From the NCBI RefSeq assembly GCF_000212375.1, contig NC_015501.1, positions 372,001-436,000 of the forward strand: a stretch of 64,000 nucleotides of DNA, read 5' to 3'. Of this stretch, positions 1 to 64,000 are shown piece by piece; positions within the stretch are counted from its first letter, which is position 1, and each line of letters opens with the position of its first letter. The translations under genes were made by a program, and so were the position numbers. The notes beneath the pieces are model-generated. The model did no database searches. It saw nothing but the letters and a program-made list of their open reading frames with translations, and was not told where the DNA came from. Origin of the DNA: Porphyromonas asaccharolytica DSM 20707 (GTDB lineage: Bacteria; Bacteroidota; Bacteroidia; Bacteroidales; Porphyromonadaceae).

Positions 1-104
1 TGGCCTTCGAGAAGGAGTTTGATATGACCATCCCCGACGAGGAGGCTGAGGGTATCAAGACCGTTGGCGACGCTATCGACTACATCGAGAAGCAGCTAGC
101 ATAA
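1..104 (+). CDS. acpP: Acyl carrier protein, C-terminal part (partial)
   Basis: The window opens inside this gene. The frame beginning at base 3 reads 33 residues ending in EKQLA and stops at TAA 102-104. The residues [18 protein letters not shown] and [10 protein letters not shown] are the typical helix III-IV end of acyl carrier protein, which carries growing fatty acyl chains on phosphopantetheine. The modified serine lies upstream of the window. fabF follows on the same strand, the usual acpP-fabF order. Identification is firm although only the tail is visible. Confidence 0.93.
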
Positions 105-146
105 GCCATCCCGAGGAGTAGACAGAGTGCTCTCCTCACCATACGA

Positions 147-193
147 TACAGAGGTCTCGTCGCATAGCTATGCGACCACCTAGATCCTCTGTA
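147..193. other. Nested hairpin in the acpP-fabF gap
   Basis: The 243-bp gap between acpP and fabF holds a perfect 18-base palindrome at 159-176 (GTCGCATAGCTATGCGAC), enclosed by 8-base arms TACAGAGG (147-154) and CCTCTGTA (186-193). Further weak hairpins lie at about 213-260. It could act as a processing site or partial terminator that sets the acpP:fabF ratio. That role is inference; only the symmetry is seen. Confidence 0.4.
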
Positions 194-347
194 GCACATA
201 CAGAGCCCGAGGGCAAGTCTCAGATCTCCCAGCGTGGGTGCTGGGCTTGCCCTTGTGCATTTCCCCACATTCAGTTTACACCGCTAGAACCTGCTGCTCA
301 TAGCAGCAGACTCCTCATATCCTTGACGCTTGACTTTGATATAGCCT

Positions 348-1601
348 ATGCAATTTAACAGAGTAGTCGTGACTGGCCTAGGTGCCATCACCCCCATTGG
401 CAATGATGCTCCTACCACTTGGCAAAACATGCTAGCCGGTAAGAGTGGAGCAGCTCCCATCACACAGTTTGATGCCTCCAAGTTCAAGACCCAGTTCGCC
501 TGTGAGGTCAAAGGCTTTAATCCAGAAGAGCACTTCGACCGCAAGGAGGTACGCCGCTATGATCGATATACACAGCTCGCACTGGTAGCGACAAAAGAGG
601 CGATCGCAGACTCTGCTGTAGACCTAGAGCATGTCGACAAGAACGAGGTCGGCGTCATCATCAGCGCAGGTATCGGAGGACTAGAGACCTTCCAGGAGGA
701 GATCATGCAGTATGATCCCGAGCGGGGGCCCCGCTTCAACCCCTTCTTCATCCCGAAGATGATCTCCGACATCGCTGCTGGACTCGTATCGATCGAGTAC
801 GGCTTCCACGGACCCAACTACAGTGTCGCCTCAGCTTGTGCCTCCTCAACCAATGCAATCATCGATGCCGCTATCATGATACGTCTAGGCAAGGCGAAGA
901 TGATGGTCGCCGGTGGTAGCGAGGCTGCTGTGACGGTCGCTGGTATCGGCGGCTTCAACGCAATGCATGCACTCTCCACACGCAATGACTCACCCGAGAC
1001 CGCCTCTCGCCCCTTCAGTGCGAGCCGTGACGGCTTTGTACTAGGCGAGGGAGCTGCGATCCTCATACTTGAGGAGTATGAGCATGCAGTAGCTCGTGGG
1101 GCTAAGATCTATGCAGAGTTCGCCGGCTTCGGACTCTCAGCCGATGCCTATCACCTGACCGCTAGCCACCCCGAGGGACTAGGAGCCAAGCTCGTCATGA
1201 CCCGTGCCTTAGAGGATGCTGGTATGAAGCCCGAAGATGTAGACTATATCAACGTTCACGGCACCTCTACACCCGTCGGTGATGCCTCAGAGGTCAAAGC
1301 GATCCAAAGCGTCTGGGGCGACAAAGCGTACGACCTCAACATCAGCTCCTCGAAGTCTATGACAGGACACCTGCTCGGTGCTACGGGAGCCCTAGAGGCT
1401 ATGGCTATCGTCAAGTCCATCCAGGAAGATGTCGTCACACCGACCATCAATCATGAGCCAGGAGATGAAGACGACCAGATAGACTACAAGCTCAACTTCA
1501 CCTTTGACAAGGCACAAAAGCGCACCGTCAACGTAGCCATGAGCAATACCTTCGGCTTCGGAGGTCACAACGCTTGCGTCATCTTCAAGAAGGTTCGATA
1601 A
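348..1601 (+). CDS. fabF: Beta-ketoacyl-ACP synthase II
   Basis: Condensing enzyme of type II fatty acid synthesis. It joins malonyl-ACP to acyl-ACP in the cytoplasm with release of CO2. The 417-residue length is normal for the family. The Cys-His-His triad is visible: Cys164 in SACASS, His304 in NVHGTSTPVGD and His341 in MTGHLLGATGA. The N-terminus (RVVVTGLGAITPIG) starts directly at the family's first strand, which supports ATG 348. It lies downstream of acpP, and a terminator-like hairpin follows before rnc. Confidence 0.97.
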   Translation: MQFNRVVVTGLGAITPIGNDAPTTWQNMLAGKSGAAPITQFDASKFKTQFACEVKGFNPEEHFDRKEVRRYDRYTQLALVATKEAIADSAVDLEHVDKNEVGVIISAGIGGLETFQEEIMQYDPERGPRFNPFFIPKMISDIAAGLVSIEYGFHGPNYSVASACASSTNAIIDAAIMIRLGKAKMMVAGGSEAAVTVAGIGGFNAMHALSTRNDSPETASRPFSASRDGFVLGEGAAILILEEYEHAVARGAKIYAEFAGFGLSADAYHLTASHPEGLGAKLVMTRALEDAGMKPEDVDYINVHGTSTPVGDASEVKAIQSVWGDKAYDLNISSSKSMTGHLLGATGALEAMAIVKSIQEDVVTPTINHEPGDEDDQIDYKLNFTFDKAQKRTVNVAMSNTFGFGGHNACVIFKKVR

Positions 1602-1654
1602 GCGCGCACTCACTATACGTAGATCGCATCGCATAGAGCCTATGACAATCTATC

Positions 1655-1720
1655 AGCGACACTTCCTCACGCCTGTCTGCATCCGCTCGTTAGAGCAGAC
1701 ACGCGTGAAGGGGTGTCGCT
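1655..1720 (+). terminator. Terminator-like hairpin between fabF and rnc
   Basis: AGCGACAC (1655-1662) pairs with GTGTCGCT (1713-1720). Inner arms CTCACGC and GCGTGA continue the stem, with a few mismatches. The + strand continues with CTTTTG, a short T-rich tail. It probably ends acpP-fabF transcription; rnc starts 28 bases further on. Confidence 0.55.
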
Positions 1721-1748
1721 CTTTTGAGGCTCCTAGAGAGGTAGTGCT

Positions 1749-2558
1749 ATGAGTTTGATCAGACTCTCTCGAACCAGAATGTGGCTCCAGGAGCTCAGCG
1801 AGCGCTGGCAGCACTGGTGGAGCAACTTGCGTGGAGACAACTCACAGCGCACACCCAATCTGACGACCCTCTTCGATCGGATAGGTATCGTGCCGGTCCG
1901 CACAGACCTCTACCTCCTAGCTATGCGTCACCGCTCCTGCTCTATCGTCGGAGAGGAAGGAGAGAAACTCAATAATGAGCGGCTCGAGTTCCTCGGTGAT
2001 GCAGTCCTCGAAGCCTCTATCTGCACCTACCTTTATCAGCTCCACCCCACATGGGACGAAGGCGAGCTAAGCAAGTGCAAGAGTTCGCTCGTGAGCCGTC
2101 CCGTCAATAACGAGGTGGGGCGACGCCTCCATCTGGAGCGTTATATCATCATGGTGCCAAGCGCCTTAGACAACTCGGTAGACATCTACGGCAATACCGT
2201 AGAGGCACTCATCGGCGCCATCTACCTCGATCAGGGCTACGCCCGTACGCAAGAGTTCGTCCGGGACTTTATCCTCCCCACCTATCGCGACATGCAGGCT
2301 CACACGGTGGCGAGCATTCAGAACTATAAGAGCGAACTGATTGAGTGGGTTCAGAAGCATCACCTCTCTCACGAGTTCCGCCTCGAGGAGCACGAGATGG
2401 CACCGCACGATCACTTCATCTACAGCGTTTGGATCGATGGCAAGCCCGTAGGGCGCGGCGCAGGCAGTAGCAAGAAGCGCGCCCAGCAGGAGGCAGCACG
2501 CGACACCCTCAAGCTACTCCAGCAGGCCTACTCAGCCATACAGAGCCACGGAGGCTAA
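1749..2558 (+). CDS. rnc: Ribonuclease III
   Basis: Double-strand-specific endoribonuclease for rRNA and mRNA processing, 269 aa. The RNase III signature NNERLEFLGDAVL lies at residues 75-87. A second catalytic helix (NTVEALIGAIYLD) is near residue 150. A C-terminal double-stranded RNA binding domain runs from about 195 to 262 (YKSELIEWVQKH... GAGSSKKRAQQEAA). There is a roughly 40-residue N-terminal extension, common in Bacteroidota. In the second catalytic motif, Asn stands where the E. coli enzyme has Asp114; the Glu is kept. A MITE copy sits 46 bp downstream. Confidence 0.95.
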   Translation: MSLIRLSRTRMWLQELSERWQHWWSNLRGDNSQRTPNLTTLFDRIGIVPVRTDLYLLAMRHRSCSIVGEEGEKLNNERLEFLGDAVLEASICTYLYQLHPTWDEGELSKCKSSLVSRPVNNEVGRRLHLERYIIMVPSALDNSVDIYGNTVEALIGAIYLDQGYARTQEFVRDFILPTYRDMQAHTVASIQNYKSELIEWVQKHHLSHEFRLEEHEMAPHDHFIYSVWIDGKPVGRGAGSSKKRAQQEAARDTLKLLQQAYSAIQSHGG

Positions 2559-2604
2559 GTCCTTATATCTCTAGAGGCTGTGGCTCCATCCGATAGCCTT
2601 TTAT

Positions 2605-2779
2605 GAGACTGTTGCAAAAGTCAACAGTCTCACAATCTTGCTTGCAAGATTGTCTAGACTTTGCAGAAAGGATGAAGCGCAAGGCGCTGAGGGTGAGGTC
2701 TGAAGGGAGCATACATCCGTATGTGACCGAAGCCGAATCCAGAAAGCAACACAGCGATTCGCCTTTATGCAACAGTCTC
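2605..2779. mobile_element. MITE copy 1, 175 bp, 5-bp target duplication TTTAT
   Basis: Non-coding element with perfect 12-bp terminal inverted repeats: GAGACTGTTGCA at 2605-2616 and its complement at 2768-2779. It is flanked by the direct repeat TTTAT at 2600-2604 and 2780-2784. A near-identical 175-bp copy lies at 46847-47021 with a different duplicated target. It carries no transposase, so it must be moved in trans. From memory, P. gingivalis IS1126 also has 12-bp ends and makes 5-bp duplications, so an IS1126-like element is a plausible driver (inference). Small reading frames crossing it are not credible genes. Confidence 0.9.
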
Positions 2780-2805
2780 TTTATGATAGTCACGACAGGA
2801 AGTCT

Positions 2806-2973
2806 ATTCCCACGTGGCTATTTTTTATTGGCCACGGAAGAAACAAAAAATCTCCACGTAGGCGAGAATCATTTCCTCGGACGTATCGTTTGATTCTTCC
2901 GAAGTTTCACTTCTCGCCCACGTGGAGATTTTTTGTTTCTCAGTGAGCTATTTGGAAATTCCTACGTGGGAAT
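2806..2973. repeat. CACGTG palindromic element, copy A
   Basis: Large nested palindrome between the convergent genes rnc and mod. Inner arms of 30 bases at 2839-2868 and 2911-2940 pair with a single mismatch. Outer arms ATTCCCACGT (2806-2815) and ACGTGGGAAT (2964-2973) pair perfectly. The 42-base loop carries the core TCCGAAGTTTCA, shared with copies at about 34865-35030 and 43154-43321. It could serve as a bidirectional terminator here. I see no gene inside it. Confidence 0.8.
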
Positions 2974-2986
2974 TGAGCTCAGGTGG

Positions 2987-4906
2987 TTACTCTTGTGACA
3001 AGGCGAAGATCGTCTCATCACCACAGATGTTGCGCACCTTGATGCGTAGCGGGCGCTTACCGCTACTAGGGTAAGCTATAGAGCCATCCCATAGCTCTCT
3101 GGTATCTGTGCCATCGAGTGTTACCTGCCCCAACTTGTCAATGATGAGCTCGGTGTCGCTGTGCCACGGTCCATCGCTATGGGTGCAGTCTAGGCTTAGG
3201 TACTCAATTTGCTCCAGCCCCTCTTCACTCAGAGTGATAGGCGTGGGGCGTCTCTTACTATAGATCGGCTGCTGCAGGAGACGCTCGTTGTATTCGGTGA
3301 TCTTCCGCTCTACACGATCACTGTGAAAGCTGTCGATCACAATCTGATCTACCAACGAGCCATTGTTGCACTCTATGTGCCAGACCATCTCATCCTCTAG
3401 GGTGACATTGTCTAGAACCACCTTGAGATCACGTAGCTCTACTGCTATGGGGTAGGTATTCTCACTCTTGATGAATGTCTCTAGCTCCTCTCGATCTATC
3501 ATATCAATGTAGTAGATGATGACCTTCGAGACCGTATCAGGTAAATCGGGGAAAGCCTCCTTGAGGATACGATTCATCAGGGGAATGTCTAGGAGTCGTG
3601 TCGTGGAGTCCATAAGGTTGGGCAGGTAGACGGGGATCATACCCTCCTTGCTGTCGAGGATGCTACCCTCCCACATCTTGTCTAGAGCATCTTCGTTGCG
3701 AAGACCTGGAATCAGCTCGCGAAGCTTGGTCATCGTCTGCTGTGGGTTGCGGTATAGGCTCACCCCATCTTGTATCTCGAGTATCTGTGCCGTGGCACCG
3801 GGTATCTTACGCAGTCTGTCACGAGTGGTCTGTATGCTGTTGACCCCGACATCGGAGTGTATAAATCGTCGCCCCAGCTTGGTCGCGACAGCCGCCGTGA
3901 CCCCACTGCCCCCAAAGAAGTCTGCCACCAGCATCCCCTCATCACTACTAGCCTTGATGAAACGATCTAGTAAAGCTTCTGGTTTTTGTGTTGCATACTC
4001 AACTCTTTCTGTTGCAGCTTGATTTACGATCGCTAGTTCAAACCAATCTCTAGGGAGTGTACCTTCTGCGTCTTTTAAATATTGGCGATAAGTGTTTTCG
4101 CTTTCCTCTGTTGGATCGTTTCTTCCATCTTTGTATCGAAGTCTATAAGGCTCACCGTTTTGATCAAGGAACTTAAACTTCTTAAGCGTTACAGGGGAAT
4201 ACTCCTCCCAAATCGCACGATAATTAAAGACATAATCGTCGGATCTTGTATAGAAGTATATGCAGTCATGTTTGCGGTTATAATATCGTTTGGATGACTC
4301 TCTTTCTTTATAGCACCAAATAATCTCATTGCGAAAGTTCTCCTCTCCGAATATCTCGTCCATAAGGATCTTGACGTAGTGTCCGATGTGCCAGTCGAGG
4401 TGTACGTAAATAGAGGCGGTCGGACTCATAACACTCTTGATGGCGAGGAGGTTTTCGTACATCCAGTTGAGGTATAGCTCCTTGTCCCACACGTCACCAT
4501 ACATAGTCTCCTCAAAGGCACGTAGCTCCTCATTGTCTAGCTCTTTCTCAGCCTTGGCGACAGCCTCTGCTACCTTGGGGTTGCGACGCAGGTAGACCTT
4601 CTTGGCATAGTCGGCACCACTGGCGAAGGGAGGATCGATGTAGACCAGATCTACCTCGATGCCTTGATCCTTGAGGTAAGCACAGGCGGAGACGCACTCG
4701 CCACGCAAGATAAGGTTGTCGCTATGCGGGTCTTCGCCTAGCAGCTCTGTCTGCATCACATCGTAGAGAGGCATACCACGCTGCGTACGCTCGTAGATGA
4801 GGTCGCTATCACGATAACGCAGTATGCGCTGCGTGCGGGTGAAATTGTCCAGGACGGCTTGTCCCTCTAGTACGTTGGGAGTGTAAGGTATATATTTGAT
4901 AGCCAT
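2987..4906 (-). CDS. mod: Type III restriction-modification system, DNA methyltransferase subunit
   Basis: Site-specific adenine methyltransferase that recognises the target for the whole type III complex, 639 aa. The DPPY-type motif comes first (DLVYIDPPF, residues 87-94) and the AdoMet-binding motif later (ADFFGGSG, 328-335), the beta-class order usual for Mod proteins. The stretch between them (about 190-320) is the expected target recognition domain. Its DNA (4021-4380) is about 39% GC by hand count against 52-57% in sampled flanking lines, which suggests an exchanged module. The partner res lies upstream on the same strand, separated by a RAYT-type transposase gene and hairpin repeats. 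The usual mod-res order is reversed. The gene appears intact. Confidence 0.88.
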
Positions 4907-4953
4907 AGTCGGGATAAGGTATTAAATGGTGAGGTATTCAAACTCTGTTTTTA

Positions 4954-5273
4954 GTCCGACCCACAAGGGGTCGATCCATGGGCGACGTCTTGCACCCCCA
5001 GTCGTTCGGGCTGCGCCCTCCGACTGGGGGCTAGGATTCGTCTGACCTCCTGCGGAGGTCACAAACGACGTGTATCTGCAATATGGATCCTTCGTGTCAT
5101 CTCCTGCGGAGGTCACAATAGATGACAATGACGTTTCGCTCTTAGGCTTAGCGAGGAACGACCGCAGCGCGGTCGGACGGATCCTAGCCCCCAGTCGGAG
5201 GGCATAGCCCGAACGACTGGGGGAACCGATGGGTACGCCCCCCATAACGACCTCCCCTCGTGGGAGGTCGGAC
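4954..5273. repeat. REP-like hairpin cluster 1, downstream of tnpA copy 1
   Basis: Holds three hairpins with the layout GTCC followed by GACC...GGTC: 4954-4973 (+ strand), 5159-5178 (- strand) and 5248-5273 (- strand). The last begins directly after the tnpA stop codon. Two larger hairpins at 4995-5037 and 5181-5223 are 43-base inverted copies of each other with two mismatches. Two copies of CTCCTGCGGAGGTCACAA lie near 5047 and 5103. A 126-codon open frame crosses the region but looks like a by-product of the GC-rich repeats. Hairpins beside a Y1 transposase gene fit a REP/RAYT arrangement. Confidence 0.75.
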
Positions 5274-5723
5274 TTACGAGTATGATTCGTCTTGAGCTGC
5301 ATCTAATCCAAATATCATTGTTAACTCCTTCTCAAAGCCAAGCTTGCCGTGATGCTCTTTTTGCCTATCAATATAGGAGCTGACAGCTACAACATCCCTA
5401 CGGCTTACTGTACTCGCAAAGTACCCCTCTTGCCAAGCAAAAGATCCACGTGCGCTTACCTTTGTATTTAGGAACTTATTGGTCGACTTCTTGATCTCTC
5501 GGACAAAGTGTGAGACAACAAACTCTCCTGAATAAGCAACCAGTAAGATGTGGATATGATCCGTCATCCCATTTACATTTATAACAGAGTAGGAACCAGC
5601 TTTGGTACAAGCCTGTATGTAGGCATATAGGCGCTCCTGTATGTCAGGGCGGATAGACGGCTTCCGCTCCTTCGTTGAGAAGACGAGGTGATAATAAAGC
5701 GAGATATAATTATCTGTACCCAT
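5274..5723 (-). CDS. tnpA: IS200/RAYT-type Y1 transposase, copy 1
   Basis: HUH single-strand DNA transposase of the Y1 family, 149 aa, the usual size. The metal-binding His pair is in DHIHIL (His56, His58). The probable catalytic tyrosine is Tyr117 in SYIDRQKEHH. No tnpB partner is present, as in IS200 elements and REP-associated (RAYT) transposases. Its start codon lies five bases after the res stop. The hairpin cluster begins immediately at its own stop, so it sits like a passenger between res and mod. A paralogue at 15093-15530 aligns residue for residue through the core. Whether it moves itself or only the hairpins cannot be told here. Confidence 0.88.
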   Translation of the reverse strand: MGTDNYISLYYHLVFSTKERKPSIRPDIQERLYAYIQACTKAGSYSVINVNGMTDHIHILLVAYSGEFVVSHFVREIKKSTNKFLNTKVSARGSFAWQEGYFASTVSRRDVVAVSSYIDRQKEHHGKLGFEKELTMIFGLDAAQDESYS

Positions 5724-5728
5724 GAGGT

Positions 5729-8700
5729 CTACGATCGGAAGAACTCTTTTATCTTCTGCTCCACGAGGATATCCATCTGCTCTCGGTCTCTCTGCTCCTC
5801 AAGGTATAGGAAGTCCATCTCATAGGAGTCTGTTGTATCGCTGAGCGCCTTGTTGTTGAGCTGTAGGAAGTAGTCGGTGACAAATGCTTGCTTGTCCTGA
5901 AAGAGTGACGCGAAGCCAGCACCCTTGGTCTCGATGATGAGGATCTTGCAGATTGCTTTTGCCTCGTCACGCTGTATCATGAGAAAGTCGGGGTAGTAGC
6001 GACCGATGTACCGCCATGCACCACCCGTCGGCTCTCCTGTGGTGCTGCGCTTGGTGTAGCAGTTGATAGCAAACTCGGTCAGTAGGTCGTCACCATTGAA
6101 GTAGACCTCTAGTTGATGTCGCTGCGCCATCGGGAGGAGCGTATCTTTGAATATGTCTTCCTCTAGTTGGCTGTCAAAGTGGTACGGCAGGTAGTGGTAG
6201 CTATGGGTAGCACCTAGGTTGTGTGGTGTCTCCAGGCTGTCGGGGCTATTCTGAAGATTATCGATCAAGCTCTGTGGCGCTTTGTTTGCCTTGAGCGCCT
6301 CAATGGCAGCTCGCACCCCTTTGCTGAGGGTCTTACGTTGCTCTCCTCTGTCGAAGGCGATGATGGAGTCTACCTCTTCGACTGTGGGGTAGTACCTAGC
6401 TGTATCAGGTACTGTGATAGGTGAAGAGAGATGCTCTACACGTAGTAGGTGTGCTGTCTCGGGGACCACCTCTTCGGAGCTTTGGAGCGTGCGCTGCGGA
6501 ATAAAAGCTTTGCGCACCTCGCTTCTTATCGCCTGCTGGTCATAGCGTGGCGAGAGATAAGTGCCTTCGCCCTCTTGCTGTATCGTAATCTTGTGAAAGA
6601 GACTACGCAGCGACTCCTCATACGCTATTAGATCGCTATAAGTAAGGGTGCCAAAGCTCTCCTTCTGTATCTTCCCTATCCAAGCTCTGAAGGTGATGGG
6701 TAGTGTCGTCTCACCAGTCTGTAGCGAAGCGAGGGTGGAGCCCTTGTCTATGATCGCTCCCGTGATACTCTGTACGGTGATGAGTGTCTTGTCGCTCGGG
6801 ATCTGTATCTCATTAGACTCTAGTCGATCCTGAGTGTGTAGCTCCTCACAGATCACCTCTAGCTGATACTTGATGCGTAGCTGATAGTATCGGATAGGGT
6901 CCGTGAGCTGAGTCTCCTTGAGACGACTGTATCGATAACGTTCGATGAATCGAGAGTTAGGGCGTCGCTTGTTGAGCTGGTCTATGTCGGTGCGTTGCTG
7001 CTCTTTGAGCTGTGAGTTAAGGGTCTTAGCATTATCACGATTCATCCAGACGAGAGCAGTCTCGATTGTAGCATCGGTTACCTCTCGGAGACAGCGACAG
7101 CTGGTCTGTAGCACCATATTGCGAGGACACGCTCCTCGATGTGGTAAGATGACAGAGGTGAGGCTGCGACAGTCCCATCCCTCCTTGCCGATCTGTACGA
7201 GGAGTATGATCCTATATGAAGACATAGGAGTGTCTAGGGAGCTAAACTGATACTCGGCATCATCGGGCTGTGGATAGTTCTTATTTCCTCTGTGGTACTT
7301 GAGGATTGTCTTTGCTGGACTCCAACCAGCGGCAGTAACCAGCTCAGAGACGAGAGGGCATACTTCGGTTTCGAGCGTATCGATCTTGCCACAATAGATG
7401 GCTAGCTTGGCAGAGGTACCATCACTATATGTGGTGTCTCGGTACAGCTTTATAAACTCTTGCACCCCCTGTCGTATGATCTCCTCTCCTCCCTGGTCGG
7501 CATACTTGATCTGAGGTGACTTGAGGAAGTTGCCTACTCCCTCAATCAGGGGAAAGTGGTAGACAATATTGGAGATCGTCTTGAGCTTGACAGACTCAGA
7601 CTGATAGATGGTGATCTCCTCGGCTCGACTCAGATAGGGGGTCCCCGAAAACCCAAGAACGGTAGTTATCTGCCCCTCGGCGGCCCAGTGGGTGACGATC
7701 TGTCGGAGCTTGATCTCGCTATCAGAGGCGTGGTGAACCTCATCAATGAGGAGTGATAGGTGTGGTATCTGAGCGATGATCTGGCGTAACTCATTGTCGT
7801 TGCGTATTTGTGCAATATCTTCTGGAGTCAAAAGACTAGGGTCTTTCTCTCCTAGCTTGTCTAGCTTATCTAGTCTGTCGATAAGCTTCTCCGCATTGGT
7901 GATAGCAACGAGTCCACGGAGAGTATTGAGTGGTGCGTGGGCATTGATCTTCTGAGCGTTTTGGTTTTTAGTGCGATTGCTTTTGCTTGCAGAGCGACTC
8001 TCGTCTAGCACCTCAAACTTGACCTCTCGTGCTATCTGCTGCGCTACCTCAGGCGGTAGTATCCATGATGGGTCAAACTCCTGTATGCTCTTGAGACTAG
8101 GCATAATGGAGGACTTGAGACCAGAGGGTATAAGGATGAGAAAGTTCTGAGCGAAGGCTCCATTCTCTGGCTCTATATGCGAGAAGTATAGGTCTATGTA
8201 GATAAAGCAGGCCATCAGGAAGGTTTTGCCCGCTCCCATTGGTAAACTAAAGAGATAGTCGGCGTAGTCAATACCATAAAAGATGTTGCGGAGTGCCTGC
8301 GAGGCGTCTATCTCTTGGTGATGCTTTGCTAAGATCTGTTTGAACTGCTGTGGGAGAGCTTCTTCCTTTGAGCTAAGCACCTTGGCATAGTAGGCGAGAT
8401 TGTGTAGCGGGATATTTTCCTCTCTATAGAGTGAGTAGCAACCACTCTGACTGATATCTTCGTCGGTGAGGGTGCCGAAGGTGTGCTCGGTAAATATCTG
8501 ATATAGAGGCTTACTGTCATGTACCACTTTGAGATAAAGGTAGTGGCGTATAGCCTCTATCTGCGCATCACGTAGCTTGCCCCGCTCCAAGATGTACTGT
8601 AGAAATGGCTGACAAGGACAGTCGGGCTGTGCCCACCACGCATCGCTGGCCTCTTTGATTAATTCGTAAAACATATATCGCTCTAAACTCGATTGCCCAC

Positions 8701-8758
8701 CAAAGGTAGTAAAAAATATCGCTGTAGGATAGACGTCTGTGATGCCTTGCGGTATCAA
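5729..8758 (-). CDS. res: Type III restriction-modification system, restriction/helicase subunit
   Basis: ATP-dependent restriction subunit, 1009 aa, within the normal Res range. The helicase motifs are in order: Walker A MGAGKT (residues 174-179), DEAH-like LLIDEVHHASD (about 340) and motif III GFSGTPY (about 370). The C-terminal YYPDFLMI...ILIIETKG at about 930-960 matches a PD-(D/E)xK nuclease. It is predicted to work with Mod, cleaving unmethylated DNA after translocation. res comes first, then tnpA, then mod, all on the minus strand. The upstream gap carries a REP-like hairpin. No frameshift was found. Confidence 0.87.
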   Translation of the reverse strand: MIPQGITDVYPTAIFFTTFGGQSSLERYMFYELIKEASDAWWAQPDCPCQPFLQYILERGKLRDAQIEAIRHYLYLKVVHDSKPLYQIFTEHTFGTLTDEDISQSGCYSLYREENIPLHNLAYYAKVLSSKEEALPQQFKQILAKHHQEIDASQALRNIFYGIDYADYLFSLPMGAGKTFLMACFIYIDLYFSHIEPENGAFAQNFLILIPSGLKSSIMPSLKSIQEFDPSWILPPEVAQQIAREVKFEVLDESRSASKSNRTKNQNAQKINAHAPLNTLRGLVAITNAEKLIDRLDKLDKLGEKDPSLLTPEDIAQIRNDNELRQIIAQIPHLSLLIDEVHHASDSEIKLRQIVTHWAAEGQITTVLGFSGTPYLSRAEEITIYQSESVKLKTISNIVYHFPLIEGVGNFLKSPQIKYADQGGEEIIRQGVQEFIKLYRDTTYSDGTSAKLAIYCGKIDTLETEVCPLVSELVTAAGWSPAKTILKYHRGNKNYPQPDDAEYQFSSLDTPMSSYRIILLVQIGKEGWDCRSLTSVILPHRGACPRNMVLQTSCRCLREVTDATIETALVWMNRDNAKTLNSQLKEQQRTDIDQLNKRRPNSRFIERYRYSRLKETQLTDPIRYYQLRIKYQLEVICEELHTQDRLESNEIQIPSDKTLITVQSITGAIIDKGSTLASLQTGETTLPITFRAWIGKIQKESFGTLTYSDLIAYEESLRSLFHKITIQQEGEGTYLSPRYDQQAIRSEVRKAFIPQRTLQSSEEVVPETAHLLRVEHLSSPITVPDTARYYPTVEEVDSIIAFDRGEQRKTLSKGVRAAIEALKANKAPQSLIDNLQNSPDSLETPHNLGATHSYHYLPYHFDSQLEEDIFKDTLLPMAQRHQLEVYFNGDDLLTEFAINCYTKRSTTGEPTGGAWRYIGRYYPDFLMIQRDEAKAICKILIIETKGAGFASLFQDKQAFVTDYFLQLNNKALSDTTDSYEMDFLYLEEQRDREQMDILVEQKIKEFFRS

Positions 8759-8778
8759 ACAGATATCACGGCGAGGGA

Positions 8779-8870
8779 CGACCGCAAGCGGTCGGACGGG
8801 TCATAGCCCCTAGTCGGATGGTTCAGACCGAACGACTGAGGAATATGAGGGGTACGCCCCGCATGACGAC
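8779..8870. repeat. REP-like hairpin cluster 2, upstream of res
   Basis: The 437-bp gap between res and recJ begins with a hairpin at 8779-8797 whose minus strand reads GTCCGACCGCTTGCGGTCG. It is followed by a degraded larger hairpin at about 8803-8846 (CCCCTAGTCGG... CCGAACGACTGAGG) and a fragment GACGACCTCCCC near 8864. These are the same modules as around both tnpA genes. The rest, 8880-9195, shows only a small TGCGAC/GTCGCA hairpin near 9025. I see no convincing promoter box for recJ there. Confidence 0.65.
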
Positions 8871-9195
8871 CTCCCCAGGGGGCTGAAGTTCTAAAAACTC
8901 TCTTTCGTCTTCGAGGGTGTGGTAAAGACTTCAACAATCTAATGCGACTCTCCTGAAATGTGTGGCGACGGCGTACTCTATCTCAAGATTATTTTGTACA
9001 TTTACAGAGCCTAAAATGCGGAGGTGCGACCTTGTCGCAAGCTTCGCCCTAGGTGCTTACAATATAATGCGCTAGTAATGAGCTGTAAATCGTTTTCTAC
9101 CCAGGTTGTCCAGACCGCACACATAGCAGGTCAGGAGCCTTGGTCTGCTCCTAGCCTACCCACTCTCCCTATGACAAAAAAAATAAAACAATATA

Positions 9196-10977
9196 ATGAC
9201 GAACGAATGGCAATACACTCCCTTCACCCGAGAGGAGGAGGTGGGTGGCTCTCAACTGGCGCATGCCTTGAGAATACCCGCTGTGGCGGGACGCCTACTC
9301 TATCGTCGCGGTATACGTACAGAAGCAGATGCACAGCGATTCTTTCACCCATCGCTAGAGGATCTGCACGACCCCTTTCTGATGCAAGATATGGATCTGG
9401 CGGTCAAGCGTCTCAACAAGGCGCTAGGACGCAAGGAGCATATCATGATATACGGCGACTACGATGTAGATGGCACTACAGCAGTATCACTAATCTATAA
9501 GTACCTCCGCTCGGCGGGGTGCAGCGAGCACCTGCTGAGCTACTATATCCCAGGACGGGACGATGAGGGCTACGGCGTATCCTATCGGGGCGTGGATCAT
9601 GCCCATGAGATAGGCGCGACGCTGATCATCGTGGTGGATTGTGGCATCAAGGCTATCAACGAGATAGCCTATGCTAAGACGTTGGGGATAGACTTTATCA
9701 TCTGCGATCACCACCACCCTGACGACCAGCTGCCCGATGCCGCGGCCGTCCTAGACCCTAAGCGACCAGACTGTCACTACCCCTTTGAGGAGCTCTGTGG
9801 GTGTGGCGTCGCGTTTAAGTTTATGCAGGCCTTTGGGATGAATAATGGGTTCCCCTCGGCTTCGCTCTTTAAGCTCCTAGACCTGGTCGCTGTGAGTATT
9901 GCAGCTGATCTGGTCTCTGTGATGGATGAAAATAGAATCTTGGCGCACTATGGACTCCGTCAGCTCAATCGCAATCCCTCGATGGGGCTCAAGGGGATCA
10001 TCAAGACTTGTGGTCTCGAAGGGCGTAAGATCACGATGTCCGACATCATCTACAAGATCGGGCCGAGGATCAACGCCTCGGGACGTATGATGAATGGCCG
10101 CGAGGCGGTCGATCTGCTCCTGAGCAATGATGCTAAGACGACAGCCCGCATGAGCGAGCTGATCGATGAGTACAACGTGCGTCGTCGCGAGCTAGACCGC
10201 TCTACGACCGACGAGGCTATGCAGCTCCTACAAGTCAATCCTGAGCTGGCACATCAGCCCATCGTAGTCCTCTACCAGCCTGACTGGCACAAGGGGGTCA
10301 TAGGAATCGTTGCCTCTCGTGTGGCGGAGTATACCAATAGACCGACGATCGTGCTGACTGGCACGAGCGACCGGATCGTGGGCTCGGCGCGAAGTGTCGG
10401 CGGGATAGACATCTACAGCATCATCGAGGAGGCTAGAGATCTGCTCCTAAACTTCGGTGGGCACACCTATGCTGCTGGGTTGACACTCTTGCCGGACAAG
10501 CTACCCGACTTCCGCGCTTACATACAGGGAGTCAATGCCGTGACAACTAGTGATCGAGCACAGTCCACACCGATAGAGATCGATGCCGAGATAGAGCTTC
10601 GTGAGGTGACGCAGAGACTCTACACGACGATACAGCGCTTTGCTCCGTATGGACCGGACAACTACCCGCCGCTCTTTGTGACACAGCAACTCTATGACGG
10701 AGGGGCTAGCAGAGCTGTGGGACGCAATAGCGAGCACTTTAAGGTAGACGCTATACCTACACTGGGATCCAAGAAGCATTGCCCAGGGATAGCCTTCAAC
10801 CAAGCACCCGCCTTCCGCTTTATGAAGAAGTCTTCGGCAGGAAGAGCAATTGCACCCTTTGCCCTTGTCTACCAAATAGATGAGAACCACTTTAACGGAA
10901 TTGTCTCCCTACAGTTACTGATCAAGGATGTCAAGCCACAACGACCTGGAGAGGACCTCTTTGCCTCCCAGCGATGA
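9196..10977 (+). CDS. recJ: Single-stranded-DNA-specific exonuclease RecJ
   Basis: 5'-3' single-strand exonuclease of the DHH phosphoesterase family, used in recombination and mismatch or base excision repair; 593 aa. Metal-binding motifs are DYDVDG (residues 88-93) and DHHH (171-174). The DHHA1 motif GGHTYAAG lies near residue 420, and an OB-like C-terminal region follows. The start at 9196 gives the expected short N-terminus before the conserved AVAGRLLYRRGI segment. It forms a repair cluster with recQ, whose reading frame overlaps its last 50 bases. Confidence 0.95.
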   Translation: MTNEWQYTPFTREEEVGGSQLAHALRIPAVAGRLLYRRGIRTEADAQRFFHPSLEDLHDPFLMQDMDLAVKRLNKALGRKEHIMIYGDYDVDGTTAVSLIYKYLRSAGCSEHLLSYYIPGRDDEGYGVSYRGVDHAHEIGATLIIVVDCGIKAINEIAYAKTLGIDFIICDHHHPDDQLPDAAAVLDPKRPDCHYPFEELCGCGVAFKFMQAFGMNNGFPSASLFKLLDLVAVSIAADLVSVMDENRILAHYGLRQLNRNPSMGLKGIIKTCGLEGRKITMSDIIYKIGPRINASGRMMNGREAVDLLLSNDAKTTARMSELIDEYNVRRRELDRSTTDEAMQLLQVNPELAHQPIVVLYQPDWHKGVIGIVASRVAEYTNRPTIVLTGTSDRIVGSARSVGGIDIYSIIEEARDLLLNFGGHTYAAGLTLLPDKLPDFRAYIQGVNAVTTSDRAQSTPIEIDAEIELREVTQRLYTTIQRFAPYGPDNYPPLFVTQQLYDGGASRAVGRNSEHFKVDAIPTLGSKKHCPGIAFNQAPAFRFMKKSSAGRAIAPFALVYQIDENHFNGIVSLQLLIKDVKPQRPGEDLFASQR

Positions 10978-13072
10978 GGCAGCAGGCAACTCCTCTGGGC
11001 GTAGCGAAGCTGTCGACTGGGACTTGCTCCTCGAGGAGCAGGCTGACTTGTGGAGTGATGCTGCGACCGATCCGAGAACGGAGACCGAGCGTGAGCAACT
11101 AGGTGAGGAGCCCCCTCAGCAGGCGACCGACAGACCAGAGACGCCGCAGACCGCCTCTGCGGACGACGAGCAGACCCCGCTAGAGGTACTCCATCGCTAT
11201 TGGGGCTACCCCGCTTTTCGTCTCAAGCAGGCGGAGATCATCGACAGCGTCTTGGCGGGGCGAGACACGCTCGGGCTGCTACCTACGGGTGGGGGTAAGA
11301 GTATTACCTTTCAGGTACCGACGATGCTCCACGACGGGCTGACGCTCGTTGTCACGCCGCTCATTGCTCTCATGAAGGATCAGGTAGATGGCCTCAACAA
11401 GCGGGGTATGTCTGCCGTGGCTATTCACTCAGGCATGGAGTACAAGGAGATCCATCGTGCCTTGGACAATTGTCTGTATGGTGGGTGCAAATTTCTTTAC
11501 CTTTCCCCTGAGCGACTGAGCTCACCACTCTTTCTCGCCTGTCTACCCGAACTACCGATACAGTTGATCGTGGTGGACGAGTGTCACTGTATCTCGCAGT
11601 GGGGTTACGACTTCCGCCCTAGCTATCTGAAGATTGCAGAGATACGTCGCTACTACCCTACTGTGCCCCTGCTAGCACTCACAGCGACCGCCACGCCTGA
11701 GGTGGTCGCCGATGTGATGGCTCGTCTGAGCTTTCGTGAGCCGCATGTCATCAGTAGTTCTTTCGCACGGGACAACCTGCAGTATATCGTACGTCCTACG
11801 ACAGACAAGGCGACGGAGCTCCTCCATATCCTCTCCTCGACGACTGGTAGCGCGATCGTCTACTGTCGCAATCGCAAGAAGACGCAAGAGCTGGCTGAGA
11901 TGCTACAGGAGACGGGCGTATCGGCACACTACTACCATGCGGGGCTGACGCATGCCGAGCGAGAGATCAAGCAAAACGCTTGGATGGCAGGAGAGGTGCG
12001 TGTGATGGTTTGCACAAATGCTTTCGGCATGGGCATCGACAAGCCCGATGTGCGTCTCGTGGTGCACTGGAGTATGCCCATAGCTCTAGAGGAATACTTC
12101 CAAGAGGCGGGGCGTGCGGGGCGTGACGGGCTGCGCGCTTTTGCCGTGGTGCTATATGAGCGCCGAGATCGTGGTATGCTCCAGCAGCGGGTGCAAAACG
12201 AATTTCCCGACAAAGCATACATTCGAGACATCTACGATACCCTCTACAGCTACCTAGGGATAGGTCTCGGCGAGGGCATGGAGCGCAGCTATGAGATAGA
12301 TCTAGAGGCGTTTGTACGCACGGAGCATCTGCACCCGACACGTAGCTTGAGTGCCTTGCATATCCTCGAGCTGGCGGGTGCCTGGGAGCTGCTCCTCGAT
12401 GAGGCACGCTCACGACTGATCGTAGAGGTCTCTAGAGAGGAGCTATACTACATCCGAGGCTTGTCCGCCCAAGATGACAAAGTGCTACGAGCTGTCTTGA
12501 GAAACTACTCGGGACTCTTTGCCGATTACGTCTTCATCGACGAGCGTACCCTCTCCATACAGACGCACCTGACGGGAGAAGAGGTCTACGACAGCCTAGT
12601 CAGGATGAGCCAGCGAGAGATCATTCACTATATCCCGCGAAAGCGTTTGCCCCGTATCCTCTTCTACACACGGCGGGAGCGCAAGCATCACTTTCTCATC
12701 CCCCCAGAGGTGTACGAGCTGCGCAAAGAGGCTATGACCAAGCGGCTCGCCGCCACGATCGCATACCTAGATGGTCAGCAGGGATGCCGACAGGCGATGC
12801 TCCTGCACTACTTCGGTGAGGAGCTGGCTGAGCCGTGCGGACGCTGTGACCTTTGTCTAGCTCGTAAGGCGCGCTCCCAGCGTAGTGAGGAGGCTCTAGA
12901 GACGCGACTCAAGACTTTTCTAGAGCAATTGGAGGCGCCTTCGCTTACCTTGCAGACTTTGGCTAAGAGGCTCGGGATTAAGCAGAAAGCTTTGCTCCCG
13001 ATCCTGCAGCAGCTCCTCGAGACAGACGACCGCTACCGCACCGACGGGGTACACCTATATAAGAATAAGTAA
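10928..13072 (+). CDS. recQ: ATP-dependent DNA helicase RecQ
   Basis: 3'-5' superfamily 2 helicase for recombination and fork repair, 714 aa. Walker A is PTGGGKS (119-125), the DEAH-type box is VVDECHCISQWG (about 215), and motif VI is QEAGRAGRDG. The RecQ zinc cluster is present (GCRQAMLLHYFGEE...CGRCDLC). The C-terminus ends in a short helical region rather than a recognisable HRDC domain. The first ~85 residues are acidic, low-complexity and overlap recJ by 50 bases. No other ATG precedes the helicase core, so 10928 is kept, although a non-ATG start further down is possible. Confidence 0.93.
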   Translation: MSSHNDLERTSLPPSDEAAGNSSGRSEAVDWDLLLEEQADLWSDAATDPRTETEREQLGEEPPQQATDRPETPQTASADDEQTPLEVLHRYWGYPAFRLKQAEIIDSVLAGRDTLGLLPTGGGKSITFQVPTMLHDGLTLVVTPLIALMKDQVDGLNKRGMSAVAIHSGMEYKEIHRALDNCLYGGCKFLYLSPERLSSPLFLACLPELPIQLIVVDECHCISQWGYDFRPSYLKIAEIRRYYPTVPLLALTATATPEVVADVMARLSFREPHVISSSFARDNLQYIVRPTTDKATELLHILSSTTGSAIVYCRNRKKTQELAEMLQETGVSAHYYHAGLTHAEREIKQNAWMAGEVRVMVCTNAFGMGIDKPDVRLVVHWSMPIALEEYFQEAGRAGRDGLRAFAVVLYERRDRGMLQQRVQNEFPDKAYIRDIYDTLYSYLGIGLGEGMERSYEIDLEAFVRTEHLHPTRSLSALHILELAGAWELLLDEARSRLIVEVSREELYYIRGLSAQDDKVLRAVLRNYSGLFADYVFIDERTLSIQTHLTGEEVYDSLVRMSQREIIHYIPRKRLPRILFYTRRERKHHFLIPPEVYELRKEAMTKRLAATIAYLDGQQGCRQAMLLHYFGEELAEPCGRCDLCLARKARSQRSEEALETRLKTFLEQLEAPSLTLQTLAKRLGIKQKALLPILQQLLETDDRYRTDGVHLYKNK

Positions 13073-13076
13073 TCGA

Positions 13077-13952
13077 ATGAGTGACCACGATATGATCCTA
13101 CACCCACACGCTAAGATTAACCTCGGGCTGCGCATCCTGCGTCGTCGCCCCGACGGCTACCACGACATCGAGAGCTGTATGCTCCCCATTGGCTGGGCAG
13201 ACCAGCTCACGGTAGAGATAGCTGCAGAAGCTACGAAGGAGTCGTACGACTCGTACGAAATCGCCGGTCTAGCGGGAGAACTGCCCATCGAGCGCAATCT
13301 GATCTACAAAGCGGTGCAGCTACTCAGAGCGCAACACCCAGAGATACCTCCGCTACAGCTCAAGCTCGAGAAGCAGATCCCGACAGAAGCTGGTCTCGGT
13401 GGTGGCTCGGCCGATGCCGCCTACACGCTCCTAGCGATCAACGACCTGTGTCGCTTAGGGCTCTCCACGGCAGAGCTAGAGACGTTGGCTGGAGAGCTCG
13501 GCAGCGACTGCCCCTTCTTCATTCAGTCCCGCTCCGTGCTGGTCACAGGTCGTGGCGAGGTACTCACGCCGCTCACGATGCCGTCCGCACTCCTCGGCAA
13601 ATGGCTCCTCGTCGTCAAGCCTTCCATCGGCATGAGTACCGCCGAAGCGTACCGACAGGTGACACGCCACCCCGAGGCGGAGGGCAAGCTTGCAGCACTA
13701 CTGGAGCAACCGATAGCGCAGTGGCGAGAGCTGATCATCAACGACTTCGAGTCCGTCGTCTTCGCGCACTATCCTGAGCTAGCCGCTCTGCGAGACACGC
13801 TCTACCACCACGGAGCCCTCTACGCCGCCATGTCCGGCTCAGGGACAGCACTCTACGGTATCTTCGCCGACAATCCCCTCTCCTCCGTCTCCTCCTCCCC
13901 GCTCGCTACCCACCTCGCCGACCTCCCCGTCTGGCTCGAGCGCCTCTCCTAG
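13077..13952 (+). CDS. ispE: 4-diphosphocytidyl-2-C-methyl-D-erythritol kinase
   Basis: GHMP kinase of the non-mevalonate isoprenoid pathway. It phosphorylates CDP-methylerythritol at the 2-hydroxyl, in the cytoplasm. The length of 291 aa is typical. HAKINLGLRI near the N-terminus supplies the substrate-binding Lys and Asn. The ATP-binding GHMP loop is PTEAGLGGGSADAA (about 102-115), and GSDCPFF carries the catalytic Asp. It starts four bases after the recQ stop, so it is probably co-transcribed. A second ATG at 13092 fits the family alignment equally well. Confidence 0.94.
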   Translation: MSDHDMILHPHAKINLGLRILRRRPDGYHDIESCMLPIGWADQLTVEIAAEATKESYDSYEIAGLAGELPIERNLIYKAVQLLRAQHPEIPPLQLKLEKQIPTEAGLGGGSADAAYTLLAINDLCRLGLSTAELETLAGELGSDCPFFIQSRSVLVTGRGEVLTPLTMPSALLGKWLLVVKPSIGMSTAEAYRQVTRHPEAEGKLAALLEQPIAQWRELIINDFESVVFAHYPELAALRDTLYHHGALYAAMSGSGTALYGIFADNPLSSVSSSPLATHLADLPVWLERLS

Positions 13953-14054
13953 CTCCCTCCCAGAGCTTCCGCAAAAGTCTCGAGTAACCTTTTGACCGGT
14001 AACGATTCGACGGGTGAGGCGTGACGAGTAACGACAAATATCTTGACACCCACT

Positions 14055-14169
14055 CGGCTAGTCCGACCCACAAGGGGTCGATCTTCTAGCACGTTCACCT
14101 AACCATCGGTCGTTCGGGGCTTTTGCCCCTCCGACCGACGGCTACGAAACGTCCGACCGCAAGCAGTCG
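14055..14169. repeat. REP-like hairpin cluster 3
   Basis: Two GTCC-led hairpins lie at 14061-14080 and 14151-14169. Between them, at 14103-14141, is a larger hairpin CATCGGTCGTTCGGGG... CCCCTCCGACCGACGG. The stretch 14055-14147 is an inverted copy (roughly 85-90% by eye) of 14953-15041. The two therefore face each other across the 67-bp array. No coding potential is seen. Confidence 0.72.
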
Positions 14170-14189
14170 TTAGCTCTCCGTAAAGAGGT

Positions 14190-14320
14190 CTGGACGTGTA
14201 ATTGTTGTTAGGATGCACCGACGAGTAACTATTGTAGGAACGCATGGTGAGTATCTAGTGGGAGGGCGTCCGTCCCAGTTAAATCACGGACGCTGTAATC
14301 TTTGACATCACGACCGTCCT
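14190..14320. repeat. Dispersed repeat copy next to the 67-bp array
   Basis: The order GACGAGTAAC, TTGTAGG, ACGC, CGTCCGTCC, GTTAAA-TCAC, ACGCTGTAATCTTTGA matches 39842-39916 with substitutions, so it belongs to the dispersed family also seen at 41575-41715. It leads directly into the 67-bp tandem array. At the 39.8-kb copy, a single 67-bp-like unit likewise follows the element. Confidence 0.65.
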
Positions 14321-14886
14321 CCGACTCGACACTATCTGTGCGTTCCTACACTGGTTATACGTCGGCTGGTTCGACAATGGACGCCCTCCGACTCGACACT
14401 ATCTGTGCGTTCCTACACTGGTTATACGTCGGCTGGTTTGACAATGGACGCCCTCCGACTCGACACTTTCGTGCGTTTCCTACACCGGTTATACGTCAGC
14501 TAGTTCGACAATGAACGCCCTCTGACTCGACACTATCTGTGCGTTCCTACACTGGTTATACGTTGGCTGGTTCGACAACAGACGCCCTCCGACTCGACAC
14601 TTCCGTGCGTTTCCTACACTGGTTATACGTCGGCTGGTTCGACAACAGACGCCCTCTGACTCGACACTATCTGTGCATTCCTACACTGGTTATACGTCGG
14701 CTGGTTCGACAACAGACGCCCTCTGACTCGACACTATCTGTGCATTCCTACACTGGTTATACGTCGGCTGGTTCGACAATGGACGCCCTCCGACTCGACA
14801 CTTCCGTGCGTTTCCTACACCGGTTATACGTCGGCTGGTTCGACAATGGACGCCCTCCGACTCGACACTATCTGTGCGCCCCTACA
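14312..14886. repeat. 67-bp tandem repeat array, about 8.5 units
   Basis: The marker GACTCGAC recurs at 14323, 14390, 14457, 14524, 14591, 14658, 14725, 14792 and 14859, exactly 67 bases apart. Each unit runs GACTCGACACT, a variable few bases, GTGCG, TCCTACACTGGTTATACGTC, GGCTGG, TTCGACAA, then GGACGCCCTC. Units differ by a few substitutions. Because 67 is not a multiple of three and the + strand units lack stops, open frames of 70 and 175 codons arise by chance. They are not credible genes. The whole unit is conserved, so this is not a CRISPR array. Confidence 0.9.
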
Positions 14887-14927
14887 AAGGCTACTCGCCT
14901 AATCCATTCGATTGCGCTTATAAAAAA

Positions 14928-15088
14928 GGACCTCGTGAGAGGTCCGACGCATCGTAGCCGTCGGTCGGAGGGGTCACAGCCCCGAACGACCGATGGAAAG
15001 GCGGACGTGCTAGAAGATCGACCCCTTGTGGGTCGGACTAGGCGAAGGACTACAGCCCCAGTCTGACCTCCCCTCGTGGAAGCTAACG
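14928..15088. repeat. REP-like hairpin cluster 4, downstream of tnpA copy 2
   Basis: Contains GGACCTCGTGAGAGGTCC (14928-14945), the larger hairpin at 14957-14996, a GTCC hairpin on the minus strand at 15019-15038 and a degraded copy of the stop-codon-proximal hairpin at 15064-15080. The segment 14953-15041 is the inverted partner of cluster 3. The cluster lies just beyond the tnpA stop, mirroring the arrangement at the first tnpA gene. Confidence 0.72.
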
Positions 15089-15092
15089 CCTA

Positions 15093-15530
15093 TCAGAGCT
15101 CATCTTCATTTAGTCTGAAGATGAGCTCTAGTTCTTGTGCAATATCAAACTTGCGGTGATGTTCTTGCTGCATTTCAATGTACCTGCATATAGCTGCAAC
15201 ATCTCGCTTGCTAACCGTACTAACAAAGTACCCATCTTGCCAAGCAAAAGAGCCATTCATACCCATCGCAGTATTGAGAAACTTGTTTGTGGACTTCTTT
15301 ATCTCTCTTACGAAGTTGGAGATGACAAAGTCCCCTGAGTAAGCAATCAATAGTATGTGGATATGATCGCTCATGCCATTTACCTTGATTATGGAGTGAC
15401 TCTTAGACTTCGAGCAATGTTGTAGATAGGCGTATAGTCTCGGCTGGACATTAGGGGTGAGTAAAGGCTTTCTCCCCTTCGTTGAGAATACAATGTGATA
15501 ATACAGAGCTGTGTAGTTACCTACATACAT
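15093..15530 (-). CDS. tnpA: IS200/RAYT-type Y1 transposase, copy 2
   Basis: 145-aa Y1 HUH transposase. His56 and His58 in DHIHIL and Tyr117 in RYIEMQQEHH occupy the same positions as in the copy at 5274-5723. The two proteins share long blocks such as FVREIKKSTNKFLNT but differ at many sites, so they are diverged paralogues rather than a recent duplication. The start lies eleven bases after the mfd stop and the gene may ride on mfd transcription. No tnpB is present. The hairpin cluster follows at its 3' side. Confidence 0.88.
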   Translation of the reverse strand: MYVGNYTALYYHIVFSTKGRKPLLTPNVQPRLYAYLQHCSKSKSHSIIKVNGMSDHIHILLIAYSGDFVISNFVREIKKSTNKFLNTAMGMNGSFAWQDGYFVSTVSKRDVAAICRYIEMQQEHHRKFDIAQELELIFRLNEDEL

Positions 15531-15541
15531 GACTTATTGAT

Positions 15542-18500
15542 TTATTTGTCGGGGCGGGCGAAGAGGGCTTTGTAGAGCGTCGAGAGGATTTTGTCGGCTT
15601 GGTAGACGGAGGTGACATGATGCCACTTGACGCTGCGATGCCCCTCACGGGACTCGCGCACTTCGCACTCTTTGCCGTAGCTAGCCACGCTCTTGAGGAG
15701 TATGTCGAAGGCTTTGCTCTGATAGTATGCCGAGCCACTTGGCGGGAGGAAGAGGATCATCTGCTCACGACGCAGCGACACCTTGACGATGCCGAGGTGG
15801 CTGGCTAGTCGTCGCAGACGCGGTACCATAAGCAGGCTTTTGGTTTGCGGTGGCAGTGCGCCAAAGCGATCTCGCAGGCGATCGGCAAAATCTTTTAGTT
15901 CGCGGTCGCTCTCCAGCTCGTCCAGTTCACGGTAGAGCAAGATGCGCTCGCTGTCTTGCGGTATGTATTCGTGAGGTAGGGAGAGGTCGAGGTCAGTATC
16001 GATCGTGGTGTCGGTGAGCGCATTGCCTAGCTCAGCCTGCTGCTCCGTCTGAGCGGCAAAGAGCGCCGCAAAGTCCTCTTGTTTGACCTCCCGCACTGCC
16101 TCCTCAAAGACTTTGCGGTAAGTCTCGAAGCCTAGGTCAGCGATGAAGCCACTTTGCTCTGTACCTAATATGTTGCCGGCACCTCGTATGTCTAGATCCT
16201 GCAGAGCGATGCGCATACCGCTACCTAGGTCGGAGAAGCTCTCGATCGCCTTAACACGTCGTGCGGCAGCCTCCGTGAGGGTGCCTAGGGGAGGAGTGAT
16301 CAGATAACAGTAAGCCCGCTGACTACCTCGCCCCACACGGCCACGGAGCTGGTGCAGGTCGCTCAGTCCGTAGCGATGAGCGGAGTTGATGAGGATCGTA
16401 TTGACATTGGGCATGTCGATGCCGTTCTCGATGATCGTCGTGGCTAGGAGCAGGTCGTACTTGCGCTCGGCAAAGTCTAGGAGTATCTGCTCCGTCTCGC
16501 TCGGGGTCAAGCGCCCGTGAGCAATCGCAATGCGAATGCCGGGGACGCACTCCTCGATCTGTCCCGCCACGCCGTGGATCGACTCGATGCGGTTGTGCAC
16601 AAAGAAGACCTGTCCGTGGCGTGCTAACTCGTAACCAATGGCATCGGCAATGGTCTCTTGCGACCAGCGAATGAGTCGTGTCGTGACCGGCTGACGATTG
16701 CGCGGAGGCGTATTGATGTTGGAGAGATCACGAGCGCCCATTAGGGAGAACTGTAGGGTGCGGGGTATCGGTGTTGCCGAGAGCGTGAGCGTATCTACGT
16801 TGACCTGTAGCTTACGAAGCTGCTCCTTAGCTTTGACACCAAACTTCTGCTCCTCGTCTATGATGAGCAGTCCGAGCGACTTGAAGGTGACCCCCTTGCC
16901 CAGTAGTCGGTGCGTACCTATTAATATGTCTACTCGTCCGTCCGCTAGATCCTTTAGGATCGCTTTAGACTGCTTGTCGCTCTTAGCTCTTGAGAGGTAC
17001 TCGATACGGCAGGGCAATCCCTCGAGTCGCTGGCTAAAGGTCTGGTAGTGCTGGTAAGCTAGGATCGTCGTCGGCACCAAGACCGCCACCTGCTTGCTGT
17101 CGGCGACCGCCTTGAAGGCCGCTCGTACCGCCACCTCCGTCTTGCCAAAGCCCACGTCACCGCAGACCAATCGATCCATCGGACGGTTACTCTCCATGTC
17201 CGCCTTGATCTGCTCGATCGCTTTCAGTTGGTCGGGCGTCTCCTCATAAGCAAAGGAAGCCTCCATCTCGTGCTGCAGGTAGCTATCGGGCGAAAAGGCA
17301 AAGCCCGGCTGCTCCTTGCGCGCTGCATAGAGCGCAATGAGGTCACGAGCGATTGACTTGATCTTGGTCTTTGCACGCTCTTTGAGCTTTGTCCAGGCAC
17401 CCGTGCCTAGTTTGCTGAGCTGTGGCTCGCCCTCCTCTTGCGCTTGGTACTTCGAGAGCTTGTGCAGGCTGTGGATGCTCACAAGGAGCACATCTTTGTT
17501 TTGGTAGACCAGCTTGACCACCTCACGTGGCTTGCCGTCTACCTCCGTGGTGAGGAGCCCGTCAAACTGTCCTACACCATGGTCGCTGTGGACGATGTAG
17601 TCGCCAGGCGAGATGGCGTGTAGCTCCTTGAGCGAGATAGCCGCATCGGCATTGCGTATGCGGTCACTCTTGAGCTGGTAGTGGTGGTAGCGGTCGAAGA
17701 CCTGATGATCGGTCAGGAGCAAGACGTCCAAGTCTTTATCCTCAAAACCCTCGTGGACGACTAGTGGCACCCACTCGGGGAGTAGCTCCTCGGCTTCGCG
17801 CTCGATGAGAATCTCCTTGAGACGTTGCGCCTGTGCGGACGACTCGGAGAGGAAGAAGCTCTTGAAGAAGCCCCGCTTGCGTACTTGCAGCTCCTCAACC
17901 AATAGGTCAAAGTGTCGATGGATCAGTAGCTGTGGCTTGGTAGCAAAGGTAATCCGCTGGTCAACGAAAGAGAGCCCCTTCGTCGGGGTGGCTAGGATCT
18001 TCGTGCGCTGCTTTACCTCAGCCGAGAGTTTGTCAGGGGGAAGTAGTAGAGCTCGCATCTCCTCCTGCGTGGCAAAAGCACCTTCGTACTCCACCGCTAG
18101 CTCCGCATCGTAGAGTGCTCTCCACTGCTCAGCGAGCGACTCGTAGCGACTGATCCAGAGTTGGTAGTCAGGAGATAGAAGCGACAAGAGCGAGGTCTCT
18201 CTGCCAGTGGCATCGCCTTTGACCTGTAGTGCGGGGGCTATCTCAGCACGCTCACACTGATCCACAGAGAGCTGGCTCTCAATGTCAAAGCGGCGTATGC
18301 TATCGATCTCATCGTCAAAGAAGTCAATGCGATAAGGATAGGTGCTACCATAGGAGAAGATGTCCACGAGACTACCACGGTAGACCACTTGTCCAGGGCT
18401 GTAAACGTAGTCCACCTCTTCGAAGCCCTCCTCGAGTAGTCGCTCTCGCAGCGTGTCACGAGAGATCACATCACCCACGCTAAGCGTGAAGCAGCTCTGG

Positions 18501-18889
18501 GCGACCTCCTGCTGGGAGGGTATCGCCTCGGCAAGAGCTTCGGGGTAAGAGACGATCAGCGGTGTATCGCCCGCAGCAAGGCTGGCGAGCAGTTCGGCAC
18601 GCAGCACCTCCTGCGCTGGCTCTCGCTGACCATATTTAATGTGTCTATTGAAGGCTGAGGGGTAGTAGTAAGCTTTGACCCCTAGAGCCTCTAGGTCGCC
18701 CAGCATATAGCCCGCACTATCGGCATCCTCGGCAATCACCAGATAAGGGTGCTCACGCGCCAAGGTGGCGAGGATAAAGGCGGGCGCCGAAGCGGTCACC
18801 CCCTCGAGCTCTACACAATGATCCTGCTGTAGGGCTTGGCGAAGCTCTACGATACGCGGGTGATCGTGCCAGAGATCGAGGAGGGACAT
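15542..18889 (-). CDS. mfd: Transcription-repair coupling factor
   Basis: ATP-dependent translocase that removes RNA polymerase stalled at DNA damage and recruits UvrA; 1115 aa, close to the family norm. The UvrB-like N-terminal region is followed by the RNA polymerase interaction domain (SPGDYIVHSDHGVGQFDG, about 435). The helicase core has Walker A GDVGFGKTE (about 580) and LLIIDEEQKFG (about 678). The C-terminal D7 region follows. It lies nine bases after folD on the same strand, so the two are likely co-transcribed. Confidence 0.96.
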   Translation of the reverse strand: MSLLDLWHDHPRIVELRQALQQDHCVELEGVTASAPAFILATLAREHPYLVIAEDADSAGYMLGDLEALGVKAYYYPSAFNRHIKYGQREPAQEVLRAELLASLAAGDTPLIVSYPEALAEAIPSQQEVAQSCFTLSVGDVISRDTLRERLLEEGFEEVDYVYSPGQVVYRGSLVDIFSYGSTYPYRIDFFDDEIDSIRRFDIESQLSVDQCERAEIAPALQVKGDATGRETSLLSLLSPDYQLWISRYESLAEQWRALYDAELAVEYEGAFATQEEMRALLLPPDKLSAEVKQRTKILATPTKGLSFVDQRITFATKPQLLIHRHFDLLVEELQVRKRGFFKSFFLSESSAQAQRLKEILIEREAEELLPEWVPLVVHEGFEDKDLDVLLLTDHQVFDRYHHYQLKSDRIRNADAAISLKELHAISPGDYIVHSDHGVGQFDGLLTTEVDGKPREVVKLVYQNKDVLLVSIHSLHKLSKYQAQEEGEPQLSKLGTGAWTKLKERAKTKIKSIARDLIALYAARKEQPGFAFSPDSYLQHEMEASFAYEETPDQLKAIEQIKADMESNRPMDRLVCGDVGFGKTEVAVRAAFKAVADSKQVAVLVPTTILAYQHYQTFSQRLEGLPCRIEYLSRAKSDKQSKAILKDLADGRVDILIGTHRLLGKGVTFKSLGLLIIDEEQKFGVKAKEQLRKLQVNVDTLTLSATPIPRTLQFSLMGARDLSNINTPPRNRQPVTTRLIRWSQETIADAIGYELARHGQVFFVHNRIESIHGVAGQIEECVPGIRIAIAHGRLTPSETEQILLDFAERKYDLLLATTIIENGIDMPNVNTILINSAHRYGLSDLHQLRGRVGRGSQRAYCYLITPPLGTLTEAAARRVKAIESFSDLGSGMRIALQDLDIRGAGNILGTEQSGFIADLGFETYRKVFEEAVREVKQEDFAALFAAQTEQQAELGNALTDTTIDTDLDLSLPHEYIPQDSERILLYRELDELESDRELKDFADRLRDRFGALPPQTKSLLMVPRLRRLASHLGIVKVSLRREQMILFLPPSGSAYYQSKAFDILLKSVASYGKECEVRESREGHRSVKWHHVTSVYQADKILSTLYKALFARPDK

Positions 18890-18898
18890 AGGGATAGA

Positions 18899-19792
18899 TT
18901 ACTTCTGGCGTAGCTGGCGAGCCAGGATCGTATTGCGCATCAGCGTGATGATCGTCATAGGACCTACACCGCCTGGCACAGGCGTGATGTAGGAGCAGAG
19001 CGGAGCTACCTCGTCAAAGTCGACGTCGCCCACGATACGAGAGCCGCTCTTCTTCGTTGCGTCGGGCACACGTGTGATGCCCACGTCGATGACGATGGCA
19101 CCCTCCTTGACCATCTCCTTCTTGACAAAAAGCGGGATACCAATAGCCGCGACCACGATGTCAGCTTGACGGCAGATGGAGGCAATGTCTTTCGTGCGGC
19201 TGTGGCAGATCGTTACGGTCGCATTGCCCTGCGCACCCTTCTGGAGGAAGAGCTGAGCGATCGGTTTGCCCACGATGTTGCTTCGTCCGAGGACCACCAC
19301 ATGCTTGCCCTCCGTGCTAATGTTGTAGTGCTTGAGCAGCTCGATGACCCCCTTAGGCGTGGCAGGCACGAGGCACGGCTCGCCAAGGCTGAGGAGTCCC
19401 ACGTTGATCGGGTGGAAGCCGTCCACATCCTTGCGGTAGTCTACTGCGTGAATGACCGCCTGCTCGTCAATATGCTTCGGCAGTGGCAGCTGGACGATAA
19501 AGCCATCTACCTCGGGATCTTTGTTGAGCTGCTCGATCTCTGCGATGAGCTCCTCCTGCGTGATGGACTCGTCAAAGCGCTTCGTCAGAGAGATAAAGCC
19601 GACCTCTTCGCAAGCCTTGATCTTGCTCGCTATGTAGGTTTCGCTGGCTCCATCATGTCCCACGATGATAGCACCCAGACTGGGCGGACGTTGCCCCGCA
19701 GCGACCATCTGCTGGACCTCTTGAGCGATCTCCTTCTTGATCTCAGTCGCAGTGGTCTTGCCATCTAGGCGAATGAATGATTCTTGTGTCAT
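18899..19792 (-). CDS. folD: Bifunctional methylenetetrahydrofolate dehydrogenase/cyclohydrolase
   Basis: Interconverts 5,10-methylene-, methenyl- and 10-formyl-tetrahydrofolate in the cytoplasm. Using ATG 19792, the protein is 297 aa, as expected. The frame stays open upstream to 20047, but the added 85 residues contain DNA repeats and the promoter box at 19888-19895, so that extension is rejected. Motifs include [14 protein letters not shown] (catalytic Lys), [25 protein letters not shown] (NADP site) and [11 protein letters not shown] at the C-terminus. Confidence 0.95.
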
Positions 19793-19887
19793 AGAGTGGT
19801 ATTTGTATAGATAAATTGTGTTGTTCTGCTCTTGATAGTGAGGTGTCAAGCCATCATTGTGACATCTACCTCTGCTAAGTTGCCGTA

Positions 19888-19895
19888 CAAAGATA
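19888..19895 (-). promoter_or_regulatory. Bacteroidota-type -7 box for folD
   Basis: The minus strand reads TATCTTTG, an exact match to the TAnnTTTG box of Bacteroidota primary sigma promoters. It gives a leader of roughly 90 nt before ATG 19792. No clear TTTG -33 element is seen at the right distance. Confidence 0.6.
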
Positions 19896-19932
19896 CCGAA
19901 ATCTAAGGGATTAACTCTGTCGTAGCGTACCC

Positions 19933-20042
19933 GCCAACAGTTTCCTACGAAAGGAACTGTAGTGCCATACGGAAGAAACTGTAGTTTCATAGGTGAGAAA
20001 CTAGAGTTCCCTAGGTAAGAAACTGCAGTACCAACAGGGGTT
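19933..20042. repeat. 22-bp direct repeats upstream of folD
   Basis: The tetramer AACT recurs at 19955, 19977, 19999 and 20021, exactly 22 bases apart, within units of the form AACTnnAGTnnCnnAnGnnAGA. A weaker fifth unit starts near 19933. Each unit contains a small inverted motif (AACT...AGTT). The array lies just upstream of the predicted folD promoter box. Confidence 0.7.
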
Positions 20043-20184
20043 AGCACTCTAGTTCCACCCTATTGGCACCAATATTTCAGGCGTATTGGAGGTTATGCCT
20101 AGACGAGACTGGTCGACCCCACACCCCTAGCCGATGTAAGATGGATGAAATGATAGCCAGCCGCACCGCCACAGCTCTGACCGC

Positions 20185-20215
20185 TTGCAGGTAATAAAAC
20201 TATTACCTATCTTTG
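20185..20215 (+). promoter_or_regulatory. Promoter for the DUF4160/DUF2442 module
   Basis: TTG at 20185-20187 and TATCTTTG at 20208-20215 are separated by 20 bases, matching the Bacteroidota -33/-7 arrangement. Transcription would start near 20223, downstream of the upstream ATG at 20185. This supports ATG 20236 as the true start of the first gene. Confidence 0.7.
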
Positions 20216-20235
20216 CAGTAGCAAACGACAAAGAA

Positions 20236-20493
20236 ATGCCGACAATCTTCACGCTATATGGGTACCGCTTTATGTTTTACTCAAACGACCACGAGCCGAT
20301 ACACGTTCACGCCATCAAGGGTAACAGTAGAGCAAAGTTTGACCTCTTCCCCACGGTGGTCCTAGTGTCTAGTAGTGGTGTCAAGGCTCACGAGTTGAGA
20401 CTATTGGAGCAGATTGTTGTGGAGAATAGGGCGCATATCATCGAGCAGTGGCTCATTTACTTCAATAGCGACAGACGATATGAGAGAAATTAA
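20236..20493 (+). CDS. DUF4160 domain protein
   Basis: Small 85-aa protein starting MPTIFTLYGYRFMFYSNDHEPIHVHAI. The pattern GYRFMFYSNDHEPIHVHA is the hallmark of DUF4160. The promoter box lies between an upstream in-frame ATG (20185) and this one, so this start is preferred. The next gene starts inside it with a 14-base overlap, which indicates tight translational coupling. DUF4160 and DUF2442 genes are often neighbours and are suspected toxin-antitoxin partners, but I know of no established activity. Confidence 0.8.
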   Translation: MPTIFTLYGYRFMFYSNDHEPIHVHAIKGNSRAKFDLFPTVVLVSSSGVKAHELRLLEQIVVENRAHIIEQWLIYFNSDRRYERN

Positions 20494-20887
20494 ACGAGTA
20501 TGGACGACTCCGACCGCTATATGGGTCGAGGACAAGGAGGGTAATCTGAGGTCTGCAAACTTTGCCGACTACCCCCGACTAAGGTATGCTACGCCCGAAG
20601 AGCGGGAGGCATACGAGGTTAGCGCAGAGGGCATTCACTGGGATAGCATTAACGAGGACTTAAGCTTTGAGGGTTTCTTCGATACGAGGGAGTTCACCAG
20701 CTTATACCGATTCTTCCAGGCAAACCCCGAGCTAAACGCATCTGCCGTAGCCCGCAGGCTAGGCATCTCGCAGAGTCTCTTTGCGCAGTATATCAGTGGG
20801 CGCAAGACGCCATCGAGAGAGCGTATGGAGCAGATACAAGAGGAGATACAGCGTATCGGTGAGAGCTTGCTAGCGGTGTCGCTATAG
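20480..20887 (+). CDS. DUF2442 domain protein with C-terminal XRE-type helix-turn-helix
   Basis: 135-aa protein beginning MREIKRVWTTPTAIWVEDKEG. The DUF2442 part covers about residues 1-75 (ADYPRLRYATPEEREAYEV...IHWDSINEDLSFEGF). The C-terminus has a helix-turn-helix (ASAVARRLGISQSLFAQYISGRKTPS), which suggests DNA binding and possible autoregulation. ATG 20480 is chosen because the DUF2442 homology begins there. It overlaps the DUF4160 gene by 14 bases. A role as antitoxin is inference from the domain pairing. Confidence 0.8.
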   Translation: MREIKRVWTTPTAIWVEDKEGNLRSANFADYPRLRYATPEEREAYEVSAEGIHWDSINEDLSFEGFFDTREFTSLYRFFQANPELNASAVARRLGISQSLFAQYISGRKTPSRERMEQIQEEIQRIGESLLAVSL

Positions 20888-20910
20888 ACGGACGATGCGA
20901 GAGCGTCTGG

Positions 20911-21696
20911 CTAGCGACGCTGGGGGTAGATGTAGGGACGGCCGGAGTCAGGGGCAGGCTGCACGAAGACGCTGGTGTGGTAGGCCGCCTGGAGGTGCGC
21001 TGCGGTGATAACCATCTGGGGTGTGCCGTGCGCCAGCAGACCTTCGGGACCGAAGAGGATGAGCTCCTCGCAGTATTCGGAGGCTACGTTGATGTCGTGG
21101 AGGATCATTAGGATCGTCAGTCCCTCGGTGTGGAGCGTCTCGAGGAGCTGCATGATCTCGCTCGTGTAGCCGATGTCTAGGTGCGAGATGGGCTCGTCGA
21201 GGAGCAGGAGCTGCGGCTCCTGCGTGAGTGCTTGTGCTATGGCGACCATCTGCTGTTCGCCACCGCTAAGTTCATCGAGACGCTTGTCGGCTAGTCGTGC
21301 GATGCCTGTGCGCTCGATGTATTGGGAGCAACGTGCGTGGTCCTCCTCGCTGTAACCGATCTGGAAGCGCTTGAAGTAGGGCAGTCGCCCCATAAGGACG
21401 TAGTCGTAGACCCTTAGCGGCTGAGGGGTGATCTGCTGATTGACCATCGAGACGAGGCGAGCACGCTCACGGAGGGAGTAGTGGGCAAGGGGCTTGTCGA
21501 GCAGGCTTACCTTTCCAGAGAGCGGGGGGAGGGCACCTGTGAGGGTCTTGAAGCAGGTGCTTTTGCCAGCCCCATTAGGCCCGATGATGGCGGTCAGGGA
21601 GCCACGAGCTATGGTGAGGTCGAGGGGCCCGATGACCGCTTTGCGCCCATAGCCACAGATGAGCTGCTCGGCACGTAAGATCGTCTGACTGGTCAT
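20911..21696 (-). CDS. ABC transporter ATP-binding protein (iron-siderophore/heme/cobalamin type)
   Basis: 261-aa ATPase of a FecCD-type importer. It shows Walker A GPNGAGKST (about 37-45), signature LSGGEQQ (about 143), Walker B LLLLDEPISHLD (about 162-173) and the switch His (MILHDIN). It overlaps the permease gene by four bases, making a co-translated importer set (binding protein, permease, ATPase). The substrate (heme, siderophore iron or cobalamin) cannot be decided from these motifs. Confidence 0.9.
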   Translation of the reverse strand: MTSQTILRAEQLICGYGRKAVIGPLDLTIARGSLTAIIGPNGAGKSTCFKTLTGALPPLSGKVSLLDKPLAHYSLRERARLVSMVNQQITPQPLRVYDYVLMGRLPYFKRFQIGYSEEDHARCSQYIERTGIARLADKRLDELSGGEQQMVAIAQALTQEPQLLLLDEPISHLDIGYTSEIMQLLETLHTEGLTILMILHDINVASEYCEELILFGPEGLLAHGTPQMVITAAHLQAAYHTSVFVQPAPDSGRPYIYPQRR

Positions 21697-22724
21697 ATCT
21701 GGTGCGAGCGTCTGGTGCGGTGAATGAGGTGGAGGAAGGCGACGCCGCCGATCAAGCCGGTGATGACGCCTATCGGCAGCTCGATAGGCGAAAGAATGGT
21801 GCGTGCCAACATGTCGCAGAGGATGAGGAAGATGCCACCATTGACAAAGCTGCCGACGAGGAGGACGCGGTAGTCATTGCCGAGGAGGATGCGTGTCGCC
21901 TGTGGGATGACTAGCCCGACGAAGCCGATGACGCCAGCCACGGAGACGCAGGCACTGGTTAGCAGCGAACTGAGTACGAAGAGCCACAGCACGACCCGTC
22001 GGGTGTCGATGCCTAGTTGCTGCGCTTTGAGTTCGCCTAGACGGAGCGCATTGAGCGACTGCACGAAGAGGTAGCTCGTTCCTAGGAGGAGCAGGGTGAA
22101 GAGGAGCATGCCCCAGACGATGAACGGCTTGCTCTCTTGTAGCGATCCCATCGTCCAGAAGATGATGCGAGAGAGTTGCTCGGCACGCGCCACAGAGAGG
22201 AGGAGCATGACGCCTGACGATGCCATGAAACTGACCATCACACCGACGAGGAGCATGCGCTGTACGCTTAGTCCGTGGCGCTGGTAGCTATTGGCATAGA
22301 CGAGTAAGATGGTAACCAAGGCTCCGATGAAGCCGAAGGCGGGGAGCGTCAGGAAGGCGGAGGACAAGCCTAAGACTATGGCGAGCGTGACACCGAGCGA
22401 AGCACCGCCTGAGATGCCGAGGGTGTACGGCTCGACGAGCGGATTGCGAAAAAGCCCCTGCAGGATAGCTCCGCAGAGGCTTAGCCCGCCACCGATGGAG
22501 ATGGCGTTGATGATGCGTGGCAGACGTAGCTGCATTAAGATGGTATACTCGACCGAGGTGGGGTCAGAGAGTATCTCCGAGAGTTGCCAGAGAGAGATGG
22601 GATGCACCCCGACATGTAGCGATAAGATGGCGACGACGAGGAGCAGCAGCACCATCAATGGGAGCGTCCAGTAGGACTTCGCGAGAGTCGGTCTGTGAGG
22701 CATGGGGAAGCAGCTTTTACTCAC
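21693..22724 (-). CDS. ABC transporter permease, FecCD family
   Basis: 343-aa inner-membrane permease with about nine to ten hydrophobic segments. Family landmarks are LRLPRIINAISIGGGLSLCGAILQGLFRNPLVEPYTLGISGGASLG near residues 67-115, and GVIGFVGLVIPQATRILLGNDYR near 265. It would form the transmembrane channel with the ATPase downstream and dock the lipoprotein encoded upstream. Its start overlaps the end of the binding-protein gene by eight bases. Confidence 0.92.
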   Translation of the reverse strand: MSKSCFPMPHRPTLAKSYWTLPLMVLLLLVVAILSLHVGVHPISLWQLSEILSDPTSVEYTILMQLRLPRIINAISIGGGLSLCGAILQGLFRNPLVEPYTLGISGGASLGVTLAIVLGLSSAFLTLPAFGFIGALVTILLVYANSYQRHGLSVQRMLLVGVMVSFMASSGVMLLLSVARAEQLSRIIFWTMGSLQESKPFIVWGMLLFTLLLLGTSYLFVQSLNALRLGELKAQQLGIDTRRVVLWLFVLSSLLTSACVSVAGVIGFVGLVIPQATRILLGNDYRVLLVGSFVNGGIFLILCDMLARTILSPIELPIGVITGLIGGVAFLHLIHRTRRSHQI

Positions 22725-23583
22725 TAAGGTAGTCGGTCATCAGCTGCAGTGTCTCGACAAAGTGCTGTGGCGTGGGCTGGCTGACGACTTCTCCTGGAAG
22801 CGGGCAATAATTGCCTTGCTGTACAGCAGCGACGGAGCGCAGCTTGTGCCACGACTCTTCTGATCCGCTCTCGCTGCCATGATTGGTGATCAGGAAGAGC
22901 ACCTCGGGGTCTTGCTCTACAACATACTCCAGACTGAGCTGACCATTGCCCGCCACGGTGACGATGTTCGTACAACCGCTGAAGGTGATTAGGTCATTCA
23001 TATAGGTCGAGGTGGAGGCACCAAAGAGCGGGTCAAAAGCTATCTGCATGAAGGCGCGTGGATGCCAGGGGCGTGTCGCATTGAGCTGCTTGAGCCAGTC
23101 GACGCGCTGGTTAATCTCTGTGAGCTGAGACTCGGCACGAGCGCTCACTCCGACTAGCTTGGCAATCTGGCGATACTGCTCCTGTATGGCGTCGTAACTG
23201 GCGGGGTTAGTGAACTGAACGACCTCGATGCCGGCGTTCTCCAGTGAAGAGATGGTCTGCGGAGCGGTGAAGTCCGACGCAAAGACGATCGTCGGATGCT
23301 GCGCGATGAGTAGCTCTAGGTTGGTCTGTATGGCAGAGCCTACGACAGGGACGCTGTCGGCAATCGCTTCGGTGCAGTAAGAGGTGCAGCCGACGAGGAG
23401 CGAATCACACGCGAGGTCGTAGAGCTGATCGGTTACGGAGGGGACAAGCGAGACGACGCGTGGCGCTTGATCTGCGGTCTCTTGCTGACCTGCCTTGTGA
23501 CAACTGACCAAGAGGGGGAGCAGGAGTAGGAGCGGGAGGAGACGTAGGATCTGTTTGCGTGAGGAGACTATAAGAGAGCTCAT
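22717..23583 (-). CDS. ABC transporter substrate-binding lipoprotein (BtuF/TroA-like)
   Basis: 288-aa extracytoplasmic binding protein. The start at 23583 gives a hydrophobic signal (LRLLPLLLLLPLL) and a lipobox LVSC, so it should be a lipoprotein. The frame is open upstream to 23946, but that extension is an Arg-rich shadow of the neighbouring gene and is rejected. The mature part begins APRVVSLVPSVTDQLYDLA, typical of the helical-backbone metal/cobalamin receptor fold. It is the first gene of the importer set, 17 bases after the nitrilase-family gene. Confidence 0.88.
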   Translation of the reverse strand: MSSLIVSSRKQILRLLPLLLLLPLLVSCHKAGQQETADQAPRVVSLVPSVTDQLYDLACDSLLVGCTSYCTEAIADSVPVVGSAIQTNLELLIAQHPTIVFASDFTAPQTISSLENAGIEVVQFTNPASYDAIQEQYRQIAKLVGVSARAESQLTEINQRVDWLKQLNATRPWHPRAFMQIAFDPLFGASTSTYMNDLITFSGCTNIVTVAGNGQLSLEYVVEQDPEVLFLITNHGSESGSEESWHKLRSVAAVQQGNYCPLPGEVVSQPTPQHFVETLQLMTDYLSE

Positions 23584-23600
23584 AAGTAAGAACAGGGAGC

Positions 23601-24419
23601 TTAGGAGTGGATGGTAAAGAGGTCGCTGTCTCTCCATACGGGGAACTTCTGCCGAAAAGCTTCCAGAGGCTCCCGCTCTAGCGTGGTGCGCAAGAGTTGG
23701 TCTGCGTATGGCTCCACCTCGCAGATCGGTCGTCCGAGGTAGTCGTAGGCTAAGCTTTCGCCTGAGTAGTCGGTGCCAAAGGGGTCGGAGCCGATGCGGT
23801 TGACGCCGATGACGTAGGCGACATTCTCGATGGCTCGAGCTTGTAGGAGTGCGCGCCAAGCGGTGATGCGAGGACGAGGCCAGTTGGCGACGACGAGCAG
23901 CAGGTCGTAGTCGAGCGAGCCGTCTGTATGGGTGCGGTTGCGACACCAGACGGGGAAACGTAGGTCGTAGCAGGTGATCAGTCGTATGCGCCAGCCACGA
24001 TAGGTAATGATGTCGTAGCCGTCGCCTGGCGTGAGTCGGCGGTCTTCGCCAGCTATGGAGAAGAGGTGCCGCTTGTCCTGCGCATAGAGCGCTCCATCGG
24101 GGAGCATGATGTAGGCGCGGTTGTAGTAGCGTGTAGGCTGCGTCTCGTCGTCCCAGACGAAGGCTGAGGAGGCGATCGCTATCTGATGCTCCTGTGCCAA
24201 GGTACGCAGACGCTCCAGTTCAGTTCCCTGCCAGGGACGAGCCGACTGAGTCACCTTGAGGTTGAAGCCCGTGAGCATTACCTCGGGGAAGACGACTAAG
24301 TGCGCCCCCTTCTCAGCAGCCGTGCGTATGTCCTCCGCCATGAGGCGAAGGTTTGCCTCGGGATCTGTCCAGACGATGGGACGCTGTGCGAGGAGGACTT
24401 GTAATGCTTCGTGCTCCAT
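23601..24419 (-). CDS. Carbon-nitrogen hydrolase, omega-amidase/YafV-like
   Basis: 272-aa nitrilase-superfamily enzyme. The Glu-Lys-Cys triad is visible: FPEVMLTGF (Glu near 46), DKRHLF (Lys near 115) and CYDLRFPVW (Cys near 149). The CYDLRFPVW motif is typical of omega-amidases that deaminate alpha-ketoglutaramate, a repair role. Substrate is inference. It lies in a tight minus-strand operon, twelve bases after the acyltransferase gene. Confidence 0.85.
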   Translation of the reverse strand: MEHEALQVLLAQRPIVWTDPEANLRLMAEDIRTAAEKGAHLVVFPEVMLTGFNLKVTQSARPWQGTELERLRTLAQEHQIAIASSAFVWDDETQPTRYYNRAYIMLPDGALYAQDKRHLFSIAGEDRRLTPGDGYDIITYRGWRIRLITCYDLRFPVWCRNRTHTDGSLDYDLLLVVANWPRPRITAWRALLQARAIENVAYVIGVNRIGSDPFGTDYSGESLAYDYLGRPICEVEPYADQLLRTTLEREPLEAFRQKFPVWRDSDLFTIHS

Positions 24420-24431
24420 ATTGGGGACTCC

Positions 24432-24971
24432 TTATGACTCGGCAAAGAGGTGTGGCTTCTTCGCCTGGTCAGCGTGGTACTTACTCCTTATGTAGCGTAT
24501 ATCCTTGTCGAGGTCTCCCGTCGGGACAAACTGCTCGAAGATACCGACCCGCTTCTGCTTGTAGTCTATGACCGCCAGCTGTATGGGTACACCCGCCTCC
24601 TCGGCGATGTGGTAGAAGCCGGTCTTCCACCTATCCCGAGCTTTACGCGAGCCCTCAGGCGTGATCGCCACCGCAAAGTCGTCCTTAGCTCGAAAGCGAT
24701 CTACGACCTGCTCGACCGTATTGCCCTTGCGACTACGATCTATCGGGATGCCTCCCATTGCCTTAAAGATCCACCCGAGTGGTGGGACAAAGAGCTCTTT
24801 TTTCATCAAGAAGTGCGCTCTCTGTCCCACCGCTTTGTAGTATAGCTTGCCCCATATGAAGTCCATATTGCTTGTATGGGGAGCTACACAGATGACGCTC
24901 TGGCGTGGATAAGTGGCTGGCTCAAGGAGCTGCCAACCACACCAACGCAGTATGAGACGTGCTAGCTTCAT
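24432..24971 (-). CDS. 1-acyl-sn-glycerol-3-phosphate acyltransferase family protein
   Basis: 179-aa membrane-associated acyltransferase of the PlsC superfamily. The catalytic HX4D motif is in APHTSNMDF, and the acceptor-binding segment ITPEGSRK follows near residue 120, with GGIPIDRSRKG between them. The protein is shorter than classic PlsC (about 240 aa) and resembles the compact versions common in Bacteroidota. The exact acceptor lipid is unknown. Spacing of eight and twelve bases to its neighbours indicates an operon. Confidence 0.82.
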   Translation of the reverse strand: MKLARLILRWCGWQLLEPATYPRQSVICVAPHTSNMDFIWGKLYYKAVGQRAHFLMKKELFVPPLGWIFKAMGGIPIDRSRKGNTVEQVVDRFRAKDDFAVAITPEGSRKARDRWKTGFYHIAEEAGVPIQLAVIDYKQKRVGIFEQFVPTGDLDKDIRYIRSKYHADQAKKPHLFAES

Positions 24972-24979
24972 GCGGTAGA

Positions 24980-25285
24980 CTAAGCCTCGGGGACTAGAAG
25001 TTCATCGCAGAGCTTGCTAACCTCACCCTCGACCTCGTTGACAAAGTGCATGTACTCCTCACGGAGCTTGTTGTAGTAGTTGCGTACGAGCTTGCGCTCG
25101 CCCTTGCCATCGGTGTGTGAGATGCGTGCGATGAAGTCTCTCTCGGCATCGATCACCTTCATAATGATCTGCTCGATAGCGTACTCACGCTCTTCGGGAG
25201 CTACAGAGTAAAGGATAGATAGATCAAAGAGCATCTCCTCGACCTCTGAGTGTATTGCATGCTTTAGGTTTTTACGACTTGCCAT
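24980..25285 (-). CDS. Small hypothetical protein
   Basis: 101-aa acidic, mainly helical protein (MASRKNLKHAIHSEVEEML...). I do not recognise a named family. It has no signal peptide, membrane span or cysteine motif; there is one Cys near the C-terminus. The length, codon use and tight spacing (eight bases to the acyltransferase, 22 to the transporter) support a real gene. Confidence 0.7.
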   Translation of the reverse strand: MASRKNLKHAIHSEVEEMLFDLSILYSVAPEEREYAIEQIIMKVIDAERDFIARISHTDGKGERKLVRNYYNKLREEYMHFVNEVEGEVSKLCDELLVPEA

Positions 25286-25307
25286 AATTTAATTGGTTAT
25301 TTGGTTC

Positions 25308-26987
25308 TTAGCTTACGAAAAATATGATGAGCATCTGCGCCGTCAAGACACGGAGGAACATCGTCAGTGGGTAGACCGTTGCATAGCCCACGGCGGGCGC
25401 ATCCTCCTCGGTGAGTCCGTTGGCGTAAGCGAGTGCAGGGGGATCGGTCATACTACCGGCCATCACTCCTGAGAGGGTGAGATAGTTGACCTTAAAGACC
25501 TTCTTGCCGAGGATTCCGACGATCAGCATCGGTATGATGGTGATGATAAAGCCGTAGCCGACCCAGTGATAGCCTCCATTTACAATAGTATCAACGAAGC
25601 CATCGCCAGCACCTATGCCGACACAAGTGAGGAACAGCGCAATACCGATCTCGCGGATCATGAGGTTGGCGCTTTGTGTCGTATAAGTCACGATACCAAA
25701 CTTAGGTCCGAAGTTGCTCAGTAGGATCGCTACGATGAGTGGACCGCCTGCTAGACCTAGCTTGACAGGCTGAGGAATGCCGGGGAAGATAAAGGGAATA
25801 GAGCCGAGGAGCACACCGAGTGCGATACCGATGAAGATACCGATCAGGTTCGGCTCGTTGAGATGCTTCTGCGAGTCACCGACCAGCTCACGCACCTTGT
25901 TGACAGAAGCGTCTGAGCCTACGACACGTATCTGGTCGCCCATCTGTAGGCGCATACTAGGATGTGCTACGAGATCCACCCCAGCACGGGTCACGCGGGT
26001 TACGTTGACACCATAGATCTGACGTAGCTGTAGCTCACCGAGACGCTTACCATTGAGCGTTTTCTTGGTGATCGTGTACTTGTTGCTGATGAGGTTTGAC
26101 CCGGTGGGGATCCACTTCTTACGGTCTATGTCGATGCGTTGTCCGAAGATCGCCTCCGTATGATCCAGCTCATGAGGCTGACCGATGACGAAGACACGGT
26201 CATGCTCGTGTAGGATGGTGCTACCGGTAGCTACCGTGATCTCTTGTGTCTCATGATTGTAGTGCCGTGAGACGACAATATCGCCATGCTCGAAGTAGCT
26301 CGATAGTAGCTCCATGATGGACTTGCCAAAGATAGCGGGGTTTACCACGACAAAGGACGCTGAACGAGCCGTATGCTCCAAGGCATCATCTTGAGAGATG
26401 AAGTCCTGCTCCTCCTTGCGTATATTAACCCGTAAGACGGCGCGTACGACCATCATCGAGAGGATGATGCCGATCACGCCCAGTGGGTAAGCAACCGCAT
26501 AACCCATCGCTATGGAGGGGTCGGACGTACCCATGATGTCTGTGTAAGTCTGCTCAGCAGCACCTAGACCAGGCGTATTCGTCACAGCTCCCGAGAGGAT
26601 ACCCACCATGGTTGACATGGGCAGATCCGAGAGGTACTTGATGACGATGGTTACGCCCACACCGAGCATGACGACTAGGACGGCTAGTAGGTTGAGCTTC
26701 AGTCCACCCTTCTTGAGTGAAGGGAAGAAGCCTGGACCTACCTGTAGACCGACGGCATAGATAAAGAGGATCAGTCCAAACTCCTTGATAAAGTGTAGGA
26801 CTCCTGGGTCAATCTGCATCCCTAGAGCGCCAAAGAAGATCCCCACGAAGAGCACCAGCGTAACCCCTAGGGAGATCTTGCCGATCTTGATGCGTCCTAG
26901 GAGCATCCCCACGGCGATGACTAGGGCTATCAGGAAGACAGAGTGCGCTATCCCCGTGCCGACAAATAAGTTTTCAAACCAATTCAT
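25308..26987 (-). CDS. Putative transporter, AspT/YidE/YbjL family
   Basis: 559-aa inner-membrane protein. Two blocks of about five to six membrane segments (residues 10-195 and 385-559) flank two cytoplasmic TrkA-C-like domains (about 205-285 and 290-375, with [11 protein letters not shown] and [11 protein letters not shown]). This is the architecture of YidE and the aspartate:alanine antiporter. Both halves contain the repeat-type motif GxxxGxxTNTPGL or [13 protein letters not shown]. The substrate is unknown. It is the first gene of a seven-gene minus-strand run ending with the ABC ATPase. Confidence 0.88.
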
Positions 26988-27083
26988 TGTACAATAAGCT
27001 TTTTACTTGATGTGATGTAGAGAGTATGTAGTATAATAAGATGCGTGCGTCACAAGAAGCTTCTAAAGTGTGCAGCGGGGATG

Positions 27084-28772
27084 CTACTTACCCTTGAGTA
27101 ACTGGTGATAAGTAGTCAAATCCCCGAGGAGCGACACGGCGCGCTGTGCCACTTTGTCTCGCGTCATATAGTATTCAAGTCGACCCTCGTCGTAGTAGTA
27201 ACGTGAGAGGATCTCCATATTGAGATAATCACGAATGAAGCTCTCGTAGGTCTTCATCAGCCGAGGCGTATCAGCCTTTAGACATTTCTGAAAAGCGGCA
27301 AACTCGCCCGATACCTCATCGTAGCGCTGCTCCCCTTTGAGCGCCTCTTCTACCTTTTTGACCAGTTCGTCAGCCATAGACTTGAAGGTAAATCCACTAT
27401 CTATCACCTTCTTCTGATAGGCTGCATAAGCCTCATCTCCTAGATCGAAGCTCCTGAGTGTACTCCGCTCGGGAGCTTTGTGCGTTAGTAGGTAGTCGGT
27501 AACAAAGTCATAGGTGATCGCGTCAAAGAGCAAGGTGCCTAGCAACGAAGGGATCGAGTCTGACGGGCAAACAATGTCAGGCATGATGCCTCCGGCGGCA
27601 TAGACGGTACGTCCGCCCGTAGTCGTGTAGGGTGTACCGAGCGAGTCAGTCTCATTGACCTGCTTGGCGCCTCCACGGTGATTGTAAGAGAGCTTCTGTA
27701 TCGATCGTCCACTAGGTATGTAGTAGCGCGCAGTCGTCAGCTTGAGCAGTCCGCCATCGGGTAGCTCAAGCGTCCCCTGTACCAACCCCTTGCCAAAGCT
27801 CTTGCGTCCCACGATCACTGCACGATCATAGTCCTGCAAAGCACCCGCCACGATCTCCGAGGCGGAGGCAGAGCCCTCGTTGATCAGCACGACGAGTGGG
27901 AGCTCTGTGTCGAGAGGATCTTTAGTCGTCTTGTAGCTGTTACTCTGCTGTGGATAGCGTCCCTTGAGCGAGACCACCGGTTGCCCCTTGGGAATAAATA
28001 GATTGACCAGCTGTATCGCTTGCTCCATCAGTCCGCCACCATTGTCGCGGAGGTCAATGACTAGCCCGTTCAGCTTGCCACCAGCCTCCTTCTGTAAGCG
28101 GTCATAAGCTTTGAGAAACTCTTGACTAGTAGTCGTGGAGAAGGTATTTACGGAGATAAAGCCCACACGATCAGCGAGGAGCTCCGCATAAGATATGGGG
28201 TTCAGGTCGATGCGCTCACGATCGAAGGTGACCGTCAGCGAGTCCTGCGCATAGCCCGGACGGCGCACCACAAGCGTGATAGGCGTACCCGGCTCACCAC
28301 GTAGCTCATTGCGCACATCGACCACCTTCGTGTGGGAGAAGTCCTTGCCATTGATCCGCCATATGATGTCTGCTGGGCGTAGCCCCGCCTTGTCGGCCGC
28401 TTTGCCCTGCATGAGCGAACCAATGATGACGACTGAGTCTTGATGCTGTCGTAGGATCGCACCGATACCGCCGTATAGTCCCGTCGTACTCTCCTCAAAA
28501 GCTTTGGTCTCCTCCTCGTTGAAGTAAACCGTGTAGGGATCCAACTGCTGCAGCATATAGGTGAGCGCTCCGTCGTAGAGCGTGGTCAGGTCGACTGTGT
28601 CAACAAAGAAGTTGCGCACATTGCTCAGTACGCTCCCCATCACCGCCATAGTAGTGGTAAAGTCATTCGCAGAGCGTGACGTAGAGGTCTCTTGAGCCGA
28701 CAGTCTCATCGGAGTCCATGCTAAGGAGCCGAGGAGGAGCAGCGTGAGTAGGGAGTTGGAGAGTTGTTTCAT
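27084..28772 (-). CDS. S41 family C-terminal processing peptidase
   Basis: 562-aa periplasmic serine protease. A signal peptide (LLTLLLLGSLAWTP...LSAQ) precedes a PDZ domain at about 95-180 (GIGAILRQHQDSVVII, GLRPADIIWRING). The Ser-Lys dyad is in NEGSASASEI (about 315) and GRKSFGKGLVQG (about 340). Such CtpA-like enzymes trim or degrade envelope proteins. The promoter-like box lies just upstream, and 7-bp DNA repeats precede it. Confidence 0.92.
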   Translation of the reverse strand: MKQLSNSLLTLLLLGSLAWTPMRLSAQETSTSRSANDFTTTMAVMGSVLSNVRNFFVDTVDLTTLYDGALTYMLQQLDPYTVYFNEEETKAFEESTTGLYGGIGAILRQHQDSVVIIGSLMQGKAADKAGLRPADIIWRINGKDFSHTKVVDVRNELRGEPGTPITLVVRRPGYAQDSLTVTFDRERIDLNPISYAELLADRVGFISVNTFSTTTSQEFLKAYDRLQKEAGGKLNGLVIDLRDNGGGLMEQAIQLVNLFIPKGQPVVSLKGRYPQQSNSYKTTKDPLDTELPLVVLINEGSASASEIVAGALQDYDRAVIVGRKSFGKGLVQGTLELPDGGLLKLTTARYYIPSGRSIQKLSYNHRGGAKQVNETDSLGTPYTTTGGRTVYAAGGIMPDIVCPSDSIPSLLGTLLFDAITYDFVTDYLLTHKAPERSTLRSFDLGDEAYAAYQKKVIDSGFTFKSMADELVKKVEEALKGEQRYDEVSGEFAAFQKCLKADTPRLMKTYESFIRDYLNMEILSRYYYDEGRLEYYMTRDKVAQRAVSLLGDLTTYHQLLKGK

Positions 28773-28793
28773 ACGATATTCACGACATTGCTA

Positions 28794-28801
28794 CAAAGAT
28801 A
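28794..28801 (-). promoter_or_regulatory. -7 box for the S41 protease gene
   Basis: The minus strand reads TATCTTTG here, 21 bases before the start codon at 28772. The fit to TAnnTTTG is exact. No convincing -33 element is seen; the 7-bp repeat array occupies that position. Confidence 0.55.
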
Positions 28802-28820
28802 CGGAATAAGTAGATACCTC

Positions 28821-28862
28821 GTTAGAGATTAGACTTTAGAAGTTAGAGATTAGAGGTTAGAA
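28821..28862. repeat. Heptamer repeat, six units
   Basis: Six consecutive 7-mers of the form nTTAGAn: GTTAGAG, ATTAGAC, TTTAGAA, GTTAGAG, ATTAGAG, GTTAGAA. A related array lies at 33759-33796. Both are just upstream of minus-strand genes. Confidence 0.75.
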
Positions 28863-28910
28863 GATTTTCTCTCGGGAGTCTAGTGCCACTCGTAGCCCTA
28901 GTGACTTTAG

Positions 28911-30728
28911 CTAGAAGCCACGTACCTCAGTGACGAGCGTGGAGACCTGCGCTTTGAGTTCGTTGAGAAACTGTCCCGGATCGTACTCCCGACTCTCTAT
29001 CTGTCGCAGCTTGAGCTCCCAGCGACCTGTCAGCTCAGCACTCTTGAGCAGCGGGTCTTGTATCGACTCGATCAACTGTATACCCGCAGGTGTGGCGCGT
29101 AGCGATTTGCCCTCACGGACTATGTAGCCCCGCTTGAAGAGCGTCTCAATGATGGCTGCTCGTGTGGAGGGACGACCGATGCCGTTCATCTTAAGCGCAT
29201 CTCGTAGTTCCTCGTCCTCGACGCCCTTGCCCGCTGTTTCCATAGCACGTAGGAGCGTCGCCTCGGTATAGTAGCGTGGTGGCGTAGAGGTGCTCTCACG
29301 GATCGTCGGCTCGTGAGGACCCGACTCGCCCTCCTTAAAGGTGGGTAGTGTCTGCTCCTTTTCCTTGTCTCCCTCCGTCGTATCGTCCCCTTCCTTACCA
29401 CTGTCTGGCTTGAGCACTTCACGCCACCCCTCCACGAGGATCGTCTTGCCCGAGGCGCGTAGCGGGTACTCCTCGACGGTAGCACGTACGGTAGTCGTCG
29501 AGACCTTAGCATCTGGGTAAAAGGCTGCTATGTAGCGCAGTGCTACGAGGAGGTAGATCTGCTCCTCATCGGGCGTGAGTCCACTGCTCAGCTGTCCTGT
29601 CGGAATGATCGCATGGTGGTCCGTGATCTTCTTATTGTCAAAGACCTTCTTGCTCTTCTTCAACGGCTTACCACTACTCAGTAGCGGTGCGATGAAGCCC
29701 CCTAGAGCCGCATGTCGCGCGATGCCTTGGAGCGTCTCCCCCACCTTGGGGTATTGATCTTCGGGTAGGAAGGTGGTGTCGACACGTGGGTAGGTGGTCA
29801 CCTTCTTCTCATAGAGAGACTGTATGAGTCGGAGCGTCTGCTCAGCCGTGTAGCCATACTTTTTATTCGCCTCCACCTGTAGGGAGGTAAGGTCGAAGAG
29901 TCGTGGCGGATACTCCGTCGACTTCTTCTGCTCGACCGTCTGCACGACAAGCGGCTCCTTTGCGATACGCTCGATCAGCTCCTCGACCTGCTGCCGCTCC
30001 GCAAAGGTTACCTCGACCTCTTGCGTTGTATCTGCCTTAAAGAGCGTCCCTCGGTAAGTGGTCTGCATCTCGTAGGTAGTGACCGGTACGAAGCTCTCGA
30101 TCTCCGCCTGTCTATCGACGACCAGCGCTAGTGTCGGCGTCTGCACACGACCTACCGAGCGCACGCCTCGCTGCCGACTGCCATAGCGATCTGTGAGGGT
30201 GTAGAGACGTGTCCCGTTGATCCCTAGGAGCCAGTCACCGATGGCACGTGCTAAGCCGGCGTAGTAGAGCGTGTCTAGCTCTTTGCTGGGGCGCAAATTG
30301 GCAAAGCCCTCGCGTATCGACTGATCCGTCAGCGAGGAGATCCATAGACGCTCCACCGGGCAGGTGCAGCCCGCTAGTTGGAGTACCCAGCGCTGTATCA
30401 GCTCTCCCTCTTGGCCCGCATCACCGCAGTTGATGACTCGCTCAGCTTGCGAGACCAGTCCTTGGATAATGGCAAACTGCCGCTCGATGTGCTCCTCGTG
30501 AATCAGCTTGATGCCGAAGCGCTCTGGGATCATCGGCAGCGAAGCTAGTCGCCACCCCTGCCAGCTGGTCTGGTAGTCCTCCGGCTCCTTGAGCGTGCAG
30601 AGGTGACCATAGGTCCAGGTGACCGCATAGCCATTGCCCTCGATATAGCCCGAGCGAGCCTCAGTGGCTCCAAGTATCTTAGCTATGTCACGCGCTACGG
30701 ATGGTTTCTCAGCGATGCAGACGATCAT
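28911..30728 (-). CDS. topB: DNA topoisomerase III
   Basis: Type IA topoisomerase that decatenates DNA through a transient 5'-phosphotyrosine, 605 aa. The Toprim domain starts at the N-terminus (MIVCIAEKPSVARDIAKILGA) with INCGDAGQEGELI near 100. The active-site Tyr is in VTTYPRVDT (about 315). KITDHHAIIPTG and GIGRPSTRAAIIE are further core motifs. The protein ends soon after the core and lacks the C-terminal zinc fingers or long tail of some homologues. It lies ten bases downstream of prfB. Confidence 0.93.
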   Translation of the reverse strand: MIVCIAEKPSVARDIAKILGATEARSGYIEGNGYAVTWTYGHLCTLKEPEDYQTSWQGWRLASLPMIPERFGIKLIHEEHIERQFAIIQGLVSQAERVINCGDAGQEGELIQRWVLQLAGCTCPVERLWISSLTDQSIREGFANLRPSKELDTLYYAGLARAIGDWLLGINGTRLYTLTDRYGSRQRGVRSVGRVQTPTLALVVDRQAEIESFVPVTTYEMQTTYRGTLFKADTTQEVEVTFAERQQVEELIERIAKEPLVVQTVEQKKSTEYPPRLFDLTSLQVEANKKYGYTAEQTLRLIQSLYEKKVTTYPRVDTTFLPEDQYPKVGETLQGIARHAALGGFIAPLLSSGKPLKKSKKVFDNKKITDHHAIIPTGQLSSGLTPDEEQIYLLVALRYIAAFYPDAKVSTTTVRATVEEYPLRASGKTILVEGWREVLKPDSGKEGDDTTEGDKEKEQTLPTFKEGESGPHEPTIRESTSTPPRYYTEATLLRAMETAGKGVEDEELRDALKMNGIGRPSTRAAIIETLFKRGYIVREGKSLRATPAGIQLIESIQDPLLKSAELTGRWELKLRQIESREYDPGQFLNELKAQVSTLVTEVRGF

Positions 30729-30738
30729 AGCGGGTCAC

Positions 30739-31861
30739 TTACTCATTAGTCGTACCAGCTCCCGTCTGCATCAGGTAAGCCTTGATAAAAGCATCTAGAT
30801 CGCCATCCATGACCCCGTTGACATCAGAAGTCTGATAACCCGTACGGTGATCCTTGACACGACGATCATCAAAGACGTAACTACGTATCTGAGAGCCCCA
30901 CTCGATCTTCTTCTTGTTCGCCTCTACCTCACTCTGGGCAGCACGACGACGCTCCAGCTCCTTGTCGTAGAGCTGCGAGCGCAAGAGGCGCAGGGCGTTC
31001 TCACGATTGTCCATCTGGGAGCGCGTCTCAGTGTTTTCGATTACGATCTCCTCCGTCTCGCCCGTGTCGGGGTCGGTATACTGGTAGTGGAGGCGTACGC
31101 CCGTCTCCACCTTGTTGACATTTTGCCCACCAGCCCCACTCGAGCGGAAGGTATCCCACGAGAGCAAGCCGGGGTTCACCTCGACCTCTATCGAGTCGTC
31201 CACGAGAGGTACGACGAAGACCGAGGCAAACGAAGTCATTCGCTTACCCTGTGCATTATAGGGAGAAACACGTACGAGTCTGTGCACGCCATTTTCACTC
31301 TTGAGGAAGCCGTAGGCCAGCTCGCCCTCGATCTGCATGGTGACCGTCTTAATGCCGGCATCGTCGCCGTCCTGCCAGTTGGTGATGGTCACCTTGTAGC
31401 CCGACCGCTCTGCCCAGCGCTGGTACATACGCACCAGCATCGAGGCCCAGTCCTGGCTCTCGGTACCACCAGCACCCGCATTGATCTTGAGGACAGCCCC
31501 TAGGCGATCCTCCTCAGCGCTCAGCATGTTGCGTAGCTCGAGGTCTTCGACTAGCTTGATGGCACGTGCATAGGCATCGTCCACATCTTGCTCTTCGATG
31601 GCCTCCTCTTTGTAAAAGTCATACGCTAGAGCCACCTCCTGCGTAGCGGCATCGACAGCCTCAAAAGCCTCGATCCATGAGCGTATCTCGCCCACACGCC
31701 GCATCTGCTGCTGGGCTCGTGGCACATCATCCCAAAAGTCTGGAGCTTGTGTCCGGAGCTCCTCTTCTTCTAGTTGGACACGTCGCTGGTCGATGTCAAA
31801 GATACCTCCCCAGCGCCTTCGTGCGCTCCAACAGCTCTGCTAGTTGGTCCTGTGTTATCAT
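30739..31861 (-). CDS. prfB: Peptide chain release factor 2, with programmed +1 frameshift
   Basis: Releases polypeptides at UGA and UAA codons. The gene needs a +1 shift. The first frame starts at ATG 31861 and reads 21 codons (MITQDQLAELLERTKALGRYL) to CTT TGA. Skipping one T continues as DIDQRRVQLEEEEL and on to 30739, giving 373 residues. The catalytic GGQ motif is in SSGAGGQNVNKVETG. The stop-codon-reading tripeptide position reads S-P-Y (RVSPYNAQGKR) where the classical RF2 motif is S-P-F. Annotating only the downstream frame from 31725 would lose 45 N-terminal residues. Confidence 0.95.
31795..31801 (-). promoter_or_regulatory. RF2 autoregulatory frameshift site
   Basis: The minus strand reads GGGAGGTATCTTTGAC. 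A Shine-Dalgarno-like AGG lies three bases before CTT, followed by in-frame TGA and then C, the same layout as E. coli prfB. When RF2 is scarce the ribosome slips forward at CTT and makes full-length factor. Confidence 0.95.
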
Positions 31862-31880
31862 AATATATTTGGTTATCTAG

Positions 31881-31914
31881 AGAGCGTACGCCACGATGGT
31901 GTGGCGTGCGCTCT
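31881..31914. terminator. Hairpin between the acyl-CoA synthetase gene and prfB
   Basis: Arms of 14 bases, AGAGCGTACGCCAC (31881-31894) and GTGGCGTGCGCTCT (31901-31914), pair with one G-T mismatch around a six-base loop. On the + strand a T-rich run follows; on the minus strand the tail is CTCTAGAT. It lies 25 bases beyond the synthetase stop codon and probably ends that transcript. Confidence 0.65.
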
Positions 31915-31939
31915 TTGATTTATTGTATGAAATGGGAGG

Positions 31940-33751
31940 TCAAAGGTACAGCTTTTCGATCAGCTCGGCGTACTGCTCGAGGATCGCTTTGCGCTTCAGC
32001 TTGAGCGTCGGAGTGAGTGTACCCGCCTCGACGGAGAATGGCTCGGCAAGTAGTGCGATGCGCTTAACCTTCTCAAAGCCTGCCAAGTGAGCCTGCAGCG
32101 GCTCTATATGGCTCAGGAGCAAGTCGCACACCTCGCTACGCTGCGCCAGAGCCTCTGTGGGGAGGTCGGCCAGAGCCTCCTGCCCACGCTCACGGAGCCG
32201 ACGACGTAGCTGCTCGTAGTTAGGATAGATCAGCGCTGCGACAAACTTGCGCTCATCGGCCACCACAGCGCACTGCTCGATGAGCGGACTGCTGCTCAGG
32301 AGGGACTCTATCTGCTGCGGAGCTATGTACTTACCATTGCTCGTCTTGTATAGCTCTTTGATCCGCTCGGTGAAGTAGAGGGTACGTTCCTCCAGCCGTC
32401 CCGCATCTCCCGTACGGAACCACCCGTCATCGGTAAAGGCGGCTGCATTTGCCTCATCATTGTGGTAGTAGCCAGGCGTGATGGTATCGCCACGTAGCTG
32501 TATCTCTTGCGTCTCGGGATCTATGCGTACCTCTACACCTGGGAGTACCTCCCCGACGGAGCCTATGACATAGCGCCCTGGTAGATAGCAGGAGACTGTT
32601 GCTGAGGACTCGGAGAGCCCATAGCCGACGACGATGTTAAAGCCGGCCGACTGCAAGAACTCGTTGATCTCATTCGAGAGCGGGGCTCCCGCGGTCGGGA
32701 AGAAACGTCCTCGCTCCAGTCCTAGGACACGCTTGAGGATGTAGAATACAGTGTAGCGGTAGACCGCATTGGATAGGCGTAGCCCCAAAGGAGCTTTACG
32801 ACCATGGATGCGGTAGTCGATATGGTACTTATGTCCCACACGTAGAGCCTTCTGATAGATGCGCTGCATCATAGGCTTCGACCGCTCGATGTGCTCTTGT
32901 ACGCCTTGATAGACTTTCTCCCAGTATCGGGGCACATTGCACATCACGGTGGGACGTATCTGTGGCATCAACTCCATGATGCGCTTAGGATTGGTCACGA
33001 CGACCACTTTGATAGCTGTGGCAAGGCAGAAGTAGACCCAGAGCTTCTCGAAGACATGGCTCAGCGGGAGGAAGTTGACCGATACGTCGTGATCGTTTAG
33101 TGTCGGGAAGAGTTGCTGGTGTCGCTCCACCTGTGTCAGGATCATGCGATGGGTGATCTGCACCCCCTTGGGTGTGCCGGTGGTACCTGAAGTGTAGATG
33201 ATGACGGCCGTCTCGTCGGGCGTGCCAGCACCTAGCTGCGCCCGCACCTCTGTCTCGTAGGGCATCGCATCACCCATCGAGAGGAAAGTCTCAAAGTACT
33301 CACTCCGGTCGTCCGCAGGATCACGCACCACCCGCTCATCTAGGATGACCAACTGGCGTAGCGTGGGGTGGGTCGCTAGGAGTGGGTAGACATTGTTGTA
33401 CTGAAACTGCTCCCCTACGAGGATCAGCTTGGCCCCTGCATGCTCCGTGATGTAGGCTACCTGCTCAGGCGAGCAAGTAGCATAGAGCGGTACGCATACG
33501 GCACGTATCGCCATCAAGCCCAGCTCGGTGATGATACCCTCCATCATGTTTTGTGAGTAGAGTGCCACTCGGTCGCCAGGCTGTACACCAGCCCGTACGA
33601 GTGCTTGCGCCGCCAGCATAATCTGCTCATCTAGCTGCTCCCCACTCCACTCATGCCATTGCTCCTCGGGCGTCCGATCCATATAGCGTAGGAGGGTCTT
33701 GTGCCGATAAGTGGTAGCAAAGAGCTTGAGCAAATCACTTATATGGTTCAT
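31940..33751 (-). CDS. Long-chain acyl-CoA synthetase (AMP-forming)
   Basis: 603-aa adenylate-forming ligase that activates fatty acids to acyl-CoA. The P-loop-like AMP-binding motif is YTSGTTGTPKGVQITH near residue 185. GYGLSESSATVS lies near 370, GWFRTGDAGRLEE near 445 and the C-terminal hinge ERIKELYKTSNGKYIAPQQIE near 465. The size and motifs fit the FadD-like group of Bacteroidota. The membrane-facing N-terminus is not hydrophobic. A heptamer repeat lies between it and the MarR-type gene upstream. Confidence 0.92.
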   Translation of the reverse strand: MNHISDLLKLFATTYRHKTLLRYMDRTPEEQWHEWSGEQLDEQIMLAAQALVRAGVQPGDRVALYSQNMMEGIITELGLMAIRAVCVPLYATCSPEQVAYITEHAGAKLILVGEQFQYNNVYPLLATHPTLRQLVILDERVVRDPADDRSEYFETFLSMGDAMPYETEVRAQLGAGTPDETAVIIYTSGTTGTPKGVQITHRMILTQVERHQQLFPTLNDHDVSVNFLPLSHVFEKLWVYFCLATAIKVVVVTNPKRIMELMPQIRPTVMCNVPRYWEKVYQGVQEHIERSKPMMQRIYQKALRVGHKYHIDYRIHGRKAPLGLRLSNAVYRYTVFYILKRVLGLERGRFFPTAGAPLSNEINEFLQSAGFNIVVGYGLSESSATVSCYLPGRYVIGSVGEVLPGVEVRIDPETQEIQLRGDTITPGYYHNDEANAAAFTDDGWFRTGDAGRLEERTLYFTERIKELYKTSNGKYIAPQQIESLLSSSPLIEQCAVVADERKFVAALIYPNYEQLRRRLRERGQEALADLPTEALAQRSEVCDLLLSHIEPLQAHLAGFEKVKRIALLAEPFSVEAGTLTPTLKLKRKAILEQYAELIEKLYL

Positions 33752-33758
33752 GGTCAGG

Positions 33759-33796
33759 TTAGAGGGCTTTAGAGGTTAGAGTTTAGAAGCTAGAGA
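33759..33796. repeat. Heptamer repeat, five units
   Basis: Units GTTAGAG, (GGC), TTTAGAG, GTTAGAG, TTTAGAA and GCTAGAG share the nTTAGAn pattern of 28821-28862, with one three-base interruption. It starts eight bases upstream of the acyl-CoA synthetase start codon. Confidence 0.65.
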
Positions 33797-33816
33797 AGAG
33801 AAGGAGAGCCTAGTAG

Positions 33817-34491
33817 CTAGCGGGCGCGATGGTCGATAGAGAGCTTCTCAAGGAGCCCAGGCAGATCCGTATCTCGCTCTGCGATAAAGAGTGGATGATT
33901 GCTCTGGTATAGCTGCTCGTGGAGCGAGTGAAGGAAGACCTTCTGATCCCACGAGAGATCTCGTAGGAGTATATCACTACTCTGCTGCATGCGAGGTAGT
34001 AGCTCCTTGACCACCTCCCGACCCTTGGGTGTGATGTTGAGGAGTAGGCTGCGCCTATCCTGTAGATTGCGTGTCTGCGAGATCAACCCTCCCTTGAGTA
34101 GACGACGGATGATCTCACTACCAGAGGTCTTTTCGACTACATTGTAGTTGTTGAGCTCGGTCTTGGTCATCTCCCCTTTTGCCATAAGTGTGATGAGATA
34201 GGAGTACTCATCGATGGTCTGTAGAGGAGTGCCTTTAATTGCTTTACGTACGAGGCAACGCATATAGCGGTAGACGAAGCTTATATCCCGGGCTATCATC
34301 GCATTGAGGAAGGCATGACTACGCATGCTCTTCTCTGACTCCTCGGAGCTTGTCTGCTGCTCAAGGGACTGATCGGCAAAGCGCAAAAAGTTGCTCATTG
34401 ACTGCTCAGCATTCCCACGGAACTCTTCGTACCTCTCGACCAAGTCGAGTAGCTCATGTAGTAATGGGTAACTCATAGTGCTATATGCCAA
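33817..34491 (-). CDS. MarR family winged-helix transcriptional regulator
   Basis: 224-aa protein. A MarR-type winged helix occupies about residues 90-185: DEYSYLITLMAKGEMTKTELNNYNVVEKTSGSEIIRRLLKGGLISQTRNLQDRRSLLLNITPKG in the track of recognition helix and wing (DRRS wing motif). The N-terminal ~85 residues are helical and longer than in classic MarR. Target genes are unknown; the acyl-CoA synthetase gene immediately downstream is a candidate. The pspC-like gene precedes it by six bases, so they share a transcript. Confidence 0.82.
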   Translation of the reverse strand: MAYSTMSYPLLHELLDLVERYEEFRGNAEQSMSNFLRFADQSLEQQTSSEESEKSMRSHAFLNAMIARDISFVYRYMRCLVRKAIKGTPLQTIDEYSYLITLMAKGEMTKTELNNYNVVEKTSGSEIIRRLLKGGLISQTRNLQDRRSLLLNITPKGREVVKELLPRMQQSSDILLRDLSWDQKVFLHSLHEQLYQSNHPLFIAERDTDLPGLLEKLSIDHRAR

Positions 34492-34497
34492 AGATCT

Positions 34498-34704
34498 TTA
34501 ATAGTTATTGCGGAACGGCTTCAGCGGCACGAAAATCCACAAAAGGATATAGATAGGAATGCCCGCAAACGCTGTTGTGAATGTGATCAATAGATAGATG
34601 AGTCGTACGATCGTCGGATCCCATCCGAAGTAGTCAGCGATGCCACCGCATACGCCTCCTATCCACGCTTCACGAGAGCGATAAAGTTTCTTATTGTCTG
34701 CCAT
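34498..34704 (-). CDS. PspC domain protein
   Basis: 68-aa protein with the PspC signature: KKLYRSREAWIGGVCGGIADYFGWDPTIVRLIYLL, then one hydrophobic helix (ITFTTAFAGIPIYILLWIFVPL). PspC proteins sit in the inner membrane and take part in envelope stress responses in enterobacteria. In Bacteroidota the role is not established. It is co-transcribed with the MarR-type gene. Confidence 0.88.
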   Translation of the reverse strand: MADNKKLYRSREAWIGGVCGGIADYFGWDPTIVRLIYLLITFTTAFAGIPIYILLWIFVPLKPFRNNY

Positions 34705-34786
34705 AGCTGTATTGGTTGATTTTATGTTGATAAGTCTGTCGTAGCTTCTTAGGTCTGAACGGTCTTAAGCTGCGCTGGTTCTGCTA

Positions 34787-34794
34787 CAAATGTA
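34787..34794 (-). promoter_or_regulatory. -7 box for the pspC-marR transcript
   Basis: The minus strand reads TACATTTG, matching TAnnTTTG, 82 bases before the start codon at 34704. The -33 element is weak (CCAAG). Confidence 0.45.
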
Positions 34795-34864
34795 CAAAAA
34801 GTTCTAGACTTGGTAGACGAACGAACTAATGTATCTGACGGCGTGCATCTAGAGTACGGATCGA

Positions 34865-35030
34865 TCTCCACGTGGCAAATCCCAAATCTCCACGTGAGAA
34901 AAAAATATTCTCCACGTAGAGACGAAATGAAACTTCGGAGGAATGAAATGAAAAGTCCGAAGAATTTTTCCTTTCCTCGGTAGGAAAAGTTTTTTTCTCA
35001 CGTGAGGATTTCTAATTTGCCACGTGAGAA
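34865..35030. repeat. CACGTG palindromic element, copy B
   Basis: Located between the divergent genes pspC and hup. Outer arms CACGTGGCAAAT (34869-34880) and ATTTGCCACGTG (35015-35026) pair perfectly. Inner arms AAATCTCCACGTGAGAAAAA and its partner at about 34990-35011 pair with two mismatches. The core, here reading ATGAAACTTCGGAGGAAT (34927-34944), is inverted relative to copies A and C. Outside it, the hup promoter lies at 35183-35212. Confidence 0.78.
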
Positions 35031-35182
35031 TTTCCAGTTTCTCCCCACGAAGGTACTATCGGCTACTCAAAAGAGGTGTGGAGCGTGTCGATCTGAGTCA
35101 AGCAAAAACGAACGATATCCCCCGATTAAGCCACAAAATAGCTCTCAGCAAGAGCTTATTGAGCGATTTTTTCCCAAAATAG

Positions 35183-35212
35183 TTGCAGAGAACAAAAAAA
35201 CCACTATCTTTG
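35183..35212 (+). promoter_or_regulatory. Promoter for hup
   Basis: TTG at 35183-35185 and TATCTTTG at 35205-35212 are 19 bases apart, a good Bacteroidota -33/-7 pair. It gives a leader of about 105 nt before ATG 35326. Confidence 0.75.
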
Positions 35213-35325
35213 AAGCGTGAACGGTATCGGTTGATTGCCAAGTACCGCTCCGTAAGTTGTTTAGACGACTCTTAGGAGTGATCACATGAGAAGAATCTTA
35301 TAACTAATCATAAACAAGTTTACCT

Positions 35326-35601
35326 ATGAACAAAACAGATTTCATCAAGACGGTTGCCGATAAGGCTCAGCTAACTCAGAAGGACACAAAGGCTGTCTAT
35401 GAGGCTATGGTAGAGACCATCCACGAGGAGATGAAGAAGGGTGAGCGCCTCACACTTGTAGGCTTTGGCTCATTCTACGTTTCTGAGCGTGCTGCTCGCA
35501 AGGGTATCAACCCACAGTCAGGCAAAACGATCCAGATCAAGGCTAGCAAGTCTATCAAGTTTAAGCCTAGCACAGCTCTAGACATCAACAAGAAGAAGTA
35601 A
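35326..35601 (+). CDS. hup: HU family DNA-binding protein
   Basis: 91-aa nucleoid protein that bends DNA as a dimer. It begins MNKTDFIKTVADKAQLTQKDTKA. The DNA-binding arm region includes VGFGSFYVSERAARKGINPQSGKTI, close to the HU signature GFGxFxxxxRxxRxGxNPxTG. The C-terminus is KFKPSTALDINKKK. It has its own promoter and is followed by a strong bidirectional terminator, so it is monocistronic. Confidence 0.96.
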   Translation: MNKTDFIKTVADKAQLTQKDTKAVYEAMVETIHEEMKKGERLTLVGFGSFYVSERAARKGINPQSGKTIQIKASKSIKFKPSTALDINKKK

Positions 35602-35667
35602 GCACTAGCTACTCACATCGATGCCTTCGGGAGAGCTATCACTCTCGCGATGTGTGTCAACCACAAA

Positions 35668-35701
35668 AGAGGGGTAGACTCCGTACAGAGTCTACCCCTC
35701 T
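35668..35701. terminator. Bidirectional terminator between hup and the MATE gene
   Basis: Perfect 14-bp stem: AGAGGGGTAGACTC (35668-35681) and GAGTCTACCCCTCT (35688-35701) around the six-base loop CGTACA. It lies between converging hup (+) and the MATE gene (-) and can serve both. A long T-run is missing. Confidence 0.75.
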
Positions 35702-35732
35702 CGTCATATATTGCTACTTGCGAAGTCGCCTG

Positions 35733-37100
35733 CTATCTAGTGGCCCTTCGGAATGAGTACCTGAGGATGAGCCCCAAGAGCGTCAGACTAACAGGGAAGG
35801 CAAACCAGATACCCATCAATTGCAATGGAGCCCCATGCAGCCCGATATTAAAACCAAAGAGCCATGCCATAGCTGGCGCCACAATCAAGTGGCACAGTGC
35901 AGCCGCGGGGGCCAGTATCGCCACACGACTGATCCCTCTGAGCGCATTGGCATAGATGATCTGTAGCGCATCCCCTATCTGGTAGAGGCAGAGCGGGATG
36001 AGCGCCAGGTAAGTAGCCTCAGCGACCGAGAGATCGGCATTGAAGAGGCGCACGATGGGTTCACGAAATAGGACCAAGAGCGGCATCATAACAGCTGCCA
36101 CAAAGAGACAGAGGTAGACGCCCGCACTGGCCACACGACGGGTCTCTCGTCGCTCTCCTTGTGCTAGGAGTGTACTACTACGTATCGCTGTAGCTGCGCC
36201 GATGCCGTAGTAGACCATAAAGCCGAGCGTACTAACCGTCGCAATGATCTGATGCGCAGCCAAAGCTGAGGTGCCGATCCGAGCTACCAAGATGACAGCT
36301 ACGGAAAAGGACGCAGCCTCCATACCCATCTGCAGCGCTACGGGCGTGCCGAGTCGCAATAGGGGCACCAGTCCCTTACGCCATGACCAGCACAGCCGTC
36401 GCAACCGCTCTAGGATCTCACGGTAGCGCGGTAGCAGAGCGGTCACAGCAACGATCGCTAGCAGCATCGCTATACGGCTGATGAGCGTTGCAATGCCAGC
36501 TCCATACAAGCCCCATTCGGGGAAGCCCCCGTTACCATAGATGAGGAGGTAGTTGAGCCCGATGTTTAGCACATTCCCCGCTAGGGTGATATACATTGGG
36601 ATCTGCGTATCTCCCATCCCCTCGGTGTACTGCTTGAACGTATTGAAGAGCATGACCACCATAAAGCCCACGATCTGGATACGATAGTAAGGTAAGGCTA
36701 AGGCGTGTAGCTCATCGGGTAGATTGAACAGATCTAGACTCCCCTCGAGGAGCAGCAGTCCCCCGCCGATTAGGAGGGCGATCAAGAGGTTGAGCAGGAA
36801 GCTATGCCCTAGGTAGTGAGCCACTTGATCCGAGCGTCCCCACTCCTTATTGGTCGCCACCAGTGGTGTCAGACCATAGGAGAAGCCCATCCCGAAGATG
36901 ATCGATAGATTGAGAAAGTTATTGACAAAAGAAGCAGCCGCCAGCTCGTCTAGACTGTGGTGACTCACCATCACATTGTCCGCAAAGCCCACGAGGATCA
37001 GCCCCACCTGTCCGATGATCACGGGCAGCCCCAGCCGCAACAAAGGTCCGTAATGCACCCGACAGCTCCGATAGTACGCACTCCAGCTCATATCACACAA
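35733..37100 (-). CDS. MATE family efflux transporter
   Basis: 455-aa inner-membrane antiporter with about twelve hydrophobic segments. The two MATE halves begin near LLRLGLPVIIGQVGLILVGFADNVMVSHHS (residue 21) and LLRLGTPVALQMGMEAASFSVAVILVARIG (about 246). Members export drugs or metabolites using Na+ or H+ gradients. The substrate is not inferable. ligA starts upstream, and 18 bases separate the two genes. Confidence 0.92.
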   Translation of the reverse strand: MCDMSWSAYYRSCRVHYGPLLRLGLPVIIGQVGLILVGFADNVMVSHHSLDELAAASFVNNFLNLSIIFGMGFSYGLTPLVATNKEWGRSDQVAHYLGHSFLLNLLIALLIGGGLLLLEGSLDLFNLPDELHALALPYYRIQIVGFMVVMLFNTFKQYTEGMGDTQIPMYITLAGNVLNIGLNYLLIYGNGGFPEWGLYGAGIATLISRIAMLLAIVAVTALLPRYREILERLRRLCWSWRKGLVPLLRLGTPVALQMGMEAASFSVAVILVARIGTSALAAHQIIATVSTLGFMVYYGIGAATAIRSSTLLAQGERRETRRVASAGVYLCLFVAAVMMPLLVLFREPIVRLFNADLSVAEATYLALIPLCLYQIGDALQIIYANALRGISRVAILAPAAALCHLIVAPAMAWLFGFNIGLHGAPLQLMGIWFAFPVSLTLLGLILRYSFRRATR

Positions 37101-37118
37101 ACAGCACTTGACGAACGA

Positions 37119-39158
37119 CTAAGAGTTAAGACGAGCTAAGAACTCCTCCTCCGTAACGAGCGGGATGCCGAGCTGCTCCGCTTTGGCACGCTTCGAGGGT
37201 CCCATATCGCTGCCCATCAGGACGAAGGTCGTACGGCCTGAGATGCTCCCCACGTTGACACCGCCATGCTGCTCGATGAGCTGCTTGTACTCATCACGGC
37301 TGTGCTGGGTGAAGCTCCCTGAGATAACGATTCGCTCGCCTTCTAAGAGGTTGGACTGAGGCGCATCGGTCGTCTCCTCGCTACGCTCCTCAAGGATTAC
37401 GCCACAGCGCTGTAGCTCTGCGATCAACTGCTGATTACGCTCCAGAGAGAAGAAGTAAACGACCTGCTCGGCGATCTTCGGTCCCACATCGGGCAGGGCT
37501 TGCAGCTCGTAGTCGGTCGCCTGAGCTAGTCGGTCGATGCTTTGGAAGTGTCGTGCTAGCGTCTTCGCCGTCCCCTCGCCGACATAGCGGATCCCGATGC
37601 CGTAGAGCAGACGCGCGAAGGGTCGACTCTTCGACTGCTCGATACTGGCGAGGAGGTTGTTGATCGACTTCTCCTTAAAGTTCGGTAGCTGCGCCAAGTC
37701 GCTAGCCGTGAGCTTGTAGAGGTCGTCGATGTTTTCGATAAGATGTCTGTCAAAGAGCGAGTCGATCGTCTCAGGCCCCACGTTGATATCGGCAGCTCGT
37801 CGTGTGCAGTAGTGCTCGATACGCCCCATGATCTGTGGCGGGCAGGCGTAGCTGTTGACGCAGTAGTAGCCCACCGAGCCATCGATCTGCTGGAGCGGGG
37901 CGCCACAAGCGGGACAGAGCTCAGGCAGTCGTACAGGCTCCGACTCGGGTCGTCTGAGACTAGTCTCCACAGCGGTGATCTTAGGGATGATCTCGCCACC
38001 CTTCTCTATGTATACGTAGTCATGGTAATGCAGGTCGAGGCTCTTGATGAACTCCTCGTTGTGCAGCGTGGCGCGACGCACCACGGTCCCCGAGATGAGG
38101 ACCGGCTCCACATTGGCCACCGGTGTGACGACGCCTGAGCGCCCCACTTGATAGTCCACCGAGAGAAGCTCTGCACGCGCATTCTCCGGCTGATACTTGT
38201 AGGCAAAAGCCCAGCGTGGCGACTTTGCCGTATTGCCGAGCGTGCGTTGCTGTGTGAGACTGTCCACCTTGAGGACGATACCGTCCGTGGCGTAGGGCAG
38301 ATCGCCCCGCTGCACGTCCCACTCATCTATGTAATGGTATAGTGCCGACAGGTCGCTACTCTTAAATGGCGCAACGCCCGTGTTAAAGCCCATCTCCTCA
38401 AGGAGCTTCATGCGCTCATAGTAACTATCCGGCAGACGAGTCTCATCGTCCAGCGCATAGAGGTAGTAGCAGATGCAGAGCAGACGGCGCTGCGCTACGA
38501 CACGACTATTGAGCGTCTTAAGCGTACCCGCCGCCGCATTGCGCGGATTGGCAAATGGCGCTTCACCCTCAGCCGTACGCTCCCCATTGAGCCTTTCGAA
38601 CTCCTTAAAGGGCAGTAGCACTTCGCCCCGCACCTCGATGCGCCCCATCGTGTAGTCGGGATGCCCCGCAACTGGACGCAGACGTAGCGGCACCGACTGA
38701 ATCGTCCGCACATTGACCGTCACGTCATCTCCGAGCGTCCCGTCGCCTCGCGTCACGGCACGCACCAGCACGCCCTCCTCGTAGATCAGCGATATGGAGG
38801 AGCCGTCATACTTCATCTCCGCCACCCACGGCACATCGTCCGTAGCTAGAAGCGTGTCGGTACGCTCGCAGATCTCAGCGATCTCGTCGTAGTTGTAGGT
38901 GTTTGAGAGTGAAAGCATCGGTCGCTCGTGCGCCACCTGAACGAAAGCATCGTTTCGATCCCGCCCCACACGTAGGGATGGTGAGGTCGGGTCAGCCAAC
39001 TCAGGGTGCTCTGCCTCCAACGTCAGGAGTCGCTGCATCAGCGCATCGTAGTCGGCATCGCTTATGGTCGGAGCATTGTCTAGGTAGTAAGCGCGGTTGT
39101 GTTGCTCGATGGTCGTCCGCAGCTGCTCTATCTCTAGCTCTGTATTGTTGCGTGTCAT
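37119..39158 (-). CDS. ligA: NAD-dependent DNA ligase
   Basis: 679-aa replicative ligase. The adenylation Lys is in AEMKYDGSSI (about 115). The domains are in order: the Ia domain (IEQHNRAYYLDNAPTISDADYD), adenylation, OB fold, a Cys4 zinc finger (CPACGAPL...CVNSYACP), the helix-hairpin-helix region and a C-terminal BRCT domain (GERIVISGSFTQHSRDEYKQLIEQHGG). All are complete. recR is next upstream, eight bases away. Confidence 0.97.
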   Translation of the reverse strand: MTRNNTELEIEQLRTTIEQHNRAYYLDNAPTISDADYDALMQRLLTLEAEHPELADPTSPSLRVGRDRNDAFVQVAHERPMLSLSNTYNYDEIAEICERTDTLLATDDVPWVAEMKYDGSSISLIYEEGVLVRAVTRGDGTLGDDVTVNVRTIQSVPLRLRPVAGHPDYTMGRIEVRGEVLLPFKEFERLNGERTAEGEAPFANPRNAAAGTLKTLNSRVVAQRRLLCICYYLYALDDETRLPDSYYERMKLLEEMGFNTGVAPFKSSDLSALYHYIDEWDVQRGDLPYATDGIVLKVDSLTQQRTLGNTAKSPRWAFAYKYQPENARAELLSVDYQVGRSGVVTPVANVEPVLISGTVVRRATLHNEEFIKSLDLHYHDYVYIEKGGEIIPKITAVETSLRRPESEPVRLPELCPACGAPLQQIDGSVGYYCVNSYACPPQIMGRIEHYCTRRAADINVGPETIDSLFDRHLIENIDDLYKLTASDLAQLPNFKEKSINNLLASIEQSKSRPFARLLYGIGIRYVGEGTAKTLARHFQSIDRLAQATDYELQALPDVGPKIAEQVVYFFSLERNQQLIAELQRCGVILEERSEETTDAPQSNLLEGERIVISGSFTQHSRDEYKQLIEQHGGVNVGSISGRTTFVLMGSDMGPSKRAKAEQLGIPLVTEEEFLARLNS

Positions 39159-39166
39159 AGGCGGTG

Positions 39167-39784
39167 TTACTTCACTTGGTCAAAGGGGGTACGATTCGCG
39201 ATAGCGCTCCCGAGCGTCACCTCGTCAGCATACTCGATCTCATCACCGATCGAGATACCTCGTGCGATGAGCGAAACCAGCACGCCCGTAGATTCCAGGC
39301 GCTTGTATATATAGTAGTTGGTCGTGTCGCCCTCTAGGGTCGAGCGTATAGCGAGGATCACCTCACGGATAGGCTCCTCCTGAACACGCTCGTAGAGCGA
39401 CTCGATCTCTAGATCGTTTGGTGTGATGCCGTCTATCGGAGAGATGATTCCGCCCAAGACGTGGTACAGTCCTTTGTAGCGGTGCGTCTGCTCGATGGTT
39501 AGGACATCCTTCACCTGCTCGACGACGCAGACGACGCTCTGATCCCGCTGTGGATCGGAGCATATGTCGCATAGCGGGCTGTCGCTGATGCAGTGGCACC
39601 GCTCGCAGTAGCAGATCTTCTGGCGAAGGTCTATGATCGCCTCCCCGAGATGCTGCGCATAGGAGGGCGGCTGACGAAGCAAGTGCAGCGCCATCCGCAT
39701 CGCAGTCTTGCGCCCTATGCCAGGGAGTAGGGAGAGCTGATCTACGGCGCGCTCGAGCCATTGGGAGGGGTACTGATCTTTCAT
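39167..39784 (-). CDS. recR: Recombination mediator protein RecR
   Basis: 205-aa partner of RecO/RecF that loads RecA onto gapped DNA. The N-terminal helix-hairpin-helix ([20 protein letters not shown]) is followed by a Cys4 zinc finger ([16 protein letters not shown], residues about 56-71). A Toprim domain follows ([30 protein letters not shown]). It is first in a recR-ligA-MATE gene run, with a -7 box 18 bases upstream. Confidence 0.96.
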
Positions 39785-39801
39785 AGTCTAGTAGGTTGCC
39801 A

Positions 39802-39809
39802 CAAAGATA
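39802..39809 (-). promoter_or_regulatory. -7 box for recR
   Basis: The minus strand reads TATCTTTG, 18 bases before ATG 39784, predicting a very short leader. No clear -33 element. Confidence 0.5.
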
Positions 39810-39841
39810 CGAAAATGGAGCCTGTCGACTGTAGGATATCG

Positions 39842-40030
39842 AGACGAATAACCCTTTGTAGGGACGCACGGCTCGTGCGTCCGTCCTCGTTAAAATCACA
39901 ACGCTGTAACCTTTGATACAACGGACGCACGAGCCGTGCGTCCCTACAAAGGGTTACACGTATCATCGTTACTCGTCTCGTTTTGACGGGGACGGACGCC
40001 CTCCGACTCGACACTTTCGTGCGTCCTTAC
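39842..40030. repeat. Dispersed inverted-repeat element with one 67-bp-like unit
   Basis: Two 36-base arms, 39849-39884 and 39921-39956, are perfect reverse complements with a 36-base spacer (AACGCTGTAACCTTTGAT part). Each arm also contains its own palindrome GGACGCACG...CGTGCGTCC. The tail 39993-40030 (GGACGCCCTCCGACTCGACA, then CTTTCGTGCGT) is a single unit of the type found in the 14.3-14.9 kb array. Together with the terminator at 40044-40096 this fills the 340-bp recR-tnaA gap. Confidence 0.82.
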
Positions 40031-40043
40031 ATATCGTCACACG

Positions 40044-40096
40044 ATAGAGTCCCCTAGAGGGTTCTGAGCACGGCTCTTACCTCTAGGGGACTCTAT
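40044..40096. terminator. Terminator downstream of tnaA
   Basis: Perfect 17-bp stem: ATAGAGTCCCCTAGAGG (40044-40060) and CCTCTAGGGGACTCTAT (40080-40096), with a 19-base loop. It starts 29 bases beyond the tnaA stop codon. The sequences on both sides are only moderately T-rich. Confidence 0.8.
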
Positions 40097-40124
40097 ATAT
40101 TATATGTACCGCTACGTAGCGTGC

Positions 40125-41504
40125 TTACTTGGCAGGCTCTAGCTCTACCGTGAAGTGACGTAGCACAGGCAGCTCACGGGTGATGACGTAGCCACGGGTG
40201 ATCGACTCACGACGGTCATAGACATTCTTGCAGGCAGCTGCGATGACGTCCATGTGGTTGTTCGTGTAGGTACGACGTGGTATAGCAAGGCGGAGTAGCT
40301 CCAGCTTTGGATAGCGGTTCTCGCCCGTCTTAGGATCACGGTCTGCTAGGATAGAGCCGATCTCGACACCACGGATGCCAGCCTCTAGGTACAGCTCGAT
40401 GCCGAGCGTCTGAGCGATAAACTGCTCCTTGGGAACGTGCGTCAGAATCTTCTTCGCATCGAGGAAGATAGCGTGTCCACCAGCAGGACGCTGATAGGGT
40501 ACGCCGTACTCGTCTAGCTTGCTACCGAGGTAAGCCACCTGACGGATACGCGTGTCGAGCATGTCAAACTCCGTGTTCTCATCCAGACCAATAGCGAGCG
40601 CGTTCATATCACGACCGTTCATACCGCCGTAGGTCAGGAAGCCCTCATTCATCACAGCGTACATAGAGCACTTGTGATAGAGCTCCTCGTCACGCATAGC
40701 GAGGAAGCCACCCATGTTGACCACAGCGTCCTTCTTGCTAGACATGGTCATGATGTCAGCGTAGCTGAGCATCTCACGGACGATCTCCTTGATCGACTTG
40801 TCCGCATAGCCCTCCTCACGCATCTTGATGAAGTAAGCATTCTCAGCAAAGCGAGCACCATCGATCTGTAGCGGTATGCCGTACTTGTGGCACAGCTCAC
40901 TCGTCTCACGTACATTCTTCATAGAGACAGGCTGACCGCCAGCCGTGTTGTTGGTCACCGTCAGGACGCACATAGGGATCTGCTCCTTGGGATACTTCTT
41001 GAAGCAATCCTCCAGCTTGTTCAGATCCATCTCACCCTTGAAGGGTAGCTCTAGCTCCGTGTTGCTCGCTGCATCGATCGTGCAGTCGACGGCTACAGCC
41101 TTGCGAAACTCGATATGCCCCTTTGTCGTGTCAAAGTGCGAGTTACCCGGTACGATGTCGCCCTCCTTGAGTGTAGCTGAGTAAAGCACATTCTCAGCAG
41201 CACGACCCTGGTGCGTCGGGATCACGAGTGGGAAGGTGCAGATCTTCTCGACAGCATCCTTGAGGTTTTGGAAAGAGGAAGCCCCGGCATAGCTCTCATC
41301 ACCAAGCATCATGCCCGACCACTGACGGTCGCTCATAGCGCCCGTACCTGAGTCCGTCAGGACATCGATAAAGACTTGTGACGACTTGAGACTGAATAGG
41401 TTGTAGTGTGCTTGCTTAATCCACTGCTCACGCTGCTCGCGCGTGCTCTTGTGTATCGGCTCAACCATCTTAATGCGGTACGCCTCGGAAAAAGGTATCT
41501 CCAT
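40125..41504 (-). CDS. tnaA: Tryptophanase
   Basis: 459-aa PLP enzyme that splits tryptophan to indole, pyruvate and ammonia. The PLP lysine is in MTMSSKKDAVV (about Lys258). It belongs to the tryptophanase/tyrosine phenol-lyase family. Several positions side with tryptophanase: FDTTKGH, AGIRGVEIGS (Val-Glu-Ile where tyrosine phenol-lyase has Met-Glu-Arg) and LRHFT near the C-terminus (His where the lyase has Phe). This predicts an indole-positive organism. It is monocistronic, with a -7 box upstream and a strong terminator downstream. Confidence 0.93.
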   Translation of the reverse strand: MEIPFSEAYRIKMVEPIHKSTREQREQWIKQAHYNLFSLKSSQVFIDVLTDSGTGAMSDRQWSGMMLGDESYAGASSFQNLKDAVEKICTFPLVIPTHQGRAAENVLYSATLKEGDIVPGNSHFDTTKGHIEFRKAVAVDCTIDAASNTELELPFKGEMDLNKLEDCFKKYPKEQIPMCVLTVTNNTAGGQPVSMKNVRETSELCHKYGIPLQIDGARFAENAYFIKMREEGYADKSIKEIVREMLSYADIMTMSSKKDAVVNMGGFLAMRDEELYHKCSMYAVMNEGFLTYGGMNGRDMNALAIGLDENTEFDMLDTRIRQVAYLGSKLDEYGVPYQRPAGGHAIFLDAKKILTHVPKEQFIAQTLGIELYLEAGIRGVEIGSILADRDPKTGENRYPKLELLRLAIPRRTYTNNHMDVIAAACKNVYDRRESITRGYVITRELPVLRHFTVELEPAK

Positions 41505-41541
41505 ATGTATCTCGTTCTATTAAGTTAATATTTCGTAGCCC

Positions 41542-41549
41542 CAAAGATA
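41542..41549 (-). promoter_or_regulatory. -7 box for tnaA
   Basis: The minus strand reads TATCTTTG, 37 bases before ATG 41504. The -33 position is weak (CTTAG). Confidence 0.55.
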
Positions 41550-41574
41550 CGAAAAAAGATACACTAAGGACGAG

Positions 41575-43092
<1,518 letters not shown>

Positions 43093-43153
43093 GTAGACGG
43101 TGATCGCCACAGGCGCTTCGATACTGTAAGGCTTTCGTTAGCCTAACGCACAA

Positions 43154-43321
43154 ATATCCACGTGAGAAATCTCTAATACTCACGTGGATATTTTTTATTT
43201 TCCACGTGGGGACGAAACGATTCCTCCGAAGTTTCATTTGATTCCTCCGAAGTTTCATTTCTCGCCTACGTGGGGATTTTTTTTTCTCCACGTGGAGATT
43301 TGAGAATTTCCACGTGGATAT
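43154..43321. repeat. CACGTG palindromic element, copy C
   Basis: Outer arms ATATCCACGTG (43154-43164) and CACGTGGATAT (43311-43321) pair perfectly. Further CACGTG boxes lie at about 43181, 43203 and 43289. The core GATTCCTCCGAAGTTTCATTT is duplicated in perfect tandem (43219-43239 and 43240-43260). The element fills much of the 477-bp gap between eno and the next gene. The rest, 43322-43478, shows nothing I recognise. Confidence 0.8.
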
Positions 43322-43478
43322 CTACCCCTTCTAAAGGGAAATCGTATCGGAGCCTAAGAGATCCTGTTTATCACATATCAGTGCGGTTCCCTCCCAGCAT
43401 CTCAAAATAAAAATTAGCACAGGGTTACTTGTGGGCTTTACGGAATTGAGATGCGACACCAGATCTCTAAAAAAACAC

Positions 43479-43486
43479 TATATTTG
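43479..43486 (+). promoter_or_regulatory. -7 box for the two secreted-protein genes
   Basis: TATATTTG matches TAnnTTTG. It lies 84 bases before ATG 43570. There is no TTG at the expected -33 distance, so the promoter is tentative. Confidence 0.4.
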
Positions 43487-43569
43487 CCAAATCTAAGAGA
43501 GCCATAAGCGTGATCACTCAAGTGATCCTCTCTCCAAGCACATACAATAAACCCAATTCACAATCATCT

Positions 43570-44097
43570 ATGAAAAGAGTACTAAAAGGACTCGCACTCG
43601 TGCCCTTGCTCTGGCTCTTGTTACTACCCCAAGTGGTGGCCGCTCAGACCCTCCCCACGACACTGGTAGTCAAGACCAACGAGAGCAACGAGCTATGCTA
43701 CGATCTGACCAAGATCAGCAAGATTACCTTCACATCTGGCGCTATCAAGATAGAGCGCAACGATGCTAACCAGCACTTCACACCCGAAATGGTGTCGATG
43801 AGCGACATCAACAAGCTCTTCTTTGCCCAGGATCGCAAGGAAAACACGACCCACATCGTATCGCCACTCCAAGCTCCAGCAGCAACTCTGAGCTACTACA
43901 CGGTAGGACGAGAGATCCACATCGAGGGCTTCACCTCTAGCGATGAGACGCTCTACATCTACACCACCGAGGGGCAGCTCCTAGCTCAGTACCCCATCAC
44001 ATCTGCGACCTGTATCCTAGATGCCTCCCAATGGCCTCATGGACTATACATCGCTACCACAAACGTACACAACACACTCAAAATAACCATTCGATGA
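43570..44097 (+). CDS. Secreted protein with type IX sorting-like C-terminal domain
   Basis: 175-aa protein. A signal peptide (ALVPLLWLLLLPQVVAAQ) is followed by a short domain with the DLTKISKITFTSG pattern common in secreted Bacteroidota proteins. The C-terminal ~65 residues (GREIHIEGFTSSDETLYIYTTEG, then GQLLAQYPI, HGLYIATT, TLKITIR) resemble a type A type IX secretion sorting domain. ATG 43570 begins the signal peptide, so the longer frame from 43510 is rejected. The next gene overlaps its stop (ATGA). Function unknown. Confidence 0.75.
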   Translation: MKRVLKGLALVPLLWLLLLPQVVAAQTLPTTLVVKTNESNELCYDLTKISKITFTSGAIKIERNDANQHFTPEMVSMSDINKLFFAQDRKENTTHIVSPLQAPAATLSYYTVGREIHIEGFTSSDETLYIYTTEGQLLAQYPITSATCILDASQWPHGLYIATTNVHNTLKITIR

Positions 44098-45989
44098 AGA
44101 AGCAACTACTACACATTGTTTTAGCTGGGCTACTAGCCCTTCTCCCCTCGCTCGCCTTGGCTCAAAGCAACGAGCGCATGCTCATCTACTCCAAGAGCGG
44201 TGAGGTACTGCCCTACCGCATAGAGCATATCGATAGCATCAAGTTCCTCTCAGACGAGGTAGACCTCACGCTCAACCCCACCGTCACACCACACGAAAAC
44301 GGTCAAACAGGCTGGATGAAGCTTAAGGTGGGCTCCGTAGGGAGCAACGTACGACGCATCCAGGTGATCATCCCTGAGAGCTTTATGATCGCCAATATGG
44401 ACGATATGCAGTGCCTACGACTCTTTACTCCAGAGATGGCAGCTCGTATGGGCGTGCAAGTCTTTGATGTAGAGGGTGACAAGGAGTACGACCTATCAGG
44501 CCTACAGAGAGGCTACACCTATACAGCGCTCTTCCTCCCATACGACGAGATCGGCTGTGCTGGCAACGTCAAGCGCGTCGAATTCACCGTCCCCAATGGC
44601 GAGCTCGCTGGAAATCCACAGATCAAGGTCGACTTCTCAAACATCACACAGACCGGCTACACTGCAACGCTCACACCTAATGGGGATGTCTCTGGATACT
44701 TCTTCCTCAATATTGAGACAGACGATCCCACACTAGACCAGATGATGCAGATGATGCGCGTCCCCGACTTGAAGCACTACATCGTGCAGTTTGGTGCAGA
44801 CTTTAACACCCACAAGCCTCACGAGGGCGTTCAGGAGAGCGTGATGACGGAGTTCAAGCCTGGAACTAGCTATACAGTTTATGTAGTCCTCATCGATAAA
44901 GATGGACAGTACTCTGACGTGCAGAAGTTTACCGTGACGACCCAAAAGAAGGGTACCTCCGCAACAGCGCATGTGAGCATCGAAGTCAAGGATATAACCA
45001 AGACGGAGGCGACTGTCGTAAACACACCTGACGAAAACACCTCCTCCTATCGTGAGACAATCGTCGAGAAATCTCTGTACAACGAGGCTGATATGATCAA
45101 GTACCTACAGGAGACACCCGACAATATGTCTTTACCCTACCACAGTGAGCCCTATACATGGACTTGGCCTAAGCTCAAGCCCGGCACCACTTATTACGCC
45201 CTAGCCATGGCAAAGAATGGTGACAATGAGTGGGGTCCCCTCACCAAGGTCGAGTTCACCACGCTCTCTGTCAATCAAGCCGTCACGCTGCCTCTGGCAT
45301 ACCTCACTGAATACAACGTCAATGCTGAGGGAACAGACTTCGTCACGACACAAGCCCTCGATGTGAGTGGTTACTTCTCCTATGAGGACGCTGTAAAGAA
45401 GTTCACTAACATAACCATAGCAGGCAAGAAGTACCACCTCCCCAGCAAAGAGGAGTGGATGGCAATACTACCCGTAGCTGCGAGTGGCGACGACTATCTA
45501 TCGTTTACAGCACCCTTTAGGCACAATGATGTGTACGAGACAGTTGTAATCAAGGGTGATACCATCAGCTCAACTAATGACTACCGTGGTGGTAGCGTAA
45601 GTAGCAATAAGGCTCATGCGCTACGCTTCAAGGGGACTAAGTATGTCTCTGCTTGGCGGTATGAATCGACACTTCTCAACGACAAACGAGTCCTCAAGAT
45701 CACGGCTCGTCCCTTATATGGCAAAGAAAACAATATAAGGATTGAGGATATAGCTAAGCCAGAGTTCTGGGAGAGCAATACGGAGTCCGACATAGTCCGT
45801 ATATTGCCAGCCTCAGGATCATTCTCCTATGGCAAGCCTCACTGGCAAGGGGACAACGGCTTCTTCTGGTCTAGCACCGCTGGAGAGGAAGAGTATACGG
45901 CTTGGGCTCTATCATTTGACACCACGTCAGTCTATCTAAGTCCGCTCTACACAACACAAGATAGGTCAGTAAGACTATTCGCTGACTAG
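44094..45989 (+). CDS. Secreted surface protein with fibronectin-III-like and Fib_succ_major-like domains
   Basis: 631-aa exported protein. The signal peptide is HIVLAGLLALLPSLALAQ. Next comes IEHIDSIKFLSDEV, similar to the preceding gene, then two fibronectin-III-like segments (about 175-290 and 295-400, the second ending WPKLKPGTTYYALAMAKN and VEFTTLS). The C-terminus (YHLPSKEEWMAI... GFFWSSTAGEEEYTAWALSF...RSVRLFAD) resembles the Fibrobacter succinogenes major paralogous domain. No type IX sorting domain is seen at its end. Its ATG overlaps the previous stop by four bases, so the pair is translationally coupled. Confidence 0.72.
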   Translation: MKKQLLHIVLAGLLALLPSLALAQSNERMLIYSKSGEVLPYRIEHIDSIKFLSDEVDLTLNPTVTPHENGQTGWMKLKVGSVGSNVRRIQVIIPESFMIANMDDMQCLRLFTPEMAARMGVQVFDVEGDKEYDLSGLQRGYTYTALFLPYDEIGCAGNVKRVEFTVPNGELAGNPQIKVDFSNITQTGYTATLTPNGDVSGYFFLNIETDDPTLDQMMQMMRVPDLKHYIVQFGADFNTHKPHEGVQESVMTEFKPGTSYTVYVVLIDKDGQYSDVQKFTVTTQKKGTSATAHVSIEVKDITKTEATVVNTPDENTSSYRETIVEKSLYNEADMIKYLQETPDNMSLPYHSEPYTWTWPKLKPGTTYYALAMAKNGDNEWGPLTKVEFTTLSVNQAVTLPLAYLTEYNVNAEGTDFVTTQALDVSGYFSYEDAVKKFTNITIAGKKYHLPSKEEWMAILPVAASGDDYLSFTAPFRHNDVYETVVIKGDTISSTNDYRGGSVSSNKAHALRFKGTKYVSAWRYESTLLNDKRVLKITARPLYGKENNIRIEDIAKPEFWESNTESDIVRILPASGSFSYGKPHWQGDNGFFWSSTAGEEEYTAWALSFDTTSVYLSPLYTTQDRSVRLFAD

Positions 45990-46006
45990 TCTGCCTATCT
46001 GATAGA

Positions 46007-46033
46007 GCTGTCTGATCACAGTCAGAAGACAGC
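46007..46033. terminator. Weak hairpin after the surface-protein operon
   Basis: GCTGTCTGA (46007-46015) pairs with TCAGAAGACAGC (46022-46033), with one bulged A. It lies 18 bases past the surface-protein stop. It lacks a T-run on the + strand, so a terminator role is only possible. Confidence 0.35.
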
Positions 46034-46037
46034 AAAA

Positions 46038-46672
46038 ATCGAGTAGGTCGGGAAACGAAAGTTTTCTGACCTACTTTCGTTTCCTTCCCTCTCACACCAC
46101 CGTACGTGCCGTTCGGCATACGGCGGTTTAATTCGTTTTCAAAGACTTTCTAATCATGTTTGATTAGCTTCATCTTCCGTCTTTCTTAATTTCCGCTTCC
46201 GATGGATACCTGTTTAGCTCTATGTGGTCGATCGCATTGACGTTTTGACCGTTGCCACTCGTCAGCAATGTACATCGGAACATACATTCTTGATTGACGT
46301 TACGAATTATTCGGTCCTTCGCCTTGTTCTGCGCGAGAACGGCTACTTCGACCTCTGCTGACTCCTCGACATTCGTTGTTACTATCCTATAGGACTGCCG
46401 AGGCCTCGCGGGATAAGTCATACATCTTTCATCGTTTACCTGCCTAATTTACGCATCAAGGTTACGGTTGCCTTTTGGAACTTCACTGTCCTTGGCCAGC
46501 TTGTCCACTTGATACGCCTTAGTATTAGGTTTCTGTTCGTCAGGCCACGAATTCGCTATTGCTTCTTCTCTCCCAAGGGTCACCCCTTGAAACTTGCAAG
46601 TCGCTATGGGGTTCGTTGGCAACTGCGCCCCGTGTGGACTTTCACCACAGATGTATAACATGCCCGTCATAC
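46038..46672 (-). mobile_element. ORF-less group IIC intron
   Basis: About 635 nt on the minus strand. The 5' end is GTATGACGGGCATG. Domain V is clear at about 46096-46127: CCGCCGTATGCC, loop GAAC, GGCACGTACGG and TGG, with catalytic triad CGC and the two-base CG bulge. Domain VI and the 3' end CCTACTCGAT follow. The domain III-IV junction carries GTCAGCAGAGGTCGAAGTAG and GAAGGACCG. The layout resembles the Oceanobacillus iheyensis IIC intron as I remember it. Where the reverse transcriptase gene should be, only about 190 nt remain. It sits directly behind the terminator stem at 46673-46718, as IIC introns do. Frames of 83 and 79 codons inside it are not genes. Confidence 0.85.
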
Positions 46673-46718
46673 CAAGAGAAGGCTCCACTGCTTATGTAAG
46701 CAGTGGAGCCTTCTCTTG
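46673..46718. terminator. Terminator stem-loop used as intron target
   Basis: Perfect 22-bp stem: 46673-46694 (CAAGAGAAGGCTCC...) and 46697-46718, with a two-base loop. The group IIC intron begins at the very next base on the minus strand. The 3' exon beyond the intron starts TTTTGC, so the intron splits the stem from its T-run. It may have been a second terminator of the ribosomal cluster. Confidence 0.8.
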
Positions 46719-46846
46719 TTCATATCTCCCCCCTCTTTTTCATATCTCAAAGAGGGCTATGCAATCACCCCAAAGCTAAGAACTACCTCAATTTCGCAAA
46801 TCTCACGAGCGACCCGGTATAGGACGCTCGTTGCTTCAGGCTACTT

Positions 46847-47021
46847 GAGACTGTTGCAAAAGTCAACAGTCTCACCATCTTGCTTGCAAGATTGTCTAGA
46901 CTTTGCAGAAAGGATGAAGCGCAAGGCGCTGAGGGTGAGGTCTGAAAGGAGCATACCTCCGTATGTGACCGAAGCCGAAACCCGAAAGCAACACAGCGAT
47001 TCGCCTTTATGCAACAGTCTC
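46847..47021. mobile_element. MITE copy 2, 175 bp, 5-bp target duplication TACTT
   Basis: Same length as the copy at 2605-2779 and differing by only a handful of bases. The 12-bp ends GAGACTGTTGCA and TGCAACAGTCTC are perfect. TACTT flanks it at 46842-46846 and 47022-47026. The different duplicated targets at the two loci show independent insertion. A 108-codon frame across it is not credible. The rest of the gap, 46719-46841, shows nothing recognisable. Confidence 0.9.
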
Positions 47022-47105
47022 TACTTGATTCGCGAAATCTAGCGAAGGTAAGGGGATAAGTGACGACATGCAGAAGACTTAAGTGTAGCACGTCGGGAAA
47101 AGAGT

Positions 47106-47141
47106 AAAGGGAGTGTCGAGCCAATGCTCGACACTCCCTTT
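47106..47141. terminator. Terminator of the ribosomal protein cluster
   Basis: Perfect 16-bp stem AAAGGGAGTGTCGAGC (47106-47121) and GCTCGACACTCCCTTT (47126-47141) with a four-base loop, 131 bases beyond the rplQ stop. T-rich sequence follows on both strands. Confidence 0.85.
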
Positions 47142-47272
47142 CTTATTATTACTCTGAGCTAAGACGAGAGGAAGAGACTTTATCAGCCCTCACTCACGCG
47201 CTAAGATAGCCCCTTGTCACATAAAGTGACAGACTATATAAGCCATGTCTCGTCAATGCTCCTCGTGAGCTA

Positions 47273-47767
47273 CTACTCTTGCGCTGTCTCCTCTGTAGCT
47301 GGAGCTTCCTGCTGGGCAGCTTCCTTAGCAGCGCCTCCACCACGACGTGAACGACGTGTACGCTTCTTGCCCTCACTCTTAGGAGCAGAGGCACTCTTAG
47401 CTATATTGTCGTTGAAGTCTACAAGCTCGATAATGCACATAGAGGCATTGTCTCCAAGACGTAGACCCGTGCGTAGAATGCGTGTATAACCTCCAGGGCG
47501 ATCGCCGACCTTGACGACGACGGCGCCATAGAGCTCCTTGACGGCCTCCTTGTCACGCAGGTAGCTGAAGGCTAGACGACGAGATGCGGTGGTGTCGTTT
47601 TTTGCCGCAGTGATGATAGGCTCGACAAACTTACGCAGTTCCTTAGCCTTGGCCACTGTCGTATTGATCCGCTTGTGCATGATGAGCGAGCTAGCCATAT
47701 TGGCAAGCATAGCCTCACGATGTGCCTTGGAGCGGCCTAGATGGTTGAATTTCTTATTGTGTCTCAT
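47273..47767 (-). CDS. rplQ: 50S ribosomal protein L17
   Basis: 164 aa. The conserved N-terminal part starts [29 protein letters not shown] and covers about 115 residues. An Ala/Lys/Glu-rich tail of about 45 residues ([22 protein letters not shown]) follows, longer than in E. coli and frequent in Bacteroidota. It is the last gene of the ribosomal cluster, eight bases after rpoA. Confidence 0.96.
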
Positions 47768-47775
47768 AAGAGGGA

Positions 47776-48768
47776 TTAATCGTTATCTAATCTATAGGGT
47801 GTGAGATCCATATCAAAGTCTAGATCCTGATCTGCTAAGAATTGCTCGATCTCCACGAGCGACTTCTTGCCGAAGTTCTTGATCTTCAAGAGCTCGTCGC
47901 GATCTCTACTCAGCAGGTCTGCAATCGTGGAGATGCCCGCAGCCTTGAGGCAGTTGAGCGCACGGACAGAGAGATCTGTCGTCGCTAGGTCTGTCATCAA
48001 TTGCGTGCGAACCTTCATCGTCTGATTGTCTAAGAGCTGATCAGGCTCCTCCTCGGGGAGCTCGACCTCAAACTCTTTGTCCGTGAAGAGTGCGAAGTGC
48101 GAGATCAAGATCGTCGCAGCCTGACGCAGTGCCTCACGTGGGTGGATCGTGCCATCAGTCTCAATCTCTAAGACAAGCTTCTCGTAGTCTGTACGCTGAT
48201 CTACACGATATGCCTCTGTGGTCTGATTGACCTTACGGATCGGGGTGTAGATACCATCAATGGGGAGGGTATTGACGGGGTCATCCTCACGACGGTTCTC
48301 CTCGGAGACGACGTAGCCACGTCCCTTATTGATGCGTAGCTCTATAGTGAAGTCAGCGTCCTCAGCAAGATTGCAAATGACCAAGTCGGGGTTCTGCACC
48401 TTGTAGCTCGTTAAGACCTGATTGAGGTCACCAGCCTGAAAGGTGTTACGACCTGTGACATGGAGCGTGATGGTCTCCTCTTGAGGATCCTCTACGGCAG
48501 CCTTGAATCTGATCTGCTTGAGGTTGAGTATGATATGGGTTACATCTTCCAACACCCCTGGAATAGTAGCAAATTCATGCTCTACACCTTCGATACGGAT
48601 AGAAGCTATTGCATACCCCTCTAGCGATGAGAGGAGGATGCGCCGCAAGGCGTTGCCAATAGTCATAGCATAGCCTGGCTCTAGAGGCTTAAATTCAAAC
48701 TTGGCGTAGTGATCCGAAGCGTCCAGCATGAGAACGCTGTCAGGTTGTTGAAATGCTAATATTGCCAT
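47776..48768 (-). CDS. rpoA: RNA polymerase alpha subunit
   Basis: 330 aa. The N-terminal assembly domain includes [29 protein letters not shown] linker near residue 235 leads to the C-terminal domain ([43 protein letters not shown]), which contacts upstream DNA and activators. The length is normal. It lies between rpsD and rplQ, the usual alpha-operon position. Confidence 0.98.
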
Positions 48769-48780
48769 AGAGTTAGAGGG

Positions 48781-49386
48781 TTACTTAGAATACAATTCGA
48801 CGATAAGCTGCTCCTTGATGGGCTCGGGGATCTCTTCACGTGTAGGTACGTTGAGGAGCTTACCACTGTAAGTACGTCCATCCCACTCTAGCCATGGATA
48901 CTTGCTATGATTATATCCAGCGAGAGAGTCTGCGATGACCTCCATGGACTTGTCACGCTCACGTACACCGATGATCTGTCCGGGCTTAAGCGTGTAGGAG
49001 GGGATGTTGACCACCTCACCATCAACTACGATGTGACGGTGAGAGACGAGCTGACGTGCAGCAGCACGCGTGGGAGCTATGCCTAGACGGAATACAACAT
49101 TGTCTAGACGAGACTCGAGGAGTTGTAATAGCACCTCACCTGTGATGCCTGAGGAGCGCTGTGCCTTCTCAAAGAGATTGCGAAACTGACGCTCTAGGAC
49201 CCCATAGGTGTACTTTGCCATCTGCTTCTCGCGGAGCTGGAGCGCATACTCGCTCTGCTTGCGACGACGACTATTGCCGTGCTGACCTGGGGGATAGCTC
49301 TTCTTGCTCAGGACTTTGTCTGCACCAAAGATGGGCTCACCAAACTTTCGTGCGATCTTGGACTTAGGACCAATATATCTTGCCAT
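48781..49386 (-). CDS. rpsD: 30S ribosomal protein S4
   Basis: 201 aa. It begins [21 protein letters not shown] and lacks the Cys zinc motif of some S4 proteins. The S4 RNA-binding domain ([31 protein letters not shown]) lies at about 92-122. S4 is an early 16S assembly protein and often represses its own operon. An unusually long 414-bp gap precedes this gene. Confidence 0.97.
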
Positions 49387-49800
49387 TGTTCTATTTCATT
49401 TTTAATGCTACACCATATATCTGCTCTACAGAATGCTCAAGGGACGCAGTGCCTCCCTTTGCTGTGTTGTGGTCGATGCTGGGATCATATCTCGAGTAGT
49501 AAGTCTAGAAGTGACGGCGCATATAGAGCAGCCGCGATGCGATTAGAATAAGAGGGAAAGTAAATGAGCAACCGCATCAATCTCACACTACGTCTGTCGA
49601 CTTACAGATTCACTATCTTGAGTCTATGTCTGAGCTAAGACCTATCTGTGAAGCTTGCTATGTGCGACCTGCACCAAAGACTGACTGTGCAGTCTATCCG
49701 TAGATAAGCAGGAGCAGAGCCTAATGTGGACTCTCTACGCTAGCTCTACAAGGTGGGTGCAAGCGCTCTATAGGTAGCTGTGATCTCTATCTTGTAGCAA
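49387..49800 (-). other. Long gap before rpsD; candidate S4 leader
   Basis: A 414-bp interval between rpsK and rpsD inside an otherwise compact cluster. I find no convincing reading frame and no TAnnTTTG box on the minus strand. Some short self-complementary segments are present (for example GACTGCACAGTC and GGGAGGCACTGCGTCCC). It may be an untranslated leader for S4 autoregulation. That is inference. Confidence 0.35.
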
Positions 49801-50187
49801 CTAGACCTTACGTCTCTTAGGAGGACGACATCCGTTGTGTGGCAGTGGCGTGACGTCGACGATCTCTGTCACCTCGATACCCGCACCATGGATGGTACGG
49901 ATAGCAGACTCGCGACCATTGCCGGGTCCCTTGACATAGGCCTTGACCTTGCGTAGCCCTAGATCAAATGCTGTCTTAGCGCAGTCTTGAGCTGCGAGCT
50001 GAGCGGCATAGGGGGTGTTCTTCTTAGAGCTACGGAATCCCATCTTACCAGCTGAGGACCAACTGATGACCTGCCCTTCACTATTGGTGAGGGTGATGAT
50101 GATGTTATTGAAAGAAGAGTGTATGTGCGCCTGCCCCTGGGCATCGACCTTGACTGCTCTCTTTTTTGTTACGGTTTTCTTTGCCAT
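49801..50187 (-). CDS. rpsK: 30S ribosomal protein S11
   Basis: 128 aa of the platform protein S11. Motifs are [44 protein letters not shown] and the C-terminal [18 protein letters not shown]. Start and length are standard. It lies twelve bases after rpsM. Confidence 0.98.
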
Positions 50188-50199
50188 AAGGTGGTTCTA

Positions 50200-50580
50200 T
50201 TACTTAGTTGCCTTCTTCTTACCAGCGACTGTCTTGCGCTTACCCTTACGTGTACGGGCATTATTCTTAGTACTCTGTCCACGTAGGGGGAGTCCTAAAC
50301 GATGCCTGATGCCTCGGTAACAGCCGATGTCCATGAGACGCTTGATGTTGAGCTGTGTCTCGCTACGTAGATCACCCTCGACTTTGTAGCCACTGGAGAT
50401 CTGCTCACGAATAGCAGCAGCTTGGTCATCTGTCCAATCCTGGACCTTGATGTTGCGATCGACTCCTGCAGCATCCAAGATGCGAGCAGCACTGCTACGA
50501 CCTATACCATATATATAGGTCAAGGCTATCTCACCTCTCTTGTTTTGCGGCAGATCGACGCCGACGATTCTTATTGCCAT
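50200..50580 (-). CDS. rpsM: 30S ribosomal protein S13
   Basis: 126 aa. It begins [27 protein letters not shown], with the [25 protein letters not shown] segment near the C-terminus that contacts 16S rRNA and tRNA. It lies in the spc/alpha junction order rpmJ-rpsM-rpsK. Confidence 0.98.
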
Positions 50581-50663
50581 ACTCTATATACTGTGTGATG
50601 TTTGTTGCGTGATAAGCTGACTCTCCGTCACTCTAGATGATGTGCGGAGCTTCATCCCTAAGC

Positions 50664-50780
50664 TCATCCTTGACGCTGCTTGAACTTAGGATTCTTCTTA
50701 TTGATGATGTACAGACGTCCTTTGCGTCTGACGATCTTGCAGTCTTCTGATCGCTTTTTGATTGATGCTCTAACTTTCAT
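50664..50780 (-). CDS. rpmJ: 50S ribosomal protein L36
   Basis: 38-aa protein [20 protein letters not shown]...NPKFKQRQG, found by reading the gap between infA and rpsM. Start ATG is at 50778-50780 and stop TGA at 50664-50666. Only one Cys remains, so this is the zinc-less (C-minus) form. The position between infA and rpsM is the standard one. Confidence 0.95.
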
Positions 50781-50815
50781 AGTATGCTCTTATTCTGATT
50801 GTCGCTATGACTTGG

Positions 50816-51034
50816 TTACTTGTATCTATAGGAGATACGACCACGTGTGAGGTCGTATGGAGACATCTCTACCTTGACTTTGTCTCCTGGCAGTATACGG
50901 ATGAAGTGCATACGCATCTTGCCCGATATGTGTGCCGTGATGATATGCCCATTCTGGAGCTGCACCTTGAACATGGCATTGCTCAATGCCTCCAAGACGA
51001 CTCCATCCTGTTCAATAGCAGTTTGTTTAGCCAT
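50816..51034 (-). CDS. infA: Translation initiation factor IF-1
   Basis: 72 aa with the S1-like OB fold: [67 protein letters not shown] in overall pattern. It binds the ribosomal A site during initiation. One base separates it from map. Confidence 0.97.
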
Positions 51035-51035
51035 A

Positions 51036-51827
51036 TTAAAACTCTCGTGTGCCTAAAGCTTCTTTGATATACTCGTATGTAGATAAGATCTGCGGAGCTT
51101 GCCCATCGGGCATGATAGCTATACAGTGCTCGAAGTGCGCTGCGGGCTTGCCATCGTGTGTGCGGACAGTCCATCCATCTGACTCGAAGACGATCTTGCG
51201 CCGTCCCATCGTCACCATAGGCTCGATACAGATACACATACCTGCTCGTAGCTTGGGACCAAATCCTGGATGACCGTAGTTGGGGACGTTGGGATCTTCG
51301 TGCATCTCATGCCCGATACCATGTCCCACGAGCTCACGAACGATACCATAGCCCTGTGCCTCACAGTGACGCTGGACTGCCGCTCCGATGTGCCCGACAT
51401 AATGACCTTCGACAGCTTGCTTGATCCCTAGATAGAGAGAGTCTCGAGTGACCGTCAGCAGACGCTCCACCTCGGGATCGATCTCTCCTACCGCAAAAGT
51501 ATAAGCACTGTCTCCTGTAAAGCCGTTGATATGCGTACCACAATCTACAGAGATGATGTCTCCCTCATGCAGGATCTCTCGATCCGAAGGGATGCCATGC
51601 ACCACGTGATCATTGATCGAGGTACAGATGCTGGCTGGGAAACCTCCATAACCTAAGAACGCAGGAGTAGCTCCATGATCACATATAAACGTATAGGCGA
51701 TCGTGTCTAGCTGCTTTGTGGTAATCCCAGGAGCGATGTGCTTTGCCACCTCTCCCAAGGTCTCTCCGACGAGTCGATTGGCCACACGCATCAGCTCTAT
51801 CTCCTCAGATGTCTTTAGGTAAATCAT
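51036..51827 (-). CDS. map: Methionine aminopeptidase, type I
   Basis: 263-aa metalloprotease that removes the initiator Met. Metal ligands are in [19 protein letters not shown] (two Asp), [16 protein letters not shown] (His) and [11 protein letters not shown] with a later Glu in [22 protein letters not shown]. Located between secY and infA as in many bacteria. Confidence 0.97.
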
Positions 51828-51870
51828 CTATCTAACTAAATCAAATGAAACCAACACTACCAGTGAAATA

Positions 51871-53217
51871 TCAATATGCTGATACGGAACCCGTACGTCC
51901 CTTGATACGTCCACTCTTGAGCAGACCATCGTAGTGACGCATCAAGAGGTGACTCTCGACTTGCTGTAGCGTATCTAGGACAACACCTACGAGGATGAGC
52001 AGTGACGTACCTCCAAAGAACTGTGCAAACGCCGAGCTGATACCCAGTATCTGAGCAAAGGCTGGCATGATAGCAACAAGTGCGAGGAAGAGTGCTCCAG
52101 GCAGTGTGATACGATCCATAATACCATCGAGATAGTCTCGCGTGCTACGCCCTGGCTTGACGCCTGGGATAAATCCATTGTTGCGCTTGAGGTCATCGGC
52201 CATCTGTGTGGGGTTGATCGTTATCGCCGTATAGAAATAGGTGAAAAGGATGATCAACGTAGCAAAGATGAAGTTATACCAAAAGCTTGTATTGTCAGAC
52301 AATACTTGGATAAAGCGTGAAGGCGTACCATCACCTCCTGTGAAGTAGCTAGCCAATGAGATAGGTATAAACATGATCGCCTGAGCGAAGATGATAGGCA
52401 TCACGTTGGCTGCATTCACCTTGAGAGGGATATACTGACGTGCGCCACCATACTGCTTATTACCCACTACACGCTTGGCATACTGCACGGGGACTTTGCG
52501 TGTACCCTGTACCAGTAGGATAGCCCCTGCTGTAACGAACAGTAGGAATACGATCTCAGCAAGAAATGCTACAAGACCACCCGATGAACTGATGAGACGA
52601 TAGTTAAACTCCGCTATCAGGGCATGAGGCAGACGAGCAATAATACCGATAAGAATGATGAATGAGATACCATTGCCTACACCCTTGTCTGTAATACGCT
52701 CACCGAGCCAAAGGACAAACATACTGCCCGCAGCTAGTATGACGGTAGCAAATACACGATACATGAAGCCCGAAGGTAGCGACGCTCCAGCAGCGCGTAG
52801 CTGCATGTCTAGATTCAACAGATAGGCAGGAGCCTGAATCAATAGGATCAGCACCGTCAGGTAGCGTGTCCATTGATTGATCTTGCGTCGTCCGCTCTCA
52901 CCCTCTCGCTGCATCTTCTGCATAGAGGGGATGATGATCGCTGCCAGCTGCATGACGATACTTGCCGAGATGTAAGGCATGATACCTAGAGCAAATATCG
53001 AAGCATTGGAGAAGGCTCCTCCCGAAAACATGTTGAGCAAAGCCATCAGACCTTCACTGGTCTGGCTGGCTAGACTGGTCAGCGTATCGGGGTTGACTCC
53101 AGGCAATACGACGAAGCTACCTAGTCGGTATATGACCACATACAGGATCGTGATGAGAATCCGCTTACGCAGATCCTCGATCTTCCATATATTCTTAATT
53201 GTATCTACTAACCGCAT
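51871..53217 (-). CDS. secY: Protein translocase subunit SecY
   Basis: 448-aa inner-membrane channel with ten predicted membrane segments. Signatures are ASIVMQLAAIIIPSMQKMQREGESGRRKINQWTRYLT near residue 82 and GNGISFIILIGIIARLP near 178. VPVQYAKRVVG and NGFIPGVKPGRST mark the cytoplasmic loops. It lies eleven bases after rplO. Confidence 0.97.
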   Translation of the reverse strand: MRLVDTIKNIWKIEDLRKRILITILYVVIYRLGSFVVLPGVNPDTLTSLASQTSEGLMALLNMFSGGAFSNASIFALGIMPYISASIVMQLAAIIIPSMQKMQREGESGRRKINQWTRYLTVLILLIQAPAYLLNLDMQLRAAGASLPSGFMYRVFATVILAAGSMFVLWLGERITDKGVGNGISFIILIGIIARLPHALIAEFNYRLISSSGGLVAFLAEIVFLLFVTAGAILLVQGTRKVPVQYAKRVVGNKQYGGARQYIPLKVNAANVMPIIFAQAIMFIPISLASYFTGGDGTPSRFIQVLSDNTSFWYNFIFATLIILFTYFYTAITINPTQMADDLKRNNGFIPGVKPGRSTRDYLDGIMDRITLPGALFLALVAIMPAFAQILGISSAFAQFFGGTSLLILVGVVLDTLQQVESHLLMRHYDGLLKSGRIKGRTGSVSAY

Positions 53218-53228
53218 ATCAGCTTATC

Positions 53229-53690
53229 TTATTGTATCGATCCTCCCTGAGCCTCGATGAGCTCCTTGGCACGAGCTGAGTAAGCATCCGCCTCGACCTG
53301 TATGGGTCGCGTCAGCTCACCCTGTGCTAGGATCTTTACTAAATCATTACGAGAGGCTAGACCAGCAGCGACTAGTATATCCTTGGTGATGACGGCTGTC
53401 TCTGCTTGATTAGGGAAGAATGTGGTATCCTGTGCCAAGTGCTCGAGAGCTGCTAGGTTCACAGGACGATAGTCTACCCTATTGATGTTGTTGAAGCCAA
53501 ACTTAGGTAGACGACGCTGTATAGGCATCTGACCACCCTCAAATCCAACTTTATGCTTGTATCCAGAGCGAGACTTGGCTCCCTTGTGTCCACGTGTAGA
53601 CGTACCACCACGGCCAGAACCCTGACCACGACCGATACGACGACGAGACTTGACAGAGCCCTCGGCTGGCTTAAGTGTAGATAAGTCCAT
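53229..53690 (-). CDS. rplO: 50S ribosomal protein L15
   Basis: 153 aa. The N-terminal Gly/Arg-rich extension (RIGRGQGSGRGGTSTRGHKGAKSRSGYK) and FEGGQMPIQRRLPKFGF are diagnostic. The tail is shorter in basic residues than in E. coli. Standard place between rpmD and secY. Confidence 0.97.
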   Translation of the reverse strand: MDLSTLKPAEGSVKSRRRIGRGQGSGRGGTSTRGHKGAKSRSGYKHKVGFEGGQMPIQRRLPKFGFNNINRVDYRPVNLAALEHLAQDTTFFPNQAETAVITKDILVAAGLASRNDLVKILAQGELTRPIQVEADAYSARAKELIEAQGGSIQ

Positions 53691-53713
53691 TGCTATTATC
53701 TGTCTATATTTTA

Positions 53714-53890
53714 TTACTCTACGACCTGAACCAAGTGGTGTACTTTGGCCACCATACCCCTGATCTGAGGGGTATCCTCATGCTCTACAACCTGGTGCAT
53801 CTTGCGAAGACCTAGACCGTCGAGGGTGCGCTTCTGAGACTTGTTGCACCGTATGCGACTACGGACTTGCTCGATTTTGATTTTTGCCAT
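53714..53890 (-). CDS. rpmD: 50S ribosomal protein L30
   Basis: 58-aa protein starting [20 protein letters not shown] and ending HHLVQVVE, read by hand from the gap between rpsE and rplO. ATG is at 53888-53890 and stop TAA at 53714-53716. [20 protein letters not shown] is the L30 signature region. Confidence 0.96.
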
Positions 53891-53914
53891 AATACTCTTT
53901 ACTTGTCTAGGTGA

Positions 53915-54433
53915 TTATCCTTTAAACACGCGCTCTACAGAGATGCCTCTGCTCTGAGCAACCATCAAGGGGCTACGTAGCTCAGCAAGTGCTGCGATGG
54001 TAGCCTTGACGAGGTTGTGGGGGTTCGTCGATCCCTGGCTCTTTGCCAAGACGTCTGTAACACCTACACTGTCTAGTACCGCACGCATAGCACCACCTGC
54101 GATAACGCCCGAACCGGCAGAGGCGGGGCGTAGCAAGATGCGAGCACCTCCGAAGCGACCGATCTGCTCATGAGGTATGGTCCCGTTGTGGATGGGTACG
54201 CGTATAAGATTCTTCTTAGCAGCCTCTACGCCCTTGGCGATGGCTGCAGGCACTTCGCTGGCACGCCCCATACCATATCCTACGACGCCATCCTCGTTAC
54301 CGACGACAACAATCGCAGCAAAGGTAAAGGTGCGACCACCTTTCGTGACCTTAGTTACTCGATTGATAGCTACTAGGCGATCCTTAAGATCTAGATCATT
54401 GGTAGCTGTGACTCTATTTGTTGCTATTGCCAT
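53915..54433 (-). CDS. rpsE: 30S ribosomal protein S5
   Basis: 172 aa. The dsRNA-binding-like N-terminal domain ([53 protein letters not shown]) and the C-terminal [29 protein letters not shown] are intact. It participates in decoding fidelity. Confidence 0.98.
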
Positions 54434-54448
54434 GATGTGCTCTATGAT

Positions 54449-54793
54449 TTAGAATTTAAGACCTCCTGTACGAGCTGCATCTGCTAGCTCCTTGACGCGA
54501 CCATGATAGAGATATCCATTACGATCGAAAACTACCGTATCAATGCCGGCAGCAAGAGCTACACGAGCTATCTCCTGTCCTACCTGAGCGGCTACCTCTT
54601 TCTTAGTACCAGAGGTCTCCATCTTGAGTGAGGAGGCACTCGCTAGGGTACGTCCTTCTATATCGTCGATGACCTGTGCGTAGATCTGCTTATTGCTTCT
54701 GAACACAGACAGACGTGGTCTCTGGGGTGTACCACTTATCTTGCCACGCACACGTGTCTTGATGTGCTTTCTTCTTTGTGCTTTCTTGTTCAT
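54449..54793 (-). CDS. rplR: 50S ribosomal protein L18
   Basis: 114 aa, 5S rRNA-binding protein. [20 protein letters not shown] and the C-terminal [26 protein letters not shown] are typical. Fifteen bases precede rpsE. Confidence 0.97.
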
Positions 54794-54823
54794 ATGACTC
54801 TTTACTTAGATAGTGGATACGAC

Positions 54824-55375
54824 TTACTTACCAGCCGTCTTACCAGACTTGCGGCGTACCTCCTCACCGAGGAAGCGAACACCCTTGCCCTTGTAAGGCT
54901 CTGGCTTGCGGAATGAACGAATCTTAGCACAGACCTGTCCTAGTAGCTGCTTGTCGCAAGACTTTAGGATGATCTTAGGGGTCTGATTACGTACCATCTG
55001 CGTCTCGATCTTGATCTCGTCTGGGAGTACGAGATAGATGGCGTGCGTGAAGCCTAGTGAGAGCTCTAGGATCTGCCCCTGATTGGTAGCGCGGTAACCG
55101 ACACCTATTAATTCGAGCGTCTGGGTGAACTCTTCGTGTACACCCATCACCATGTTGTGGATTAGCTGACGGTAGAGACCGTGTAGCGAGCGCTCCTGAC
55201 GCTCATCAGAGTGACGTGTGAGTGTGATCTCTCCGTCCTCGACTGAGACCTCGATACGAGGATCTATATATTGCTTGAGCTCACCCTTGGGGCCCTTTAC
55301 TGTTACGTAGTGATCCTCCTGAGAGACGGTCACGCCCTGTGGTATAGCTATGGGTAGTTTACCTATTCTAGACAT
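54824..55375 (-). CDS. rplF: 50S ribosomal protein L6
   Basis: 183 aa with the two alpha-beta repeats of L6. It begins MSRIGKLPIAIPQGVTV and ends with KPEPYKGKGVRFLGEEVRRKSGKTAGK, which contacts 23S rRNA near the sarcin-ricin loop. Confidence 0.98.
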   Translation of the reverse strand: MSRIGKLPIAIPQGVTVSQEDHYVTVKGPKGELKQYIDPRIEVSVEDGEITLTRHSDERQERSLHGLYRQLIHNMVMGVHEEFTQTLELIGVGYRATNQGQILELSLGFTHAIYLVLPDEIKIETQMVRNQTPKIILKSCDKQLLGQVCAKIRSFRKPEPYKGKGVRFLGEEVRRKSGKTAGK

Positions 55376-55396
55376 ATTGCTTTGCTATAAGGAGGA

Positions 55397-55792
55397 TTAA
55401 TATACATAACATAGTACCTCACCACCGATCTTGAGCTCACGAGCCTCTTTGTCTGTCATGACACCGTGAGATGTAGATAGGATGGCGATACCTAGTCCAT
55501 TGAGTACGCGAGGCATATCTTTGTAGCCTACATACTTACGTAAGCCTGGGCGTGAGACACGCTTGAGGCATTTGATTGCATTGACCTTGTTCGAGAGGTC
55601 ATACTTGAGGGCGACCTTGATGGTTCCTTTGCATCCCTCCTCCTCAAACATGTAGTTGAGGATGTAGCCCTTGTCAAAGAGGATCTTAGTGATGTCCTTC
55701 TTGATGTTGCTAGCTGGGATTTCTACCACACGGTGACCCGCTTTGATTGCATTGCGCAATCGGGTGAGATAATCTGCTATTGGATCTGTCAT
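55397..55792 (-). CDS. rpsH: 30S ribosomal protein S8
   Basis: 131 aa. It begins MTDPIADYLTRLRNAIKAGHRVVEIPASN, and the C-terminus GIAILSTSHGVMTDKEARELKIGGEVLCYVY is typical. S8 binds 16S helix 21 and in E. coli represses the spc operon. A 491-bp gap with an internal promoter-like box precedes it here. Confidence 0.98.
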   Translation of the reverse strand: MTDPIADYLTRLRNAIKAGHRVVEIPASNIKKDITKILFDKGYILNYMFEEEGCKGTIKVALKYDLSNKVNAIKCLKRVSRPGLRKYVGYKDMPRVLNGLGIAILSTSHGVMTDKEARELKIGGEVLCYVY

Positions 55793-56283
55793 TGTGTATT
55801 AAGATTAAATTGATCTGGAGGGTTCCTGACTGGCTCAAAGCTCCTTCCTGAGGCATCGTCCACTCTTCTATCTTTAAGACCTCCACTCCTTGAGTATAAG
55901 GGTGGTGATCATTGTGTAGTAAGAGCCACGCGTACCGAGGTCGAGAGCTGTAAGGGACAGGCTACCCCAGACAATATTTAATTGATTCGCTATCAGTCAT
56001 CGCCCCACGCTCTCACTCTTAAGAGTGCGAGCAACTCATACACTCCCTCTGTGTAGAGGGGATATATGAGAGGACAATTCTAGGCAAAGATACAAATAGT
56101 CTAGATACTATGAAAACTTTTGGAGTCTGTCGAGAGCATATCACAGCTATCGTATAGGCAGTGAATAGCGCTCTAACTCGCTCTCAGCTTAGTATATCTG
56201 AGCCTTAGAACTCTCTATAGACGATTTGCATCTGTCTATGAGATTTTTTGTCCTCGTGTATGTGGGTGTCGACGAGAGATCTA
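55793..56283 (-). other. Long leader-like gap between rpsN and rpsH
   Basis: In a cluster where most gaps are under 50 bases, this one is 491 bp. It holds a TATCTTTG box on the minus strand (56085-56092). Small hairpins lie downstream of that box, such as CCCTCTACACAGAGGG (about 56046-56061) and CTCGCACTCTTAAGAGTGAGAG (about 56009-56031). No convincing frame is seen. An internal promoter plus leader for S8-dependent control is plausible but unproven. Confidence 0.45.
56085..56092 (-). promoter_or_regulatory. Internal -7 box upstream of rpsH
   Basis: The minus strand reads TATCTTTG, with TTTTC about 19 bases upstream as a weak -33 element. The predicted leader to the rpsH start is roughly 285 nt. 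Confidence 0.5.
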
Positions 56284-56562
56284 TTACCAGCTGGCTTTCT
56301 TCACCCCTGGGATAAGACCGGCGGAAGCCATCTCGCGGAATTGGATACGGCTGATGCCAAACTGTCTCATATAACCCTTGGGACGTCCCGTGATCTTGCA
56401 GCGGTTGTGCAGACGTACAGAAGAAGAGTTGCGTGGGAGTGTCTGTAGCTTCTGCAGGGACTCGTAGTCTCCAGCAGCTTTGAGCTCAGCACGACGCTTC
56501 GCATACTTCTGAACGAGCTTCTGGCGCTTGGCCTCACGGGCCTTCATTGATTCTTTTGCCAT
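56284..56562 (-). CDS. rpsN: 30S ribosomal protein S14
   Basis: 92 aa, the long zinc-less form (no CxxC pairs). It begins [24 protein letters not shown]. The C-terminal [39 protein letters not shown] is highly typical. It lies 15 bases after rplE. Confidence 0.97.
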
Positions 56563-56577
56563 AAACCTATATGTATC

Positions 56578-57132
56578 TTACTTATTAGTAGTACGGAAGG
56601 GAAGTCCAAATTGCTTGAGTAGCTCGAAGCCCTCCTCATCGGTAGGAGCTGAGGTTACAAAAGTGATGTTCATCCCTAGTATTTTCGTGATACTATCGAG
56701 GTTGATCTCAGGGAAGATGATCTGCTCTGAGATACCTAGGGTATAGTTACCACGACCATCCATCTTAGAGTTGATACCCTTGAAGTCACGGATACGTGGG
56801 AGTGCGACACGTACGAGACGCTCGAGGAACTCGTACATACGGTCACCACGCAGTGTAACCATGACACCGATAGGCATCTGCTTACGTAGCTTGAAGTTGG
56901 ATATATCCTTGCGTGAGTATGTTGCTACTGCCTTCTGTCCGGTGATCTGTGTGAGCTCATCGATTGCGACGTCGATGATCTTCTTGTCACCTGTAGCCAT
57001 GCCCAAGCCTTGATTGATGACGATCTTCTCTAGGCGAGGCACCTGCATGCTACTCTTGTAGGCAAAGTGCTTCATCAGATCGGGAGCGATCTGCTCGTTG
57101 TATTGCTTCTTAAGATTTACTGTCAGTGCCAT
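56578..57132 (-). CDS. rplE: 50S ribosomal protein L5
   Basis: 184 aa, 5S rRNA-binding protein that contacts P-site tRNA. Motifs are [53 protein letters not shown] and [19 protein letters not shown]. Confidence 0.98.
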
Positions 57133-57134
57133 AG

Positions 57135-57455
57135 TTACTTAATTACTTCTCCTGACTTCTTAGCGAAGCGTACTAGCTTACCGTTGTCATCACGGCGACG
57201 TCCTATACGCGTTCCCTTGCCAGACTGAGGATCTAGCACATTCAGGTTAGATATATGTATTGGAGCCTCCATGCTGAGAATAGCTCCCTGGGGGTTCTGT
57301 GCATTGGGCTTGGTATGCTTAGATACCATGTTAAGTCCCTCGACGATCGCACGCTGCTTCTTGACAAGTACCTTGAGGACACGTCCCGTCTTGCCCTTGT
57401 CGTCGCCAGCATTTACCATGACGATGTCGCCTTTCTTGATATGAAACTTGCTCAT
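57135..57455 (-). CDS. rplX: 50S ribosomal protein L24
   Basis: 106 aa. The KOW motif is at the N-terminus ([24 protein letters not shown]). It initiates 50S assembly. It ends two bases before the rplE start. Confidence 0.97.
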
Positions 57456-57473
57456 CTCTATTCTCTCTATAAG

Positions 57474-57839
57474 TTAAAGGACCTCAGGAGCTAGAGACAC
57501 GACCTTCATATTGACGGCACGTAGCTCACGAGCTACTGGGCCGAAGATACGTGTACCACGTAGCTCGCCATTGGGGGTGAGTAGTACGCAGGCGTTGTCA
57601 TCAAAGCGGATGTAGGAGCCGTCTGTACGACGTATCTCCTTTTTTGTTCTTACGATGAGAGCCTTAGCGACAGTTCCCTTCTTCATATCGCTAGAGGGGA
57701 TGACACTCTTGACAGTCACCACGATGACATCTCCGACCGAAGCATAGCGGCGGCGGGTGCCACCGAGTACACGGATACAGAGTACCTCGCGAGCACCACT
57801 ATTGTCTGCTACATTGAGTCTTGATTCTTGCTGTATCAT
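57474..57839 (-). CDS. rplN: 50S ribosomal protein L14
   Basis: 121 aa. It begins [27 protein letters not shown]. The L14 signature includes [28 protein letters not shown]. It ends [19 protein letters not shown], normal length. Confidence 0.98.
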
Positions 57840-57842
57840 AGT

Positions 57843-58097
57843 TTACTTCGCTCTTTCTATAATCTCGGTGAGTCTCCAACGCTTGGTGCGGCTCAGAGGG
57901 CGTGTCTCCATGATGCGAACACGGTCACCGATGTTTGTTTCATTCTTCTCGTCATGTGCATAGTACTTTTTAGTCTTGCTGACGAACTTACCATATATAG
58001 GGTGCTTCTCTTTGAAGCGTGAGGCTACGGTGATGGTCTTGTCCATCTTGTTGCTGGTGACGATCCCGATGCGCTCTTTTCTATGATTTCTTTCCAT
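57843..58097 (-). CDS. rpsQ: 30S ribosomal protein S17
   Basis: 84 aa. [47 protein letters not shown] and [20 protein letters not shown] are the S17 OB-fold signatures. Three bases precede rplN. Confidence 0.97.
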
Positions 58098-58122
58098 GTG
58101 AATATAAGTCTATTCTGCAGGG

Positions 58123-58317
58123 TTAGTTATTTGTCTCTCGCTCAGCGAGGACAGTCTTGAGACGAGCGATCGTGCGACGCTGCTCTTTAAAAGCTGCAGG
58201 ATTCTCAGATGGAGAGACATAGTGGTCTATTCTCTTCTGCTGGTATGAAGCCTGCTCAGCCTCTATGCGCTCACGGATCTCCTCCGTTGTGAGCTCTTTG
58301 ATTTCGCTTATCTGCAT
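58123..58317 (-). CDS. rpmC: 50S ribosomal protein L29
   Basis: 64-aa two-helix protein near the exit tunnel. It begins MQISEIKELTTEEIRERIEAEQ and has the conserved RRTIARLKTVLAERE end. Located between rplP and rpsQ as usual. Confidence 0.95.
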   Translation of the reverse strand: MQISEIKELTTEEIRERIEAEQASYQQKRIDHYVSPSENPAAFKEQRRTIARLKTVLAERETNN

Positions 58318-58338
58318 AGCTGTATAAGGTCTAGCGGA

Positions 58339-58773
58339 TTAAACATTAGGGTTAGCAGCGTCGAAGTCTCGACGTACGACAAACTTCGTCGTGACTGGTA
58401 GCTTCTGAGCAGCCAGACGTAGAGCCTCCTTTGCGACTTCGTAGGGTACGCCCTCTACTTCAAAGAGCATACGACCGGGAGTCACAGGAGCGACGAATCC
58501 CTCGGGATTACCTTTACCTTTACCCATTCGCACCTCAGCAGGCTTTGCTGTGATTGGCTTGTCGGGGAAGATACGGCACCAGACCTGTCCTTGACGCTGC
58601 ATGTAACGCGTTACAGCGATACGAGCGGCCTCTATCTGACGGCCAGTGATCCACTTACTCTCTAGGCTCTTGATACCAAAAGAACCAAATGCGAGCTGGT
58701 TGCCACGCTGTGCATTGCCCTTCATGCGGCCCTTTTGTTGCCTTCTAAATTTAGTCTTCTTAGGTTGTAACAT
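58339..58773 (-). CDS. rplP: 50S ribosomal protein L16
   Basis: 144 aa. It begins [24 protein letters not shown]. The signature [34 protein letters not shown] is intact. L16 organises the A site of the 50S subunit. Confidence 0.98.
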
Positions 58774-58788
58774 AGCTGTGGTCTTTGA

Positions 58789-59535
58789 TTAGCGATTAGA
58801 TCTATTGCGTCCTCCACGACGGAATCCACGACGCTCACCACGAGAGTCACCACCTCGGCGTCCGCCCTGACGGCGTGGCTGAGAGAGATCAGGAGCTAGA
58901 TCGCGGCGCTCGTATACCTCGCCGTTCATGATCCAGACCTTGACTCCTATCATACCTACCTTGGTGAGAGCTCCAGTCTGAGCATAGTCGATGTCAGCAC
59001 GTAGTGTGTGTAGAGGAGTACGTCCCTCCTTGTATAGCTCGGAGCGAGCCATCTCAGCGTTATTGAGACGACCAGAGAGCTGTATCTTGATACCCTCAGC
59101 ACCAGCGCGCATAGCGTTTGCGATAGCCATCTTGACGGTACGTCGGTATGACATACGGCCCTCTAGCTTGCGTGCTATATCATTGGCCACGATGACGGCA
59201 TCAACCTCAGGCTTGCGCACCTCGTAGATGTTGATCTGTATGTTGTCAGCCTTAGTGACCTTCTTAAGCTCTGCTTTGAGGTTCTCCACGTTTTGACCGC
59301 CCTTTCCGACGATCATACCTGGACGAGCCGTGCATATCGTTATGGTGATGACCTTGAGAGCTCGCTCTATGATGATTCGGCTCACGAGGGCACCTGACAG
59401 TCTTGTGTGTAGGTACTTTCTGATACGGTCATCTTCTACTAGTGTATCGCCATAGTTACGACCACCATACCAGTTAGAGTCCCAACCACGTATGTAGCCG
59501 AGTCTGTTTGCTATTGGATTAATTTTCTGTCCCAT
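58789..59535 (-). CDS. rpsC: 30S ribosomal protein S3
   Basis: 248 aa. The KH domain includes [28 protein letters not shown]. The C-terminal domain has [50 protein letters not shown] Gly/Arg-rich tail ([19 protein letters not shown]) of about 35 residues extends beyond the E. coli length. Confidence 0.98.
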
Positions 59536-59540
59536 GTCAG

Positions 59541-59954
59541 TTACTTAGCTACGTTATTAACTATTTGATCGACCCACACGGTGATGTGATTCGAACGCTT
59601 GCGGATTCTGTAGCCACGGCCTTGTGGAGCTGGGCGTAGACGCTTGAGTGTGACTCCCTCGTCTACATAAATCTTGGAGACGTAGAGCTCACCCTCGTCA
59701 GCCTTGCGGCCGTTGAGCTGCTCCCAGTTAGAGACGGCGCTACGTATGAGCTGCTCTACACGCTGAGCAGCTACCCGGCGAGAGCTAAATCTCAAGGTAG
59801 CCATCGCGCGCTCTACCTCCATGCCTCTTATGTTGTCGACGACTAGACGCATCTTACGAGGAGATGTGGGCACGTTGCGTAGCTTAGCTACGGCGGGCTG
59901 TGTCACAGTCTCCTGAGCGGTCGTCTCTATTGTATCTTGATTATTGGCACTCAT
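59541..59954 (-). CDS. rplV: 50S ribosomal protein L22
   Basis: 137 aa. A short acidic N-terminal extension precedes the core ([32 protein letters not shown]). The tunnel-lining beta hairpin is [24 protein letters not shown]. Five bases precede rpsC. Confidence 0.97.
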
Positions 59955-59995
59955 GTGTGATAATTACTTTGATTCGATTTATTACAGGGTGCTAA

Positions 59996-60259
59996 CTAGC
60001 GATTGCCAGAGTGACCACGGAAGGTACGCGTAGGAGCGAACTCTCCGAGCTTGTGACCCACCATATTCTCTGTAATAAATACAGGTATAAAACTCTTGCC
60101 ATTGTGTACGGCGATCGTATGTCCCACGAAGTCTGGAGAAATCATTGAGGCGCGAGACCAAGTCTTGATGACTGATTTCTTGCCACTTTCATTCATAGCC
60201 AAAACTTTCTTTTCGAGCTTGACGCTGATAAATGGCCCTTTCTTAAGTGAACGACTCAT
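59996..60259 (-). CDS. rpsS: 30S ribosomal protein S19
   Basis: 87 aa. It begins [40 protein letters not shown]. The S19 signature [32 protein letters not shown] is complete. Confidence 0.98.
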
Positions 60260-60290
60260 GTGTTTAGTTCTTGCTTAAATGATACAATGA

Positions 60291-61124
60291 TTACTTCTTA
60301 CGCTTAGCGGCTCTCTCGATGATGTACTTAGAGGAGTGCTTCTTAGGAGCTCTCGTCTTAAGACCCTTAGAGTATAGACCCGTACGTGAGCGTGGGTGAC
60401 CTCCGGAGGCGCGTCCCTCACCACCACCCATTGGGTGATCGACAGGGTTCATAGCGACACCACGTACACGAGGTCTGCGACCTAGCCAGCGCGTACGACC
60501 AGCCTTGCCTGATCTCTCGAGTGCGTGATCGGAGTTACCGACACTACCTATCGTAGCTTTGCATGCAGCGAGGATACGGCGAGTCTCTCCACTAGGCATA
60601 CGTAGTACGACATAATTATCTTCACGAGCTACCAGCTGTGCGAAGGCACCCGCACTACGTACCAGCTTACCACCCTGACCAGGGCGTAGCTCTATGTTGT
60701 GCACGATCATACCGACAGGTACCTTAGCTAGTGGTAGTGCGTTACCTACCTCAGGTGTAGCATTTTCACCTGACATCACTTGCTGGCCTACAGTCAGTCC
60801 GTTAGGAGCGATGATATAGTTCTTAGCTCCATCGGCATAGTATAGGAGTGCGATGCGAGATGATCTGTTTGGATCATACTCGATACTCTTGACTGTAGCG
60901 GGGATGCCATCCTTCGTTCTCTTGAAGTCGATGATACGATACTTACGTTTGTGACCACCGCCTACGTTGCGTATGGTCATCTTACCAGTATTGTTACGGC
61001 CACCCGATTTACGAGCTCCAACTACAAGAGACTTCTCTGGTGCACTGGCAGTGATGGCGTCAAATGCACCAATAGTTTTGTGTCTTTGCCCCGGCGTTGC
61101 GGGCTTTAATTTACGGATTCCCAT
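60291..61124 (-). CDS. rplB: 50S ribosomal protein L2
   Basis: 277 aa, involved in peptidyl transferase centre assembly. [15 protein letters not shown] and the C-terminal signature [25 protein letters not shown], including the conserved His, are present. Confidence 0.98.
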
Positions 61125-61127
61125 TGC

Positions 61128-61421
61128 TTATATATTGCTAAAGAAATCGATTGTATCCTCACCCTGGAGCGTTATGAAAGCCTTTTTGAAGGCTGGCTTA
61201 CGACCCGTGATGACACCTGACTTGGTATAGCGACTAGAGCGCTTACCATCGTAGCGACAGGTGTTGACACTATCGACCTTGACGTTGTACATCTTCTCGA
61301 CAGCATTACGTATCTCAATCTTGTTGGCAGTAGGAGCTACTAAAAAGGCGTAGCGCTGCGGATTGCTCTCAGTGATTGCTGTCATCTTCTCTGAGATTAT
61401 TGGTTTGATTATGATTCCCAT
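61128..61421 (-). CDS. rplW: 50S ribosomal protein L23
   Basis: 97 aa. It begins MGIIIKPIISEKMTAITESNPQRYAFLVAPTANKIEIRNAVEKMYNVKVDSVNT. It sits at the tunnel exit and binds trigger factor. Three bases precede rplB. Confidence 0.97.
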   Translation of the reverse strand: MGIIIKPIISEKMTAITESNPQRYAFLVAPTANKIEIRNAVEKMYNVKVDSVNTCRYDGKRSSRYTKSGVITGRKPAFKKAFITLQGEDTIDFFSNI

Positions 61422-61448
61422 ATCAATGCTCTACTAGTGTGTTTCGAC

Positions 61449-62072
61449 TTAAAACATCTCATTGACCTGTGCTAGAGCATCCTCTGTGAAGACTATCTTG
61501 CGACAATCCAGCACACAATAAGTATTGAGATCTTGAGCACGTACGATGCTGACACCAGGGATATTGCGAGCACTGAGTGCTACGGTATCCTCTATCTGTG
61601 AGACTACGTAGAGAGTCTTCTGTCCATCTACGTTGAGTGCCTTTGCCATACTCACAAAAGACTTGGTCTTGGGTGCCTCAAAGGAGAGCTGATCCAGTAC
61701 CATGATCTGGTTGTCCTGAGCCTTGTAGGTGAGCGCACTGCGACGTGCTAGCTGACGGAGCTTCTTATTGAGCTTGAAGCTGTAGCTACGTGGACGAGGT
61801 CCGAAGACGCGAGCACCACCACGTAGGATGTTAGAGTTGATATCACCACGGCGAGCGCCACCCGTACCTTTCTGGCGGAATAGCTTGCGTGTAGATCCAC
61901 TCATCTCGCTACGCTCCTTGGTTTTGTGCGTACCCTGACGCTGATTAGCGCGGTACTGCTTGACGGTTAGATAGATAGCGTGATCATTGGGCTCTATACC
62001 AAAGACGGAGCTCTCCAAGGCTATCTTACGTCCCGTATCTTCACCTTGTATATTGTAGATTGATAGTTCCAT
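61449..62072 (-). CDS. rplD: 50S ribosomal protein L4
   Basis: 207 aa. The tunnel-reaching loop includes [36 protein letters not shown]. In E. coli L4 represses the S10 operon. Its start overlaps the rplC stop by one base. Confidence 0.97.
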
Positions 62073-62689
62073 TACTTCTCTATTGCTATGATTGAACCCT
62101 TAGCTCCAGGCACACTACCCTTGAGTACGAGGATGTTGTGCTCGGGCATTACTTTGATCACCTCGAGGTTTTGTACCGTGACGCGCTTGTTACCTAGCTG
62201 TCCAGCCATGCGTGTACCCTTGAAGACCTTTGCGGGGTAAGAGCAGGCACCGACCGAACCGGGAGCGCGTAGACGGTCATCCTGACCGTGTGTCGACTGA
62301 CCGACACCGCCGAATCCGTGACGCTTGACTACGCCTTGGAATCCTTTACCCTTGCTCGTCCCGTGTACGTCCACATAGTGGGTATCGTTGAAGAGCTCCA
62401 CGGTGATCTCATCACCGAGCTTGTAATCCGATCCAAAGCCCATGAACTCGGCCAAGTGGCGCTTGTTAGTCACTCCGGCTGCTTTGAAGTGTCCCTGCAG
62501 AGGGCGTGTCGTATGCTTGTCTTTAGCATCCTGAAAGCCCAGCTGGATCGCTTCATACCCATCACGGTCAGCCGTTTTTACTTGAGTCACTACACAAGGA
62601 CCTACTTCGATGACAGTGCATGGCACGTTGACGCCCTCGGCACTGAATACGGAAGTCATTCCGATTTTCTTTCCTAATAATCCTGGCAT
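62072..62689 (-). CDS. rplC: 50S ribosomal protein L3
   Basis: 205 aa. It begins [28 protein letters not shown]. The central extension [40 protein letters not shown] reaches toward the peptidyl transferase centre and is intact. Confidence 0.98.
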
Positions 62690-62710
62690 TTCTGTAGTTG
62701 ATTACTCTGG

Positions 62711-63016
62711 TTAATACTTAATTTCGATATCTACGCCACTGGGCATCTCCAGCTTCATCAGCGCATCAATCGTAGGTGCTGAGGCGTTGTAGATGTCGAT
62801 CAGACGCTTGTGAGCATTTAGCTCAAACTGCTCACGACTCTTCTTATTGACGAAGGTGGAGCGGTTCACCGTAAAGATACGCTTATGCGTGGGCAGTGGT
62901 ATAGGACCACTGACCAGCGCATTAGTATTCTGTACGGCCGTGACGATCTTCTCGGCAGACTTGTCTACGAGCATGTGGTCGTATGACCTCAGCTTGATTC
63001 TGATCTTTTGGCTCAT
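62711..63016 (-). CDS. rpsJ: 30S ribosomal protein S10
   Basis: 101 aa, also NusE in transcription antitermination. It begins [25 protein letters not shown]. The signature [37 protein letters not shown] is complete. There is no tuf gene between fusA and rpsJ. Confidence 0.98.
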
Positions 63017-63034
63017 TACTATATTGTGAGATTA

Positions 63035-64000
63035 TTACTTTATCAAATCAACGCGACCATTGAGTTCCTCAAGGATCTTCTTAGCTATTGACGAGGAGAC
63101 CTCTGCGTAGTGTGAGAAGCTCATCGTACTTGAGGCACGACCACTCGTGATCGTACGTAGGGCGGTTACGTAGCCAAACATCTCGCTTAGGGGCACCTTA
63201 GCCTTGATAACCTGAGCTCCTGAGCGGTTGACCTCTGAGCCCTCGACCTGACCACGGCGCTTATTGAGGTCGCCGATCACGTCACCCATGTTCTCCTCGG
63301 GTGTTACCACCTCAAGCTGCATGATAGGCTCCATGAGGACGGGGCTAGCCTTTTCAGAAGCCTCCTTAAAGGCCATCATAGCTGCCACCTCAAAAGAGAG
63401 CTGATCTGAGTCTACGGGGTGGAAAGAACCATCTACCAGTGTCACCTTGAGCCTATCTAGAGGATAGCCTGCGAGGACACCACTCTTCATAGCCTTCTCA
63501 AAGCCCTTCTGGACAGAGGGGATAAACTCCTTCGGGATGTTACCGCCCTTGACCTCATCAACAAATTGTAGGGTGCCATCGAAGTCCTCATCGGCGGGTC
63601 CAAACTTGATGATGATATCAGCGAACTTACCACGACCACCTGACTGCTTCTTGTATACCTCGCGCAGATCGACAGTCTGAGTAACAGCCTCCTTGTAAGC
63701 CACCTGTGGCTGACCCTGGTTGCACTCGACCTTGAACTCGCGCTTCAGACGGTCTATAATGATGTCTAGGTGTAGCTCACCCATACCGCTGATGACGGTC
63801 TGACCCGTCTCCTCGTTGGTCTTGACAACAAACGTTGGATCCTCCTCAGCGAGCTTAGCCAGTCCGACACCGAGACGATCCATATCCTTCTGCGTCTTAG
63901 GCTCCACAGCGATACCGATCACAGGATCAGGGAAGTCGATAGACTCCAGTACGAGTGGTGCATTCTCATCACAGAGTGTGTCTCCCGTACGAATATCCTT
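63035..64000 (-). CDS. fusA: Elongation factor G, C-terminal part (partial)
   Basis: The frame runs off the window's end, giving 321 C-terminal residues. It starts [28 protein letters not shown], the end of domain II. Domains III to V follow: [57 protein letters not shown] and [26 protein letters not shown]. An internal Met at 63922 is not the start. EF-G drives translocation. It heads the rpsJ-rplC series 18 bases upstream of rpsJ. Confidence 0.97.

Follow-up and report, generated by a model that had tools for sequence, protein, structure and literature searches.

Single-copy transposases of apparent IS200 type probably mobilize, in trans, a family of dispersed REPIN-like elements in Porphyromonas asaccharolytica and its relatives. 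The elements are built from two inverted arms of three hairpins each, and the long hairpin of an arm typically carries an NTAG tag of the kind known from REP sequences. The stretch of 64,000 nucleotides that was analyzed (the window) is part of a single-contig genome of 2,186,370 bases, labeled G000. Below, G-numbers denote genomes of a 38-genome family set, in which G023 is P. uenonis, and L-numbers denote single loci.

Two lone Y1 transposase genes

The initial annotation had described two Y1 transposase genes that lack tnpB. Both open reading frames proved to be real, and the adjoining reading frames in the list include no tnpB.

5274..5723, minus strand: tnpA1, a Y1/HUH transposase of 149 amino acids with DHIH, WQ and YIDRQKEHH (ORF list, profile search)
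15093..15530, minus strand: tnpA2, 145 amino acids, with YIEMQQEHH; 62-64% identical to tnpA1

These were the only PF01797 matches in the whole 2.186 Mb genome (E ≤ 0.001), and the two genes have diverged from each other to a dN of 0.25 with dS near saturation. Their neighbors, named from sequence, we take to be a type III-like res and mod around tnpA1 and mfd beside tnpA2, and a dnaK gene at another site was named in the same way. The tnpA1 gene starts 5 nt past the end of res, with res on one side and mod on the other, while tnpA2 starts 11 nt past the end of mfd. Together, the type III-like res and mod (window 2987-8758) enclose tnpA1 and a 320-nt composite of hairpins. The ancestral, empty locus of tnpA1 was not found because mod is without close relatives elsewhere in the family: in the other 37 genomes the best match was 34% identical over part of the protein.

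In three species mfd is followed by tnpA2 or what is left of it, with an ortholog that is 92% identical in P. uenonis and a 30-codon remnant in G025. Comparison of tnpA2 with the P. uenonis ortholog gave 11 synonymous and 11 non-synonymous changes and a dN/dS of 0.24, against 0.04 for mfd in the same comparison. The tnpA2 gene is under purifying selection and is kept less strictly than mfd.

The transposases by sequence and fold

The same annotation had likened the proteins to RAYTs, a membership that the profile searches contradict. The NCBIfam IS200 model NF033573 scored the two TnpAs at 72.9 and 78.4 bits, above its cut-off of 55, and the RAYT model NF047646 scored them at 36.4 and 39.3 bits, short of its cut-off of 80; moreover, the YxxxNP motif occurs in none of the 80 relatives described below. 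The nearest solved structures by sequence were the IS608 and ISDra2 transposases (9.6e-10 and 4.9e-8), and no RAYT structure appeared among such matches up to an E-value of 1. In a Foldseek comparison of an AlphaFold model (mean pLDDT 85.8) with known folds, ISDra2 ranked first, IS608 followed closely, and the RAYT structure from E. coli, 4er8, came thirtieth (2.9e-5). The DHIH, WQ and Y..Q..HH motifs, the length of ~148 amino acids and the low copy number all match the subclass 1.2 signature of Quentin et al. 2018. Judged by sequence, the window TnpAs are IS200-like proteins with this signature, not RAYTs.

For subclass 1.2, the table in PMC6006769 enters ‘no’ for REPs, and the text there describes the subclass as generally without typical IS200 ends. 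The table entry does not hold here, where tagged hairpins flank the genes of relatives. The same table gives WQ for subclasses 1.2 and the REP-linked 2.4-2.7 and not for the IS200 subclass 1.1; it gives W[EQ] for 2.1, a subclass without REPs, and WE for 2.2, to which E. coli TnpA-REP belongs. The retained WQ may thus be a weak clue toward the REP-linked subclasses, its conservation being partly built in because the relatives were seeded with SFAWQ[DEA]GY. In their genomic setting, the genes share several traits with RAYT genes: on their flanks lie tagged hairpins of which the genome has further copies, they are low in copy (two Y1 genes), and tnpA2 or its remnant has kept an orthologous position after mfd in three species. 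Two diverged single genes were found, whereas an insertion sequence is typically present in several copies, each bounded by a defined left and right end.

Hairpins and arms inside the window

GTCC hairpins were sought with the pattern GTCCGACC-N3-16-GGTC, which gave six exact matches in the window where 0.11 were expected; 0 of 100 shuffles reached six. Seven such hairpins had been listed earlier, and six of them are the exact matches, while the seventh (14151-14168) is an imperfect hairpin. The genome-wide count was 43, against 3 for the reversed pattern. The hairpins do lie on the 3′ side of both genes, as had been claimed. One begins directly past the stop of tnpA1, and behind tnpA2 a degenerate hairpin comes first, 5 nt past the stop, and a GTCC hairpin second, 54 nt past it. 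The GTCC hairpins form the inner and outer members of an arm made of three hairpins (h1, h2, h3), in which the longest hairpin is NTAG-tagged on the opposite strand.

4954..5273, unstranded: composite of two arms with TAG tags inward, beginning directly past the tnpA1 stop
4954..4972, plus strand: h1 of arm A, GTCC + GACCC..GGGTC (pattern search)
4995..5034, minus strand: long hairpin h2 (4995-5030) with CTAG tag (5031-5034)
5160..5178, minus strand: h3-type hairpin, GTCC + GACCGCGCTGCGGTC (pattern search)
5184..5223, plus strand: long hairpin h2 (5188-5223) with CTAG tag (5184-5187)
5249..5273, minus strand: h1 of arm B, directly past the tnpA1 stop codon (pattern search)
8780..8881, minus strand: degenerate arm upstream of res, with h3 8780-8797, h2 8807-8841 and an h1 remnant 8868-8881
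14061..14168, plus strand: arm with h1 14061-14079, h2 14103-14144 (GTAG on the minus strand) and imperfect h3 14151-14168
14928..15038, minus strand: arm downstream of tnpA2 with h3 14928-14945, h2 14955-14996 (GTAG on the plus strand) and h1 15020-15038
15065..15087, minus strand: degenerate hairpin of h1 type, lying between the stop of tnpA2 and its downstream arm

The arms at 14061-14168 and 14928-15038 have their tags inward, as in the tnpA1 composite, and the h3 at 14928-14945 has a T run on the minus strand. No arm was found on the upstream side of tnpA2, and Rfam gave no match at the arms at gathering thresholds.

Other repeats were also seen in the window. A second GTAG hairpin family (GTAGGGACGCACG..CGTGCGTCC), termed GGACGC here, occupies 39858-39947, 41589-41690 and 14234-14886; it forms inverted, tag-outward pairs of ~90-100 nt (seven matches against 0.01 expected) and, beside tnpA2, a tandem array at 14318-14886 with a 67-nt period and 8.5 copies. 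The GGACGC hairpins were considered as a candidate for the true partner of tnpA2, but G024 and G021, two genomes without Y1, also match that stretch, with many matches among those listed. A group II intron RNA was located at 46038-46589 on the minus strand by three Rfam matches. A further dispersed repeat of ~145 nt, found at L035 and in G000, has dozens of G000 copies among the matches listed.

Anatomy of the REPIN-like element

Each arm is ~110 nt long. From h1 (GTCC + GACCC..GGGTC or longer) a spacer leads to the long h2, which contains an internal loop; CTAN comes next, and a short linker separates it from the short h3. The full element of ~245 nt (243-251) consists of two inverted arms joined at h1, so that it reads, with tags outward, h3, NTAG-h2, spacer, h1, then h1, spacer, h2-CTAN, h3. 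Nineteen full copies from the collected loci of four genomes were aligned (10 from G000, 5 from G025, 3 from G023 and 1 from G021). Both arms have GTCC in front of h1, and arm B alone has it in front of h3 as well; the tag before h2, read from outside, is mostly GTAG or ATAG, with TTAG in one copy and the arm B tag lost in one. The constancy of GTCC and TAG in the 19 copies is partly built in because the search pattern requires GTCC at both h1 and h3 as well as TAG in arm A.

The consensus fold retains h1, h2 and h3, and its outer TAG ends pair across the element. Two-sided changes were seen in 4 of the 71 predicted pairs of this fold, but they run along two subfamilies and so represent few events. 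The full copies show what characterizes a REPIN, namely two inverted tagged hairpins, outward tags and a dispersed distribution. The internal loop of h2 is claimed for the Porphyromonas fold alone, because 31 of 54 long TAG hairpins were scored as having no inner stem under the rules used.

The element differs in presence at an orthologous site. A full copy lies upstream of dnaK in P. uenonis and is absent from the matching stretch in G000, G025 and G024; in G021 the contig ends there, and no element is present in the 240 nt before the shared flank. The element ends and target are not base-exact at this site, which is embedded in a mosaic of other repeats. Full elements often sit inside shared repeats of 400-860 nt (L003, L005, L011, L012 and the G025 loci L026 and L032-L041), and the REPIN-like unit is therefore part of larger mosaics.

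Element abundance and the presence of tnpA

The relationship between the hairpins and tnpA was studied across the 38 family genomes using the TAG-hairpin pattern TAGCCNNNGGT-N4-34-ACCNNNGG, with raw matches compared with a control. Y1 genes over the cut-off are present in seven of the 38. In the six genomes whose TnpA is at least 40% identical (G000 included), 14-53 raw TAG matches were counted, and in the other 32 at most 6, with no Y1-free genome above that number. The raw counts for G000, G023, G033, G037, G038 and G044 were 20, 14, 32, 14, 25 and 53, with controls of 0, 0, 4, 1, 2 and 4, and include a few chance matches, for example 3 of the 14 in G023. G016, whose TnpA is 34% identical, gave 2 TAG matches against a control of 0 and 4 GTCC matches against a control of 17. 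At its locus L137, CCCAGGGT..ACCCTGGG hairpins with an internal GTAG flank the TnpA gene, neither pattern being in clear excess.

GTCC matches numbered 43 in G000, 28 in G023 and 89 in P. somerae (control 1). The counts for G033, G038 and FC4 were 11, 8 and 5 (control 1 each), and the six matches listed for G033 do not resemble the Porphyromonas hairpin family. A few true GTCC copies occur in G021, G024 and G015, which have no Y1, and G025 has 38 matches together with tnpA remnants only, both genes being broken. REPs usually exceed 100 copies per genome (PMC2817692), a figure that neither the 43 GTCC and 20 TAG matches of G000 nor the 89 GTCC matches of P. somerae attain.

The expectation that hairpin number would follow tnpA was borne out in that the hairpins are rare where tnpA is absent, and it failed for G025. 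The elements outlast the gene, because in G025 they remain numerous while both tnpAs are broken. Indeed, composites of the tnpA1 type occur at two places in G025, with other neighbors and without an intact tnpA; the end stretch of tnpA1 is still attached at one and absent at the other. Taken as counts uncorrected for kinship, the data support a tie between element abundance and tnpA across the family.

Arms flank the gene elsewhere, too. In P. somerae (L053), a TnpA relative of 55% identity is encoded between two inverted arms. Relatives that are 41-45% identical were found in Porphyromonadaceae bacterium FC4 (L060/L132), G033 and G038, where the three-hairpin arm is written in other letters and the long hairpin keeps NTAG. 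Arms are present on both sides in four of these five genes (L132, L134, L135 and L139); at the fifth, L138, close to a contig start, hairpins lie 5′ of the gene and none within 400 nt on the 3′ side. In both P. somerae and FC4, tnpA sits between outward-tagged arms. The proposal of a lone Y1 gene with its own dispersed hairpin family therefore stands, with an abundance that largely tracks the gene and with arms around the gene in P. somerae and three further genomes.

Relatives in other phyla

One genome per species was scanned, for 84,980 species, with the seeds SFAWQ[DEA]GY and [LI]Y[YI]H[IL]VF[SH][TV], and the best 80 of 233 relatives, which come from many phyla, were analyzed. Y..Q..HH is present in 77 and DHUH in 74 of the 80, and every one of them is matched by the IS200 model at E ≤ 0.001, with 60 matched at the same E-value by the RAYT model as well.

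Within 600 nt of tnpA, the density of non-coding hairpins (minimum stem 6) was 6.1 per kb, compared with 2.1 per kb beyond 1500 nt. The commonest tetranucleotides 5′ of hairpins near tnpA were GTAG, TTAG and ATAG (ranks 1-3), and TAG preceded 5.1% of hairpins near the gene versus 0.7% far from it (7.7% versus 2.3% for non-coding hairpins alone). A TAG hairpin lay within 700 nt at 40 of the 80 loci, mostly inverted around the gene, against ~12% for other genes at the same loci; some of these 40 are weak by eye or belong to the second, GGACGC family (P. uenonis, L052), and the remaining 40 relatives have no TAG hairpin within that distance. Of the 73 loci that also contain other testable ORFs, 36 had a TAG hairpin at ≤700 nt, whereas the number in 20,000 control draws averaged 8.9 and never exceeded 17. 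Upstream tags were on the top strand in 32 cases and on the bottom in 15, and downstream tags on the bottom strand in 36 and on the top in 7; the hairpins are therefore inverted around the gene with their tags outward. The same script, applied to E. coli rayT, returned a GTAG REP downstream and none upstream. Genome-wide, 12 of 53 genomes had at least 10 matches and at least three times the reversed control, up to 278 versus 9. The 41 genomes below that threshold may use other letters or may have no such family.

Candidate guide sequences and other readings

In the initial annotation, GTCC was the guide. In that case the short h1 and h3 would be the REPs and the long h2 would be cargo or a spacer. 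GTCC does precede h1 in both arms as well as h3 in arm B, it recurs in P. somerae, and h1 is the hairpin nearest to the tnpA stop codon in several loci. GTCC-GATCCC..GGGATC is also the first hairpin after the gene at L139 (TnpA 43% identical), and at L134 GTCC stands before a hairpin on the opposite strand. Guides vary between elements of the IS200/IS605 group, so a clade-specific guide would be conceivable. Those cases stand, but across the 80 loci GTCC preceded 12 of 1756 hairpins near tnpA (0.7%) and 23 of 5952 far from it (0.4%), a 1.7-fold excess against ~4-, ~8- and ~11-fold for GTAG, TTAG and ATAG. L132, L137 and L138 have no GTCC hairpin, and the two matches at L135 are not its h1, GTCC before h1 being absent in both L132 and L135. 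The constancy of GTCC in the 19 copies is built into the search pattern, and a TAG tag with a long hairpin is the REP form described in PMC6006769 and PMC8266576. GTCC as guide is accordingly disfavored, and we regard it as rather unlikely.

TnpA-REP is described in PMC8266576 as binding single-stranded REPs, needing the GTAG tag and cutting at CT; according to the same source, the two final letters of the tag have the greatest effect in one system, and in E. coli the stem must contain a bulge. Because TAG is the constant part of the tag here and h2 has an internal loop in the Porphyromonas fold, NTAG-h2 would be the likelier substrate, and the GTCC hairpins h1 and h3 could be accessory or termination hairpins.

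In another reading, an unrelated DDE transposase would move the elements as MITEs, their ends serving as terminal inverted repeats and tnpA being a bystander. Both ends do contain a common stretch of ~20 nt in inverted orientation, GGTCSGACGNATCNTAGCC, on whose outer side a hairpin lies, and MITEs are on record in P. gingivalis (PMC4596501). Against this, no target duplication was evident by eye in the 12-nt flanks of the 19 copies, the abundance of TAG hairpins tracks tnpA, and differently lettered arms flank tnpA in each lineage, which makes a MITE origin improbable.

A role of the arms as RNA or termination signals (bidirectional terminators), spread by recombination and linked to tnpA only secondarily, is very unlikely. 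A T run follows the h3 beside tnpA2, a hairpin that is scored as a terminator, and A or T runs end some elements; terminator-like sites in the tnpA2-arm stretch numbered 2, not above the 1.3 seen in shuffles. Such a role leaves unexplained the co-occurrence with tnpA, the outward TAG tags and the similar layout in other phyla. Ordinary IS200 copies, whose proper left and right ends and internal deletion products would be the hairpins seen here, would agree with the IS200 model score, with IS608 and ISDra2 as nearest by sequence and among the best by fold, and with the P. somerae and FC4 genes between arms, but this is scarcely credible given diverged single copies (dN 0.25, dS near saturation), a tnpA2 or remnant that stays after mfd in three species with no upstream arm, and arms that are inverted where IS200/IS605 ends read in the same direction.

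Probable mobilization in trans and comparison with known systems

If, as we favor, the TnpAs mobilize the REPIN-like elements in trans, the enzyme would bind folded h2 on single-stranded DNA, for example the lagging-strand template, by analogy with TnpA-REP and IS608. The TAG tag would then guide a cut at a nearby short site, made by the tyrosine of the Y..Q..HH motif, and the element would be excised and re-inserted between its two outward tags. The tnpA gene, lying beside or between arms, would no longer be moved with them as a unit.

Several features recall the TnpA-REP/RAYT systems, such as E. coli rayT and the Pseudomonas REPINs: a lone low-copy Y1 gene, dispersed tagged hairpins in inverted pairs, hairpins around the gene, and a long hairpin that combines an internal loop with a tag ending in TAG. 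Unlike RAYTs, the proteins here have YxxxQxxHH in place of YxxxNP and miss the RAYT cut-off; unlike REPs, the hairpins occur in tens of copies, not hundreds, vary in the first base of the tag and come with two extra short hairpins per arm. The protein family, the fold and the best PDB matches are those of IS200/IS605 TnpAs (IS608, ISDra2), whereas tnpB and a multi-copy IS unit are lacking and the arms are inverted. Subclass 1.2 (PMC6006769) is matched in DHIH, WQ, YIxxQxxHH, ~148 amino acids, low copy number and occurrence in Bacteroidetes; in contrast to the table given there, hairpin partners are present here and the signature occurs in many more phyla.

A tyrosine transposase gene between inverted repeats that are repeated elsewhere is also the design of the TIRtrons and TIRYT (Di Nocera 2013, PMC3733652), although TIRYTs are described there as RAYT-like. 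CGTC repeats are reported in Bacteroidetes in the same source, which places no transposase beside them in its account, and the words GTCC and Porphyromonas are absent from its main text. No Porphyromonas REPs or REP partners of subclass 1.2 were found in open-access titles and the starts of abstracts, a search that covered few subscription papers and no bioRxiv; ‘Porphyromonas’ and ‘REP-associated tyrosine transposase’ co-occur in the text of one metagenome study (PMC10878065).

The system looks as if it works like REP/RAYT, with an enzyme that is not a RAYT. We give even chances to a broader proposal, that a second lineage of REP-associated transposases is made up of IS200-type, subclass 1.2-like TnpAs, each with its own NTAG hairpin family arranged as REPINs, in Bacteroidota, Planctomycetota, Verrucomicrobiota, Armatimonadota, Acidobacteriota and others. 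With their IS200 motif and RAYT-like tag, they could represent an intermediate between IS200/IS605 and RAYT or a second, independent domestication. Among transposases that bacteria have tamed, REP/RAYT is the best known example. If the same is true of an IS200 branch, the passage from selfish transposon to resident partner would have happened twice, or by way of this group, and the small enzyme and its substrate would form a pair that is testable in vitro.
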